This document shows positions 1 through 64,000 of a DNA stretch of 64,000 nucleotides, in pieces (the stretch's first letter is position 1; every line of letters starts with the position of its first letter). The DNA comes from Punctularia strigosozonata HHB-11173 SS5 (taxonomy: Eukaryota; Basidiomycota; Agaricomycetes; Corticiales; Punctulariaceae). The notes beneath the pieces are model-generated. The model was not told the origin of the DNA. It made no database searches and saw nothing but the letters and a program-made list of their open reading frames with translations. Location: positions 4,608,438 through 4,672,437 of the forward strand of contig NW_006767433.1 of the NCBI RefSeq assembly GCF_000264995.1. The letters are read 5' to 3'. Made by a program: the position numbers and the translations under genes.

Positions 1-802
1 AAGATCTTAACGTATTCTTATCCCACACTTCTCCTTCCAGTGGGTGCAATGGGGTCTGACTGAATCTGATGTCTACTACATGCCTCCCGCCTTCCTCTCT
101 GGCTACTACACCGAAGGACCCAACGGCAACACCACTTTGGGAGACGACATGGGAAACTTAATCCTCGACGGAGTTGGCACCAAGGTGGCCATGGGCCGAA
201 AGTTGATGAGGGGCAGCTGGAACGCCGAGCCATTTGGCTCTCTCAATGACACGATGACCGAGGGTCTGGCGCAGGGCACCGACTTGCACTTTAACAAGAG
301 TATGTTGAGTGCTAAGTTATGTGAAATACGCGTTAATTCTGTCTTCGACAGACCGACTATCTGGTTTGTGGGGCGCGACTACGCCTCTCGACCATTATCT
401 CACGACGCATGGGATCACAACGCTATTCTTTGGCGGCGTTAATCGTGTGTTCTTTCTTCAACAGACGAGTATCGGAAGCTCATATATTCTTGTAGTCGAT
501 CAATGCGTCTTCGGCACCATGTGAGTCATCCTTGAAGGTTGCGCTCAGCCGGAGCTGACGGTAACTCCAGGATGGACGCCTTCTATAAGGGCTACGATAC
601 TATCCTCGTAGAGGATATATCCGCTACAACGTCGCCGCTCTGTAAGTATTCTATCGCGCTGCTTTCGCACTGAATACGCTGACACGGATCCGCAGTTGCC
701 ACCCAGATGACCGACTACAACATTGAGGGCTTTGGTAATGCACCGGACGGATGGACGACAAACTCGACGAACTTTCTCCCTGACTTGATCTCTCAGTCTT
801 AG
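1..802 (+). CDS. Isochorismatase-like cysteine hydrolase, 3' part (5' end outside window)
   Basis: The first 40 bases end in an acceptor (ttccag) and coding starts at 41, so the N-terminus lies to the left of the window. Exons join as about 41-299, 352-444, 496-533, 572-641 and 695-802, with TAG at 800-802. The readable protein contains WVQWGLTESDVYYMPP, then GLWGATTPLDHYL, ITTLFFGGVN and DQCVFGTMMDAFYKGYD, followed by VEDISATTSP. The Cys in DQCV is the family's nucleophile, and the GGVN-x-DQC block is the hallmark of the isochorismatase-like hydrolase fold. These enzymes hydrolyse small amides or vinyl ethers; the substrate cannot be told from sequence. The residue before DQC reads Leu where Thr is usual, because of how the 445-495 intron splices. 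Alternatives within the fold (ureidoacrylate hydrolase, nicotinamidase-like) cannot be excluded. Confidence 0.85.
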
Positions 803-904
803 AGCTGGAGGTGCAGTGTAGTACAGCCCTTTGGCATCCATGTCAAGGAGTATAAAATTGAGTGGGGGGCATTACAGTATCTTGACAGGTTGAGTTGTCA
901 GCAT

Positions 905-1829
905 TCAATGAAACATTTTTACTGCCACCCTCGCCAGCTTAGGCGTCAAATACATGCTCAGACCAAGCCGAACCGGGAAGGCGGCCTGTGAAGGAATCCG
1001 TGAGCCGAAAAGCTTCGGATTTTGATGCCATTGAGGGCACGTACCTTGACAACCAAATACGCAGCTGCAAAATCGACGACTTGTCTCATCTTCAGTCCGC
1101 TAGCTCCTTCGATGACCCGGTCGCGCCATCGCGAACTTGGGCTTTCTTTCCCCTCCATGCCCTCGAGTGCCTCATGTATGACAGCGCCTTGATCTTCGGC
1201 GTTTGATCGTTCCCTCCTTCTCGCTAGACCCTCGAGAACCCTCGTCCTGAATTTCTTCTTATCCTCAGGTGCATCTTCCACCGTGTCGATCGCCTCTGAC
1301 ACATTTTCTTTTTTCATTGCGCGCCTCTCTCGTACCTTCTGCACAAGGCTCCATCCGCCACCTAACGTCCGCCTCAGCCCTCCTTCAATCGCATCCTCGA
1401 CGGTTCGACTCGAGTTCCACGGCAGGGGCTGCTTCAGTGCCCATGCCGCTGTAGGCCCCGCTAGGAGGGCGTTGGAGGAGCCGGGAGCGACGGTGCTGAA
1501 CCAATAGTAGGCTGGCAGGAGCGAGCCTCTCGCGATGGCTTGGTGCAGAACGAGGAAGGTAGTAGTGAAGAGGATTGGCCGCGCTCCGAGCGTAACCGGT
1601 CTTGGAGCTCGAGTTGAGGTGGTCGAGGGAGGAGTACCAGTGTTGCGAACGGCAACCGTTCTCGAGAGGTTTCTGCTCTACTGCCTGTGAGCTACGTCGC
1701 CGTGATCACGATATAGACACGCACCTGGTGTAGCACTCCTCTGTTGATGCTCGTGCGAGCGAATCGAACCGTGTTGGAAGCAATGTTTGCACCGTATGCT
1801 GTCCTCAATTGTTCGTCCTGGGCGAACAT
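905..1829 (-). CDS. Predicted mitochondrial membrane protein, weakly FAM210/DUF1279-like
   Basis: Three exons in phase on the minus strand (1829-1725, 1677-1045, 985-905) give a protein of about 272 residues. ATG is at 1829-1827 and TGA at 907-905; introns are 47 and 59 nt. The N-terminus contains NTVRFARTSINRGVLHQSRN, rich in Arg, Ser and hydroxyl residues with no acid, as in a mitochondrial targeting presequence. A Pro-rich linker follows, then a hydrophobic segment (ILFTTTFLVLHQAI), an amphipathic and charged middle part, and a C-terminal block VDFAAAYLVVKAAFPVRLGL. That last block resembles the C-terminal part of DUF1279 (FAM210) proteins, which is the only family hint. It shares a ~150 bp divergent promoter with the F-box gene at 1980. 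The exon model is strong; the function is unknown. Confidence 0.6.
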
Positions 1830-1979
1830 TCCAGACAAGTCCTTGCGTCGAAGTTGCGATGATCACGCAGGCGGTCGTTGGAGCAATCACAAAGATATTC
1901 CGATTGATATTTGCCTCAAGTCGCCGTGAGCACGCAGGTCAAGCTGGTTCAATTGCAAGCCACGAGCCAAACGCTGTCG
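1830..1979. promoter_or_regulatory. Divergent promoter between the mitochondrial protein gene and an F-box gene
   Basis: About 150 bp separates the two divergent start codons. No TATA box stands out. The compact spacing implies shared regulatory sequence. Confidence 0.4.
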
Positions 1980-3927
1980 ATGCTGCTCAACCTTCCGACC
2001 GAAGTCTGTCTTCACATCCTCCAGTACCTCTCGCTGGCGGATCTCTCTAGCATAGCATCGGTCTCGAGATCATTTCAGCACTTCATCCATACCCAGGAAG
2101 AGACCATCTATCGGAATGCAGCCGTCTTTCACGCCTTCATACCACCTCGCTACACCATGGTCGACGTTCAGCGCGCTTGGAGCTGGGCGTATGACCTCAA
2201 AGGGTGGAAACAATTTTGTGCGCCGCCTCTGTTGTACCATTGCATCGAACGATGAAACACTGATACATCGTAGGTCGTCGATATATATCTTTAAACCTCA
2301 CCTGGGAGGGGCACGGTGTCGCTCTGGAGGGAGTGTATTCTACACCCGGCGGAGACGTCAATTCCGTGGACGTGGCCGACAACGATCAGGTCATTGTTAC
2401 CACCCATGCTGCAGGTGGCCTGAAGGTCACGGATGCTCATACCGATCAGCTGCTATGGGCTTTGTCGAAGGTGAGGACATTCAGAACTGCGACCAGCCAC
2501 TGGGGTGCCCGCAGGCTAACATATGGGCTCAGGACTACGTTGCGCCGAACGCTAACTGTGCGTACTCAGGCGGTTATCTTGTCATCTTCCGCCGCTCGCC
2601 CCCGGGTATCGAAATCTGGCGTCGTCCATCGGATGGTGCCTCAGCTTCCCCCCATCAGGCGGTCCTTCCAGGTCTGCAGCCGATTCCGGAGCAGGAGCGA
2701 TGTGTGCCGGACGTTCTGGGTAACTTCAGGTTGAACCCGCACGCCTTCTTGGGGTTCGATGGGACGATCTTCGTTTTTCGCGTCCGGTTCCGATTTCCGT
2801 ACCTCGCCGCTTTCTTGGCCATCGAGGGAAAACATGGGCTCCACATCTGGGACGTACGCTCTGGACACAAGAAGGGCCCTCTGCTGCTTCCGGTGTTTGA
2901 TATCGACCTGAATGCCCAGCGCCTTGTTGTCGCATGCCAGCGCGGATTGAGCTTGATCAACTTTGAGTCTTCCGAGGAGAGCAACGACCAATGGACCGAG
3001 CTGTCTACCCTTCACCCCACCGATCCTGGATTGCGCACGCCAGACTCCCGTCGTGCTGCCGCCTGCAAGCTTACACTTCCGTCGGACTCAAAGAGCGCAG
3101 CGAATACCTTGACTTTGGCCGGAGGCAAATTCGAGACGATGGCGGCAACCCGCAAAGCGAGGGCGACGAAGAGATCGTACATATTTAGTACGTTGATACT
3201 CCGTCCAGCACCCCCTGTGCCGGCGAGCGCACGGGCCTTGGTGGCGTATCAACCACCGGTGATGCCCACCTTCAAATCTGGTGAGCGTTCTTAGAGCGTG
3301 AGCGTTGCTTCGGTTTCCTAAGCTCTTGCAGTGCGGATTTCAACGTGCGGAAAGCACCTTGCGGCGTACACGGACGAAGAGTTGATCTATATCGTGTGGG
3401 ACTTCGAGCGCGTCCTGCACGGGCGGGCGACCTTTGACGAGGTCGCGTTTAGCTACGACATGAGCGCCTGTGGTGCTTTGCTACAGATGGAGTGGGCGCC
3501 GTTTGTAACGCGTCTTGTGGTCCATGCGGTATGCAATCGTCCGCTCTTGGACGGACCCTACTCGAGAGTACTCAATCGTTGCATCATAGGAGAATAGCGT
3601 CTTCGTGCTCAGCTTCGATTTCCACCGACGCTGCGCATTTGTTCGCCACTTGGACCACTTCGCCTCGCAGACGTCCGGGTTTTTTGAGCACTTCAGCCCG
3701 GCTTACGCAGGGACCCTCGCGGTAACCTCGAGTGGGATCTGGATGAGGCGCAGAACGCAGGAGATAGCGGCGGCCTTGGGCCTCGAGGCACCCGACGAGA
3801 CTCGAACTGGTGAGCGTTCTACAAGTCGACTGCTCGCGCCAAGAAATTAATCCTGATGATTCGATCCCCAGGCTCGGGAGTATGTTTCGTAGATTTCACC
3901 GTCGCATTAAGCGAACAGCAGGCTTAG
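1980..3927 (+). CDS. F-box protein with a beta-propeller-like C-terminal part
   Basis: The chosen ATG at 1980 opens directly into an F-box (MLLNLPTEVCLHILQYLSLA, then DLSSIASVSRSFQHF), the Skp1-binding motif of SCF ubiquitin ligases. After introns near 2219-2274 and 2470-2532 the protein continues with GGDVNSVDVADNDQVIVTTH, then SGGYLVIFRRSPPGIEIWR and KHGLHIWDVRSGHKKG. Spacing and I-W-D type strand ends look like degenerate WD40/quinoprotein-type repeats. Later exons (from about 3332 and 3590) lead to a last exon after an intron at about 3811-3871, ending CFVDFTVALSEQQA and TAG at 3925-3927. The likely role is substrate recognition in ubiquitin ligation; the target is unknown. Internal exon borders around 3190-3330 are uncertain. 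Three other F-box genes in the window have different C-terminal parts. Confidence 0.7.
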
Positions 3928-4643
3928 GCGGCCTGAACAAGGTCTTCTGTTACCCTCCTGCGCCAACATTCGAGTGTTCGGACGTACGAGGCAGATCAGG
4001 CTTGCATCGTGCTCTTGGGTCGCGATAAGCGCCAAGGGGAAGATGTCACCGTAATACTAATAGGTAGATGATAGATACTGCACTGTCTTGGTACGGCCGA
4101 TCGTGATGTTTAGAAGAGAGGAGCCCCGGTAGCCTCCGGTAGCCACGGCCATAGATCGTGGGAAACTGAACTTTACTTCTACGACCAAGTTCGAGCTGAA
4201 GGACAGCGTTCAACGACAAGGTCGACGCCTCGGGTCCTGGTCAGTGCTCTGAACGACTGCATTGTTGTATCTTTGAACGCGTGCCCATGTCCACATATAT
4301 GGATGTTCTATCACGGATCGGAATGCTGGGTGTACTCCTTTGTTGTGACGGAATGTGCCTACGGCGCACACGTCAATACTGCGCCTGCTGGCTGTCGACG
4401 TCTTCTCGATAACAACCTCTTCCCCTGGCGATATCTATGTATACAACGTGTGTTATCCACTTCGCGAAGCCAGGGCGCTCGCTATCTCCGTGTGAATGTC
4501 TTCCTAATGCGAAGAAGGTTCAACGAGTTGTGCCTACTTATCTCCAACTTTACGATTGGCGTGCTTCTCATCTGCAGCTGATAAAGGTCCGAGGCGTGGC
4601 TCGAGAAGACTGACTGTGACACCCTACTTTGCGCTTTGCAACC
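3928..4643. other. Intergenic, no gene seen
   Basis: Open frames here are short, have no recognisable motif and lack plausible splice structure. It probably holds the 3' end of the F-box transcript and the promoter of the MFS gene. Confidence 0.5.
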
Positions 4644-6919
4644 ATGTCTGCTGCTCGAGTGCAGCCTGCTTCTATGGACTCGTCCAAGAATCCGCCAACG
4701 AGCTTCGATGTTACAGGCGAGAAGACGCTGGAGAAGGAAGCGTATGAGGTGTATTCCTTGCCTGTCAAAGATGGGGATGAAGACGAAATCAAGGAAACAG
4801 GTACTGTGTCCTTCGCGTGTTTCTACTGGCCTTGGAGATTGACAATATTCCTCCTTAGACTATACCTCCGATGATTACCAAACCCTTCTGAAGAAGATAG
4901 ATAGATATCTTCTACCCCTCATGTAGGTCGTCGACCAAGACATTCATCCTACCACACAACGTGAATGATTTTGATCGCATATGTCAGGTGGGTTTGTTAC
5001 GGAATCCAGCAGACGGACAAGACTTCTCTCGGCACGCAAGCGGTAAGGCACATTGACTAGCGCGTTCAGGACACGGACTGAAGACGCATCTAGCTCTTTG
5101 GCTTGCGAGAAGATACCCATCTGAAAGGACAAGAGTATCAATGGTTGACAACGATGTGAATCTTTCCGCCTACCCATTTCTCACTAGTCTAACCCGATCG
5201 CATCAGCTTCTACATCTCCTACTTGTGCGGAGAGTTTCCCTCGAACTTTCTCCTGCAGAGGTGGGCTTTGGGTCGTACCCTGTCCATCTACATGCTGTGC
5301 TGGGGTGAGGAACTCGTCCTGATGGCCACGATATGCGCTGACCGACGATGGTAGGCATCTGCGTGACATGCATCGCTGCAGCCCAGAACTGGGGGCAGCT
5401 CATGGCACTACGAGCGCTTCAGGGTCTGTTCGAATGCACCATCTCCCCCGGCTTCATTCTCATCGTCAGCACATGGTATCGCACGGAGGAGCACTCGGCC
5501 CGAGCCTTGTTCTGGCAATCAGCCAACGCTGGCTTTGCAATCGTCGCGGTGGGTTGCCATTCCATATGCTGCTGCTAAGTCGCATTCTTTCAGAATTGTC
5601 TGATGCTTTGGTCTTGCGTCCTTGCAGACACTGATAGAATACGGCATCGGCTCGCACGCACAGAAACACGGGGGCATCGAGCCTTGGCGTGCCATCTCTC
5701 TGTTTTTGGGATGTTCGACTATAGTATGCGCTTTGGTGTGCTTCGCGATACTGGGGAGTCCTAAGGAAGTGCGGTGGCTGAATAAAGAGGAGAAACGAAT
5801 GGCGTGAGCGTCGACTTGTACACGCACTTCGAAATCTCACTGAACATCTCGGTTAGTGCCGCGCGGATCGTGAAGAATAAATCTGGGCGCGACGTGACAG
5901 GGACCAAGTGGAACTGGGCGCAGGTGTACGAAGCGTTCCTGGATCCCCAATTCTACTTTTGCGTGATCAACGCGTTCTTGTCGTCCGTGCCCAATGGGTA
6001 AGCACCGTGTTCAGAGGTGATGCTCCCGTAACGGTCGCTGAGTGTGTGATTACAGCGCCTTGACCACGTTCGGGAGCCTTATGTATGCCTCGTTCGGTTT
6101 CACCGAGCTCCAGGTACTACTGGTCGACATCCCACGTAATGGTAAGAAACCTGGTTCTGACACGATTATTGACGCTCATCGCCGGCTGTTGGCAACAGTG
6201 GTCAGCCTTATCATATTTTTGGCGGTTGGGATATACACACGACGGGTGAAGAATCGGCGTCTCTGGATCATGACCGCCGCTACGCTGCCGCCCTTCGCCG
6301 GACTGATGGGATTAGCCTTTCTCCCCAACACGGCAGAGTTCAGATGGACGAAGTGCGTTTCTATCCACCTTCGATGAGGACCCGCCTGAAGGTTGCCATA
6401 GATGGGGAATGTATATGATGACCGTACCCTTTGTGTTGGCTTTGTTCCTCGCGTGGACGCTAAGTAAGTCATGTCCGGTTTTCGAGGTTCTATACAGGGC
6501 GCCAATCCGACGCAACAGTCTCTTCGAACGTCGCCGGACGAACAAAGAAGACGATCATCTCCTCGGGTACCTTCCTCGGGTACTGCATCGGCAACATGTG
6601 CGGCTCCCAGATCTTCAAGACCAAGGATGCTCCGCGTTACATTCCGGGCACCATCGGATGCGCCATTTGCCTCGGGGCCGAGTTTCTTCTACTGCTCGCG
6701 TGGAGGATCTACTATACGTGGCAGAATCGGAGGCGAGACCGTCGCGCGCTCCAGTCTGGTCTTTCGAGGGAGGAGCAAGAGGCACTCGGAAGACAGATGG
6801 GCGAGAAGGACATTACAGATATTAATAATCCTCATTTCAGGTGAGTGTGCCAAGCGTCAGGGACGATAGGACGTGAGCTCAAGTTAAGCATCACCGCGCC
6901 GCGCAGATACACTTTGTGA
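4644..6919 (+). CDS. MFS transporter, Dal5/TNA1 (anion:cation symporter) type
   Basis: The protein starts MSAARVQPASMDSSKNPP, with a charged cytosolic N-terminus, then exon pieces that assemble a 12-helix major facilitator. Recognisable blocks include YISYLCGEFPSNFLLQRW, then CVTCIAAAQNWGQLMALRAL with QGLFECTISPGFILIVSTWY, then RTEEHSARALFWQSANAGF. Later come KWNWAQVYEAFLDPQFYF and TIISSGTFLGYCIGNMCGSQ with IFKTKDAPRYIPG. This pattern is diagnostic of the fungal allantoate/nicotinate/carboxylate permease group at the plasma membrane. The last intron joins NPHFR to YTL and a TGA at 6917-6919, the usual end for this family (NPHFRY...). At least eight introns are present. Substrate is not predictable beyond a small organic anion. 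Confidence 0.88.
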
Positions 6920-7614
6920 ACGGGCGAGAGTGCGATGACCTCCGCTCGGACGTAGTTGATCACGACGTATACATGATGGATCGGAAAGAAGCACCCAAAC
7001 GGGGCTCGATGTACTTCTAGACCCACCCACCCGCTTAAACATTTGTCATGAGTAGGCGAGGATGACGACTGAGTTCGTGAGCATCGAACAGCAGCGCATG
7101 GGGTGATTATAACGAATCGTCTAGTAGAATCCAGCACGTTCTCTTAGAACCAAGGAAGCCAGTAAGCTCTGCGTTCGGCGGATCGAATTCGAAGAACAGT
7201 TGAGCAATACGATGCGGCCGCTAATCGGTGGAAACGAGCTCGCTGAGTCGCAGTAGTCAGTAACGATGGATGTAACGTTCACTCTTCCTTGTTTTGAAAG
7301 ATTACGACTAGCGACTGGCTCTGGTACACTGACGGTACATCAGCCTGCCTACGGATGGCATGGGATCCGGTCTACCGTCTGACCGAGGAAGAGAGAGAGA
7401 AGGCGGATGCGGCATCGTCCTCGTCCGCCATCCTGCTCGGCACGTGATAGGCTATCTCATCATCATCTGGGTTTCCTCGATAAGCCATGACATCGGCGTG
7501 ATATAAAGCGTCATCTCGTCTTCGTGTCGTCCTCTCTCACCCACCACCATTGCACGGGGAGACGTCTACTCTTTCACTGCACTACTTGAACGACTTGGTC
7601 TGCAATCGCCGAAC
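6920..7614. promoter_or_regulatory. Intergenic region and promoter of the MnSOD gene
   Basis: No coding region is seen. The 3' half is the SOD promoter: a CACGTG box lies at 7441-7446 and a TATAAA at 7502-7507, about 110 bp before the ATG, followed by a pyrimidine-rich leader. Function of these boxes is inferred from position only. Confidence 0.5.
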
Positions 7615-8608
7615 ATGACTCACACTCTCCCCGACGTAAGTCTCCGGTTGACGTAGTGCAGCCGGTGCAACGGGCCAGAAACCCGTTGCGATCCCCGAAT
7701 TAGTTCCAGGATTGAGTGGCCATATTTATAATGCTGACTTCGGGATGATCGGCAGCTTCCTTACTCTTACGATGCGCTCGAGCCCTTCATCTCGCGCCAG
7801 ATCATGGAGCTTCACCACAAGAAGCACCATCAGGTTAGTCCAATCCGTGTCGTTCGCATCGGGCTTGTGCTTACAGTCGATTCTGTAGACCTACGTGAAC
7901 TCGCTCAACGCTGCTGAGGCTGCCTACGCCAAGGCGTCCTCCCCCAAGGAGCGCATCGCTCTCCAGGCCGCCCTCAAGTTCAACGGTGGTGGACACATCA
8001 ACCACTCTCTCTTCTGGAAGAACCTCGCTCCTGCCGCATCTGAGGGCAAGGGCAACGGTGGCGCGCTCAAGGACGGTCCTTTCAAGACTGCCCTTCTTGA
8101 GGGTTCGTGCTAGTGTGCTGGATGTCGGGCGAATCTTGACGATTGCGATAGCGTTCGGCTCCCTCGATGCGTTCAAGAAGGAATTCAACACCACCACCGC
8201 TGGCATTCAGGGCTCCGGCTGGGGCTGGCTCGGCCTGAACCCCCAGACCAAGAAGCTCGAGATCGCGACTACATCCAACCAGGACCCTCTCCTCACCCTC
8301 GTCCCCATCATCGGTGTCGACGTCTGGGAGCACGCTTACTACCTCCAGTACCTCAACGTTAAGGCTGACGTGTGTCTCTCGCCGCGATAATTCTCCGAAG
8401 GTATATTGACATAACCATGCCTTCCTACAGTACCTCTCCGCCATCTGGAGCGTCATCAACTTCGACGAGGCTGAGGCTCGCTACAACGCTGCCCTCGGCG
8501 GTGTTGACCCTGCCACCAAGGTGAGCCTCCTGGGATTACTCGTCCGTGTCTTCGACGCTGACCTTTGCTCCACCGATCTCTACCGATGCTGCAACCCCAA
8601 AGCTCTAA
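7615..8608 (+). CDS. Mn superoxide dismutase, cytosolic-type (no presequence)
   Basis: Six exons join in phase: 7615-7635, 7756-7833, 7889-8102, 8152-8369, 8431-8520 and 8603-8608, giving 208 residues. The protein starts [20 protein letters not shown] at the mature N-terminus of the family, so it lacks a mitochondrial targeting peptide. Metal ligands are visible: His in [14 protein letters not shown], His in [12 protein letters not shown], and Asp and His in [13 protein letters not shown]. The Gly-rich GSGWGWLG motif is also present. It dismutates superoxide to hydrogen peroxide and oxygen. The last exon is only CTC TAA, and the protein ends ATKL, a weak resemblance to a peroxisomal PTS1 tripeptide. 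Cytosolic MnSODs of this kind are common in basidiomycetes. Confidence 0.95.
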
Positions 8609-8887
8609 CTCTTGACCGATCGCACCGCGACATCGCCGGCATGTACAACTTGAGTGTAAATTGACTGAACAGCTTACCTGTCAAATCAAATACCACAAAG
8701 TAGGGCGTTGGTGGCTGTCTGATTATGGGGAGGGGTTTGTAGATGGAAGAAGAAAGTGACCTTGTACCTGTATCGTTCATGAAAGTTGAAGAAAATCGAA
8801 TGCTTGGGTTTTCGCAAAACGGGCCCCGTAGATGTTCTACACAAGATGATGGACATGCCAGTTGTTCGATATTATAATACACTGACT

Positions 8888-10630
8888 CTAGACTCCGCCT
8901 GCAAGTCCAGCATGGTGCTTCAAGGTCAGACTGTCCGAATCTACCCAGCCCGTCTCGGACCACCACACTCTCGGTACGATGGTATAGAGCTCCCTCACGA
9001 TCTCCCTCATAGTATGGCTCTGCATCCCATATACGTGCAGCGTCTCAATTCGCTCGCTCGACTTGCTCCGATTGCGCGCGTGGATCACGTCCCGAAGCGC
9101 GCGAAACAGTGGCTTCTTGTCCCTTTCGCCAAACTCAACCGCGAGCATCGTCAGCTTGGGGAGCAGCGCGCGGCGGGGTTTACGCCGCCTTTCCGAGTCC
9201 CGCGCAGGCTCTGCAGCGAGCGCGGACACGGCCTCTAGTGAGGTCGAAAGGAGCTCGAGGTGGACGAGCTCGGGCGCGGAGCGAAAGAGCGTGCCCCAGC
9301 GCGGGACCGGGCCGGGCACTTCGAGGTCGAGACGCCACGCGTCCGAGAAGGGCAGTCGACGGAGAACCTCTGACATGGCCGCGCTGCTGAGCGGGTCTGA
9401 CCCGAGGAAACAGGACAGCTCGCCGATGAGGTCCGCACGGTCTGGGCCGCACCAGGCGCGAATGGAGGCGCGGGCGTCGAGCGAGACGTCGAGCGCGTCT
9501 GAGGTACGTCCCGCGCGGCGCGCGTTCTCGAGGTGGTCGCGGAGGTAGGCGACCACGGAAAGGAAGGTGTCCTCTGACCAGTCAATTTGGCGGTCGGCGG
9601 CACCGCATTCGGCGACGAGCGTGCAGGTCGCGGGGAGGGAGAGTGCGGAGAGAAGGGCGTGGCACGCCTGGAGGTCGTCATCGACGCGGAGGAGGCGGAG
9701 GTGCGGCATGTATACTGGGGCGGCGGAGGCGGCGAGCGTGGCCCGTTCAAAAGCGTCGTGTCGGAAGAGGGTCTCGAGCAGGATAACGGTCTCAAGCGTG
9801 GGTGTGTTCCGGATAAGGTCCACGATGTCGAACGCGTTGCCGAACTCGGCGTCGGTGAGGTGAAGGTAGGTCAGAGATGGGAAGGCGGGTAAAGGCGGGT
9901 CGACAACAATATTATGAAGCCGAAGAGCGGTAAGGGAAAGGAGGGAGGCGGGCAGCCGTTCCAGAGTCGTGTCGAAGACGAGACTCGTGCAGCGGAGGTA
10001 ACATAGACTGACGTTGGGGATGAGGAGGAAGAGGTCGGGGAAGATAGGGCCTACGTCATCGAGTTCGCCGTGTATATGCACGGTGCGTATCCGGTGCCCA
10101 TGCTCGAGCAGGATGCGGCCTAGGACGCCACAGTCCCGAAGGAAACGATCGTGCTTTAGGCCATCACCGCGGATGACGACCTCGACCGCACTGGGATCTA
10201 CGACGTACAAGTCGAGGGGGACGTGTTGCGAACGCTCAATCGAGCGCTCCACCCATCGCGCGCAGGAGAAGTCGAGCCTGTCCCAGAGCGCCGCGCAGGC
10301 GAGCGCGGCGTAGCGCCATTTTCTGCACACGCGCGTGACGGCGGTCCAGCCATAGGAGACGGCGTGGTGCCCCGGTGGGTGGGAGCAGCGTAGGAAAAGA
10401 AAGATCTCGGCGAGGACCTCGGGAGGAAGCCTTCCGCACGGGCGAAGGTCGTTCTGGCGAATGCGGAGCAGACTGACGGCGTTCTCGAGCGTTTGTATCT
10501 CATGCTCAAGCTTTAAATAGCCTTCGGTGCTGGTTCGGGCATCTCTGAAGGGTGCTACGCGAGGGTCGCATGACAGGGTATCCGCCAGCGACTCGACATA
10601 AAGATCCAACGCGTCTGGGGCTGTATTCAT
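8888..10630 (-). CDS. F-box protein with leucine-rich C-terminal part, intronless
   Basis: A single 580-residue open frame starts at 10630. The N-terminus has a helical heptad-like stretch (LEHEIQTLENAVSLLRIRQN), then an F-box: GRLPPEVLAEIFLFLR, VTRVCRKWRYAALACAALW. The 'ALW..L.F' ending is typical of the F-box-like families expanded in Agaricomycetes. The rest is leucine-rich without clean LRR periodicity, for example SLTALRLHNIVVDPPLPAFP and SLTYLHLTDAEFGNAFDIV. It likely acts as an SCF substrate adaptor. GC content is high and several overlapping antisense frames are open, but only this strand carries motifs. It is convergent with the SOD gene, 279 bp away. Confidence 0.85.
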   Translation of the reverse strand: MNTAPDALDLYVESLADTLSCDPRVAPFRDARTSTEGYLKLEHEIQTLENAVSLLRIRQNDLRPCGRLPPEVLAEIFLFLRCSHPPGHHAVSYGWTAVTRVCRKWRYAALACAALWDRLDFSCARWVERSIERSQHVPLDLYVVDPSAVEVVIRGDGLKHDRFLRDCGVLGRILLEHGHRIRTVHIHGELDDVGPIFPDLFLLIPNVSLCYLRCTSLVFDTTLERLPASLLSLTALRLHNIVVDPPLPAFPSLTYLHLTDAEFGNAFDIVDLIRNTPTLETVILLETLFRHDAFERATLAASAAPVYMPHLRLLRVDDDLQACHALLSALSLPATCTLVAECGAADRQIDWSEDTFLSVVAYLRDHLENARRAGRTSDALDVSLDARASIRAWCGPDRADLIGELSCFLGSDPLSSAAMSEVLRRLPFSDAWRLDLEVPGPVPRWGTLFRSAPELVHLELLSTSLEAVSALAAEPARDSERRRKPRRALLPKLTMLAVEFGERDKKPLFRALRDVIHARNRSKSSERIETLHVYGMQSHTMREIVRELYTIVPRVWWSETGWVDSDSLTLKHHAGLAGGV

Positions 10631-11157
10631 GATCTCGTCTGTGCCGTCAACCTACGCGCGGGAATTGGCCGGTCTGTTTAGAGAGAGTGTGCCTAATATC
10701 GGAATGATCTCGACCGCTCACTGGCTAGTGCAGGGTATCGAGATGGGGATGGCTCTAAATGCGTATATTGGGCCCTCTTCTGGAAGCACCAAGTTCCACA
10801 ATTCCCCGATAACGCAGCGACTTCAGGTTCGTGTCCGGTGTATGAGTATCTTCGAGCTCAGGTTGGTCGGGAGAGTTGGTGATGACGGAAACCTTTGATT
10901 CCGAAAGCGCGGTGCGTTGAGTAAAGCAGGATTCGCTGCCCGGGTGAAAGAGCAGGGATGCTGTCGATCACATGCTTCACTGAACGCCCCAGTGGTGTCC
11001 TCGTTGTTAATTGATGTGTTGATTGTAACCCCATTCGCGCTCTGCAACGCTTCATCGGTTCCGTATCTGCGCCATGAGGGCATTGGTTTCTCCCTCGTAC
11101 TCGTCGATTAGCTGCGCGTGATGTGAAGGCGCATTTGGCTGCACTATACCCGACCTG
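10631..11157. other. Intergenic, no gene seen
   Basis: Contains the likely promoter of the minus-strand F-box gene. Short open frames have no recognisable content. Confidence 0.4.
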
Positions 11158-11285
11158 ATGGCTACCCCTCTTCTACAAAGACACTGTCCGGGGCTGATAC
11201 ATCGGCTTGCGTTAACCATTGCGGCCTGTGCACATGCTTCATGTCAGCTATATGATAACATCCACCAGCGTCTTCGCCAGCTACA

Positions 11286-11670
11286 CATGCCCGCGGTCAC
11301 CGTCTCAAACGACACGTCCGCAACACTTGATATCGCCTGGATCCGTGTTTGTCCCGTCGCATTCACCAGTTATCTTCAGCCCGGCGAGTCGTGGACAGAA
11401 GAGTGCGGCCCTGGTTGTTCACATTCGAAGACCGCCGACCGCCGCGACCTGGACTAGAGCAGCCGGTTCACGCCCGACGACTCCGCAGACACTAGACGGA
11501 CCCTGGAAGCCGTCCTTGCTACAGCAGACGCCACCTTCGGAACGCCGGAATTGCTTACGGGCGGAGTGAGGAGAGCGCCTGGTACCTTTATGAGCGCGGA
11601 AACCGTGATGCGAATTTCAGCGCGGCAAATTCCTTCGTCCGTTTCGTTGACATCAGGAAAAACCGGAATT
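11286..11670 (+). pseudogene. Decayed short fungal gene with frameshifts
   Basis: A protein-like start at 11288 reads MPAVTVSNDTSATLDIAWIR followed by LQPGESWTEECG. It resembles a short conserved mushroom protein type whose N-terminus runs 'VTVSN-T...L-IA...PGE-W'. After about 11400 the similarity moves to another frame (PWLFTFEDRR), then to others, with a late piece AWYLYERGNRDANFSAANSF and VRFVDIR in a third frame. No plausible introns restore one frame. I therefore call it a pseudogene carrying at least two frame changes. The family name is not known to me, and the comparison rests on remembered sequence style, so confidence is limited. Confidence 0.4.
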
Positions 11671-11773
11671 GATAAAAACCTCCTAAAACGTACTAAAACG
11701 TGCTCATTTAGTAGCTTTAGAGGGTTTCGGTACCCAATAAGCGACTCTTTCGATAGTCCGATTTTTCCTGATG
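11651..11773. repeat. Small fold-back (MITE-like) inverted repeat
   Basis: The ends catcaggaaaaaccgga (11651-11667) and tccgatttttcctgatg (11757-11773) are inverted copies with one mismatch. Inside, a second imperfect inverted pair (11675-11697 and 11707-11727) surrounds a 9-nt loop. The whole 123 bp could fold into one long hairpin. No clear target duplication is seen at the flanks. Confidence 0.5.
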
Positions 11774-12618
11774 GACTGAAGGTCTGATTACGCCCACCCC
11801 CGCCCGGTAGATACAAGGATACGGGAAAAGTGCATGTCCGGACTCGTGTGTCGAAATAATGGGACTGTCACCGGACTCGAACCGAAGATACTTGTGATTC
11901 GGGAGGGGGATGGCGCTTATCGTTTGGACGAAGGGAGCGGGTAAGGTCTGATGGCCTAAGCTGGCTATATCATCAGATCCGCGGTTACATTTAGCTGCCA
12001 GTCTTCCGACTTCTTCTTGGGACTTGAAGCTGCGAAAGCACAGGTGGTACCGGCGATCTCCCGATGTTGTAGTACGGTAAGGCAAGCTGTACTGTACATG
12101 ACTCAGGACTCAGTTTGTCGTACTTTCGAAGTGCGATGTGATGCAGAAACGCTGCATGCTCTCTAGTTTAAGATTCGATTGTGGACATTGCGTGGCACGA
12201 GGACAATAGCGGATGGCTCAGGTGGAACTTTCCTGGGCCCATGGCAACTCAGTAACCGCCTGGGGGCGGCTCCGCTACTTATTCAGTCGACATACAGCTT
12301 CATTTACCAGATATTCTTCAGGCAGAGTTGTATTCGCCATGTCCAGCCACCACCCCTGTTACACTGCATAGTGTACCGTACGCGAGCGCGTGCGAATGAA
12401 TCACGGTCACATGACCCGCCAGAACAAAGGGCGCGGCGACGGTCCAGTGGCTTCGTGTTGTCGGTTTGACCCACAACCACAATCGCAGCCTTCTGAAGGA
12501 GTGGCCCTTACTTGCCCCCAGCGGTGTCACCGAACACAGGGCCACCAGTTGCTCCTACTATAATAATCGCAGTGAGCATCATGTTTTTCGCCGCCAGAGT
12601 CCAGCCGCTGACTTCGCC
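11774..12618. promoter_or_regulatory. Upstream region of the FunK1 gene, partly duplicated before the truncated copy
   Basis: No gene seen. The stretch about 12325-12425 (including gtgtaccgtacgcga and cggtcacatga) reappears at about 15540-15625 in front of the second FunK1 copy, so the duplication included the promoter. Confidence 0.5.
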
Positions 12619-14926
12619 ATGTCTTCTCGCAATGTCACTCCCCCCCCGCAACCCAGAGGACCATCAAGCGCCCCCGTCATCTATAACTCAACCCCTTGCA
12701 GCGCGAGCCGCTTCACCGGCGAATACACGCACTCTTCAACTAAAGCCATCACTAAAGCCGTCACAGTTCCTGCCATCTCTCACTCTCTCAAGGGAGCCAT
12801 GCTGGACAACGTCACTGAGCTTCTAGACGTCGTTTTTCCGAACTCTGAACTTCCTGTGCGCCTTGACCACGCACTTGCTTACGTCTCCGATCCTGAGAAC
12901 GGGTCTGACTGCCTCTATCGCGAAGGCCAATGGACTGGTTTTGCATCGCTGCCGGCTCATAATCCCCAGTCGCCAGGAGAACGTGAAGAAGCCGTTTCCC
13001 AACAGTTCAACGCTATTGCGGACGCTGTATCACGGTGTAAGGCCTTCCGCCCCTCTAAAGCCACCGTTCGTGCTTGGACGGGTCACTTCGCCACCAGGCC
13101 TTTAGGCGATACCAACCAACCGACCTTGGAGGCCTGCCAGAGGCAACCAGACGGCGTGTTACTACCTCAGGTCTACCGCGATCGTCCCGGTGACGCTCTC
13201 AGACAGGATGCTGTGGCGTTTTTGGAAGTCAAATCCGGTAAGGATGGCGCCACTCCGGAGACCAGCTCCGCGGGGGAGCTGAAGGAGAACGTTCGATTAG
13301 CCTTTGGCGCTCAGTACGACAGACGCTTTATCCTCGGGATCACCCTGGTTTCAGATTCAATGCGGCTCTGGCGTTTCGACAGGGCAGGAGTTCTGCAGTC
13401 GAGAGAGTTCAATATCCACGACAGTCCTGACGACTTTCTTCGCGTGGTGTGTGGGTTTGCCTTCGCCAACCGTGACACTCTCGGCTTCGATCCTACCGTC
13501 TCCGAACCCGATCTGTCTGGAGTTCGGACGATACAAGTCAAAAACAAGCGTTACAAGATACTGGACGTGTTGCATATGTCTGGCACTCTCAGAGGTCGAG
13601 GAACGATCATCCTCCGCGTACGCTCCGGGAAAAGAGCCATGTGTATCATCAAGGATTCGTGGGTCGATGTTAGTCGGCCAGAAAAGGAGTGTGAAATTCT
13701 GGAGCGCGCGTCCAAGGAAAAGATAGAAGGAATTGTGCACATGTTGACTCACGAGCGGGTCAGTTTTCACGGCGCGGTAGACTCGACGAAGACTATTCGC
13801 GAGAAGCTGCACATGGTCGAAAACGTGGACAAAAAGAGCGGTCGCGCGCCCGAGACGCGGGAGCACTATCGCCTTGTTCTGGAAGAATCGGGACTTTCTT
13901 TGCGCCACTTCGCTACCCGTCGAGAGTTGCTCAGTGTCTTGATAGACGCCGTCGAAGGTGAGCAGCGTCTAGATCTTAGGCGTTCGTAGATATCTGATGG
14001 GATCGTCTGTAGCTCATCGTCGAATGTACGAAGATCTTGGCGTGTTGCATCGTGACATCAGCTTCCGCAACATATTGATATTGGACGCCGAAGATGACAC
14101 AGAGAAGAAACAAGAGGAAGAGCGTCCAGGTCGCCTAATTGATTTTGATTACTCCAAGACCATGAATCGACCCACCGATAACGATCCGGAGGAACACAAA
14201 AATCATCGTTCCGTGAGTTATACGTATCGTCTGTGAATCGTTTCTCTAACATCGACGTTCGCACAGGGAACGTTGCCATTCATGTCGTTTCACCTTCTTG
14301 CCAGCGAGACGCCAATCGAGCCAGAGGTGCACCATGATCTAGAATCATTTTTTTACGTCCTCATTTGGGCGTGTATCGTGCTCCAAGGACCGGGACGCTA
14401 CAGAGAACCGTTCGACGCCATGGCAACCGCGTTGCGTGGTTGGCTCTCCGGAAACAGGGAGCAGGATATCGCAGATGCGAAGTTTGCTCAAATGGTCCTT
14501 CCAAACTCTTTCGAACGGCTGCTGTCGGACTTCCACCCATACTTCAATCCCTTGAAGCCCACACTCAGGGCGCTCAGGACCGCACTCAAAGTCAACCAAT
14601 GGGAGGACCCCAATGGGGAGCGCTCGACATACGACGAATTTCTCGCTGCGCTCAGGTCTGGTCGCGATGCTTTACCTCTCGTTGATGACCCGCCACCGAT
14701 GGCCGGGCCTGTGGTTGTGGACCAGCGCCGTCCTCGGAGACAGGCAGCCGTCCGCAGTCACACAACGCTTTCCTCGATGGCTTCCTCGAGAGGTCAGAAA
14801 CGCAGTCGCCAGGAGATGGAAGACGAAGATGAAGCAACTTCAGCGCATCAGAAACCCGGTTACCGCAGCAGCAACCATAACGCGGGCTCGATTGGCACCT
14901 CCCTATCGGGAAAGAGGCGCAAGTAA
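12619..14926 (+). CDS. FunK1-type protein kinase
   Basis: Three exons (12619-13957, 14013-14212, 14267-14926) give about 730 residues; both introns (55 and 54 nt) join in phase. The N-terminal half holds a FunK1-type region with DAVAFLEVKS and RRFILGITLVSDSMRLWRFD. An ATP-lobe-like part follows (GRGTIILRVRSGKRAMCIIK, the final Lys as likely VAIK-type lysine). The catalytic loop is GVLHRDISFRNILIL, and the metal motif is LIDFDYSK, i.e. DFD in place of DFG as usual in FunK1. The C-lobe contains EVHHDLESFFYVLIWACI. The C-terminal tail is basic and acidic mixed (GQKRSRQEMEDEDEA, SGKRRK) and may be a nuclear localisation signal. FunK1 kinases are a multicellular-fungus family of unknown substrate. 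A degraded tandem copy follows. Confidence 0.9.
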
Positions 14927-15619
14927 ACCTTGAAGGGTACTTAGCTGCTTTAGAATACCTCCCTTGATATTTACGCGTAATTTAGTTGCATATCATAATA
15001 CTGTACGTTTGCTTCTTCAATTTCACAAATCAATGACACCAGGAACGCGCACGGAAGCGGTACCGCTACCAGTCTCTCGATAGCGAGTGTTTCATCGTGC
15101 AGCACGAACCCGCTCTTGAACGGGTTCTGCGGATCCTGATAACCATGGGTACGCTAGGGGCAGGACGATAACCGACGGCAGCCTGGATACAGAAACTGGG
15201 TAACTTGCAATTGCACGCACTGTGCGTGATATATAATGTTCTAGGCTGTGTTCGAATAGAACAGCGCCGCTCACCTTCGCATTCTTGAGCCGCATTCTTT
15301 ACGTTGACGTAAATATCGCATGGCATTAGCAGCTAAAATGCACTAATCTCACCCTGCCTCGCGGTGTTTACCGATTTCCGGGATGAGAGGTAATTCGGGC
15401 AAGCTCAGGCAATGCCTTCCTTGACCTCGTTGACGACGAACTCGAGAAATGCTCCGCAACACGAACTCGACATTTATTAACTTGCACATGGGAGTATTGG
15501 TATCACACAGAGAGGCGTATGCAGTTCCTCGACCGGAAGAGTTATATTCGCGATGTCCCCCTGTACGGTGTACCGTACGCGATTGCGCGTCGCGTGAGAA
15601 TGAGTCGCGGTCACATGAC
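14927..15619. other. Intergenic, with duplicated FunK1 upstream sequence at its right end
   Basis: No gene seen from 14927 to about 15450. From about 15540 the sequence matches the region before the intact FunK1 gene. Confidence 0.5.
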
Positions 15620-16617
15620 ATGTCGGAGCAAGGGGCGCGCGCCGCGCGATTCTCCCAGTGGCTTCGGCTTGCAGCTCGAATCGCTACACCGGAGAATACA
15701 CGCAGTCTTCCACTAAAGCTGGACACCGTCAAAAGCGTAGATCAAGATAGCGGTTGCGTCTCCGAGACGCGGGAGCACTATCGTCTCGCTCTGGAGGAGT
15801 CAGGTCTTCCCTTGCACCACTTTGCTACCCGTCGAGAGTTGCTCAGTGTCTTGATAGACGCCGTCGAAGGTGAACAACGTCTTTACTGCAGGCGTTCTTA
15901 GATATCTGATGGAATGTTTTGTAGCGCATCGTCGGATGTACAATCGCCTTGGCGTATTGCACCGTGACATCAGCGTCCGCAACGTAATGATATTGGACGG
16001 GGAGGACACGAAGGCTGAAAACGAGAGAGAGCGTCCAGGTCGCCTCATCGATTTTGATTACGGCAAAACTATGAGTCAATCCACCGAGAACGATCCAGGG
16101 GAACACAAAAACCATCATTCCGTGAGTTCTATGTACATTCCGTTGATTTCCTCTATAACAAGGCGCGTCCATCCAGGGAACGTTACCATTCATGTCGGTT
16201 CACCTTCTTGCGAACGAGACGACGATTGAGCATGAGGTGCACCACGACCTGGAGTCGTTCTTTTACGTTCTCATCTGGGCGTGTATCGCGTTTCAAGGAC
16301 CGGGACTCTACAGAGAGCCATTCGATGCTTTGAAGACCCCATTGAAGAAGTGGCTCGTCGGAGATGATGACCGCGATGTGGCAGAAGCGAAGATGGTCCA
16401 GATGGTGCGGTCAGTGGCTTTCGAGCGGCTACTAAAGAACTTCCATCCATACTTCGATCCCCTGAAGCCTACTATCAAGGCGCTCAGAACTGCGCTCAAA
16501 GTCCATACCTGGTTCGCTGAGAAACCGGAAAAACCCACCTACGATGAATTTCTCGAGGCTCTCAAGTCTGGCCGCGATGCTTTACCTCTCGTTGACGATC
16601 CACCGCCTGTGTCTTAG
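15620..16617 (+). pseudogene. Truncated FunK1 kinase copy lacking the N-terminal half
   Basis: Collinear with the intact gene at 12619 but missing two internal blocks. One loses the original start region (equivalent to about 12457-12693). The other removes about 1.06 kb (equivalent to about 12745-13803). A new open frame can start at 15620 (MSEQGARAARFSQW), but its first part reads the relic sequence out of the original frame. From DTVKSVDQDSG onward the kinase frame resumes. Both introns are kept (15870-15924, 16122-16176). GVLHRDISVRNVMIL and LIDFDYGK survive, as does EVHHDLESFFYVLIWACI. The ATP-binding lobe is gone, so kinase activity is unlikely. A TAG at 16615-16617 ends the frame before the tail. 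It could still be expressed as a C-lobe-only protein. Confidence 0.75.
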
Positions 16618-16839
16618 GCTCAGGTCGTAGACAATTTCCAGCCTCAAGCACCGGTGGCCGTCCGCGACTCGGCCATGGCCTCCTCGAGAGGTCAGAAGCG
16701 TAGCCGCAAGGACGTAGACGAAGATAATGACGACATACCTCAGTCAGCGTGCCATAAGTCCAGTCGCCGCGGCGGCGGTGGACAGGGGAGCTCTCACCGT
16801 ACCTCTCGTTCGATTCGGAGAGGAAAGGTGCGCGATTAG
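16618..16839 (+). pseudogene. In-frame FunK1 basic tail lying beyond a premature stop
   Basis: Directly after TAG the same frame continues open for 73 codons: AMASSRGQKRSRKDVDED and then Arg/Ser/Gly-rich sequence to a second TAG at 16837-16839. It aligns with the tail of the intact FunK1 gene (SSMASSRGQKRSRQEMEDED). Either a nonsense mutation or, less likely, programmed readthrough. Confidence 0.65.
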
Positions 16840-17956
16840 CACTTGAAGAATTAGATTACAATACACTCCGCATCGTATTTTGCATACTTGCCACGCGCCT
16901 GAGACGCCCACTGTTCATTATCGGTAATTGCTTCTACGCATACTGATATGTCAACTACAATTTCCATATAGCAATGTACATAATTCCTTGTAAAACAGAT
17001 TGCCCTCATATCAGTCAGACGAAAACAAACCATGCCAGATATTAACGCGTACGTGTGTGGCTGCATGTGTACATAACCATCAAGTGAGTTGCCAGTGCAA
17101 CAGCCAACTCCCACTTTCCGGGGAGTCGGGATCTCACCGTGGCTCACGATCATTAGCCTGCATGTCCGCCGGTGCAACTTGGTTTCTGATTCGACCTAAA
17201 TTGCAGGGGGAGGTACCTAAGTCTTCTCAACAGTCCAAGCTACTACCTTGACGCTATAATAGTATCGAGATCGTGAAAGATGTTAAGAGTACGAGTTGTG
17301 AGGTTGATATCTGCAGAACGTATACGTTGGGCTTGTATCTCAAGCTTCTGGTATCCGGCAACCCGTCTTCCGAGATCTCAAGTCCCCGAAGGAGAAGAGG
17401 GTATGTATCCGAGGCTAGCTCTGTGTCGGACATCGGCATGGGTGGTTGGTAAATGCGGTATTCGCAAGGCAGCTAGTAGAGAAGAGTACGGTGCGTGCTC
17501 TCTGGTAGGTATGCTGCTTCCTGTATCCAACTATACTAGTCTTGTGCATCCTCGTGACGGTGATGTGAAAACCGGCTACCGGGCCCCTGTAAAACGTCTT
17601 CGATATACGTTAGGGTGACTGTACAGTGTGCAACCCGCGAGCTCTCTTAGACGACAGAGTGACTTAGACGGCCGGGCGGAGACTCGGTCGTCTGTCGTCC
17701 GACCAGGAATCGGGAGATTCCTTAGTCGTTCTGAAGGGTCGTCGCAGCGGATAGCTTCCGCGGCGTCTTCGGTGCGATTCGGGAGAGTACTAGAGAGTAC
17801 CCTAAGGCCCGTACTCGTCAATCTCCGGCGACTGCTGGCGAAGATACGAGGTGGGCAACGTAGTATATTTCTGAGGTAAAAAGACAAAGTTGCGCGCCCG
17901 TCTGCCAGCTGTACGACGCTCCTTCCCACGGTCGCTCGCGCCTACTCTACTTACGC
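16840..17956. other. Intergenic, no gene seen
   Basis: Several open frames of 60-117 codons exist on both strands, but none has recognisable motifs or splice context. Confidence 0.4.
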
Positions 17957-18648
17957 AGGACCGGTGCGAATACCGCCAGAGCTCCGATCCACACAGCCAC
18001 CAAAATCCCCGAAAAACGCCCGTTTACGGGCGCGAGCTCCGATACCAAAACCCCGAAAACATGGGGGTAGAGGGCAAAATGTTACATCCTGGTCTGCTCC
18101 GAAAACAGGCGGTTAGGAGCGGGGTTCGATCCAAGATCCCTGAAATTGGAGCCCAGACGTGACAACCGCTAGGCTATGAGACACTGGCTGGGTACCCATC
18201 CAGAAAATTATTGCCTGTTTGGCATGCGCAAATTCGAGTCCCCACTGCGCTCATCTACTCACTATACTTTTAGAGCTCGCCATGTCCCGAATTGCTTCCA
18301 CCACCATTCTCTCCACCGATAGGCAGAATCAGGCAGGCTTCAAGTGCTTGGCGCACGTACAAGGATCTTGTCCGCTGCATCCAGGACGTGCTAATAAAGA
18401 ACATGGAAGAATTTCTGAGAGCTGTGAAGTCCCCGAACAGGCAAACAATGGGAGCAAGCAATGAGAATGGCGGGAACATGGACAAATCGAGCACGGAGAC
18501 GGAGACGGGGATGTGAACATAGTCGGGATCTGGATCCGATTGAGACGACAAGGAGTGCTCTGGTGCACAACTAGGTACACTGAAGTGTATTAGGCGACGG
18601 TGAGCTGTGAAGCGTCTCGGAGAGCTCCGATCCCATTTTGCCCCGAAA
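17957..18648. mobile_element. TIR element copy 1 (right end lost in assembly gap)
   Basis: Begins aggaccggtgcgaataccgc and is nearly identical, base for base, to 19303-19995 (offset 1346). I saw two substitutions and one T-run length difference. It stops at the N run, so about 134 bp including the right terminal repeat are unseen. It has recurring gagctccgat and ccccgaaa motifs near its end. No transposase frame is visible, so it is non-autonomous. Confidence 0.8.
18110..18184 (-). ncRNA. tRNA-like (Pol III-type) module in TIR element copy 1
   Basis: On the minus strand a perfect A-box-type sequence TAGCCTAGCGG (18176-18166) is followed, at tRNA-like distance, by a near B-box GGATCGAACCC (18132-18122). 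Between them, CTGGG-CTCCAAT-TTCAG (18156-18140) can form a 5-bp anticodon stem with a 7-nt loop placing CCA (Trp) as the anticodon. The flanks do not pair as an acceptor stem, so it is not a functional tRNA. It may be a tRNA-derived relic or a Pol III promoter. Confidence 0.4.
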
Positions 18649-18978
18649 NNNNNNNNNNNNNNNNNNNNNNNNNNNNNNNNNNNNNNNNNNNNNNNNNNNN
18701 NNNNNNNNNNNNNNNNNNNNNNNNNNNNNNNNNNNNNNNNNNNNNNNNNNNNNNNNNNNNNNNNNNNNNNNNNNNNNNNNNNNNNNNNNNNNNNNNNNNN
18801 NNNNNNNNNNNNNNNNNNNNNNNNNNNNNNNNNNNNNNNNNNNNNNNNNNNNNNNNNNNNNNNNNNNNNNNNNNNNNNNNNNNNNNNNNNNNNNNNNNNN
18901 NNNNNNNNNNNNNNNNNNNNNNNNNNNNNNNNNNNNNNNNNNNNNNNNNNNNNNNNNNNNNNNNNNNNNNNNNNNNNN
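18649..18978. other. Assembly gap (330 N)
   Basis: Run of undetermined bases. It sits inside the repeat, at a point where two nearly identical copies would confuse assembly. Confidence 0.99.
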
Positions 18979-19302
18979 GACAGTCTTCCTACGTGTATAT
19001 GGTCGGCTAATGAATTAGGGTGGCTTGGTCGTGTGCCCCTCTGGTCAAGTACGCAGAACAGCGCTCCGAGTCACATCCACACCTGAAACGAATTGCTGCC
19101 TCACGCAAAAGGCTGATTCAAGGCTTGGAGACCGGCACTCATACGCCGACATTGCTGCAGCCGCTGCACGCCAGTCTCTTATATGTCATCAAATCAGCAG
19201 TAAGATGTCGTTCAGTGAGAACGAGTCACAGCGGCGCTGTCGTCGGCGAACATACGGCGTGGTTCAGTCGAAGGGTCGAATAAAATGCTGGGGATAAGAA
19301 GG
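18979..19302. other. Spacer between gap and second TIR element
   Basis: About 324 bp of single-copy sequence. No gene or motif recognised. Confidence 0.5.
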
Positions 19303-20128
19303 AGGACCGGTGCGAATACCGCCAGAGCTCCGATCCACACAGCCACCAAAATCCCCGAAAAACACCCGTTTACGGGCGCGAGCTCCGATACCAAAACCCC
19401 GAAAACATGGGGGTAGAGGGCAAAATGTTACATCCTGGTCTGCTCCGAAAACAGGCGATTAGGAGCGGGGTTCGATCCAAGATCCCTGAAATTGGAGCCC
19501 AGACGTGACAACCGCTAGGCTATGAGACACTGGCTGGGTACCCATCCAGAAAATTATTGCCTGTTTGGCATGCGCAAATTCGAGTCCCCACTGCGCTCAT
19601 CTACTCACTATACTTTTAGAGCTCGCCATGTCCCGAATTGCTTCCACCACCATTCTCTCCACCGATAGGCAGAATCAGGCAGGCTTCAAGTGCTTGGCGC
19701 ACGTACAAGGATCTTGTCCGCTGCATCCAGGACGTGCTAATAAAGAACATGGAAGAATTTCTGAGAGCTGTGAAGTCCCCGAACAGGCAAACAATGGGAG
19801 CAAGCAATGAGAATGGCGGGAACATGGACAAATCGAGCACGGAGACGGAGACGGGGATGTGAACATAGTCGGGATCTGGATCCGATTGAGACGACAAGGA
19901 GTGCTCTGGTGCACAACTAGGTACACTGAAGTGTATTAGGCGACGGTGAGCTGTGAAGCGTCTCGGAGAGCTCCGATCCCATTTTTGCCCCGAAAATCGT
20001 CAATTCGGGGCCATGTCTGATGTCAAATCCCCGAAATTCGGCCTCTTGGGACCTTCACCGGAACCCCGAAAATGGCCGAAATCGCCTCTTTGAGGGATCG
20101 GAGCTCTGGTGGGGTTCGCACCGGTCCT
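19303..20128. mobile_element. TIR element copy 2, complete (826 bp, non-autonomous)
   Basis: The left end 19303-19336 and right end 20095-20128 are inverted repeats of 34 bp with three mismatches (aggaccggtgcgaa...gagctccgatcc). Subterminal gagctccgat and ccccgaaa motifs recur inside both ends, as transposase-binding sites often do. No transposase is encoded. Flanks (…aagaagg and ctctacgc…) show no clear target duplication, so the superfamily cannot be assigned. The small open frames repeated in both copies are not genes. Confidence 0.8.
19456..19530 (-). ncRNA. tRNA-like (Pol III-type) module in TIR element copy 2
   Basis: Same module as in copy 1: A-box TAGCCTAGCGG (19522-19512), CCA-anticodon-like arm (19502-19486) and near B-box GGATCGAACCC (19478-19468) on the minus strand. 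The acceptor stem does not pair. Its presence in both copies shows it is part of the element, not a chance neighbour. Confidence 0.4.
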
Positions 20129-20938
20129 CTCTACGCTGACGCCTGCTTACCAAAGTACGTCACAGCCCCTGCTGTGCAGGACATTCGTCTTGATATCTCT
20201 TCGGAACTGCCCGTCAACGGCGACCTACGACAACGCTTCGTATTTCGTATGCTTGGAGTGCCATGCGTGTTCATGCGCCCCCACAGGAATTGAACGCGTC
20301 AATTACGGACCTAGATCGGATATCACGAACGCCCGAGGACCCGCTCGACGTCTATGTATGGGAATATGCAAACGCTGTCCACCCTTCACTGCGTTATCGG
20401 CGCTCAGCGTATTGGAAGGGCTTGCCATACCAATCAATCTTCCATGACAACTGCCTCTTGTGTCGCCCGGAGCGAGAATCTTCCGTCTTACTTGCACGGA
20501 CGCTGAAACGCATTCCTGCATTTGCCCTCTGCATCAGGTTCGCTCTGGTGCCACCAGGACCGATACTCGAACCACGCTGTCCACGAAGATGTCAGAGGGT
20601 TAGTCTCCATTCCGTAGTTCCGCCATCCATCTTTTACGCACACATCCTTCCCTCTGTGCTGGTCTCACGCACAGGCCCGAGCACCGCCGACCCGTAGTTC
20701 TCCATCTTCAGATCCTTCACTATGCCCAAAATATTCGCGTGACCTGGCCAATCGATTCATGACGCATGCGTTGTGTGCGCCACTACCCATTGCAATCGCC
20801 CATCCCCGCCATTACTATAAGACTCGTAGGCGTGGATACGTCTTCAGTCTACGCGATTGAAGTCTGTAGGCTAGAAGCCATTCTAGCAAACGGACGTGCT
20901 TCGTCCTGCTCTTCCTCGTTGGAACTGTCTACGTCTCC
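20129..20938. other. Intergenic, no gene seen
   Basis: Two overlapping open frames (112 and 144 codons) on the plus strand have no motif. Likely promoter of the M20 gene at its right end. Confidence 0.4.
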
Positions 20939-22969
20939 ATGGTCCAAATGTCGACCGACGTCAATGCACCCTTTCCTGATGTGATGAATCACATCGAAGC
21001 CAAGGTCGATGAAGCATCCTCTACGCTCAGAGACCTTAGCTTGGATATACACGGTACTGCGAACGTGTTTCCTGTTGTGTTCAATGCTGAGCCCTATACC
21101 AGCGCATCCCGAGCTCATGTTTGAGGAGAGGCAAGTTTCCTACAATCCAGTCTGTCATTACGCGTTTGTTCACAAGACTTCTAGGCATGCACACGACGTG
21201 CTCGTTGAGTTCATGTTGGCGCGCGGATTTGAAGTAACCAATCCGTATGAAGAACTGCCCACTGCCTGGAGAGCCACCTATACTCGTGGGTCTGGCGGAC
21301 GGACTATTGGGATTTGTGCAGAAATGGATGCTTTGCCTGGCATGGGGCATGCATGCGGGCACAACCTGATGTCAGTGCTTTGGTGTGGCTCGCAATCACG
21401 CCCTGATTCTGGCTCTTTTCTGACAGCGCCATGTCTGGTTGCGGCATCGCATTGGCTATCAAAGAGGCTTTGATATCAGAAGATGTGAATGGGACCGTGG
21501 TATTGCTCGGCACCCCAGGTAACGAGGTCTCGATTATTTCAAAATTTCTCGTGTTTATGAAGTCATTACAGCCGAGGAAGGAGGCGCAGGCAAAGTCACG
21601 CTTCTGAAAAAAGGAGCATTCAAAGGAATGGACGCTTGTTTGATGTACGTATTCTGCTAAATCGTATCGACGGTATTCAGAAGATGTTGTAGGTGTCACC
21701 CAGGCCCTAAGCATGACATAGGCACGTCCCTAGCATGCTCCATCGTGGAAGTCGAATATTTCGGCAAGGCGTGCGTTGGTTCAATTCTGAGGCAGTATAT
21801 GCGAGAACTGACAATCAACGTCAAAACCACAGAGCCCATGTAAGTGCTACTCCCTTGTCGCGCTCTACAAGGGCCATCTAACTCGAATTCCGCAGGCGGC
21901 ATTCAATCCGTGGGATGGAAGAAATGCTCTCGATGCCGCTGTTCAGGCGTATTCCAGGTGATCCATTCCGGCAGACACCGCTAGACATTGTTAATCGTCA
22001 GTACAGTATCGGGGCACTGAGACAGCACATCAAGCCCGATCAGCGTGTTCATGGGGTGATAAAGGGCACAGAAAATCATGTCCCGCAAAGTGAGCGAGAT
22101 ATAGCGGAAGATAGTTTCACGCGTATTGACCCTCGCGGCCTCGCACAGCTATACCTGACTACTCCAAGATGACATGGCTCATCCGTGCGCCTTCGCAAAG
22201 CGAGCTGGAGCTACTTCAAACACGAGTGCTAGAAGCTCTGGAGTGAGTGGCGTGTACGAACGGGTGCTGCAACCCCCATACTCATGTTTGGAGCAGAGCG
22301 GCATCTGCCTCCACCGGTTGCACGCACAAGATCAACGTCGAGTGGTCGTACGCCGACCTTCACCAGAACAAATGGCTAGGTTGAACCACTTGTGACCTGT
22401 AGCTGCACCACGAGCTGAGCGGTACTGCAGCGATGGAATACTGGGACACCATGAAGCGGCGTTACCACATCGATCCTCCCATGGTCAATGCTCCAACAGG
22501 AGGGTCGACGGACTTCGTGAGTTCTGTTTTGTCACTTCGTCGGTACGCGTTGTAACCTAAACTACACACAGGGGAACGTCAGTTACGGTACGTGCTGCTC
22601 CTTTGAGGTTCCCTATCGCTCTCGTTGACTCTTGTGCCGCAGACATCCCTGCGCTGCACCCCAACGTCGGTGAGTATAGTACTTTCACGTCGACGGATAG
22701 CACGCCGATACCAATGCCTGGCATCGTCTAGGCATCACCAACAATCCTGGCGTTGTTCCACATTCTCCTCCGTTCGCGGATGCGGCCAAGAGCACGGAGG
22801 CGCACGAGCAAATGCTGTTCGCCATCAAGTCGCTGGCGCTGACCGGGTACCGAGTCCTCGCGGACGACAAGTACATGAGCCTGGTGAGGCGCGATGTACT
22901 CACGATAGAAGAGACGATTGAGCGTCGATATAGGTCAGGGAAGCTTTTGACCAGAATACGAAGCTCTAG
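20939..22969 (+). CDS. M20 family amidohydrolase, PM20D2/ACY1L2-like
   Basis: Starts MVQMSTDVNAPFPDVMNHIE (the Met at 20948 is an alternative start). Exons join to give DIHAHPELMFEERQ, then RTIGICAEMDALPGMGHACG, with GHACGHN and the Asp of MDALPG as metal ligands of M20 peptidases. Next come a Glu-Glu pair (AEEGGAGKV), CHPGPKHDIG and the dimerisation-domain stretch GKAAHAAFNPWDGRNALDAA. The C-terminal block is GGSTDFGNVSYDIPALHPNV. The last intron joins MSL to VREAFDQNTKL and TAG at 22967-22969. The GHACGHN...STDFGN combination fits the PM20D2 group, which cleaves unusual dipeptides such as beta-alanyl-lysine; the fungal substrate is unknown. About ten introns are used, including a 7-nt microexon at 21833-21839. 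The frame is intact. Confidence 0.88.
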
Positions 22970-23676
22970 CGGACTTCGACTTCGGAGGCGTGGTGTCGAT
23001 AGCTATGTTTATGGTAGCCCCGCTCGTGCTCCGATCGATAGAGGTTTGGGCTTTTTGCTTTTCATGTCCACCTGGTCTTGTGTACCTGCAGCTTGAGCGG
23101 CACTGAGTGGTATCAAGCAGAGTTGATGGGATCCAGGCGTTGACCATGCTCAAGTTTGATGGAGAGGCTGAGTACCGCACCGACCAGAGGCAGGTTGAGT
23201 CGAGTTCAGTCAGGCAGCGGTCGCGTGGTCCGAACGCGGTGGTCCAGAGATTCTTGCCGCTCCGTCCCGGCAGACGCGCTCCCAACGGGCGGATTTGATT
23301 CTGAGAACGGCCGTCGTAAGTGCACTCAAGGCAACACCCCGGTGGCCTCCTCACTGCAAGTGCAAGTGCTTTCACCTACCCGGGTGCCGAGTTGCACGGC
23401 TGCATCGCGCTGAATGTGATGAACACGGGTTGATATCGCTCGAGGAGGAGAGAAGGAAGGATCGCCCCCGCAAGGGACGGCACGGCAGTGGCTGTGCGGT
23501 GATAAGGGGCTTTGTCACTGGTGACATGCCTGATCCGGACGACGACCGCATGGGGCTCCGTAGCGCTGCGTCGAGCAAGCTAAGCGCTCCCGCAGTCGGC
23601 CCCAGCATATCTACACGGCCGTAACTTACTTATCGTCGTTCTTGTCAACGCCCACCACGGCTCTCCAGTTAGTAAC
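22970..23676. other. Intergenic, no gene seen
   Basis: End of the M20 transcript and promoter of the next MFS gene. Open frames of 60-146 codons overlap each other on both strands without motifs. Confidence 0.45.
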
Positions 23677-26305
23677 ATGTCGGAGACGCAACCGCTGCTG
23701 GCCACCGAGCGGCCACCGGTCAAGAAGGCTTGGTATCGTCCCAGGCCGCTATGGTCCGTCTTCTCCTCGCGCTTTAGCGTTCGCAGCCGCTTCATGATCA
23801 CCCCGACACAGGCTGGTCCCATTTGCGCTGCTCAGCGCCGTGGTGCGCGGGATGACGCTCGCGCCCAGAGTGCAGGTCTACACCCAGCTCGCCTGCGACG
23901 CCGTCTACGAACGGTATAACCACACCAACGCTTCTCACCAAGCGTCTTCTGCGTTTTCTACCTTAGACGTCCTTTCTGCCGCTCTCGACCAGCACTCGCT
24001 CTCTCCCGACTCCTTATCACGCATCATATTCAACCCACGCGCTCCTTCCCCACAACCTTTACCATGGTCTGGACCAACGTCCGGACATGAGCCCGCAACA
24101 CACAACCACAGACCGTCGTCGCCCGGGATCCACGTCGAGCCCGAGCCGATCGCGAAAAAACCGCGCTCATCGAATCCTTGTCTCCGAGATCCCGCAGTTC
24201 AGTCTGGTGCCGCGCGCATACAAGCGGTCATGATGACCACCATGGGCACCATGTCCGCCATCACCACCGCCTGGTGGGGACACTTTGGCGAGCGCAAGGG
24301 CCGTACCCGCGTCCTCGCCATGGGCTGCCTCGGCATGTTTGTCACGTGCGTACTCGTCGGTCTCGTTTCGAGCAATGGCGTGGACTAACTACGCGATCGC
24401 AGCGACTCCATCTTCGTCCTGGTCTCGCACCCCCATTCCGCGCTCTCTCGCCCCGAGTATGGCCAGGTTCTCCTTGTCATCGCGCCCTTCATAGAGGGTC
24501 TCCTCGGCGGCTGGTCCTCCATGCAAGCCACGACCTCGGCCTACGTTGCTGACTGCACGTCGGATGGCTCTCGGGCTCACATCTTCTCCCGATTCATCGG
24601 GATCATGTTCCTCGGCGTCTCTTTCGGCCCTGCTCTCGGAGGTTTTTTCATCAGGAACCCGATCCCCCTGCCGTACTTCCAGGACCACACGTTGCCTATC
24701 TCTGGAGTAAGTACTACGAGAAATCAGGCGTAGAAATAAGGACTGACCGGAACGCGTAGACGAAGACGGTCACTTCTGTGTTCGTCATCGCTGCGACTAT
24801 CTCCTTTGTCAACTTCCTCTTCACCGCGTTCGTCGTCCCGGAGTCGCGCAATAAGCATAATGCCAAGGCAACGCCTGCCATAGTCGTGGAACAGGCGGCG
24901 GACGAGGAACAAGCACTGCTGGAGGAAGAGCGCAGGATCATCGAGGACGACGAAGAGGCCGAGATCGGCGGAACCGACGTAGTTGGTACCGAGGTCTTCT
25001 TCTCCCCAACGAGGAGCATGAGCCGTGTGCACACGCCTGTCGCTGTCCCGGCTGCTTCGGCTGCTACATCTCAGCAGCCACTCCCTGATCGCGCGGTCGC
25101 CGAACTAGAGAAACAGGGCCACATCGCCCGCATCCTGCTCTCCTTCGCTTTCTTCCTCCCGCGACGCGTTGCGGATCCGAGAAAGATGGGCGTTACCAAG
25201 ATGGACTACAGCATGACTTGGCTGGGCGCTGCATTGTTCGGGTACTTGTTGAGCACGGTAAGTCGATCTGTTCTTGGTTCGCCACGCTAAAGTGTTGATC
25301 GTACCTCAGGGTTTATTCCAGATCAAGTACCTCTATGCAGAACATGCATTCGAGTGGGGTGCCGAACAGGTGTGATCTATTATACTTGGACGCGTTTCCG
25401 GTAATGACCATCGACCCTAGCTATCGATCTACATCACCATCGCCGCCGGTGTGCGGATGGTGTATACGCTGCTCGTCATGCCCTGTACGTTTTGCGAGCA
25501 CCTCCCATTACCGTGTCATACTGATCGGTGTTATTGGATAGTCTTCATCTCGACGTTCAAGCCGAAGCCGGCGAAGATCACCTCTGAATCCCTCGCGAAG
25601 GAGATGGCGTTCGATCTCGCGCTCGTTCGCGTCTCCCTCGTAATCGACATTCTCTCCAACGCGCTCGTTGCGCTTGTGCCGTCGACTCCCGCACTGTTTA
25701 CCTTCCTCTCCGTCCTCAGCGGATTCGGCAGCGGCGTCGTCCCGGCGCTGCAGAGCCTCGCGCTGTGCATCGTGCAAAGGAGCGAAACGTTTGCCGCTGC
25801 GGACAGCAAAACGGTCTCCCCTGGCGCCGGCAAGGGCCAGCTCTTCGGAGCGATGGCCTCCGTTCAGGCCATCGGTCAGCAGATTATCGGGCCCATCGTC
25901 TTCGGCGTCCTGTATGCCAACACGGTTGGGACGTACCCTAAGGCGATTTTCGTCGCGGCCGCTGGCATCCTCTTCGTCGCCCTTGTCCTCGTTTGCTTCC
26001 TCCGTCCGCCGTACCAGCCCGCGTCATCGCGACCTAAAATCTCTCCGCAAGCCCAACAGACTACCCCATCGCAGTCGAAAGGGAAGAAGAGGCGCGTCAG
26101 GGATGCTGCCGAGATTGATCGTGGACGTTCAAGGGCGACGAAGGATCTGCGGCCGGACAGTGGCTCGGAAGGGTTCTACGGCAGCCTCGGGAGCTCGGTA
26201 GGAGCGAGCACGAGCTTCAGCGGCACGCCCGCATCTGCATCTGCGTCTGCGTCTGGGCCGTTGGCCTCTGGCTCGGGCTCTGGCTCGCGGCCGAGTGGTG
26301 CGTAA
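23677..26305 (+). CDS. MFS transporter, TetA/Hiat1-like
   Basis: Starts MSETQPLLATERPPVKKAWY, an acidic and basic N-terminus with an LL pair as in vacuolar or endosomal sorting signals. An intron near 23752-23815 joins to LVPFALLSAVVRGMTLAPRV and VQVYTQLACDAV. The A-loop motif appears as TAWWGHFGERKGRTRVLAMG, the classic G-x-x-x-(D/E)-R-x-G-R-(K/R)-x. Then come GGWSSMQATTSAYVADCT and FIGIMFLGVSFGPALGGFFI. A long acidic central loop (ADEEQALLEEERRIIEDDEE) splits the two six-helix halves. C-terminal helices include SGFGSGVVPALQSLALCIVQ and GQQIIGPIVFGVLYANT. The tail is Lys/Arg-rich, then Ser/Gly-rich repeats. It resembles tetracycline-resistance-type MFS proteins of fungi. Substrate unknown. 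Confidence 0.85.
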
Positions 26306-26556
26306 GCCGTATAGGATATAGATAGAACGGGGATAGGCTCCAATTCGCATCCTTATTGATCCTAGATTAGAAGTGTACTATTATTCGCGTGCGGCAACAT
26401 GGTTAATTTACTGCAGCCGTTTGATCTTTCCTTGGTCCGGCGAGGGCAGAGTTGCGGTCGTTGAACGTCGTCTATATCTTCATCGTGCATGATCGTCAGT
26501 TCTGTTTCATTATTGTACAACAGGACGAGCGCGAATTTCAACGTCTACAAGCTCGA

Positions 26557-28293
26557 TCACGAAATGATTCCCTTAGCCGCGAGGGACGCAAACGCGTCCT
26601 TGACGTCTGCACGCAAATCATGCACCCAGATCCAATCAAATCGGCCCTTGAGATTCTCGGCCAGAGCCTTTCGGTCACTGCCCGTGGGCCCACGGTATTC
26701 GTAGACCTATCACACAATGAGCGAGGAATATATATACCTTGCAAGACACGTACTTCGCCTCCCTCCCGACTATGGACTTGTTGGGCGCTGGCCCGTCCCC
26801 TCCGCACGTTCTCGTACGCGAGCAGGAACTCGGGCAGCGTCGTCTCCGTGCAGCGAGGATCGGACAGCAGGGAAGCCAGCACGTAAACGTCTTCAATCGC
26901 TTGACCTGCCCCAGCACCATTGTTGGGCAGCGCGGCGTGGGCCTGGTGCTTGATATTGAGCGCATGACGGGGAACGTGCACGAGGGTTACTCACCGCGTC
27001 TCCGAGAAGAGTGATCCTGTCAACAGTCCACTGCTTCAGCGGGACAAGTTCATGAAGAGCCCATTGTTCCGGCTTCTTGATCAGCTATGGAACATCCTCC
27101 TTTCAGAGATACCGATATGGACGATGAACAATCATTATACCTTCATAAGCTTGATGACCTTGTCTTCGAAGCCCTCAAAGTCCCCGAGCATTTGATCGAC
27201 AGGGACAGGCTTGACCCAACGCGACTCTTTCCATACACGCTCGTCGGGAGGACTCGAGCGATCGGACACGAATGCCACTACATTGATGACATTTCCTTTC
27301 TCAATCGGGAAAGACAAGATATGCTATAAACCAAACATGTTGAGCAACGGGGTTGACTGTCAAACGGCCTGCACGTACCTTGTCTAGAGCCAGCCACATC
27401 GTAGGCACTGTCGCTCCTTCACCGATCTGCGCGACAGCTTCTTTGGTATCGAGCAAGCCGCGATACGCGTATGATCCGGTATAGCGAACACGCCCTCCTG
27501 TGTACTCCTCGATGCTTTTGCGGACCTGAGAGTCTTAATTAACCAAGTTCCAAACGTTCATGTGTACCACATTCGTACCATACTCTTGACACCGTCACAC
27601 CCAATGACGACCGAAGCTTCGAATACGTGATCCGGCTGGGGCCAATCTGGGTGGTGTTCTCCATGAGGTTCGATGCTCAAGCGAACACGAGCTGGTTTTC
27701 CGTCAGCTCCGAGCACATTTTCGACGTGAGTGATATGGCTGCCAAAATGCGTTTTCACATTGGAAGGAAGATGTTTCATGAAACCGTCCAACAGTTTCGC
27801 GCTGCATCTTGAATGTGAGCAAATGTTGGGTACATTCATCTAGTCCTTACCGATGAACGGAAGAGTAACGACCTTTGCTGAATACCTAGAGCGCAAACCC
27901 AATGAGTTCTCTTGGCATACAGCCGATCTACCGCGAAAATATTAACCTCTTGGATCATAGAGCCGTCACGATGTTCTACAAACTGAAACCATAGCGGATC
28001 CACGTCGTCGGTGATGTCGGCTATTTTCTCGTACGTGTCGCCCAAGCCGAGCATCTCGAGCGCAGTGATGGCATTTGGGCCAAGACTGATTCCTGCGCCT
28101 ATCTCTGAAAATCTTGCGTCTTTGTTATTCACGATCCGGCATACATAGGGAGGGCTGGCACTGACTTTTCTGCCTGCTCAAACAGGTGTACCGAATAACC
28201 TGCACGACCTAGTCCGACGGCAGCACAGACGCCACCGAGTCCACCCCCCACGATGGCGATGGTGATGCCGGATTTGTCGCTGCCTTGGGCCAT
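26557..28293 (-). CDS. FAD-dependent monooxygenase, salicylate-hydroxylase type
   Basis: Starts MAQGSDKSG at 28293, followed by the dinucleotide-binding motif IAIVGGGLGGVCAAVGLGRA, with LFEQAEK at the end of the second strand. FSEIGAGISLGPNAITALEM is the signature of salicylate hydroxylase-like flavoproteins. Middle exons give HVFEASVVIGCDGVKSMVR (the DG motif) and YAYRGLLDTKEAV. The GD motif is RITLLGDAAHAALPNNGAGA, joined across an intron. The protein ends DVKDAFASLAAKGIIS with TGA at 26559-26557. It would use NAD(P)H and O2 to hydroxylate an aromatic acid. Class A flavoprotein membership is clear; the actual substrate is not. Length is about 440 residues, normal for the family. Confidence 0.9.
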
Positions 28294-29410
28294 GTCGATG
28301 TGTTGTTGGGTTTGCGCGAGGGTAAGAGTGCGGGATTATTCGCTGGTAGAGCAGAGGTGGACCTCTTTATATGCAGGCGATCCTATGTTCTCGTAGGTTC
28401 ATACCCACATGTGGGTGCATCGTATATAACCCCGTAAAGGCTTGAAGTTCAACCGCCGACGTCGTTCGAATATGTCGATGCGAAGTCTAACGCAGTCAAA
28501 CTACGAAGTGCATCGGCAATTGAGGGCGAATGACGTCGGGGGGCCGATGTCATTAGTAAGTTAGGGCAGTGAACCGACGTTGGCACAATCCCACGACCCA
28601 GGATCGACTACATCGTTTTGGCGCATGAACGAGCAGTAGAGTTGATACTGATGTACGACGGGAACCAGGCCTAGGTATGCACAATGCAAAGCAAGGGCCG
28701 ATGCGGTTGAGAGCATGAAATAACCCGGGGAGGTACGGTGGCTTAAGTGCAGAAGAATAATTTGGAGGCATAGCCCATGACCCCATTCCGATGAGAAGTC
28801 GTCCGTGGGTTGTTACGTATCTGCGCTTATACAGCAAGAACACGTAACCAAGCACAAAAGGCTGCCACGCATGAGACCATGGATGACGATGACCTTCTTA
28901 AGATGCCGTGATATACCCGGTGACCAGGTCCATAATACTTGACCACCAATTTCAATCTGGTCAATAGTCAGACCATGACAGATCACGTAAACAGACCTGT
29001 CGTTAACTCATCAGTGGTCGATTGAAGTTTCCCCTGGTGTGTCAAAAGTCACTGACAGACTTCGGCCTTTTCGCTGCCGCGATCTCTCACATTACTGCAG
29101 TCCGCCCACCCAATCCTCGCTTGGCTTGTCATCTGTTGAACTGCAAAGAAACCTGGGAATGGTGGATCCGCTGCGTGCAGCACGCAGCCCGAATCGGATG
29201 TCTGGATGTTACTGCTCGAAAGTTCAACTGCATCCGGGGGCCCACGGTCGCCGTTGCGCAGATATTGACGGTTAGGACATTCGCACGTCACGCAGCCCCC
29301 CGAGGACGTACCGAACCGAACTAGTAAAAGCTCGTGAAAGAGAAAGCAAGGATGATATATATACAGGATGTGGATTCCGAATCGAGAAAGATGGAGGCAA
29401 TAAATCCAGT
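28294..29410. other. Intergenic, no gene seen (1.1 kb)
   Basis: Promoter of the monooxygenase at the left; the rest has only short motif-free open frames on both strands. Confidence 0.45.
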
Positions 29411-32400
29411 TTACATCAATGAACCCTCGACGCGGTCAGCCTCATCGGCCCAAATCGCCTGCTGCTTCATCGCTGCAGAGAAGACAAACTCCGGGTTGTA
29501 GATGGCGTAATGTTGCTTGGCAAGAGGCATCCATATGGCAGCATCTTCGGGACATGATATCACATGGCGCTCGCGATGACCTTTCAGGTTACGGATACTA
29601 GGATTCGAGCCTTTGGCAGCAACCTGCATGGGCGTAAGCACAAGGGATACAAAAAAGATATAAAAAGGTCTTACCGTGCCCCCGTTGGCTTGAATGACAT
29701 TCCTCACCAGCTCAGGATCGGGAGACTTGAGCTTCGGCGTGATGTAGAATACGTGCCCCTCGAAGAGGTTGCCACCATTTCTCTTTGCATTCGCAAGGGA
29801 CATCGATAGCTCAAAGCCATATTTCCGTTCACCCTCTTTGTCAACGACGGGGTAATCTTCCTCGACTGCAAAAGGCGGGTTGAGCTAAATCTCTTGGCTA
29901 GTGGACCGAGGGTGCGAAACATACGTAGCAGATACCTCGCCTTAGCGGACTCTATCGCCCACTGTTCCGAGACTATATAGTCCACGTAGGGTAATGCGCA
30001 CAAGAACTTTTCCGTCCGGGTGATCCGCTTCATGATTAGATGCGTGGCTTGCCGGGGACTTGCGACAACAATGACGCCCAACTTCTTCAAGTTCTGTAAT
30101 CGATTGGTATGCTGCTATCTTGCACCGAGGATCGTCAAGACGTACCCTTATCACATACTCCGGCAAGGTCAACTGAGTAGTGAGTAGTCTGACGGATTCA
30201 GGTTTCGTCTTGGACCTACGCAGTGGATTTGGTACACGAGGGGCCTCAGAGAACATTCAGATCACTCACCTGCGGCCTCCGTTTGATGTCGGCGCCCCGT
30301 CTATCGCACCACTGCTGGTAGTCCGCGAGACGGGTCCGGGCTTGGTAGCCTTAACCACCTTGATAGAGGGCTCGTCCTCACTTTCTTTCTCATCCGCCGC
30401 CGCCTGCGTAGCGCGAGCTTTTCGAGTGTCCTTGCTCTCGGTACTTATTCGCCTCTTCTTCTTCGACGTTGTCTCCCCGTCCGAAGCTGCGTCCGTGGCC
30501 TCAGTGTCGGTGGGAGCCCGCTTCTTGGTACCCGTGCTTGACCGTCGATCAGAGTCTTCCCAGTCACCCTTTCCTAGCCGTCCCCGTTTCTCTTTCTCAA
30601 ACTTGTTTTTGTCCAGCATCATCTGGCCTGTCTTCTGAGCCGCGGCTATAGCAGCGCTGCGTTTAGAGTATACCCTCGCCGATGGCACATCCTCCAGCTC
30701 GGTTGTCGAGACACTTGTGTCCCGCACCGACACTTGCGCTATGGACGTGCGGGATTTCGGCCGTTCAGCATCGCTCTTTGCACCCTTCTTAGTTGGCCGG
30801 CCACGCGTGATGGAAGACGCAGGCGCTTCATCAGCAACGACGTGGATCGAGGACGCGGCTTGCAGCTTTTGTGGCACATTGTGCGCCACTGGCGGCAATT
30901 CCACGTGTGACATTCGACTCGGTGTTCTGGTCAGATTACGGACTCCGGATGGCGAAGGTGGGTTGAATGGAGGTGCTGGAATCGACCGTTGTGATGGCTG
31001 TGAGGGTCGTGGAGGAATATACGGTTCTTTTGAAGTCAGACGGGCGCGAACAGGGCGGGGCCTCGGCTTGCGCGACGGTGTTACCGGAGGTACAGGTGCA
31101 GGTGGTACATCGTGATCGGAATCAAGGTCAATAATGTTCTCCTTGCTCGCCATATGTTCGCTTCGAGAGAGCTTCGTCGGCATCGAAGTCCCATCTTGAG
31201 CATTGTCTTCAGATTCAGGGGTCAGGACACGCTTCCCCTTGCCCTTCTCTGCGCGTTTTGCCCCTTGACCTCGGTTCATGGGCTTCTTGGTCGGTATCTC
31301 TACCGCGTCTGCAATTTGTCGCGTCCTGCTGCGCGATGATCGCGGTTTTGTGCTGCTGGAGACCTCATTGTCTGGGGCCTTACGTCCATTGAGTGGCAAC
31401 TCCTCCAGAGGTTGCTCGTCGACAACCATCAAGCCGTCGCCGTCCTCCACCTCGAGCGATATGGCAGCTTCTACTTCCTGCACGTCTTGCATACTGACAT
31501 CCGTGCCGGTCATCTTGACGCCTGCTTCATGCGCCCCGAGGGGCTCTGTTGACGGTGGCGCAATGCCAGACTCCGCTCTTTCCAGGTCCTCTCTTTCCTG
31601 AAGCATGGCCGCCAGTTCTTCATCAGTGTCATCTTCGGCGCCGATCATGCGATCATCAAGAACGGCACGTCCAACGCCACGCAGCCCAAGGTGCTCCGCG
31701 AAATCGACTCCTTCCGGAAAGCAGGTGTATTTCAGGTTACTGGACGAGAATGATCAAGATGATGGTGGCACGGGCAGACAGGTTCCACATACGCTTGGCT
31801 GAGTAGCTTCCATTGTATAAAACAATCCTCTAGCCATTGGTGGTTGATCACGGTCAAACCCCATGCCTTGGCCTTCTCGACTTTGGCGCCGCTCAAACTG
31901 ATCGCTCCGTCAGGATGTAACAACGTAACAGGGTTTGGAAGGCGTACAAAGCAGCGATGACGGCGGTATTCTTGGTAGACATGCTCGGAGTGAATGTTCC
32001 GCCCATCAGCTCTACGAGCTTTTTGAGGTATTCTCTAGCCGGGCCAGTATAATTTGTGATGGTGACGATCTGCTCACTGATCAGTGCTGTCTTCTGGCCG
32101 TTCACGGCGACAGCCATGCATACTCACCTGCCTCTCGAAGCCCTCGATCTTTACTCGCGGGACAGGGAAATGCAGCAGTGTCTGAGTGGGCGCCGTGAAG
32201 GTGCCAGACGAACTGACGGCGAAAACCCAATTTAGGTTGCCGACGGTCTTGTGATTCTCCATGGCCTGTGTTAACCGAGCATACATGAACATCCCTTATT
32301 AAGAAATCGAAACGACCGGAATCACCTTAACGTACGCGCGCCCGCTTCGTATCCTGGTGATGTACACGTCGCACTCGTCCACGAGGTCGATCTAGGCGCC

Positions 32401-33919
32401 ACATGTCTTAGACCGAAAGGCCACAGTGCACATCTGACCCACCTCCTCAGCCCGACAGCCATCTCCGCCGGCCAAACCATAAGTCACAATTCGTCCGCCA
32501 GACCGCGTAATCTCTGCCTCTATCCCTTCGCTGCACTTCGGAATGAGGATATCGCACATCATACTTACCGGAGGAAAGCTCACCGACGCTCCCCGTGTAG
32601 TCCCAGGGTCAGCGAGAGTAAAATTCGTCGATTCTGCCATACGTTGGTAATATGGCGCTACAGAAAATCGTTAAATCTCGCCGTCAGCGCTCACAACTGA
32701 TCAATCCCGACCTCCTGAGGTACTGCGATGCCCTTTTCGCCCTCCTTCACGCTTAGAAAGTAAGCCCTCTGCCGTGAGGTGCCGGCGAATGTTGGTCGAT
32801 CCTCCCTGCCTGCCGTCGGGGCCGTGGTGTTGACTTCGGCGGCGTCGCCCACTGTCGTGCCCGCTCGAGAAATGTGTGGCGGGTGCACAAGCGATCTCGG
32901 TCGTAACACAGCTGGGTTGGGCCATTCGTACTGATCGATAGGTTGGTTAGCAACGACGCGATTATGGGAGAGATTGGGGGGTCGGGAGTCACATTGATAT
33001 TCACCTCTTTCTCGCTGACACGAATGCCAAGCTTCATGCAGTCGTCGAACCAATGGGGCGTAACGATCTTCACGCCGGTGACCTCCTTGAACTGCATCGC
33101 AGCTCGATACACGTCCCGTGCTGCCTGATTCGTAGCACACAACCCGCAGTATTACCGATTGAGGGTACAATGCGAGAACAAGGTATGCAAGAAGAATGAT
33201 TCAGCGAGAGAATGGCATGCACGGGGATGATACTGACGTCCTCGTCTAGGTCTTCGTCTGTTTCGTCATACAGCGGTCCGGTAGAGAAGACATGTGTCAC
33301 GTCCCTAGCGTATCCATTGCGCCAGTGCCCGCCAAGAGCTCCGATTCCACCAGCAAGGATCTCGCTCTGAAAGTTCAAACGGTGAGTCAAAGGGAGTTGT
33401 ACAGAGAATGCTGCATACATCGTCCTGGGGTATGTCATGCGCACATGCTATTACACCGGAGAAGAACAAGTTTGGGTCGGGAGAATATAGTTCTGGGCTG
33501 ATAAAGGGAAGTCAGCTTGGAAACAAGTGGTCTCGGCATTGTGGTAAGGGGTCGTACGGCGCGGCCTTGCTCAAGACCATCGATCTATCCACCCAGTAAG
33601 GCTACACGCGGGAAGATCAGATGATTTGTCGGCGAACGAATTATTAATTCCTCACCGTGACGGAATAGACACCGTCCTTATCCTCCACTTCACTAAAGCC
33701 CTCGAAGAGGTTGGTATCGGTGATAATATGTGTGGCGGACTGGAGAGGTACGGATGTTGCGCCATTTGCATCTGGAAAGTAAATTATTCACAAGAATCGA
33801 GACATTAAGCACGGAATGGGCGGACTTAGGGTCTTTCGGTATTCATTTGCGATCTCGGACGGGATGGACGGCACTACGTAGTACTTGACGCCAGTGAAGA
33901 CATCTCCGGACTTAGACAT
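29411..33919 (-). CDS. RTT107: Multi-BRCT DNA-damage protein, Rtt107/Brc1 family
   Basis: Start chosen at 33919: MSKSGDVFTGVKYYVVPSIP opens the first BRCT domain. Exons then give HIITDTNLFEGFSEVEDKDG-type sequence and a second BRCT (KEVTGVKIVTPHWFDDCMKL). A middle pair contains TVGNLNWVFAVSSSGTFTAP with LLHFPVPRVKIEGFERQ, and NYTGPAREYLKKLVELMGGT with INHQWLEDCFIQW. That order and wording match the middle BRCTs of S. pombe Brc1 and yeast Rtt107. A disordered Ser/Pro/Lys-rich linker of about 450 residues (31648-30266) leads to the C-terminal BRCT pair (PYVDYIVSEQWAIESAKARY, then HVFYITPKLKSP), whose homologues bind gamma-H2A-type phosphopeptides. Role: scaffold for replication-fork repair in the nucleus. 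Exon borders are approximate. Confidence 0.85.
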
Positions 33920-34193
33920 GTCTCCTTGATGTGAACGCAATCCAACGCGTTGTGGATGTAGGCCGTGCAATAGTGGCCGTCGAGTACTGAATGAACAAAG
34001 ACGAGATGAAGGGCGGTGGGCGGCAGACGCGACGCGGCGATCAACGCGGTCCGGGTCATAATGACGCTTTCCCGTGCATCACGTGTTCTCAGGGATTAGG
34101 TCAAGAAACGTTTTATTCCTGTGAAACTAACAACACTACTACGGAGCAATCTGCAACCCGAACTACCGTAGTCACAAACCAACCTCACTCAAT

Positions 34194-36181
34194 CTAACTT
34201 CCGCCACTGGCACCGGAGCTGGCCTCAGCACTGGACGAATCCGCGGCGGTGAGGTCTCCTTCCGAGTCCGACGAACCATCCTTGCGAGTTCGCGCCTCAG
34301 CCGCTGCTTGCCCCTCCTCCGGATCTTTCGCGGAGGTCTCGTTCGGCTGACCGCTCTCGACTTTCGCAGGCTCACTTGGCGAGCGATGAGCCGAATCCTC
34401 GTCGGCTGCGTTCGTCGTCTTATCCGATATTCCGGCATCCGCCAGTTCGGCGGTTATAGGCTTGACCGGAGCTTCCCTCTCCTTGCTTTCCCGCTCCCAT
34501 GACACGCCCAAGCCAGCACCTTCGCGTTTGCGTCGGCTGGCGATCGCAAGCGGCATCGCAGTGGACTGGGGAGAAAGCGGAACGGCTGGGGCCGGTGGAG
34601 GCGGAGGCGGGGGCGGGAGGAGAGGGTTGGCTGCCGCTGCCGCACCCGAGAGGAAGTCCAACCAGTTAGGCGCATGGCCCGATGATGACGCACCTATATC
34701 AAGACGATGAGCACAATGCGGTTGCATAGGAAGGAAGATACGTGCTGTGTTGAGAGTGATGCTGCTGCGTTTGGTAAGTCTGCACGGGTGGTGGGGGAGG
34801 GGGAGGTCCACTTCCGTGCACAGGCCATTCGAAGGCTGCGTCACCCGACGAAGACGAGTTGATGGTCTGACTATACACGTGCACCGGCTGATGCTGATGC
34901 GGTTGCGCAGGCATGCGCGGCGGGTACGGGGGGTAGGCCGCGCTGTTAGAGTAGCCGTCGTCCATGCCGGACCTGCCGGGCGGGTACGAGTAACTATAGC
35001 TCTGTGGCTGCGAGTGCGAGTAAGGATCATTGACATCGGCGTAGCCTTGACCGTACGGGGGCGGCGGCGGGGGGTGAATGTACGACCTTTGGAGAGGCTG
35101 ATGCAACGTTGGAGGTGATAACGTTGGCCCCAAGTTGGTGCTGTCGATCCGCGGACGCTTCGCTGCGGGCATCCCACGCTCGCCTGACACAGGCAGAGTT
35201 GATGATGGTTTATTATAGTCACCCTGCGAGAGTAAGAGATTAGCGACCCTGAATGCTCGGCATAGGACGGGAACTTGCCTCGATCGAGACGGGTGTCGAT
35301 TTCTTCCCGGACGCTGCGCTTGACTTGGACGGCTTCGTTTTGATAGCGGGCTCCTTGCGTTTCTGTGAGGATGGCTTGGGGGTTCCCTCGTCATCGTCGC
35401 CCTCGCCATCGTCGTCATCGCCCATATCATCACCTCTTGCACCGTTGAAGTCGGCGGGGGTCTTTAAATCCCTCTCGCCTTCGAACTGGTACGGAGGATC
35501 ATCGTCAGTGTGCAACTGGAGCTCGGCACTAGTGCCCACGCACATGGATCTGGCGCCTAACCACGTCTTGTATGTCTCCCGAGCAGTACTGGTACAATCG
35601 GAGCCCATGTCCAGGGCGATCTTCTGTATGAAGGACCACGTCATCAGCGACATCGGCTGCGTGGATGTCTGCCGTACGCGCTCACCGAAGACGATGACGG
35701 CGACATCGACAGAGCACAACACACCGAGCTCGTATGCTTTTTTGAACAGGCCGTTCTTGCGCTGTTCGGATGATGATGAGTTATAATAAGCACACGGGTC
35801 GTGCCAAGCCAGGAATTGGGACAAAAATAGGGCAATATGTCAGGGCAGGTTATTTTGGACCAGCATGGCTTTTTACGACATCGTGACCATGAGCTCAACC
35901 GCGTCCGACGGTCCAAGGAAGGCGGAGGGGACGGGAAGCGGGGATAGAGGAAGAGGGTAGGCCACTGGCTCACCTTGATAAACGTCACGGAACGATTGCG
36001 TTCATGCTGTCGGAGGATCGCCATAACTCATTAGCACGTTTTTCATCGCTTTATATTGCTCCAAGATGCAAGAGGACAACAGCGCGAAAACGGAATACAT
36101 TTGGTCTACGGTTTGACGAAGAAAACAGGGCGGCTTCGTGCTCACCGTAATGGGTTGAATCTCGATCTTTCTACGCCCCAT
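34194..36181 (-). CDS. MADS-box transcription factor, Rlm1/MEF2 type
   Basis: Three exons assemble the MADS box. Exon 1 (36181-36146) gives MGRRKIEIQPIT, exon 2 (36006-35974) gives HERNRSVTFIK, and the next gives [20 protein letters not shown] and AVIVFGE. The continuing exon has [19 protein letters not shown], an acidic stretch, then basic Lys/Ser/Pro sequence. The long C-terminal part is Pro/Gln/His/Tyr-rich (PPPPPPYGQGY, QTQQHHSQHST), as in transactivation regions, with NWLDFLSGAAAAANPLLP and an acidic Ser-rich end at TAG 34196-34194. Rlm1-type factors act downstream of the cell-wall-integrity MAP kinase in fungi. A few internal splice sites in the C-terminal half are uncertain. A second gene of the same type lies at 42607-43921. 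Confidence 0.88.
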
Positions 36182-36671
36182 CTTCCTTAAGCTTGTGCCA
36201 GAATCACCTTCGTCGGTTAGCTTGGAAAGGCCTGTATGAGGCACACGCGGTTGTTGCCTGCGGAGCGAAGCGGGGAGTGGCCGGATGCGACGGGGCGGAG
36301 GAAAGAGCGTTTAGAGTTTTGCGCCCAAACGGACTGCATGCGCACTGGTATGGCGCCCACCCCCCAAGATCAATAGAGACTCTGGTAGGACAAGCGAGAT
36401 TTTTTTGGTGTGTTTGCAATATCTACACCACAACAGTCCGGTTGGCTGCATTTCCAGCTTGTTTGAGGGGCCCTGTCTGCTACGTACATTGTCACTCCTA
36501 CGAACTATCCTTGATCAAGACCCTAGGTCAGGGCTTACGCGGGTTCACGCCCCTGGCGTATATTCCCACGATCTTACAGGAATTGATTGCCACGTCGACG
36601 CGAGTGACTTGTTTGCTGGCACTCTTTCTCGTTTCGCATTCACCCCATCCGCTCCTTCGTCCGCTGCAGTC
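36182..36671. promoter_or_regulatory. Divergent promoter between the MADS-box gene and SEC61
   Basis: 490 bp between divergent starts, no gene seen. Pyrimidine-rich tracts lie before the SEC61 ATG. No clear TATA box. Confidence 0.45.
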
Positions 36672-38538
36672 ATGAGCGGCTGTATGTCCTCCTACGCGTA
36701 TGCACCTTATTGGCCTTTACTAACGACGAATTTCAGTTCGGTTCTTGAACCTCGTCCGGCCGTTCCTGCCCATCCTCCCAGAAATTGCTTCGCCGGATCG
36801 CAAGGTATGACACATTCCGTCAAACTCGCGTTTGCGACGCGCTAAACGTCCATCCAGGTTCCCTTCAGGCAGAAGATACTATGGACCGCCGTCACCCTTC
36901 TCATCTTCTTGGTTTGCTCCCAAGTGCCCCTGTACGGAATCATGTCGTCCGACTCGTCCGACCCGCTTTTCTGGATGCGTGCCATCCTCGCCTCCAACCG
37001 TGGAACCTTGATGGAGCTCGGAATATCTCCTATCCTTACTAGTGGAATGATCATGCAACTGCTCGCCGGCGCGAACCTCATAGAGGTCGACTTTTCGCTC
37101 AAGGAGGACCGTGCTCTATTCAGTGGAGCGCAGAAGCGTACGTGTCGTGGTCTATTCGGACGCGTTTGTCCATTGACATGTCCCACAGTCTTTGCTCTCA
37201 TTATCTCCTTCGGTCAGGCTACGGTCTACGTCCTCACGGGTCTGTACGGCACGCCCTCGTCGTTGGGTGCTGGCATCGTCCTTCTGCTCATCCTCCAACT
37301 CGTCACGGCTGCCTTAATTGTCATACTTCTCGATGAGCTCCTGCAAAAGGGATACGGTCTCGGATCCGGTATCTCCCTCTTCATTGCCACCAACATCTGC
37401 GAGTCTATCGTCTGGAAGGCGTTCTCGCCCACCACCGTGAACACCGGCCGTGGTCCCGAGTTCGAGGGTGCTGTGGTTGCCCTCTTCCACCTCTTGTTCA
37501 CCTGGAACGACAAGGGTCGTGCCCTTCGCGAAGCATTCTGGCGCGAGAGACTGCCCAACCTCATGAACATCTTCGCTACAATCATCGTCTTCGCTGTTGT
37601 CATCTACCTCCAGGGCTTCCGCATTGAGATCCCCGTTAAGAGCAACCGCGCTCGGTATGTTATCTTCGTCTAGCGCTCCTACCGGTGCTGACGAGTGTAC
37701 GAAACATCAGCGGCATGCGCGGTACCTACCCGATCAAACTGTTCTACACCTCCAACATGCCCATCATGCTCCAGTCTGCATTGACCTCCAACGTTTTCAT
37801 CATCAGCCAGATGCTAGCCACCCGTTTCCCGGATAACATCCTGGTCAAGCTCCTCGGTGTTTGGGAGGTCAGCAATCATGTCTTCACTCATTAGTCCCAC
37901 TCACACCCTGTTTTCTGTTTTCAGCCCATGGAGGACTCCCCCCAGCTTGAGGCTACTGGTGGTATCGCGTACTACATATCGCCGCCCCATACTATGAAGG
38001 TACGCGAGTTTCATTACAGCACGGACCCGTCCGAAAATGAGCTTGTGCCAGGCCGCTATCCTTGATCCCATTCATACTGCCATCTACATCGCATTCATCG
38101 TGTCAGCATGCGCGATGTTCTCCAAGACCTGGATTGAGGTTTCTGGCTCCGGTCCACGAGACGTTGCCAAGCAGCTCAAGGATCAGCAAATGGTATGCCG
38201 GTGTTACATGGTTCGAGCAACGTTCACTGACGGGTATGCAGGTGATGGCTGGACACCGTGAGGGCTCTATGTACAAGGAACTGAAGCGCGTTATTCCCAC
38301 GGCCGCCGCATGGGGCGGTGCCGTCCTTGGCCTGCTGTCCGTCGCCGCCGATCTCATGGGCGCGATTGGTAGCGGCACCGGTATCCTCATGGCAGTCACG
38401 ATCATCTACAGCTGTGAGTGCTGAATCGCGTTACTTGCATCCCCCGTCACTCACCTCGATCGATCTCCAGACTGGGAGATTGGCATCCGTGAATCCGACA
38501 GCCCCGAGATGGCGGCTCTCAGCGACATGATCGGATAA
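36672..38538 (+). CDS. SEC61: Sec61 alpha subunit of the ER protein translocon
   Basis: The start exon is only 10 nt (36672-36681, ATGAGCGGCT). It splices to 36737, giving [20 protein letters not shown], the canonical Sec61 alpha N-terminus. The rest is diagnostic: [20 protein letters not shown], then [74 protein letters not shown] and [18 protein letters not shown]. The end is [20 protein letters not shown] and [12 protein letters not shown] with TAA at 38536-38538. It is a ten-helix channel for co- and post-translational protein import at the ER. The protein looks complete and highly conserved, so it anchors the assembly quality of this region. Confidence 0.97.
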
Positions 38539-39376
38539 ACGCTGGACGATGCGCAGGAATGCGAGGCGTCTGCTCTGCCTTCATCACTCTGTGATCCTTC
38601 TTCACCGCCGTCCGAGCCCAGCGCTGCGCGTCTGGTAGCTGTGTCCGGTTGGCGAATGAACGATGATGGGCGTGAAGATGTGCGTGCGCGCCGGCTGGAA
38701 CTGTGTCGGATCGCAGGCGCGGGTGCATGATGTAAAATTACTCCATAGGCACAGCTAATGCTAATGCACGAGAATGCTGAGAACGACAGTGGGCGAGGCG
38801 CCTATGAGTGGACAAGCTGGTGTGTACGTATCGCAATGTATCGGCCTTTTCTGACCGTGAGATGTTGCTTCGTCGGCTCCAGTCACTTCGTTGGACGAGC
38901 GTCCTCCATGCCCCACTCCCGTTCTAGAGCCTCCTCTCGGACCGTAAACTTCTGACGAGCTGCTGCAACTTGCGTCACCAATGAGCCGCGGCGAGCACGG
39001 TCTTTCGTGTGAATCTTGTGAAGTTGTGATCCCTACCGTTTGTGCTGTGACCGCACGCCCATCGTACGTGCGACAAGGCAACGGGTTGTTCCACTATGCG
39101 GACCTCGCCGGTAATATACCTACCTACCACAGATGTTGACTGAGGGAGTGCGCGTCACTACGGCTAGCTCGAGGCCAAGGCCCACCCTGGGTTCGAACGA
39201 AGTCTCAGGTACTTATCCTGGTACCCTCGTGTTACTCCGCCGTTGCCAGGATAACAGGATCCAGACATGAGTAGCCAAAAGAACTGACAACTGCATAACT
39301 ACGACTCCACAACGCAGCGCGTCCGTTAGATCAGCACAAACTCGTGTCCATGAAACAGTACGATTACATGACAGTT
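38539..39376. other. Intergenic, no gene seen
   Basis: SEC61 and the carboxylesterase converge here. No motif-bearing frame was found. Confidence 0.5.
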
Positions 39377-41734
39377 CTAATCATAGTAGTCAGACGGTAA
39401 CCCGAGGAACTTGCATTGAGACTCTTCTTGGAAGGTAGTCATCCGTGGCGGCAAATTCATTATCCTTAAAGCTCTGTCATGCCGTTTCGTGAGAGGCTCC
39501 CACCTATCAGTATTCTCCACGACATCAAGCGTGTTCATATACCCGCGCACGCTCAAGTATGCAGATAAGGGGTTAGGGTCGTGGTTGTGCGCGAAGGCGG
39601 TCCAGCTATCGGCGACGAGCTGCGAAAATGACAGATCGTTTGCATCGCGGAAAGGAAGTTGGTATTGGCCCAGCGTTCCCCAAACAAAGTGAAGCTCGCC
39701 CGTATGGCACCTGAGTCGAGAGTGCATGAGCGATGAGTAGATTGGATGCACAATCTCAGGGACATACTTAAAGTATTCCTGAGATGGGTCGCCGTGGGGG
39801 TGGGTTGATGTGATCGGGGCATCACATACTGGGGGATTCGGGTTGAATGCAGGTGTTTGGTAAGACCGATCGAACTGATAGAACCATATATTTGGAAAGA
39901 CGTTATGATCCGAAGCCGAAATAGCATGGGCTTGATCCAGACAACGAAATCCGATGTCCGTGCTTAGACGAGCGGTGACGTTGAAGATATCGAGCGTTGC
40001 GTTTGCTCCGGATGGGACAGGGAAGAGTCCAGACGATTGAACCTCCGGCGCAGAAGGACTCGACCTATCTCATATTTCAGTATCTATATCCGTTCGTTGA
40101 GACTGCCACATACAGAACAGCAGCGATTTCACGCGTGACGTTTGCGGTTCGAGGATAGCCAGTAAAGGCTGAGCCGTCATCACGCATGATCCCCGTGACA
40201 ATAGGCACATATGCGACAGGACTAGAGCCGTCTACCGGAAGCTGCTTGGACGTGACGTATGTACCGTCGACAACAATAAATCTGGCAATATGGGTGTAAA
40301 CATCTGGTGGGGATATGGCACGAATAGATGGGATACGCACGACGCAGCGGTGGGTAAGTCGACCAGTGTGTTGGGATCAACAGAGCGAAGGCAAGACAGC
40401 ACCGCGGCGGAGTCCGTCATGTTACACCCGGTTGCAACCAATAACGGATCAATAACTATGGGTTGCAGCTCCGCGATGGTGTAGTAGACCGAGTAGCTGG
40501 TGGCATAGTTCTCCCCAGCCAGGTTGCTCATGGGAATAGCAGCAGAGAATTTGTTGATCGCCTTCGGACTAGCCAGCAGAGCTCGGGTCGCAGCGGCCCC
40601 GGATGACTGACCGACGATGGTGATACGAGTTGGATCGCCTCCAAACGCGGATATGTACTTTTGGACCCAAGAGAGGGCAACAGTTATATCGCCGATACCG
40701 AAGTTGCCGTTGGTGACACCATCAGAGAGAGCCAGGAACCCGAGGGATGACAGACGATAATTGATGTTCACGACAACGACGTCTCCTCTGGAAGCCAGAT
40801 TACCGCCGTCATATATGGCGTCGTTCCCGCTACCACCGACAAACGCTCCACCGTGTATGAAAAACATGACAGGCTTCAAGGAAGCAGCACCCGTCTCCGG
40901 TCCGGGTATGAATGGAGTAAAAATATTGAGAAAGAGGCAATCCTCACTGCCGGGGGTTCCGATTTGAACGCATCGAGATCCGTAGTCTGTAGCGTTGAGA
41001 GACTTCTGAGTGCCGTTATACAAGGTGGAATAGGTGAATCGCTTGGGGGTATTTGCATATGGAATTCCAAGAAACCGGAAAGACAAATGATCCCGATATC
41101 TGACAAACTGTCAGCTCGCGCGCTCATAGCAGACAAGTAGTGCACGTACCCTGTGACCGTCAGATCTTCCGCGCCAACTGATAATCTCCATCGAGGATCT
41201 TGATCCTTGTGAAATGAGCACCTATGCGTGAATGCACGATATGGAGCTTACTTGTAGACTGGCAACGCGATACGGTGCGCTTTGAGAGCACAAGACGGGC
41301 AACACTCTCTGACATGAGGAGTTCTTCACTTTGGCACCTCCCGTAATCGTTGTACACGTGTTGGCGGACGCGGGCGCGATCCAATATTCTTGCTCAGCCG
41401 GGTATCGTCCTTGAAATGAAAGGTACGCCAGAAGTGATGCTATATCTGAAAAGAAATGAAGCCCGTTTGCAGAGAGCAGAGATTCGCTCAGAGCAGCACA
41501 AGACTGGACAGCGGCTTGACCACTACGTGGTTCGAGAAGAATGGCACCTGCGTGTTCGGTGGCGCTAGTCCCTGGTCTAGAGTGAGCAAACGCTAAGTTC
41601 TGATCCCAACGGTATACTCAACAGTTCAAATCGTTTTGGTATAGAAGTGAAAACGAGCTAGACAATGATTTGGGAGATGGGGTCGCAGCCACAAGAGGCA
41701 AGGCCAACAGGTAGGGTGCCAGCGTCGCGATCAT
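39377..41734 (-). CDS. Secreted type-B carboxylesterase/lipase
   Basis: The start at 41734 gives a signal peptide (MIATLAPYLLALPLVAATPS). An intron leads to an N-terminal extension (QAAVQSCAALSESLLSANG, AEQEYWIAPASANTCTTITG, RVLPVLCSQSAPYR) seen in fungal esterases of this type. The catalytic domain begins DHLSFRFLGIPYANTPKRF, with the disulfide Cys in GSEDCLFLNIFTPF and the oxyanion hole in PVMFFIHGGAFVGGSGND. The nucleophile elbow is ITIVGQSSGAAATRALLASP, i.e. GQSSG rather than GESAG. The catalytic His is in CHTGELHFVWGTLG. The protein ends SDYYD with TAG at 39379-39377. It would hydrolyse esters outside the cell or in the secretory pathway; the substrate is unknown. Confidence 0.9.
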
Positions 41735-42606
41735 GTTGAGGATCAGAACCGTTCGGTATGGAGGTGGGCTGGATAGTAGGAACGGTAATTTATACGATAT
41801 GTCCACCATAAGAAGGGAGAAAGCCTTGACTTTTCTGCATATCGGGCCGTGCTGGAAAGTTTCACTTGCCATGCGAAGCCATCGGTGGCGAGGACAGCTC
41901 GCGCGGCACCGTGCTGTATGACCGAACTTGAGGACGGACGTGATACTTTACGAAACAACAATGCCACGTTCGACACCCGGGTGAAATTGAGATGCCAGCA
42001 ATACAGCGTCCTTTTCGCAATCCTTGGACTTGGATGCGCCGTTGAAGCATCATCAGCCTAGGTACTGCCATCGATGTATGATCCGAGAGTTGTAGAGTGC
42101 GACACTCCGTCCCACTGAGCACGGGATTGGCTGCGATGGACGCCGGAGCCGGCTGCACTTGACCAACAAGGATCTGATAGGTGCAATGTTGCCATATGCC
42201 TGCGAAAGGAGTACCGACAGAAGCTAGGATTCAGTACGGCCCGGCTTCCTTTGGCAGTCCTTGATCGCGCCTTGGAGAGATGTAGCATGAAGGCATATCG
42301 CTTACAGGGGCTGCCGAGCCGAGTGCGTTGTCGTCAGTCGAGGTAGTACCCTGTTGAGGGTCACCAGCGGTCATTCGACAACGATATTGATGACTGGAGC
42401 ACGTGCTGTGGAGGCCGAGTCGGTCCGGATTCGTTGCTTGGAAGTATCGTAACTGCGAGCGGTGCCCAAGCTTCAAGCTTTAGCCAAACTGGATAAGTGC
42501 CGATCCCCAACGTACATGTAAGCTATTATTTGATAAACGGTACTATGAACACGACGGGAATGGCTATTGTGACATGCCCGGGCCCGTAAGCCGCAAACAA
42601 CCTTTG
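41735..42606. other. Intergenic, no gene seen
   Basis: Promoter of the carboxylesterase near 41735; otherwise only short frames without motifs. Confidence 0.5.
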
Positions 42607-43921
42607 TCACCCGTTTTGGGCCTCCGCGCGATGTTCACGCAACAAGTTCGAAGGTTCTGGGGATGATGTTCCTCCTTCAGTGCGTGTGCTCGACATCGCT
42701 ACATCTCCATCGGAGGTTTTGGGCTCGGCACAGATCACCTCGAGCCAACTCTGACGACGGCCACTTCCACTGGCGGCAAGTGGTGAACTCCGCTCTGCCG
42801 ACATCAGCGATATCAGTCCAATGACCACCAAGGAATCTCTGAAAAAACGTACGAGCCTGCTTCATCGATTCGGGGAATGTATCCGGTTCGAATAACGCGC
42901 CGGTACTCGAACTGTTGTTAGTGCGCGAAGGCGACCTCGGAGATTGATAGCGAGCAGACGATGCGCGGTGACGCTGGTCCCCTGATGATACAAGCGGCAG
43001 CCCGGAAGCACCACGCGGCCGTAACCCTGTTGAGTCTGATACGCTGCCGGAGCTTGAGGGAGGCGCGTATGCATAAGGATGTGGTGGATGATGCATGGCA
43101 TGCGCGGGCCGTGAGCCGAATGCCAATCCAGCAGAGACATTGGTAGGGTGATGATATTCCCTCCGCGGTGGATATGGATCATTTGGACGGCGACGCTTCG
43201 GTGAGGGTGAAGCTTGACGAGGAGCAGCAAAGGAAGAGGAGGCGTGCCGGACACTATCACCTGGTTGACCCTGTGAACGATTCAGGAACAGCGCCAGACG
43301 GGGAGACAGTGTTGCTAGAAAGACACCTTCACATACCGGAACACCAGCGTGATCCGAGATTCTGCGCAATCTTGCATGCCCTAGGTTTCCGTTCTGTACG
43401 TCGTCTTTATCCTCCTCGCTTGCGCCCGCGTCATGTTGACCGCCGTTGAAGTCTGCCGGTGTCTTAAGGTCCGCTTCTCCACGGAACTAGAGCCTTTGAG
43501 TGTGAACTGTGCTAGGGTGTGTCGCACCATGACACTCACAGCCAATCGCCGTTGCGTTAACGTGTCGATGTCATCGGAACAATACTGAAAGAGTCTTGTA
43601 CCATGGCCGGGTCGATTTTCTGAAAGATCCCGTCAGCATTGTGTACGCAAGGTGAGGTGACCTATGATAGTACCAAATATGATGACTGCAATCTCCACCG
43701 AACAAAGCACGCCTAACTCATATGCCTTCTTCAGTAGACCCGATTTGCGCTGATGCCCGAGTTAACATCAAGATATAGGGTTGTTGGAGAACCCAACCTT
43801 GACGAATGTGATAGCACGATTGCGCTCGTTCTACAAGAGGACGAAGGTAAAGGTGGCTGGAGAAGAAACGCGTTGATGACGCAACTGGGATCGGCTGTAT
43901 CTCAATCTTCTTTCTCCCCAT
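42607..43921 (-). CDS. Second MADS-box factor, Rlm1/MEF2 type (shorter paralogue)
   Basis: The MADS box assembles from [12 protein letters not shown] (from 43921), [11 protein letters not shown] and [20 protein letters not shown] with AVIIFG. The next exon includes [15 protein letters not shown] later exon carries [17 protein letters not shown], matching the [13 protein letters not shown] of the gene at 34194. The C-terminal part is basic and Pro/Ser/His-rich ([20 protein letters not shown]) and ends [14 protein letters not shown] with TGA at 42609-42607, after a short intron near 42810-42775. It is about half the coding length of its neighbour. All key DNA-binding residues of the MADS box are present, so I read it as functional. 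The last short intron (about 34 nt) is unusual and weakens the end of the model. Confidence 0.75.
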
Positions 43922-45042
43922 CTTCCTCGTCCGTACGATCGCAATGCTGTCTGGCTGGCGGTCGTTGGGGGGCAGCGCCCCACGAATGGCCGTGCGACGT
44001 AGTTTATATATCCGACCTGTCCAATATCTTACCTCAGATGGTCTGGCACCGATTTGCTCTAATAATAACGACAGCCTTTGCCTTCTCCAGCCATTCTACG
44101 GCACAGCTCGCCCTGCGCGCCCCCTTTTGATTTGGGCGCACAGGACACGTCGCCATTGGCCCCCGCGATTCCTCCTGCTCCGCGCCCGAGGTCTGCCTCA
44201 ACCCGCTTCGCGCATCGATGCGTAGAGCTGCTCAACGCAACATACCGCGTCTCCACCACTTCACGGGCAGCAACCATAAATAGATCGATGGATCAATGGC
44301 AGAGACGTTGGGGAAAGTGATCCTATGTTTAGTCCAGAGAAGCGGACAACGAAAGTTGCTGTGGATCATCGCTTCTTCGTCGCCATACAGAAAGCGCTAT
44401 CTATAGTACCCGCGGCCAGTCAGCAGATGTTCGTTCATACTCGGAGCACGGTTCGGGCTAAACGTCCATGAATGTCGGAACTGCATAAACTTTTGGTATC
44501 TCCACGCAGCCGGCTTCGGGATCACACGCAACTGGTCACGAACGCGTGGTACCATTCAGGTTCATGAGCAAGCGTCTATAGTTGGCACATATGCAATCGT
44601 CTTTGGCGATAATTGGACATTGTCTCGTTCTTCATTCATAATCACTGAGAGCCGTTCCACGGGGAGGATAAAAGTATACGCACCACCCGCATGGCAATCT
44701 AGGTCAATCCCAGAAGGTTTGCCGCACCAGATGAACGTACCCCCAACATATATTGATATAATACATTCTGTGCGTCCATTATTGACGGTATATACGGTAA
44801 GGACGAGGCACGACAGCAGCGCGTTGTCCGAGCACATAACGAGAACGAAGGGTGTCCGTGCATGGAACACCAAACCAAGCGGCGGACATTCCCGGATAGC
44901 GATGAAAGTAATCCAACTTGACACACCAGCGACCAGGCATCCCAGAGTAGATAAATGAAGCTGATAGATGCTACAGCTTCAGTTACGGAGAAACGACGGA
45001 AAGAAGGTGTGGCGTACCAACATATGGAACCAAGGACCCAGC
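43922..45042. other. Intergenic, 1.1 kb; one doubtful minus-strand frame
   Basis: A 120-codon frame on the minus strand (44924-44562) has a somewhat protein-like composition but no motif, homologue or splice context I recognise. It could be a small unknown gene or chance. Nothing else seen. Confidence 0.35.
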
Positions 45043-46600
45043 CTATAATATACCGGAGTCACGGAGTGCATTCTTAAAGATGGACTCCTTAACGGCGGTA
45101 AACACGATGCGCACGTTCGCCGTGTCAGTCGCTTGAGTAAGATGCGGGAAGACGGTCAGCTTCGCCCTGTTGACCTGCATGAATCGCCAGTAGATATATT
45201 TTGCCGCCTTGTTGATGTCCGATCCGCCTTTGTACTCGGGAAAATAAACGTTCAGGGGCACCTTTGGCAACTTTTTCTTGAAAACGTCAATCTTATTCAT
45301 GAAGAGTACGATAGACGTCCGAAGGAACCAGCGAGAGTTGACGATGGATTCGAAAAGTTGCAAGGATTCCACCAGCCGATTCTGGAGGCCCACGAGCCTT
45401 AGTACCACGACGGGAAAAGACGACGAGAGAAGGATCGTAGTGCACTCGCCTGTTTCATGTCCTCTAGTAACACTTGGTCGTACTCGCTGAGAGCGACGCA
45501 GAAGATGATGCTCGTCACACTTTCGAAGCAGTGTATCCACTTCTTCCGTTCTGATCGCTGACCGCCAACATCGAACATGTGTATTCTTTATGAAACTAGA
45601 TGAGTGATGGTGGCGACGTGATCGATGGACCAACGTACGTCGCACCGCCCATGTGAAATCGAGTCTCCACGACGGACGTGCTCTTCGCACGAGCACGTAA
45701 GACGTCAGTTTCGTCAGGGACGTAATCACTTGAACCTATACGTAATGCGGATTTGAGGAAGCTAGAGAGTAGGTTAAGCTTTATAATGGCACGTTTAGAA
45801 GAGAACATACTGTGTCGCGTTATCCATGAGGTAGTACTGAGAGCGTTGCTCGAGCACGCGTTCTATAGCAGGGTCCTGACGCGACAAATCAGTGGTCTGC
45901 CTCTTCTGCGGCGGCGAACACCGTACCTGCCACACATGATGTATAGCACGAGCCATTTGAGGAGGTAGTTGAATCATTGCGGATCGAGATGATGAGGACA
46001 ATGGCTCAGGCCTGCGACGGAGGGCTCAGTCTTGCAATGGAATGGTGGGAGACAGCCTTACATCGCTATGAGACATGAATCAGGAACGGGAAGTTCATAT
46101 GCGGCAATCGCCTTCGCGTGAGCCTAAGGCACCTTGCAGTGAGAGAGAGACAACTATGGGGTAAGAAGTACGAACGGTGTTTTCAGGATGGGTACATTGT
46201 ATGTGGAAGGTGTCCATAGCTCGTACGAGAGCCTGCGCGGAGTCAATGAGGTTCCGGTAGATGATAGGCTGTGCGAGATGAGGCACACGACTTCAATCCA
46301 ACACTAATAGTCGTACCTTGTATGCCTCCAGTTCGTCCTGAGTGAACCCGTTCTGATGTATGATCTTCATCTGCTTGACGATCGTCGTCTTTCCCGACTC
46401 GCCGGATCCTACGAGCGCTGAACGTGAACCCTCTACGGGCGATCCGAGTCACAACATGCCACACCAAGTAGCAGAATCTTGCATTCTCGTTTAAACTGTT
46501 TTCCGTCTTGCTCGAGCTGCTTGTCGATAGCTCGCGAGCGCGCTTTGGCTGCGGACGAGGACGATGCCTGCGAGTTGGACCTCGAGAGGGAGTTGCCCAT
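45043..46600 (-). CDS. Heterotrimeric G-protein alpha subunit
   Basis: Starts [20 protein letters not shown] (Gly2 and Ser6 fit N-myristoylation; there is no Cys3 for palmitoylation). The P-loop is rebuilt across an intron as [20 protein letters not shown]. The helical domain includes [20 protein letters not shown]. Switch I reads [20 protein letters not shown], where the usual ...KTTGI... Gly is Ser (codon complement 45676-45674). Switch II is intact: [24 protein letters not shown] and TQAT give base recognition, and the C-terminus is [11 protein letters not shown]. It transduces receptor signals at the plasma membrane, in basidiomycetes often pheromone or nutrient signals. The lack of a C-terminal CGLY-type motif puts it outside the Gi-like class. 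Complete gene with at least six introns. Confidence 0.93.
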
Positions 46601-47354
46601 CGTCGCTGACGGTGGAAGCACCCAGTCGTTGTGCGCAGTATCGCGTGGAAGAGGAGAGGGGAAGGCGGCCCCGGGCGAAGAGCGCGTAAGACGGCGGCAG
46701 TGGGAGCATCAATGCAACGCGCTGCAACGCGCCGGGGTGGTCGACCCCGAAAAGGAAATGTTGAGACACATATGTATGTCAAAGCTTGCCAGTGCACACG
46801 ATCATCTATCTATGTACCGCCATACAAGATCCCGCACAAGTATCGCGACCCAGCTCCCCTCGCTCGTCGCCGGTACAACCAGTGGCCACCAACACTCCCC
46901 GCCCACTACGGTTGATGCCACTTTGGTGCGGACCCTGATTTGCGCGAGCGCGCCCTGAAGGCAGTGATGTCAATGCTCTCAGACTTCGCGAAAAGGAGTG
47001 CGGCTCCGTGCGGGGTTCTATTCTCAAACGTGCCCTGAGACAATTGTCTGAAGCGTGCTTTGCTCGCTCCTCATGATCACACGTTACTCGTCTAGAAATG
47101 GTTCCAGTAAGTATAGTTTGCTGTATATTGCCCCCCGGATGCTATCTAGCAACCCACATTCTTGCGGTGAATCGCACATGCTAACAACAGGTGGCTCACG
47201 CAATCAGAATTCCGAGCGCAGTTATGATGGGAGTGCGTGGCCCGCATACTTGACCGAATCCCGGCAACCACACATTTAGTCTTATCGGTACCGTGACAAA
47301 ACGCGGTCATAGATAAACGTCTGCCATGGAAATGGTGTATTGCAAAAGCACAGT
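46601..47354. other. Intergenic, no gene seen
   Basis: Contains the promoter of the G alpha gene. Overlapping open frames near 46630-46960 lie partly antisense to its first exon and have no motifs. Confidence 0.5.
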
Positions 47355-48692
47355 CTAAATCGTCAAATAATCTGCAACAACCGATGCTAGGTCTGGGAAT
47401 ACCTCGCGTACGGTGTCAAGCGTATCGTTCTAGAGGGTTCAGATATAGGAAATCGTTCGAGGGACGGTTGTCGTCGTACTCACCCAGAGTTTCTTCTGCG
47501 CTTTGGCGCCCTCTGCGCTGCACATATAGTCGCTTTCCTCCGTGAACGCATAGTCAAGAGAAATGTATGCTCCCTTCAAAGAGTCCTCAGCATCAGCGTG
47601 GCCCACGGCTGCAAAGACCTGATCGCCATGTGAGCCAACAGTGCGCATAAAATACAGGATAACGGGCGTACGATCTGTCGTGATCCTTGTTCTGTCGTTC
47701 GGGCCAATAGGGCATCCATCACTGTGAACATCAAACCGGCTACACCGCTGCTTAGGTGGCGACGAAGCCCTGAGATGCAATAGCCGGGATTAACGCTCGC
47801 ACAGATGACGGGTGAAGTCGGCGGCAGGTGCTCATTGAGGGCCTTGATAAACATCGAGTTCAATGCTGTCGAACCGATGATTAGACCACACCACGAAAGC
47901 GCAGTGCATTTGACGGACTTTTGGATAACGCATACCTTTCCCGCAATACTCTGTGTTGTGTCGCGATCAGTCACAACTTGTATAGGAACAGCTGTCAACC
48001 TACCGGGGGTTGCAATACGACGGTTCGCTCAGCTTGCGGAGAACGTTACCGCTGTGCATAACTTCATCATCAAACCCGACATTCCAATATCCCGTGTCGC
48101 TGACGACTTGGACGATTCGCGGTCTGACGCCGTATTTGTTCGCAGTGTCGGTGAGAAGAGGGAGAAATGACAAGGTGACGATGACGGCAGAAAGATAATT
48201 GACAGCTATACTGCGTCCAAGAATTGCGTGAGTCACGAATAGTTCTCGATACACTTTCCGGCGCGTACGCAGTCTCAAATCCATCTTCAGTTGCGGAGTA
48301 ACCTGGCAGTCCTACAGAATATCAAGGCGACCACCCTCCTCCTTGAAGTTGTTGACGAATTCCCTCACAGAGGAGAGCTTCGCAAGGTCCACGAGCCGTA
48401 GCTCAGCGTCGTAGCCAGTATCTCTTTTGAGCTCTGTTGAGGAGGGATCAGCGAGTGCGAGGCCAGCGAGATTTGATGTACCTTGCACAGACGCAGTTCC
48501 TCGTGCCTCATCCCTGGCGGTAAGAACGAGCTTCGCCGGACCCATCTTCGCGAGATGTTTCGCAGCTTCCAATCCTAGCCCTCCGCTGCTTCCGATGACC
48601 ATCATTGTTTTCCCGGATAGGTCAGCATGGACTACGGGTGGTACCGTGCGCCATTGCATCCGTATAAGGTCCAAGAATGTTGTTCTGGCCAT
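47355..48692 (-). CDS. Short-chain dehydrogenase/reductase with eroded active-site motifs
   Basis: Starts MARTTFLDLIRMQWRTVPPV; the nucleotide-binding motif is KTMMVIGSSGGLGLEAAKHL (TGxxxGIG variant). LRLVDLAKLSSVREFVNNF and RLDIL follow. The next exon gives KVYRELFVTHAILGRSIAVN, then YLSAVIVTLSFLPLL and RIVQVVSDTGYW. The NAG motif expected just before KVYREL reads as a basic triplet in the only open frame. The catalytic YxxxK is seen as Y-C-G-K, with just two residues between, across the intron at about 47935. Later exons give LNSMFIKALNEHLPPTSPVI and SVNPGYC, then GAYISLDYAFTEESDYMCSA and a last exon ending ASVVADYLTI with TAG. The fold is clearly that of a retinol-dehydrogenase-like SDR, but activity is doubtful. 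Confidence 0.75.
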
Positions 48693-49617
48693 CTCAGTGC
48701 TCGAATGGTCCGGATACCGAAGGGTGAGGTCGAGGACGACGTTGAATCAAGAGGCTCGCGCAGGCTTGAGTTATAATGTGCTGCATGATCCATTCTCATG
48801 CCTGCGCAGTCGGAAGTGGATTGCGCGTCACCGCGGCCCACGTAGCGACCCATCTAGAGGATGCCGACTGTACGCGCGAAGCATGGCAGTTCAAGAGGGA
48901 CAAGTGGAAGCGACCACGGAGGCCGACGCAATGCGCACTGATCCACTTCAGTCTTCGACTACTGTAGTGTGTACACAAGGCTGCTGGGCTGCTTCTGACG
49001 CGTGCAATGTTGCAGATCTTCGGAACCGACCTCCAGACCAAACCGCACGGGCTGGAAGATCCCAACAACCTCTTCTTGGCCGACACCTTTGCCCGATACA
49101 TGCAGAAGATGATATACATGCACAGAGCGCGCCTGTCCACCTCTGTCGCTACCTGGGCTGTGCCTGATGCGCGCAGCATAACAGCGGAAACATCGCAGGA
49201 TTACTTGCAACCTGGCTCAATTCTGGAAGCAATGGTCGGTCGTGTATCGGTAGTAAATTTCAGACAGTCGAGGCAGAGTCCGCAAAAAAACAAGTTGGCT
49301 TCGGTAACCATCGCAGGAGACTGAGGGCTCGGACTTGGCTTGAAAGCTTGACGGGCCGCGCCGTCGTCTCACACGGTGTGAACCCGCCGGCGCGCGCAGC
49401 GGTTACCAGCAACGACTTGTTTTCATGCCACTTGGACCTCCAACTCGAGCTGCAAGACGGCTAGCTCTGCCAGCGTTTGTACAGCCGTGGATAGCAGCGT
49501 GTTCCGCATAACGACCGAAGAACAACGTCGGCGCATTTACATAGGCCGTTCGGTTTCCCCGAGACTCCCAGTTCCGCCTCCGTCTTCACAGCGAATCCTA
49601 TATACCGCGCCGATACC
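48693..49617. other. Intergenic, no gene seen
   Basis: A 105-codon plus-strand frame (49007-49324) and overlapping minus frames have no recognised motif. No gene called. Confidence 0.4.
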
Positions 49618-51359
49618 ATGCAAAATATCGCACCACCTATGAGACATATTGGCCTCGTAGCACAGCCCGCATATCGAACTGCGGCCTTTGTTCCGTCGGC
49701 TACAGGCGTCTTGTCCACCCCGACTGCGGGAGTGCCCTTGCTCGTACGTGCTTGCAGCATTCCTCTAGCTCGGAAGGCCGTGACTTATGCGGTTTGACAG
49801 AGGCGGCAGACCCCGTCGAGTTCTGCCAGCAGCGCGGTACAGTCCGACCCTACTGCCAGTGATGGCTCTGCTTCGGCAAGCGCTAGCGCATCTGGGAGTA
49901 CGGGCTCCGCGTCAAGTGTGTCCTCAGGTAGTGACTCCGGAACCGCATCGTAAGTTATTTGTACATCCTCTGACCCTACTGACACTTTACGCACAGCAAT
50001 TCCGCTTCAGGGTCAAGCTCATCGAGTAGCACCAGTAGCAGCACAACTTCCTCCACTTCTTCCTTTACATCGTCCACCACAACCACTTCGTCATCCACAT
50101 CAACGACCACCTCATCGACCACGAGCACTTCCACTAGTACGACAACGTCTTCAAGTACAACCAGTACAACAACCTCATCCTCAACATCTTCGACGACCAG
50201 TCTCACCACATCGTCCTCGACATCTATCACAACGGATTCCACGTCCACAACCACGACCCCATCTACAACCGTATCAGGAAAGACGACAATCACGTCATCG
50301 TTTGTAACAACTGTCGATGGAAAGGCAACCACAGTGCGTCGCTCCTGATTCCGCCACTCCCTTCGCTCATTGCAAAGACCTCAGATTTCTTCGTTGATAC
50401 CTACCACCCTACCGGATAGCCCAAGTTCCTCATCTTCATCGCACACGCGCACAGTGGGCATTGCTGTCGGCGCCGCTGTCGGGATTGTCCTTTTGGTTAC
50501 CCTCCTGCTCGCTGCCCTGTTCAGACACCGCCGGGGAAAGCTCAAGCAGCTCTGGTTCCTCGATCGTCTTAAGCGACATCGACGACGGCGTGAGCTCCTC
50601 GCCGGAGAGGACTTCGACGACGACGACCTTGACCTTCAACCTGGCTCGCGGTATCACGACTATCCGCCTTCCCGCGGCGTTGCCACACCTTCGCATATGC
50701 ATACGCCATCGGAAAGCACTGCTTCGTTCAGGGGCCCCGCAATGCGTATTCCTGATTCCCCTCCTTATGCAAGCTACGCCGATCCTTTCCGCGCATCGCT
50801 ACCCCATACACCGAACCTTGCGGACACTAATCCCTCATATGAACCGAGGCTGTTTCGTCCACGAGCATCGGAGTCGGGAAGCATATTTCGCGAATCTGTT
50901 TGGCCGCCTCCTGCCGATTCTAGTCGGCTTGTCGATCCTTTACTCGAGGGACCAAGCCAGGTACGATTCAGTGGTATCATCGAGGATGTGATGGGCCCCC
51001 CAAAAGCGAACGATGACGGTCACAAGGAAGCGTCGCAATCCTCATTCGCAGATCACAACCGGAGCAACTCTTCTCTTCTATCGTCCGATACGCCCTCTAC
51101 ACCACCTCACAACCGCAGCGACTCGATGACCGCCCTATTTTCAGCACTCAGCCAAGAGCCGCCTGCTTTGTCTAGCATGGACGTTACGACAGGGACCGCA
51201 AGAAGCGGGGTCCCGAATACGACTCCCGTGCACTCAAGCCCGCTAGCTGAGAGGACACATACTAGAACACCGTCAAACGAAGCCCGGCCTCAATGGCTGG
51301 ATCGACATCCACGCCACTCGATGGAGCATGAAGGCCCAGTTCCTACCCCGCACTTCTGA
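49618..51359 (+). CDS. Ser/Thr-rich single-pass membrane protein (cell-surface sensor type)
   Basis: The core is clear: a Ser/Thr tract of about 120 residues (49990-50330), interrupted only by Gly and Asp, then TVSGKTTITSSFVTTVDGKA. After a ~50 bp intron comes one membrane helix (VGIAVGAAVGIVLLVTLLLA) with a basic stop-transfer (FRHRRGKLKQ). The cytosolic tail of about 290 residues is disordered, acidic then Pro/Ser/His-rich. Topology matches fungal Mid2/Wsc-like wall-stress sensors, whose O-mannosylated stalks span the wall. No WSC domain is seen. An upstream exon (about 49797-49949, Ser/Ala-rich) splices in phase. The first ATG at 49618 is a guess, as no convincing signal peptide was found there; the true start may differ. 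Stop TGA at 51357-51359. Confidence 0.65.
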
Positions 51360-51642
51360 TCACATTGTCTATGTTGGATTCTCTGTAATGCATGGCAATC
51401 TGCCTGATTGACCAGGACAATGGATTAATACCTGCTAAGATACGTACTTTACGGGATTTGCTTGTATAGCGGCCGACAGTCACAGGACTCGCATAATGCT
51501 ATCATCAACCAGACTGACATGATCGACTAGGTGGATTATAGGGGTATATAAGTTCTTCATACTTTTCGTGGATTATTTTTAGGAAGCGTCATGGGTACGT
51601 TTCGACCTTCGCGAACCACCTGTTACTAGTTAACCACTACCC
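51360..51642. other. Intergenic between convergent genes
   Basis: No gene seen. It holds the 3' ends of both neighbours. Confidence 0.5.
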
Positions 51643-53011
51643 TTAACGTGTGCGAGCACCGATCGCCACCAAAGGACGACGGACGACGGCGCTCCGGCCT
51701 CGATTATCTGTCCAGATCTCGGAAGCGCGAGCGCAAGGGACCGGTGCGCGTCGCAAGCATGCACCTCCTTTTTGGCAGTTGCTGTTTTCTTCCTCTTCTT
51801 CATCGACGAATTGCGGGTTGCCACCGTCGGACATATAGCGAGACGAGAACAATACATAACGCATGTCGGCGACTGCGGTGCGCGACTCAGTGTGGAAGAA
51901 CCGAGCACGTCGGGCGGAAAGTGCGCGTTGGATCGCGCGATCCGCCGCCTCGTCTTCTTCATCCTGCTGTTCGTCCACGGCGTCGTTGTTGTCTTCCGTA
52001 GGTGGTACAGTTAACACGAAGTCGGACGACGGAGGCTCGTCTTCGATTTCTTCGTCTAGAAGTGAAAGTCGTGAGGGTGGACGTGGAGGTGGGACGTCTA
52101 AATCCTCCATTTCATCGTCTACAGAATCATTGTCGAGGTCGGTCTCTTGGTTAACGTGAGCTCCTGACTGTCCGTCGGACAAGGAATCTTCAAAGTTGGT
52201 TCCGTCATCCGACGCGTGGAATGAAAACGTGCTCTCGCCGTCGGATCCAACGTCTGATGAATCTTCGCCAACCGCAAGCACGTGGACCGACGTTTTCTCG
52301 TCCTCGAAAGAGTCAGAATTGGATCCGAAAAACTCGCCGAATTCGTTGGCCAAGGAAACTTCGTCGTACGAGGCAAATGTCTTCTTGATAGGAGAGCGAC
52401 CTGAGGCACGAATTGTCTCGTCGTCACCAAAGGAGAGCAAGTCTTCGCGGGAGAGCTGTACCGGCGGAGGTGACAACGGGTGACCGGTGACCGCTGTGCG
52501 CTGAGTGTGAGACCAAAGCCCGTCAATGGCATATAAACGAAGCAACAAGCTCACAGGACGAGAAGTTGACAAGCTCGGAAGAACTATCTTCCTTTTGACC
52601 GACAATGACATTCACACCGGGGGTCGAGCCTGGTTCCAGCCCGGTTTGTAGAGTAGCATTTGAATCACTTTCGTTTCCCGGTCCCAAGAGTGCGGAAGGA
52701 ACTCGAAAATGAAGAGTGAGCGGGAATGAAGAAGTCTCGGGAGCCACCCCGTCTTTGCTGCGGAAGGCACGACGTTGGGAATCTAGGTCAGAAACCACGG
52801 TCTTGACATTGGAAAAGTGGTCGGGGATGGGGCAGCGCTAACGAAGAGTGAGCCAAGTCCAGCATATTGAGGAGGGGCATACCTGTAGCATCTCAATGGA
52901 CTTCCGTTCATCGCGAGCGAAGTGTCTGTCGCATTGCTGAGCTTGGAGTAGGCGCAAGCGTGCACGGGCCTCGCTGGACTGTGCTGGGGTCCGCTTGTGA
53001 CGGTTGGACAT
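51643..53011 (-). CDS. Acidic, Ser-rich protein of unknown family
   Basis: Three exons on the minus strand. The first starts MSNRHKRTPAQSSEARARLR (53011) and ends ERKSIEMLQ. It splices in phase to TVVSDLDSQRRAFRSKDG. An intron of about 60 nt (near 52556-52497) then leads to SVTGHPLSPPPVQLSRED. A long acidic stretch follows (FGSNSDSFEDEKTSVHVLAV, DLDNDSVDDEMEDLDVPPPR, EEIEDEPPSSDFVLTVPPTE, DEQQDEEDEAADRAIQRALS), then a basic end to TAA at 51645-51643. About 400 residues. The N-terminus is strongly basic and could form a helix. I recognise no domain. The alternating charge and low complexity suggest a nuclear or cytoplasmic disordered protein, but that is inference only. Confidence 0.6.
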
Positions 53012-53459
53012 CTGAGAAGTCTGGTATAATACAAAGCAAGCCCACAGACGACTTGGGGCACATAAACAAGCCAATTTATGGAAATTCGACAGAGGCGTTG
53101 CTCATTGTTCAGTCGCCGGAGGCCACGGTGAGCAGGGGCCACGCCTGGCGTCGCATCCCCGGCATTTTTGACCAGGCAACCCGTGCGTGAGATTGCGAGA
53201 GCTGACAGATTCATGCGAGTGAAAGGTCAGGCGTGCAACGGCGCAGTCCGTACGAGCGAAAAGGCCCCAGTCGTTCACCTCAAGTAGAGCTGGCAGAATC
53301 GCTACGGGTGGCTGCACTCCTGTATCTATCACATGACATTCCAATGTTACCCTGCAGCACCGCGCTGCCGTCTGGACGAAGCTGGGTACCCAGACATCGG
53401 CCTCTCGACCAACAACCGGGACGATAAGTAGAATCTCTCTGCAATATCGCATCTCTGCC
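53012..53459. promoter_or_regulatory. Divergent promoter between acidic protein gene and F-box gene
   Basis: 448 bp between divergent start codons; no gene seen, no clear TATA box. Confidence 0.4.
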
Positions 53460-55349
53460 ATGACATGCGATACTGTCCCCAGTGGTAACGGCCAACCATC
53501 GAAGGAAGCAGCGGTGGCCCGCCTTATAGCAGCAGGTGAGCTCCGATTGTCCTCGCGTTGCTTCACGGCATGCTCACAGGCTCTTGCTACAAAAGATGCC
53601 GAATTTCGCTTGCATGTCAATGCAATGAGCGCAGACGAGGTGGATAGACATGTAGAAAGGCTCGCTGAAACAGTGCGAACACTCAGATCCCGCCGCAACG
53701 AGCTCGTCCCCATATCCAAACTGCCGTCAGAGCTACTGCTGGAAATCTTCTTGAACCTCCCGGAACGTACTGCTGGAAGGCAACCTCGGCATATCTGGCT
53801 CCAACATGCAGAACGTTTGACCGTCACACACGTATGCCAGTCATGGCGCGCCCTCAGCACCAGCTCCGCAGCTTTATGGACGAATCCCTCTTTCGAACTC
53901 CATCCATCATTGACAGCAGAACTACTACGCAGGTCGCAGGGTGCGCTGCTAAATCTGCAGCTGGATCGCAATCATTCACGAAGGAAACGTCCATCGCCTC
54001 TCATCCCTGCCGCCTTTGCAGAAACGAAGCGGATACGCGCGATTGATATCTCAGGCGATCTGGCACTGTTCGACCGCATACTACCTTCACTGAAGCAGCC
54101 TTTTTGGCCTGTTCTCGAGGAGATACGAGTTTCCTGGCGCGGTCCTGGCTACGGGGAATTGGATAGTTTGTCCGAGTCCGCGATGCCGCGTCTAAGACGC
54201 CTCTCCCTAGATTGTATCAGACTTCCTTTACATTCCAGTCTTTTTGGGGACTTAACCGCGCTCTCCATGGAGAATCATACCGGGAATATTGTCGCTGAAC
54301 GGGTGCTCCCGAGGCTCTCGTGGGTCGATCTGGAGTCGCTACTCGAACGTTCGAGTCGCCTACGCCGGCTTCATCTAACAAATCATCTCCCCCTTGAGAA
54401 ACCACCTCGATTCATCACTCTCGTATTGAACAACCTCAGGTGGCTCACGGTGAACGACCAGACGGAGTCCCTGACACACTTCCTCTCGTGCCTCTCCGCA
54501 CCCGCCTTGCGGTCGCGCAAGTTTACCGTTCATAAGGCCGATGGCCATTTGGGTGACCCTGAAGACAATCATCGTTTGGCCGATGAAGCTCAAGTTGCCG
54601 ATATCATCACTGTTCTTACCGAACACCTAACCGCTTACCCTACAATACGGATCAAGGAAGCTTACCTGGGCTTGCCCGACATCGAGATCCGCGGATGGTC
54701 CTCTGGAATGCGCGACAATCCAGAGATTTCGTTGAAGATCGACTGCTTCCACCGCGACCCCATATGTCTGCGGGAGCACGTCGAGACCGTGAGGCCGCTC
54801 ATAGCTCTGCCGTTCCTCGCCGACATCACCCGCTTGATCTTCAAGCCCGAGATAGGCATTTCCTACCAACCCGACTGGGCGATCAACGTCGACTTCTTGC
54901 CACTGTTGCAGATACACCCGCATGTGAAAATGCTCCAGATCGGAAATGTGCTATCCTCAGATTCCGAGGATTCGCCCTACAATCTCATTGCCGGTAACCT
55001 TGCCGCATTGAACACCGTTTTCCAGGCTCTCCATACTCCGGACGCATATGGTTCCGTCCCGTATCCAGATCTCCAGGAGATTGTCCTGGAGGACGTGAAA
55101 ATCGGTCCCGTGCGCGGTGCTCCCGTCTGGGCGCATGATCACCTGCCTCTGGAAGGCTATGTGACCGACATCGCAGATTGTCTGTCTGAGAGGGCGAAGA
55201 TGGGACATCCGGTGGCGCGGCTCCTAATGAGAAGCTGTGTTGGTGTATCGGAAGAAATTATAACGCGACTCCGAGGGACTGCATGCACAGTAGATTGGGA
55301 TGGGCAGGGAGCTGCACGGCAGGACGAAGACGAGTTGACCGATTGGTGA
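53460..55349 (+). CDS. F-box protein with leucine-rich C-terminal part, intronless
   Basis: A 629-residue single frame from ATG 53460 to TGA 55349. The N-terminal helix includes VDRHVERLAETVRTLRSRRN, then the F-box: LPSELLLEIFLNLPERT, VTHVCQSWRALSTSSAALW. The rest is leucine-rich (RLSLDCIRLPLHSSLFGDLT, RLRRLHLTNHLPLEKPPRFI) and ends in an acidic tail. The 'helix plus F-box plus ALW' arrangement is the same type as the genes at 8888-10630 and 59610-61287, yet the C-terminal halves differ strongly. An internal Met at 53623 is an alternative start. Likely SCF ubiquitin-ligase adaptor of unknown target. Confidence 0.85.
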   Translation: MTCDTVPSGNGQPSKEAAVARLIAAGELRLSSRCFTACSQALATKDAEFRLHVNAMSADEVDRHVERLAETVRTLRSRRNELVPISKLPSELLLEIFLNLPERTAGRQPRHIWLQHAERLTVTHVCQSWRALSTSSAALWTNPSFELHPSLTAELLRRSQGALLNLQLDRNHSRRKRPSPLIPAAFAETKRIRAIDISGDLALFDRILPSLKQPFWPVLEEIRVSWRGPGYGELDSLSESAMPRLRRLSLDCIRLPLHSSLFGDLTALSMENHTGNIVAERVLPRLSWVDLESLLERSSRLRRLHLTNHLPLEKPPRFITLVLNNLRWLTVNDQTESLTHFLSCLSAPALRSRKFTVHKADGHLGDPEDNHRLADEAQVADIITVLTEHLTAYPTIRIKEAYLGLPDIEIRGWSSGMRDNPEISLKIDCFHRDPICLREHVETVRPLIALPFLADITRLIFKPEIGISYQPDWAINVDFLPLLQIHPHVKMLQIGNVLSSDSEDSPYNLIAGNLAALNTVFQALHTPDAYGSVPYPDLQEIVLEDVKIGPVRGAPVWAHDHLPLEGYVTDIADCLSERAKMGHPVARLLMRSCVGVSEEIITRLRGTACTVDWDGQGAARQDEDELTDW

Positions 55350-55642
55350 AGAGCCCAAGAGCCGTGTTATTGCCGATATCAAACCATTCGGGACGCGAAT
55401 GTAATTATGTGTCGGTAGGACTGTACGTATATTATTGTGCTGTAACATGCCCGTGTTCAGGGGCATTGCCAAATCGGGTACGCAGGCGCGCGTTGCTGCG
55501 ACGCGTTTCCATATCATTGATCTCTGCTCCCGAGGCGGAAACTTCAATCGATATTTGCTCGTTCACGTTTTGTCTATCGCCCACACCGTCTCTGAAGAGA
55601 ATCGACGCAGTCAATAATCGCTGAATCAGCCAACGCACTGTT

Positions 55643-58420
55643 ATGACGCAGCCGAGCTCGTCCTTGGTCCAATTCACGCCCTTCGCCTCTGTCGTGTCGC
55701 CCGCGTTCTGGCACGCTCTCACCTCGCTGAAGATCGATGTACTGCGACTGTCGGATGCACCCATACCGGTGACTGCGTCGTACTCGGTGGGACGCACCGT
55801 GCATGATCGCGAGACAGGCCGAGATGTGGCGCTCGGGTGCACCATCGGTCTCGGAGAGAACGCGTTTGACAAGGTCAACCGAGGAAATGTCGCAGTAACG
55901 AGTGGCGGCGTGCTGGGCCCAGCGGAGACGCATGAAGGAGGCCCGCCTCTCGTTGTGAAAGCCGACGGCATCTTCAAGAACTTCAACACGATAGAGGAGT
56001 TCAAAGCAGCGGACAAGAGCAAGTTGTTCAACGAGGTAGCTGACGAGGTGCGTCGAATGTCGTTGATAGTTAGTCTAACGGCTGAACTACCAAATAACAG
56101 ATGTGGAAGACAGCGATCACTACGCGGTCACCCGAGGCGCTGACCAAGTTTATCATGATCGCTTATGCCGATCTGAAGAAGTACAAGTACTATTATTGGT
56201 CCGTACGTTCTACCCTGGTTTTATCAATGCTTGCGTGTCCTGACGTGAAATAGGTTTGCTTTCCCCGCATTCCTATCGAAACCCGCATGGGAGATCTCGC
56301 CCGCAGGTTTGACACCGGCCGATAAACAGTTTACGATGCCTCAGGCATGCCTCACTAGCTTCACGGCCTGGACTGATTTGTTGACGAGTTATTAGTTGAT
56401 GTCAATCCACACTGCTCTTGCAAATCGATCGCACCACGGACCGTACTTTCTGGCTCGGCCCTCGCCAACGCAACCATCTGAGTACGAGGTCGGAGCGATA
56501 CAGGAATATGACAGTTTCTTCGAAGGCGTTGCGAGCCAGCAGGTAAAACCATCTAATTGATGTTAACGCACTAGTTCACATGAATTCTCACCCGTTTGAC
56601 ATGACAGCAAGTTATCGGTTTCGTCGACCCCTCGGCGCTAGCAGAAAACCCAGGCTGGCCACTACGAAACTTGCTTGCGTTTCTTCGCGCATTGTGGCCC
56701 AAGACTGCCCAGGGTGTTCGTATTATCTGCTGGAGAGACGAAATTGTCCCTATAGAGGGTATGTCCTTTTTCTCGCATTAATACTCTAAACGATGTTCAT
56801 TCCTCGTATCAGGCACGTCTTGGAAATCTCGCTTTGGTGTCTTGTCGCAGCCTTCCTCTCCAGAAGCGGCTGCTGACGCTGCTGAGCGCCCCAGCGCCGT
56901 GGGTTGGGAAAAGAACGTGCAGGGTAAACTTGGGCCTCGAATCGCTGACTTGGCGCCCATGATGGACCCGACGCGGTATGTCGGCTTTCGCTCTCGCTCC
57001 CGACAATGTTCATACGAGTAAATAGGCTCGCGGATCAGGCGGTCGACTTGAATCTCAAGCTAATGCGCTGGCGTATCCTTCCCGCGCTTGATCTTGACAA
57101 GGTGGCGCAAACGCGATGCTTACTTCTTGGCGCCGGGACTCTCGGTTGCTATGTGGCGCGAACGCTCATGGTGGGTATACTTGCCAAATATGTTCTGATT
57201 ATCGTTGACCACGAGAATTGATAGGGATGGGGAGTTCGAACCATTACCTTCGTGGACTCAGCTCGCGTGTCGTTCTCGAACCCCGTCAGGCAGCCGCTTT
57301 TCGAGTTCGAGGACTGCCTCGACGGGGGCAAGCCTAAAGCGGCGTGTGCAGCAGAGCGCTTGAGGAAGATATTTCCCGGCGTCGTACGTGATGTTATTAC
57401 GCTGTCAGGTCGTATCTTGCTCACGACGCGTAGAATGCGAGTGGCCACAGCTTGTCCATTCCCATGCCCGGTCATCCGATTCCAGCTGGCTCGGTCGAAC
57501 AGGCGAAGAAGGACGTGGAGACTTTGGAAAAGCTCTTCGACGAACATGATGTCGTCTTTTTACTCATGGACTCGCGCGAGAGCCGATGGTTACCGACAGT
57601 GCTTGGAGCAGCGAAAGGCAAGGCAAGGTGATGTTACTCCGTTGTACGGGCTGATGAACCTGACAAGCCCATGGCAGATTGTCATGAATGCTGCGCTGGG
57701 TTTCGACACATTCCTTGTCATGCGTCACGGTGCCCGCTCATCCAATGCTAATGGGACAAGACTTGGTTGTTACTACTGTAACGACATTGTTGCGCCCGCG
57801 GATGTAAGTCCAACATTGACTATGGGGTGTCCTCCTCTCACTCCTGTTCAGTCGTTGACCGACCGTACACTGGATCAAATGTGTACAGTGACGCGACCTG
57901 GTCTCGCGTCCATCGCATCATCGACAGCGGTCGAGTTGCTTGTGTCGCTTTTGCAGCACCCGGATGGGTGAGAGATGCATCTTTCTGCCCAATCTGACGC
58001 GTGATCTATTCTGACGCGGGATCCCTTTAGAATCAATGCTCCAGCGCCTCCTCCTCAAGCATCAACAGATCTATCTGACCCGAACGCCTCCGCGAGCATA
58101 CTCGGTCTCGTTCCCCACCAATTGCGAGGCTATCTGGCGCAATTCAGGAATATACCCATCGTTGGCGCTGCGTACGATCGTTGCACAGGTTGTAGCGAAA
58201 CGGTATGACTACGACTCTGCGTGGCTAAGAATATCTGGGTAATTGTTACCACACACAGGTGCTGCAAGCTTACGAGAAGGACGGCTTTGATATGCTTCTC
58301 AAAGCTTTCAACGAGCAGAAGTACCTGGAAGTATTGACGGGTCTGGATAAACTGTACGACGAGGGCGAAGCAGCTCTGCAGGACATAGATTGGGCCGAGG
58401 AAGAGGAGGAAGAGGAGTGA
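55643..58420 (+). CDS. ATG7: ATG7, E1-like activating enzyme of autophagy
   Basis: The N-terminus ([20 protein letters not shown], with [20 protein letters not shown]) is the ATG7 N-terminal domain that binds the E2s Atg3 and Atg10. After several introns the adenylation domain appears: [57 protein letters not shown]. The E1 block follows: [35 protein letters not shown] and [20 protein letters not shown], where the Cys of [10 protein letters not shown] is the catalytic thioester cysteine. The C-terminal part has [20 protein letters not shown], then [14 protein letters not shown] and TGA at 58418-58420. It activates Atg8 and Atg12 for autophagosome formation. All core residues are present. About nine introns; some exon borders between 56150 and 57010 are approximate. 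Confidence 0.95.
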
Positions 58421-58662
58421 GACCCAGTGACAGATGGTGGGTATCGTGTCTTTTGTGTATGACTAGGGAACTGCCGTATTTCTTGACCGCTGTATCAATA
58501 TACATTGGAATATGTGACGAGCTTGAGCCAACTTCGAGAATGCGATGATGTAATCATTGCCGTTCCCGTTTCTCCACAACATGCGGGATCGTCGTGCCGA
58601 GCCGAGGGGCAGCATCCTGCTTGTCCTACGCAACATTGCCACGACCGCACTTCTCCCAGACC

Positions 58663-59436
58663 ATGGCGCCCTACTTTGAGACGGCCAAGTCGTTTGCGGA
58701 CGTACCCATCGGGGACGATGGTGTTGACACCGTCGCGTTCCTCGAGGCAAGCGATGCGCTCATGAACATGTTCGGTAGGACAGGCGTCTACCTGCGGCTT
58801 ACAAGGTCTCACCACTCCATCACTAGATCTGCTTGGCATCGGCGTCTTCACGTTCGTCCAGCACGATCTCCGGATGAACATATCTGGCGTGCGACACCGG
58901 CACGATTCCCATACTGATCGCTCACCGACGCTGGAGAAGCTAGTACTCGCTGAGCACGACGACGGGCACAAGCACGCTACGGGCTGCCTAGTCCGACTAC
59001 TGAGGCATGTTACAGTATACACTACGTCCCGCTGGACGGGCGCTCACATGCCGCAGGGGTTTGGCTTTCACACTCATCTCGCTTCGGAACACGCAAGCTG
59101 AGCCCAAGACACCTCTGCACGCAAGCTTCAAGAAGGCATACGACGTCACTCTTAAGCACCATCACAAATGGGCTATCCGGAACGTTGTTTACGTATGTCC
59201 TGACCTAGATGCTGTTTCTGTCCCATGTTGATTATGTGCTACCTTAGATTGCTCTACGGGCGACGCCACATCGAGCCGATTTCTACGCGCGTATTTCCGA
59301 GTCTTCACCTACTGCGCACGACGAGCACGCCCGGCTCGATGTCGAGCTCACCAAATGGCTCGCAGGACTCGACATCATAGTCCGGCATATGAAGGACTTT
59401 CTTGAACGCCACGATCTGGGCAAAGTGACCATTTAA
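58663..59436 (+). CDS. Glycolipid transfer protein (GLTP) homologue, divergent
   Basis: Four exons (58663-58774, 58827-59004, 59057-59192, 59248-59436) give 204 residues, normal for GLTP (about 209). Family landmarks: FADVPIGDDGVDTVAFLEAS, then DLLGIGVFTFVQHDLRMNIS, LLRGLAFTLISLRNTQAEP, HHHKWAIRNVVYIALRATPH and DVELTKWLAGLDIIVRHMKD. By comparison with human GLTP the Asp (D51), Asn (N55) and His (H133) of the sugar-recognition site are kept. The Lys three after the Asn is Gly58, and the headgroup-stacking Trp is Arg94. Intron 2 starts with GC instead of GT. The protein would move sphingolipids between membranes, if it still binds glycolipids. It lies 243 bp downstream of ATG7 and converges on an F-box gene. 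Confidence 0.88.
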
Positions 59437-59609
59437 GACATAGCTACATCGTGTTGGGTTTCCTGTTCTTGGGTGTTCGAGACGCTGCAGGGATTTATCA
59501 CGAACTAGACTGGGCGTACATAAACGCTAGCTACGTTACACGCATTACCGGCACGCATTACCAAAAATTACGCGTCTAACATATCAATGATAAGGGGGGA
59601 GCATGAAAG

Positions 59610-61287
59610 TCATAAGCAAGAAAGTGGGAGATGCTCTACTGTCTCCGCTAAAGCATCTAGGGCATCGGCGACATCAGGAGTGACGCTTGCTGCGCTCTCC
59701 CTGACAAGCAACCTCCGCAGCGTAGAGCCTGCCTTGCCGTGAGCCTCCTTCCACGGCCTGAGCCTGCTCGGAAGCATGGAGGAAGATTCCAAAGAGATGT
59801 CTAGCGTGTGCAAGCTGGCCAATAACGGCTCCAGGCCCTCACCGGTGGGCAGTTCCAGCGCACCTATCAGTCCCCTCCCCGCTGCGTCACTGACTCGCAA
59901 GGTTTGCACGCCACGCAGCTGAGATATCAGGAGTAGCCAGTCTTGCACATCCATCGCGCGCTCCGCAACGAAGGTCTCGAGACCGCTGCCGAAGGCTCGG
60001 AGGGCGAGCATCGGGGCGAGCTTGACGTCGGTCTGTAGGGAAAGGGAAAGGGCGGGGTTCGCGCGCAAAGCTGCGAAAGTGCCGGAAAGCCAACCGTGGA
60101 TTCGAAGGCTGCCCTGCGCGTCCTTTCCATCGAAGAGACCAAAAGCCAGTAGGGGTTTGCCTCGCATGTAGTGTGAATTGAGAGCGGATAGGAGATGGTC
60201 GAGAGCGCTTAGGCCAGTGGTAGTTGTGCAAGAAATGCTAGCGTCCGGAGGAAGGATGAGCAAACTGAGGAGGGCGGTGCAGGACTCGACGGCGTCGGTT
60301 ACGCGCAACGAGCGCAGCGCCGGCATGTTAATAGAGACGTCTGCTTCCATGTCTTCCAGACCTTGAGCGGCGAAGGCCGGCAGAATGTGCTCCAAAGAAA
60401 GGGAGGCAAGTCCAGAGTTGTTGAGCAGCAGGTCCATGAGGCCCTGCGTGGACATGCGCGATGCAGACGGACTCTGTGACAGCGCCAGCTGGGTGAGGCC
60501 GTAAAAGTGGCGCGACCCCTCTGCGAAGCGACAGCCGTGTAGCGCGAGCGAGGACAACTTCGGTGCGCGGCCATCGAAAAGGGCGTCTGGGAGTTCGTAC
60601 GTCGTTCGGGAGCCCATCGGAAGTTCCATGTGCAGCTCGAGGCTGGCGATGATGGGGGCGGGGGCAGAGAGCGCGGGTATCAGCTGCTCCATCTGTCTCG
60701 GGCGGAGGCTGAGGGTGGCATGGTGCGTCCGCGCGAGATTGTCGGCGAAGAAGCTCTGTGCGGACGAGACAATGCCCGATGCAACAAGGTCGGAGCGAAT
60801 AGTGAGTGGAACGAGCGCAGCGCGTTGCTGAGCACGCAACCTCGATCGAGCGTTGAGGAGGTCTATACGATTCCAGAGAAGGGGTGCGCCAAGCGCAACC
60901 TGGCGCCACTGGTGGCAAACCTGGGTGAGCGCGACCCAGGCATCGGGAGAGGTGGAAGCACAGAGATCGCGGCAAGCGAAAAAGATATGGAGAAGAATTT
61001 CGGGAGGGAGGCGCGTGATGGATGCGAGAGTGTTGCGAGAACGGCGCAGGTGAAGGAGCGCATCCTGAGTGCTTGCGAGCAGGTTTGCTATGGTACTGTC
61101 TATGTTGCACCGGGCGGCATCGGCGAAGGGGTGACTGGTGAGAACGTTGGCGGTAAGCTGCTTTTCGGCGAGGAGGCCGTCATTGAGGATAGCCGTAATA
61201 CGCGAGCTGTATCACACGACACGTTCAGTATAACTAAAGGAAGAGAAATACGTGAATGACGCACCTGACGGCCTCTAAGGATGTCAT
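59610..61287 (-). CDS. F-box protein with leucine-rich C-terminal part
   Basis: A 23-nt start exon (61287-61265, MTSLEAV plus AG) splices over a 58-nt intron to a long exon from 61206. It reads TAILNDGLLAEKQLTANVL, then the F-box: RLPPEILLHIFFACRDL, LTQVCHQWRQVALGAPLLWN. The frame runs on uninterrupted through the leucine-rich part (ALRSLRVTDAVESCTALLSL, GLETFVAERAMDVQDWLLLI) to the stop at 59612-59610. Without the first exon the frame lacks a Met near the F-box, so a scan for single ORFs would cut the gene short at about 60839. About 540 residues. It is the same F-box type as the genes at 8888 and 53460, with little obvious C-terminal similarity. Confidence 0.8.
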
Positions 61288-62327
61288 CTCTTCTTCGCAA
61301 TAACCCTTTATGGTGTCGAGTCAGGCCCTGAATAAGCGCCGACAAATATCTAGTCTATGGAGGGAGGCGACAACCCTCTCTATGTCGAGTTGGGAGCAAA
61401 GGGTATCGTCGGGGATCTACGGAGACACGAAAGCAAATGAACAGCGAACGGGCAGAGAGAGAGAATGCGGGGGAAACCCAGAGCCATCTCGGCGGGTTGA
61501 TATGCGACGGTCAGTGCGGGGGAAAGCGTGAGAACGTCGGCGCATTCCCAACGCGCCCTTGCTCATCGGCATCACCGACGGCAGTCTCGGGTTCACTTTT
61601 GTCCTCTCGGCCAGACGACGGCGGACGGGCACGGTGAAGCGTTCCGAGCCCGTCTCGGACTGGAAGCTCCATCGTCCGTGGTCCCTGTCCTTACTCGGTC
61701 GCATCGAAGTCGCATGAGCTCATCCAGTGCTATCCAGGCTCGTCCACACGACCGGCCGCGCCTTCTCGGCGTATTTGCACGCAATCCTGGAGAACCAAGC
61801 ATCCATCGCCGCATACTACCATATGCACATGTCCTCAATCCCTATCTCGTGCCCTCGGAGATGAAGTTCGTGGGCGTTCGATTAGCTGACTACGAGTATC
61901 TTGACATTCGTGAGCTTCTATCAAACTCGCCTCGTTGCAGCCTGTGGTCGTCTCTATCCACCATGGCCGTGGCTACAGACCACCTATCCCACATGTTCGA
62001 GGACCGTCGTCCGCGATTTGTTACCAGTCCATATTCAACGAGTTCCTAGGAAGTCCTAGACTCGTGAGCCAGTCTCTCTGCACAATCCTAGTACAGTACG
62101 CAATGCTGGATCCAAGTACGTACGCGAGTTGTATCTGAGTAAGGGATATGCGAGGCAGGAATTTGTGTGCGCGGGGATATAGTGTGCAGAGAGACTGGTA
62201 GCACTGCATCGAAAGTGAGTACAGTGGATTTTTGAACTCCGCACCTACCATATCGGGATCGTCTTGACGCGCTCTCGTCGCGTCGCGTCGCGTCCACCGC
62301 AGCTCGCGAATCTGTCCCTGGCCGAGG
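61288..62327. other. Intergenic, about 1 kb, no gene called
   Basis: A 173-codon plus frame (61528-62049) has a basic, Arg/Ser-rich first part and a more protein-like end, but no motif or introns. Opposing minus frames overlap it. I make no call. Confidence 0.35.
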
Positions 62328-63187
62328 ATGCCACCCAAACGCAAAACTGGGCCTGAGAATGGGCCAACCTTTATCTACGAGACACCCGGTACAAGAAAAC
62401 GCGCAAAGCGGCGGGTTTTCGAACCTCTAACCACGGAGCAGTTGCACCAAAGACAAGCGGAACTCCAGCTTGAACGCGAGCAGAAGTCAGCTAGCAACGC
62501 GCACGTACATGCCGAGGAGAAGCAGATTCAAGAGGACAAGGTGCAACAGAATACTGCTGCGCGCATTCAACGGATTGTTGCCGGCATGAAAGACGAGGGA
62601 ATACACACTCTCCATGAGTTCCTTGTTTCTCTGTTCAGCACTCGAGATCAGCACCTCGCACGGCACGTCTCCCACCTGCTCGGTACCCACGGGTTCAAGA
62701 TTCTCGATGCCATGCGGACCCGACGACCCGACATAGTTGTGCCATGGGCGATCGACGAGGTCGTCGACATTATCCGCTCTGAAGGTCGCAAGCTTCGTGA
62801 TCTGTTGCAGCCCGACCACAAGAAACCGATTGCCCAGCGCCTAAACGAATTCTCGCTCAATCAGAAACTTGAACAGGCCACAGAGCTCGCCCCGACTACA
62901 GTGCGACTCCTACGGGAGATAGGAAACAGTGAACGGAAAGAGCCATCCTCACCCGAGAATCGGTCGCGTCGCAATGTCGATTTAGTGAGTATTCACCTAA
63001 AGCAAGGTCCCGCAAGCTCCGTCTTATGATGTATGGGCAGGTTTTCACCACTGCAATCTCGCTACTTGTCCAAGCCTATAACGAACGCGCAAATGAGATG
63101 CAGAGTACAATCGCCATGTATTTAGTTGCATGCGGCGCCTCAAGGTCGCAATTCGATGTCCTTCACCATGCAGGGCTGACTGCCTAG
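62328..63187 (+). pseudogene. N-terminal fragment of a DUF6589-type Agaricomycete gene
   Basis: Two exons (62328-62984, 63041-63187) give 267 residues. The N-terminus is basic (MPPKRKTGPENG, TRKRAKRRVF), followed by a coiled-coil-like stretch (LHQRQAELQLEREQKSASN). The second exon reads VFTTAISLLVQAYNERANEM then GASRSQFDVLHHAGLTA. That 'NERAN...Q...GASRS..D.L.HAGLT' segment is the conserved entry into the DUF6589 region, repeated in hundreds of copies in mushroom genomes and normally continuing for several hundred residues. Here a TAG at 63185-63187 ends it immediately, and no continuation is visible downstream. I treat it as a truncated copy. DUF6589 function is not established; it is commonly found near transposons. 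Confidence 0.6.
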
Positions 63188-63740
63188 CCCTACCCCTGTC
63201 CCAGCCAGGAGGTCAGGCTGACCTCCGGGCGTCTCAGTTTTGGATGTTTGGGGTGTCAGTGCATAGCCCCAGAAGTACTGAATCCAGAACTGTTCTCGCA
63301 CCTCACTTTATATTGGTAGTCGTTCCGTAATTCATCATATCCTCCTAAAACGGTGAGAAGGGCCTGGAGGATTATCCAGCGATCAAATTCCCACGGTTAG
63401 TATGTCAAAAAATCATGTTCTCCAAGCCGCTCCCACTGGTTATTTTTTCAGGATTTTAGAAGGCTCTCAAATTGCAGTATTCGTCAAACAATCGGTTTTT
63501 TAAATCGAAAGAAATGATGCTCATAATTCACCGTCCGTTTTTCACGACGGTTCCCAACTGAATCGCTACTCACCGTCTGACAACGCCTCTTCGTAACTAT
63601 GACGGGCACCTCCATGAATATTCTGGCGATTTAAGGCGCTGTGGGCATATCTCCACTAATATTTTGGTGGAGATGTCGCCGGGAGGATTGCTCGCCGCCA
63701 CCGTGACCGTGGGACTCCGGCGAGCTCGGCAGGGGGTCTG
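63188..63740. other. Intergenic, short palindrome, no gene seen
   Basis: Contains the palindromic ggaggtcaggctgacctcc at 63208-63226 and AT-rich sequence near 63470-63540. No DUF6589 continuation recognised. Confidence 0.5.
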
Positions 63741-64000
63741 AACGCGCGTCGTGACACTGCCACGGTGAACGTGGGACACGGCTTGCGCGGCAAACGCGCG
63801 TCGTAGCACCGCCACGGTGAACGTGGGACCCGGTCTGTTCGGCGCCACGCGCGGCAAGGCACTGCCACGGTGAGCGACGCGCGTCGTGACACCGCCACGG
63901 TGAACGTGGGACCCGGCCCGCTCGGCAAACGCGCGTCGTTACACCGCCACGGTGAGCCATGCGAGGCACGTGCCGCATCGCCACGGTGAGCCACGCGCGT
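63741..64000. repeat. GC-rich minisatellite
   Basis: The core gccacggtga occurs at 63759, 63811, 63864, 63894, 63946 and 63980. Three spacings are 52-53 bp and two shorter ones are 30-34 bp. Full units read cgcgcgtcgtgacaccgcc then acggtgaacgtgggacccgg. A diverged unit lies at about 63690. The array continues to the window end. Confidence 0.85.

What the first reader, a model, noticed from the sequence alone, without database searches (positions are those of the whole stretch)
45674..45676. G alpha subunit with a natural Ser at the RGS-resistance glycine
Switch I reads R-A-K-S-T-S-V where almost all G alpha subunits have R-V-K-T-T-G-I. The Gly replaced here corresponds to Gly183 of G alpha i1, Gly184 of G alpha o and Gly302 of yeast Gpa1. 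Changing that Gly to Ser is the classic mutation that blocks RGS proteins. The catalytic Arg, DVGGQ, NKxD and P-loop are intact, so the protein should still bind and hydrolyse GTP but escape RGS control. The Mg-contacting Thr is also Ser.
Basis: partly seen in the sequence, partly recalled or inferred. Interest (0 to 1): 0.7.

Follow-up and report, generated by a model that had tools for sequence, protein, structure and literature searches.

The report
Naturally RGS-resistant-looking fungal G-alpha duplicate
A fungal genome carries a second, well-preserved copy of a signalling G protein with the same single-residue change that laboratories use to make G proteins ignore their off-switch proteins, although this has not been tested biochemically.

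Summary
Window 45674-45676 is a TCC Ser codon (minus strand) in exon 7 of an intact 9-exon, 376-aa G alpha gene (46600-45043), at the position of G alpha i1 Gly183. TCC is at least two substitutions from every Gly codon, so one miscalled base cannot explain it. All 12 other G alpha loci found in this genome keep Gly. The nearest paralog (L015, 67% identical) reads RAKSTGISET. So Ser at the Mg-contacting Thr is shared by the pair; only Gly->Ser is private. The protein looks constrained: pairwise dN/dS about 0.09-0.15, branch as short as the sister's. It also lacks the N-terminal palmitoylation Cys that 4 of 4 classical comparators show. The genome has RGS domains at 3 loci, one a DEP-RGS with both key Asn residues. 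Best reading: a functional paralog, cAMP-branch by recall, largely blind to RGS and weakly anchored. RGS blindness is inferred from engineered mutants elsewhere. No other fungal genome could be searched, so whether the Ser is fixed across species is open.

The parts
46465..46600 (-). exon 1 of the G alpha gene: start codon, MGNSLS myristoylation-type N-terminus without the palmitoylation Cys, to LLLG
   Evidence: aligned with MGNCVS of the sister gene
46317..46408 (-). exon 2: P-loop GSGESGKT to EAYK
   Evidence: same exon length (92) in the sister
46176..46268 (-). exon 3: PIIYRNL...PENT
   Evidence: same exon length (93) in the sister
46062..46123 (-). exon 4: [20 protein letters not shown], helical domain
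   Evidence: same length (62) and similar sequence in the sister
45927..46011 (-). exon 5: MPEPL...HHVWQ, with a helical-domain insert also seen in the sister
45811..45875 (-). exon 6: DPAIERV...DNAT
   Evidence: 65 in both
45639..45761 (-). exon 7: switch [16 protein letters not shown]
   Evidence: 123 in both
45674..45676 (-). Ser207 codon TCC at the position of G alpha i1 Gly183; sister has GGC (Gly)
45450..45585 (-). exon 8: switch [19 protein letters not shown] and start of switch III; followed by a GC donor (cag|GCGAGT)
   Evidence: (136 in both)
45043..45381 (-). exon 9: NKID, TQATDT and C-terminus ALRDSGIL, stop codon
   Evidence: the sister has one more intron in this part (120 + 219 = 339 coding bases in both)

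Best explanation
The gene is a functional second copy of the fungal G alpha whose sister in this genome (L015) reads RAKSTGISET and ends in DSGIL; from recall this is the group III, adenylyl-cyclase branch (Ustilago Gpa3 / Cryptococcus Gpa1 type). Relative to the sister, this copy has serine for the switch-I glycine and serine for the N-terminal cysteine, while the GTP-binding and catalytic residues and the receptor-coupling tail are kept. The serine side chain is expected to clash with the RGS domain on the transition-state surface of switch I, so RGS proteins would not speed GTP hydrolysis. The subunit would still switch off by its own slow GTPase. Signals through this copy would therefore last longer than through the RGS-controlled sister, and the protein would sit on membranes less firmly (myristoyl and beta-gamma only). 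Shown here: residue, gene integrity, paralogy, constraint, absence of the Cys, presence of RGS domains. Inferred: loss of RGS action, slower shut-off, looser anchoring, cAMP output.
For: The 9-exon gene is open and intact; exons 2, 3, 4, 6, 7 and 8 (92, 93, 62, 65, 123, 136 bases) match the sister's lengths. Gly->Ser is private: 12 of 12 other G alpha loci keep Gly. The codon differs from the sister's GGC at two bases and from the other Gly codons at three. Constraint: 244 of 365 aligned residues identical, NG86 dN 0.27 and dS 1.87, ML dN 0.24 and dS 2.61; branch lengths 0.27 (window) and 0.29 (sister), pair support 0.996. In 301 columns filled in six classical G alphas the window protein is the lone deviant in 6, the sister in 3, the other four in 2-7; two of the 6 are G207S and I208V. 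Switch II is identical to G alpha o through [18 protein letters not shown]. RGS domains match at 3 loci; one is a DEP-RGS with EEN and ELNID, the two Asn positions aligned with RGS2/RGS16. Engineered Gly->Ser mutants are described as RGS-insensitive in a fungus (PMC3248559, passages) and in mammals (PMC7572916, passages).
Against: No assay, expression or population data. No orthologs from other species could be fetched, so fixation is unknown. Two splice donors are weak or non-canonical (intron 1 GTGTGG, intron 8 GC). dS is near saturation, so dN/dS is rough and averages the time before and after any recent change. The window protein has twice the sister's lone deviations (6 against 3). The private Ser sits beside neighbours that also differ from the sister (Val208, Val209), which could compensate. 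In PMC3248559 (passages) MoMagA, which I recall as the group III subunit, bound only one of the RGS proteins tested (MoRgs7) in yeast two-hybrid, so RGS control of this branch may be limited anyway.
Confidence: 0.6

Rival explanations
1. The Ser is tolerated: RGS proteins of this fungus still act on this copy, through compensating changes in switch I (Val208, Val209) or in the RGS, so the substitution has little effect on signalling.
For: Thr206 (the RGS pivot, recalled) and switch II are kept. The neighbours of the Ser also differ from the sister.
Against: The same substitution is described as RGS-insensitive in a fungal and in several mammalian G alphas (passages). The DEP-RGS keeps the usual contact Asn residues, so a canonical binding mode is expected.
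Confidence: 0.2
2. The copy is a decaying or barely used duplicate; Gly->Ser and the lost Cys are early steps of relaxed constraint.
For: Weak intron 1 donor and GC donor in intron 8; two differences at functional positions in one copy; 6 lone deviations against the sister's 3.
Against: No stop or frameshift in 376 codons. The branch is not longer than the sister's (0.27 versus 0.29), and 6 of 301 is within the range of the other five sequences (2-7). GC3 0.61 is close to the sister's 0.64.
Confidence: 0.14
3. RGS control is irrelevant for this branch: the pair is shut off by intrinsic GTPase or by a non-RGS GAP, so the Gly was free to change.
For: Most other G alphas of this genome lack the pivot Thr next to the Gly (Leu, Val or Ile in 9 of 12), so RGS control may be limited to a few subunits. 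In Magnaporthe, MoMagA bound only MoRgs7 in yeast two-hybrid, although the same passages cite an earlier report of MoRgs1-MoMagA interaction (PMC3248559, passages); that MoMagA is the group III member is recalled.
Against: All 12 still keep Gly, so the Gly appears constrained regardless. The sister keeps both Thr and Gly.
Confidence: 0.12
4. Sequencing, assembly or gene-model artefact.
For: A single assembly only; no reads available.
Against: Two or more base changes are needed from any Gly codon, the codon lies 35 bases inside an exon, and the frame is open on both sides. Neither C-to-U nor A-to-I editing would turn TCC into a Gly codon (genetic code).
Confidence: 0.03

Closest known systems
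Engineered RGS-insensitive G alphas (G alpha i1 G183S, G alpha o/i2 G184S, G alpha q G188S, Magnaporthe MagB G183S; yeast Gpa1 G302S recalled)
   Same: Gly->Ser at the same switch-I position, with catalytic Arg, Gln and switch II kept
   Different: Here the Ser is natural, in a duplicated gene, next to Ser at the Mg position, and with no N-terminal Cys; RGS insensitivity untested
Sister gene in the same genome (contig C24, L015, 368 aa)
   Same: 67% identity, six exons of equal length, GKT P-loop, KST switch I, helical insert, DSGIL tail
   Different: Sister has Gly at the switch-I site, MGNC N-terminus, one extra intron in the last part, all nine donors GT
Fungal group III (adenylyl-cyclase branch) G alpha: Ustilago Gpa3, Cryptococcus Gpa1, yeast Gpa2 (recalled, not fetched)
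   Same: From recall: KST/KTT-G switch I, SGIL-type tail, N-terminal MGxC
   Different: Window copy lacks the Gly and the Cys
Transducin-type G alpha without N-terminal palmitoylation Cys (recalled)
   Same: Myristoylation site but no Cys3/Cys4
   Different: Different lineage; transducin keeps the switch-I Gly (recalled)

Membership tests
Heterotrimeric G protein alpha subunit (PF00503) | Full-length match above the curated cut-off | tested here: met
   421 bits, cut-off 48.8, profile 2-333 of 333
Heterotrimeric G protein alpha subunit (PF00503) | P-loop, catalytic Arg, DVGGQ, NKxD, TxAT boxes | tested here: met
   GSGESGKT, R202, DVGGQ, NKID, TQATDT; P-loop GKT rather than GKS
RGS-insensitive G alpha (Gly->Ser type) | Ser at the position of G alpha i1 Gly183 | tested here: met
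   TCC at 45674-45676; aligned with a solved G alpha o chain
RGS-insensitive G alpha (Gly->Ser type) | No GAP stimulation or binding by RGS proteins | not testable with these tools
   needs protein
RGS-insensitive G alpha (Gly->Ser type) | Intrinsic GTPase and receptor coupling kept | not testable with these tools
   catalytic residues and tail kept; no assay
Fungal group III (cAMP branch) G alpha | Clusters with named group III proteins of other fungi | not tested
   no fungal sequences available; only pairing with L015 shown (support 0.996); group name from recall
Dually acylated G alpha | Myristoylation Gly2 and a Cys within residues 3-4 | tested here: not met
   MGNSLS: Gly2 and Ser6 present, no Cys before residue 40. 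The 4 classical comparators show it at the nearest MGxxxS start (L009 MGCVQS, L011 and L013 MGACLS, L015 MGNCVS)

The most novel reading that the evidence does not exclude
The fungus evolved a matched pair of G alphas with the same receptor tail but different clocks. One copy is palmitoylated and shut off quickly by RGS. The other is RGS-blind and only lightly anchored, so one receptor class could give both a brief and a long-lasting, more mobile signal. The RGS-insensitive knock-in of pharmacology would then exist as a natural, maintained gene.
Probability: 0.33. Interest if true: 0.65.

Novelty: new variant of a known kind. Interest (0 to 1): 0.47.

Why it matters
The Gly->Ser change is the standard tool for asking what RGS proteins do in cells. 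A natural, maintained paralog with that change, beside a sister that lacks it, would be a ready-made comparison of RGS-controlled and RGS-free signalling from one receptor class. It would also show that escape from RGS is a usable evolutionary route after G alpha duplication.

Tried and rejected
Sequencing error and gene-model error were considered and set aside: at least two substitutions are needed from any Gly codon, and the reading frame around the codon is open. A recent segmental duplication with the neighbours was looked at: in about 9.9 kb fetched on each side of the sister, no ORF of 150 aa or more looked like the MADS-type gene next to the window gene (by eye, first 200 aa of each ORF). 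Part of L026 reads N and MADS exons can be shorter than 150 aa, so this is weak.

Searches that led nowhere: relatives in viral contigs (600 pattern matches, none confirmed) and in prokaryote genomes (263 pattern matches, none confirmed). Paper searches aimed at a natural RGS-insensitive G alpha: one search listed 4 papers, none, none, one search listed 5, and one search listed 15 of 286. Judged from titles and the starts of abstracts, none of those listed reports one; of these I opened only PMC3285607 and PMC7572916, by passages. The library lacks most subscription journals, so this is not proof of absence. Two mushroom papers opened by passages (PMC9030616; PMC8161036) gave nothing on this residue. 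Structure prediction was not requested, because the tool asks for a letter-for-letter translation and this protein is spliced from nine exons.

Weak points of my own counts: the anchored alignment used tblastn pieces for the eleven loci other than the window and L015, and some pieces run into introns or are spurious (L013 around 263-287, L011 around 168-177), so those rows' deviation counts are unreliable. In one search the N-terminal pattern also hit one divergent locus (L012, MGLIHS, without Cys, not confirmed as its start) and none in the other seven divergent loci. One search failed (file name) and was repeated as part.

Full report
Observation. The stretch 45674-45676 was read on both strands. 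On the minus strand it is the codon TCC (Ser) in ...CGT GCT CGT GCG AAG AGC ACG TCC GTC GTG GAG ACT... = [12 protein letters not shown]. I built the whole gene: nine exons between 46600 and 45043 on the minus strand, introns of 48-68 bases, 376 aa. Seven of the eight introns have GT donors; intron 8 has a GC donor (cag|GCGAGT), and intron 1 a weak GT donor (GTGTGG). The Ser is residue 207. Pfam G-alpha matches end to end with 421 bits. Arg202, DVGGQ, NKID and TQATDT are in place; the P-loop is GSGESGKT.

Is it more than chance or error? TCC is two substitutions from GGC and three from the other Gly codons, and the sister has GGC. One miscalled base cannot explain it. The codon lies 35 bases inside exon 7, so it does not depend on a splice choice. 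A search of the own genome with PF00503 gave 36 matches. I grouped these by eye into 14 loci, the window gene included, and fetched them. One (L021) is Arf-like by eye and was left out. Of the 12 that remain besides the window gene, all 12 have Gly at this position (L009-L018 and L020; L019). Counts of large families in that search are lower bounds, as the tool states.

What it is. The closest relative in the genome is on contig C24 (L015): 368 aa, 10 exons, 244 of 365 aligned residues identical, exons 2, 3, 4, 6, 7 and 8 of identical length. A query-anchored tree of 14 sequences (13 G alphas of this genome and a solved G alpha o chain) pairs the two with support 0.996. The sister reads RAKSTGISET. 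So the Ser at the Mg-contacting position, and the Thr in the P-loop, belong to the pair and not to the window gene alone; the two Mg-binding hydroxyl residues (identified from recall) are reciprocally exchanged, Ser/Thr to Thr/Ser, in both. That the pair is the fungal group III (cAMP) branch rests on recall of other fungal sequences, not on a search. One locus with the class III cyclase domain, a Ric8 locus and a G gamma locus match in the genome.

Constraint. NG86 gives dN 0.27 and dS 1.87; ML gives 0.24 and 2.61; YN00 failed. dN/dS is thus about 0.09-0.15, with dS near saturation. Branch lengths are 0.27 (window) and 0.29 (sister). Among 301 columns with a letter in six classical G alphas (window, L015, L009, L011, L013, G alpha o), the window protein is the single deviant in 6 (S175N, Y178H, G207S, I208V, L292M, Y342F), the sister in 3, L009 in 6, L011 in 5, L013 in 7 and G alpha o in 2. 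This does not look like general decay, though the window has twice the sister's count. Caveat: some rows contain pieces read into introns (L013, L011), which makes their counts unreliable.

A second difference. The window protein begins MGNSLS; the sister begins MGNCVS. At the nearest MGxxxS start the other three classical G alphas begin MGCVQS (L009), MGACLS (L011) and MGACLS (L013) (their full gene models were not built). So 4 of 4 classical comparators carry a Cys at residue 3 or 4, and the window protein has none before residue 40. For the eight divergent G alphas the same pattern gave one unconfirmed candidate without Cys (L012, MGLIHS) and none in seven, so they say nothing firm. From established knowledge of G alphas, the Gly2/Ser6 pattern predicts myristoylation, and the missing Cys predicts no palmitoyl anchor there. 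The C-terminal DSGIL is identical in the pair, which suggests the same receptors.

RGS side. PF00615 matches three loci. L023 carries RGS and DEP in one open frame; in the six-frame DEP search its DEP scored below the cut-off (28.1 bits), in the protein scan above it (35.3 against 32.7). Its RGS box has FCEEN and SELNID, aligned with the same stretches of RGS2 and RGS16; from recall these hold the Asn88 and Asn128 of RGS4 that embrace switch I. L024 carries PXA in one open frame and RGS in the next. L025 carries an RGS match with hydrophobic stretches after it (by eye). So there is RGS machinery to escape from.

Mechanism. From the literature, Gly->Ser at this position is used as an RGS-insensitive allele: conidiation was reported increased with MoMAGB G183S in Magnaporthe (PMC3248559, passages), and RGS-insensitive or GAP-deficient mutations prolonged response recovery in cells (PMC7572916, passages). 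PMC3285607 (passages) notes consistent behaviour of such point mutations across G alphas. That the intrinsic GTPase is kept in these mutants is recalled. Against a simple picture, the same Magnaporthe passages report that MoMagA (recalled as the group III subunit) bound only MoRgs7 in yeast two-hybrid, while citing an earlier report of binding to MoRgs1. Applying the mutant data here gives a subunit that is switched on by the same receptors as its sister, hydrolyses GTP at its own slow rate, and is not sped up by RGS. Steps shown: sequence, gene integrity, paralogy, constraint, missing Cys, presence of RGS domains. Steps inferred: RGS blindness, duration, localisation, cAMP output. The odds given for the rivals overlap, since tolerance of the Ser and irrelevance of RGS could hold together.

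Limits. No orthologs could be fetched: the viral-contig scan had 600 pattern matches and 0 confirmed; the prokaryote-genome scan had 263 and 0. For comparison, a paper on the mushroom Flammulina filiformis counts four G alpha genes there (PMC9030616, passages), against 13 loci found here. Paper searches showed no report of a natural Gly->Ser G alpha in the titles and abstract starts listed, but most subscription journals are missing and one search was cut at 15 of 286.

Verdict. Real, well supported as a sequence feature, and a plausible natural counterpart of a classic laboratory mutant. Its function is untested, and the evolutionary depth is unknown.

Noticed in passing
46317-46408 and 45639-45761 (window); L015 2205-2296 and 1470-1592: Both members of the pair have GKT in the P-loop and KST in switch I, so the two Mg-binding hydroxyl residues (Ser and Thr in G alpha o and L009) are exchanged for Thr and Ser.
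   Followed up: partly
46600 (window exon 1): Ser in place of the N-terminal palmitoylation Cys (MGNS), unlike the four classical comparators of this genome.
   Followed up: yes
45449 (start of intron 8): GC-AG intron (cag|GCGAGT) where the sister has a GT donor.
   Followed up: partly
L010, L012, L014, L016-L020: Eight further, divergent G alpha loci; 7 of these 8, and also L011 and L013, have Val, Leu or Ile in place of the RGS pivot Thr, while all keep the Gly.
   Followed up: partly
35240-35839 and 43633-43761, minus strand: Two MADS-box (SRF-TF) genes about 8 kb apart; perhaps a local duplicate pair.
   Followed up: no
8888-10651, 53337-55349, 59610-61211: Three F-box-like protein genes in the window.
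   Followed up: no
12415-13989: Fungal protein kinase (PF17667) gene.
   Followed up: no
63741-63903: GC-rich tandem repeats (period 52, 2.5 copies; period 30, 1.9 copies) close to the contig end, which coincides with the window end; no telomere-type repeat seen by eye in 63400-64000.
   Followed up: partly
18649-18978: Run of N (masked or gap) in the window.
   Followed up: no
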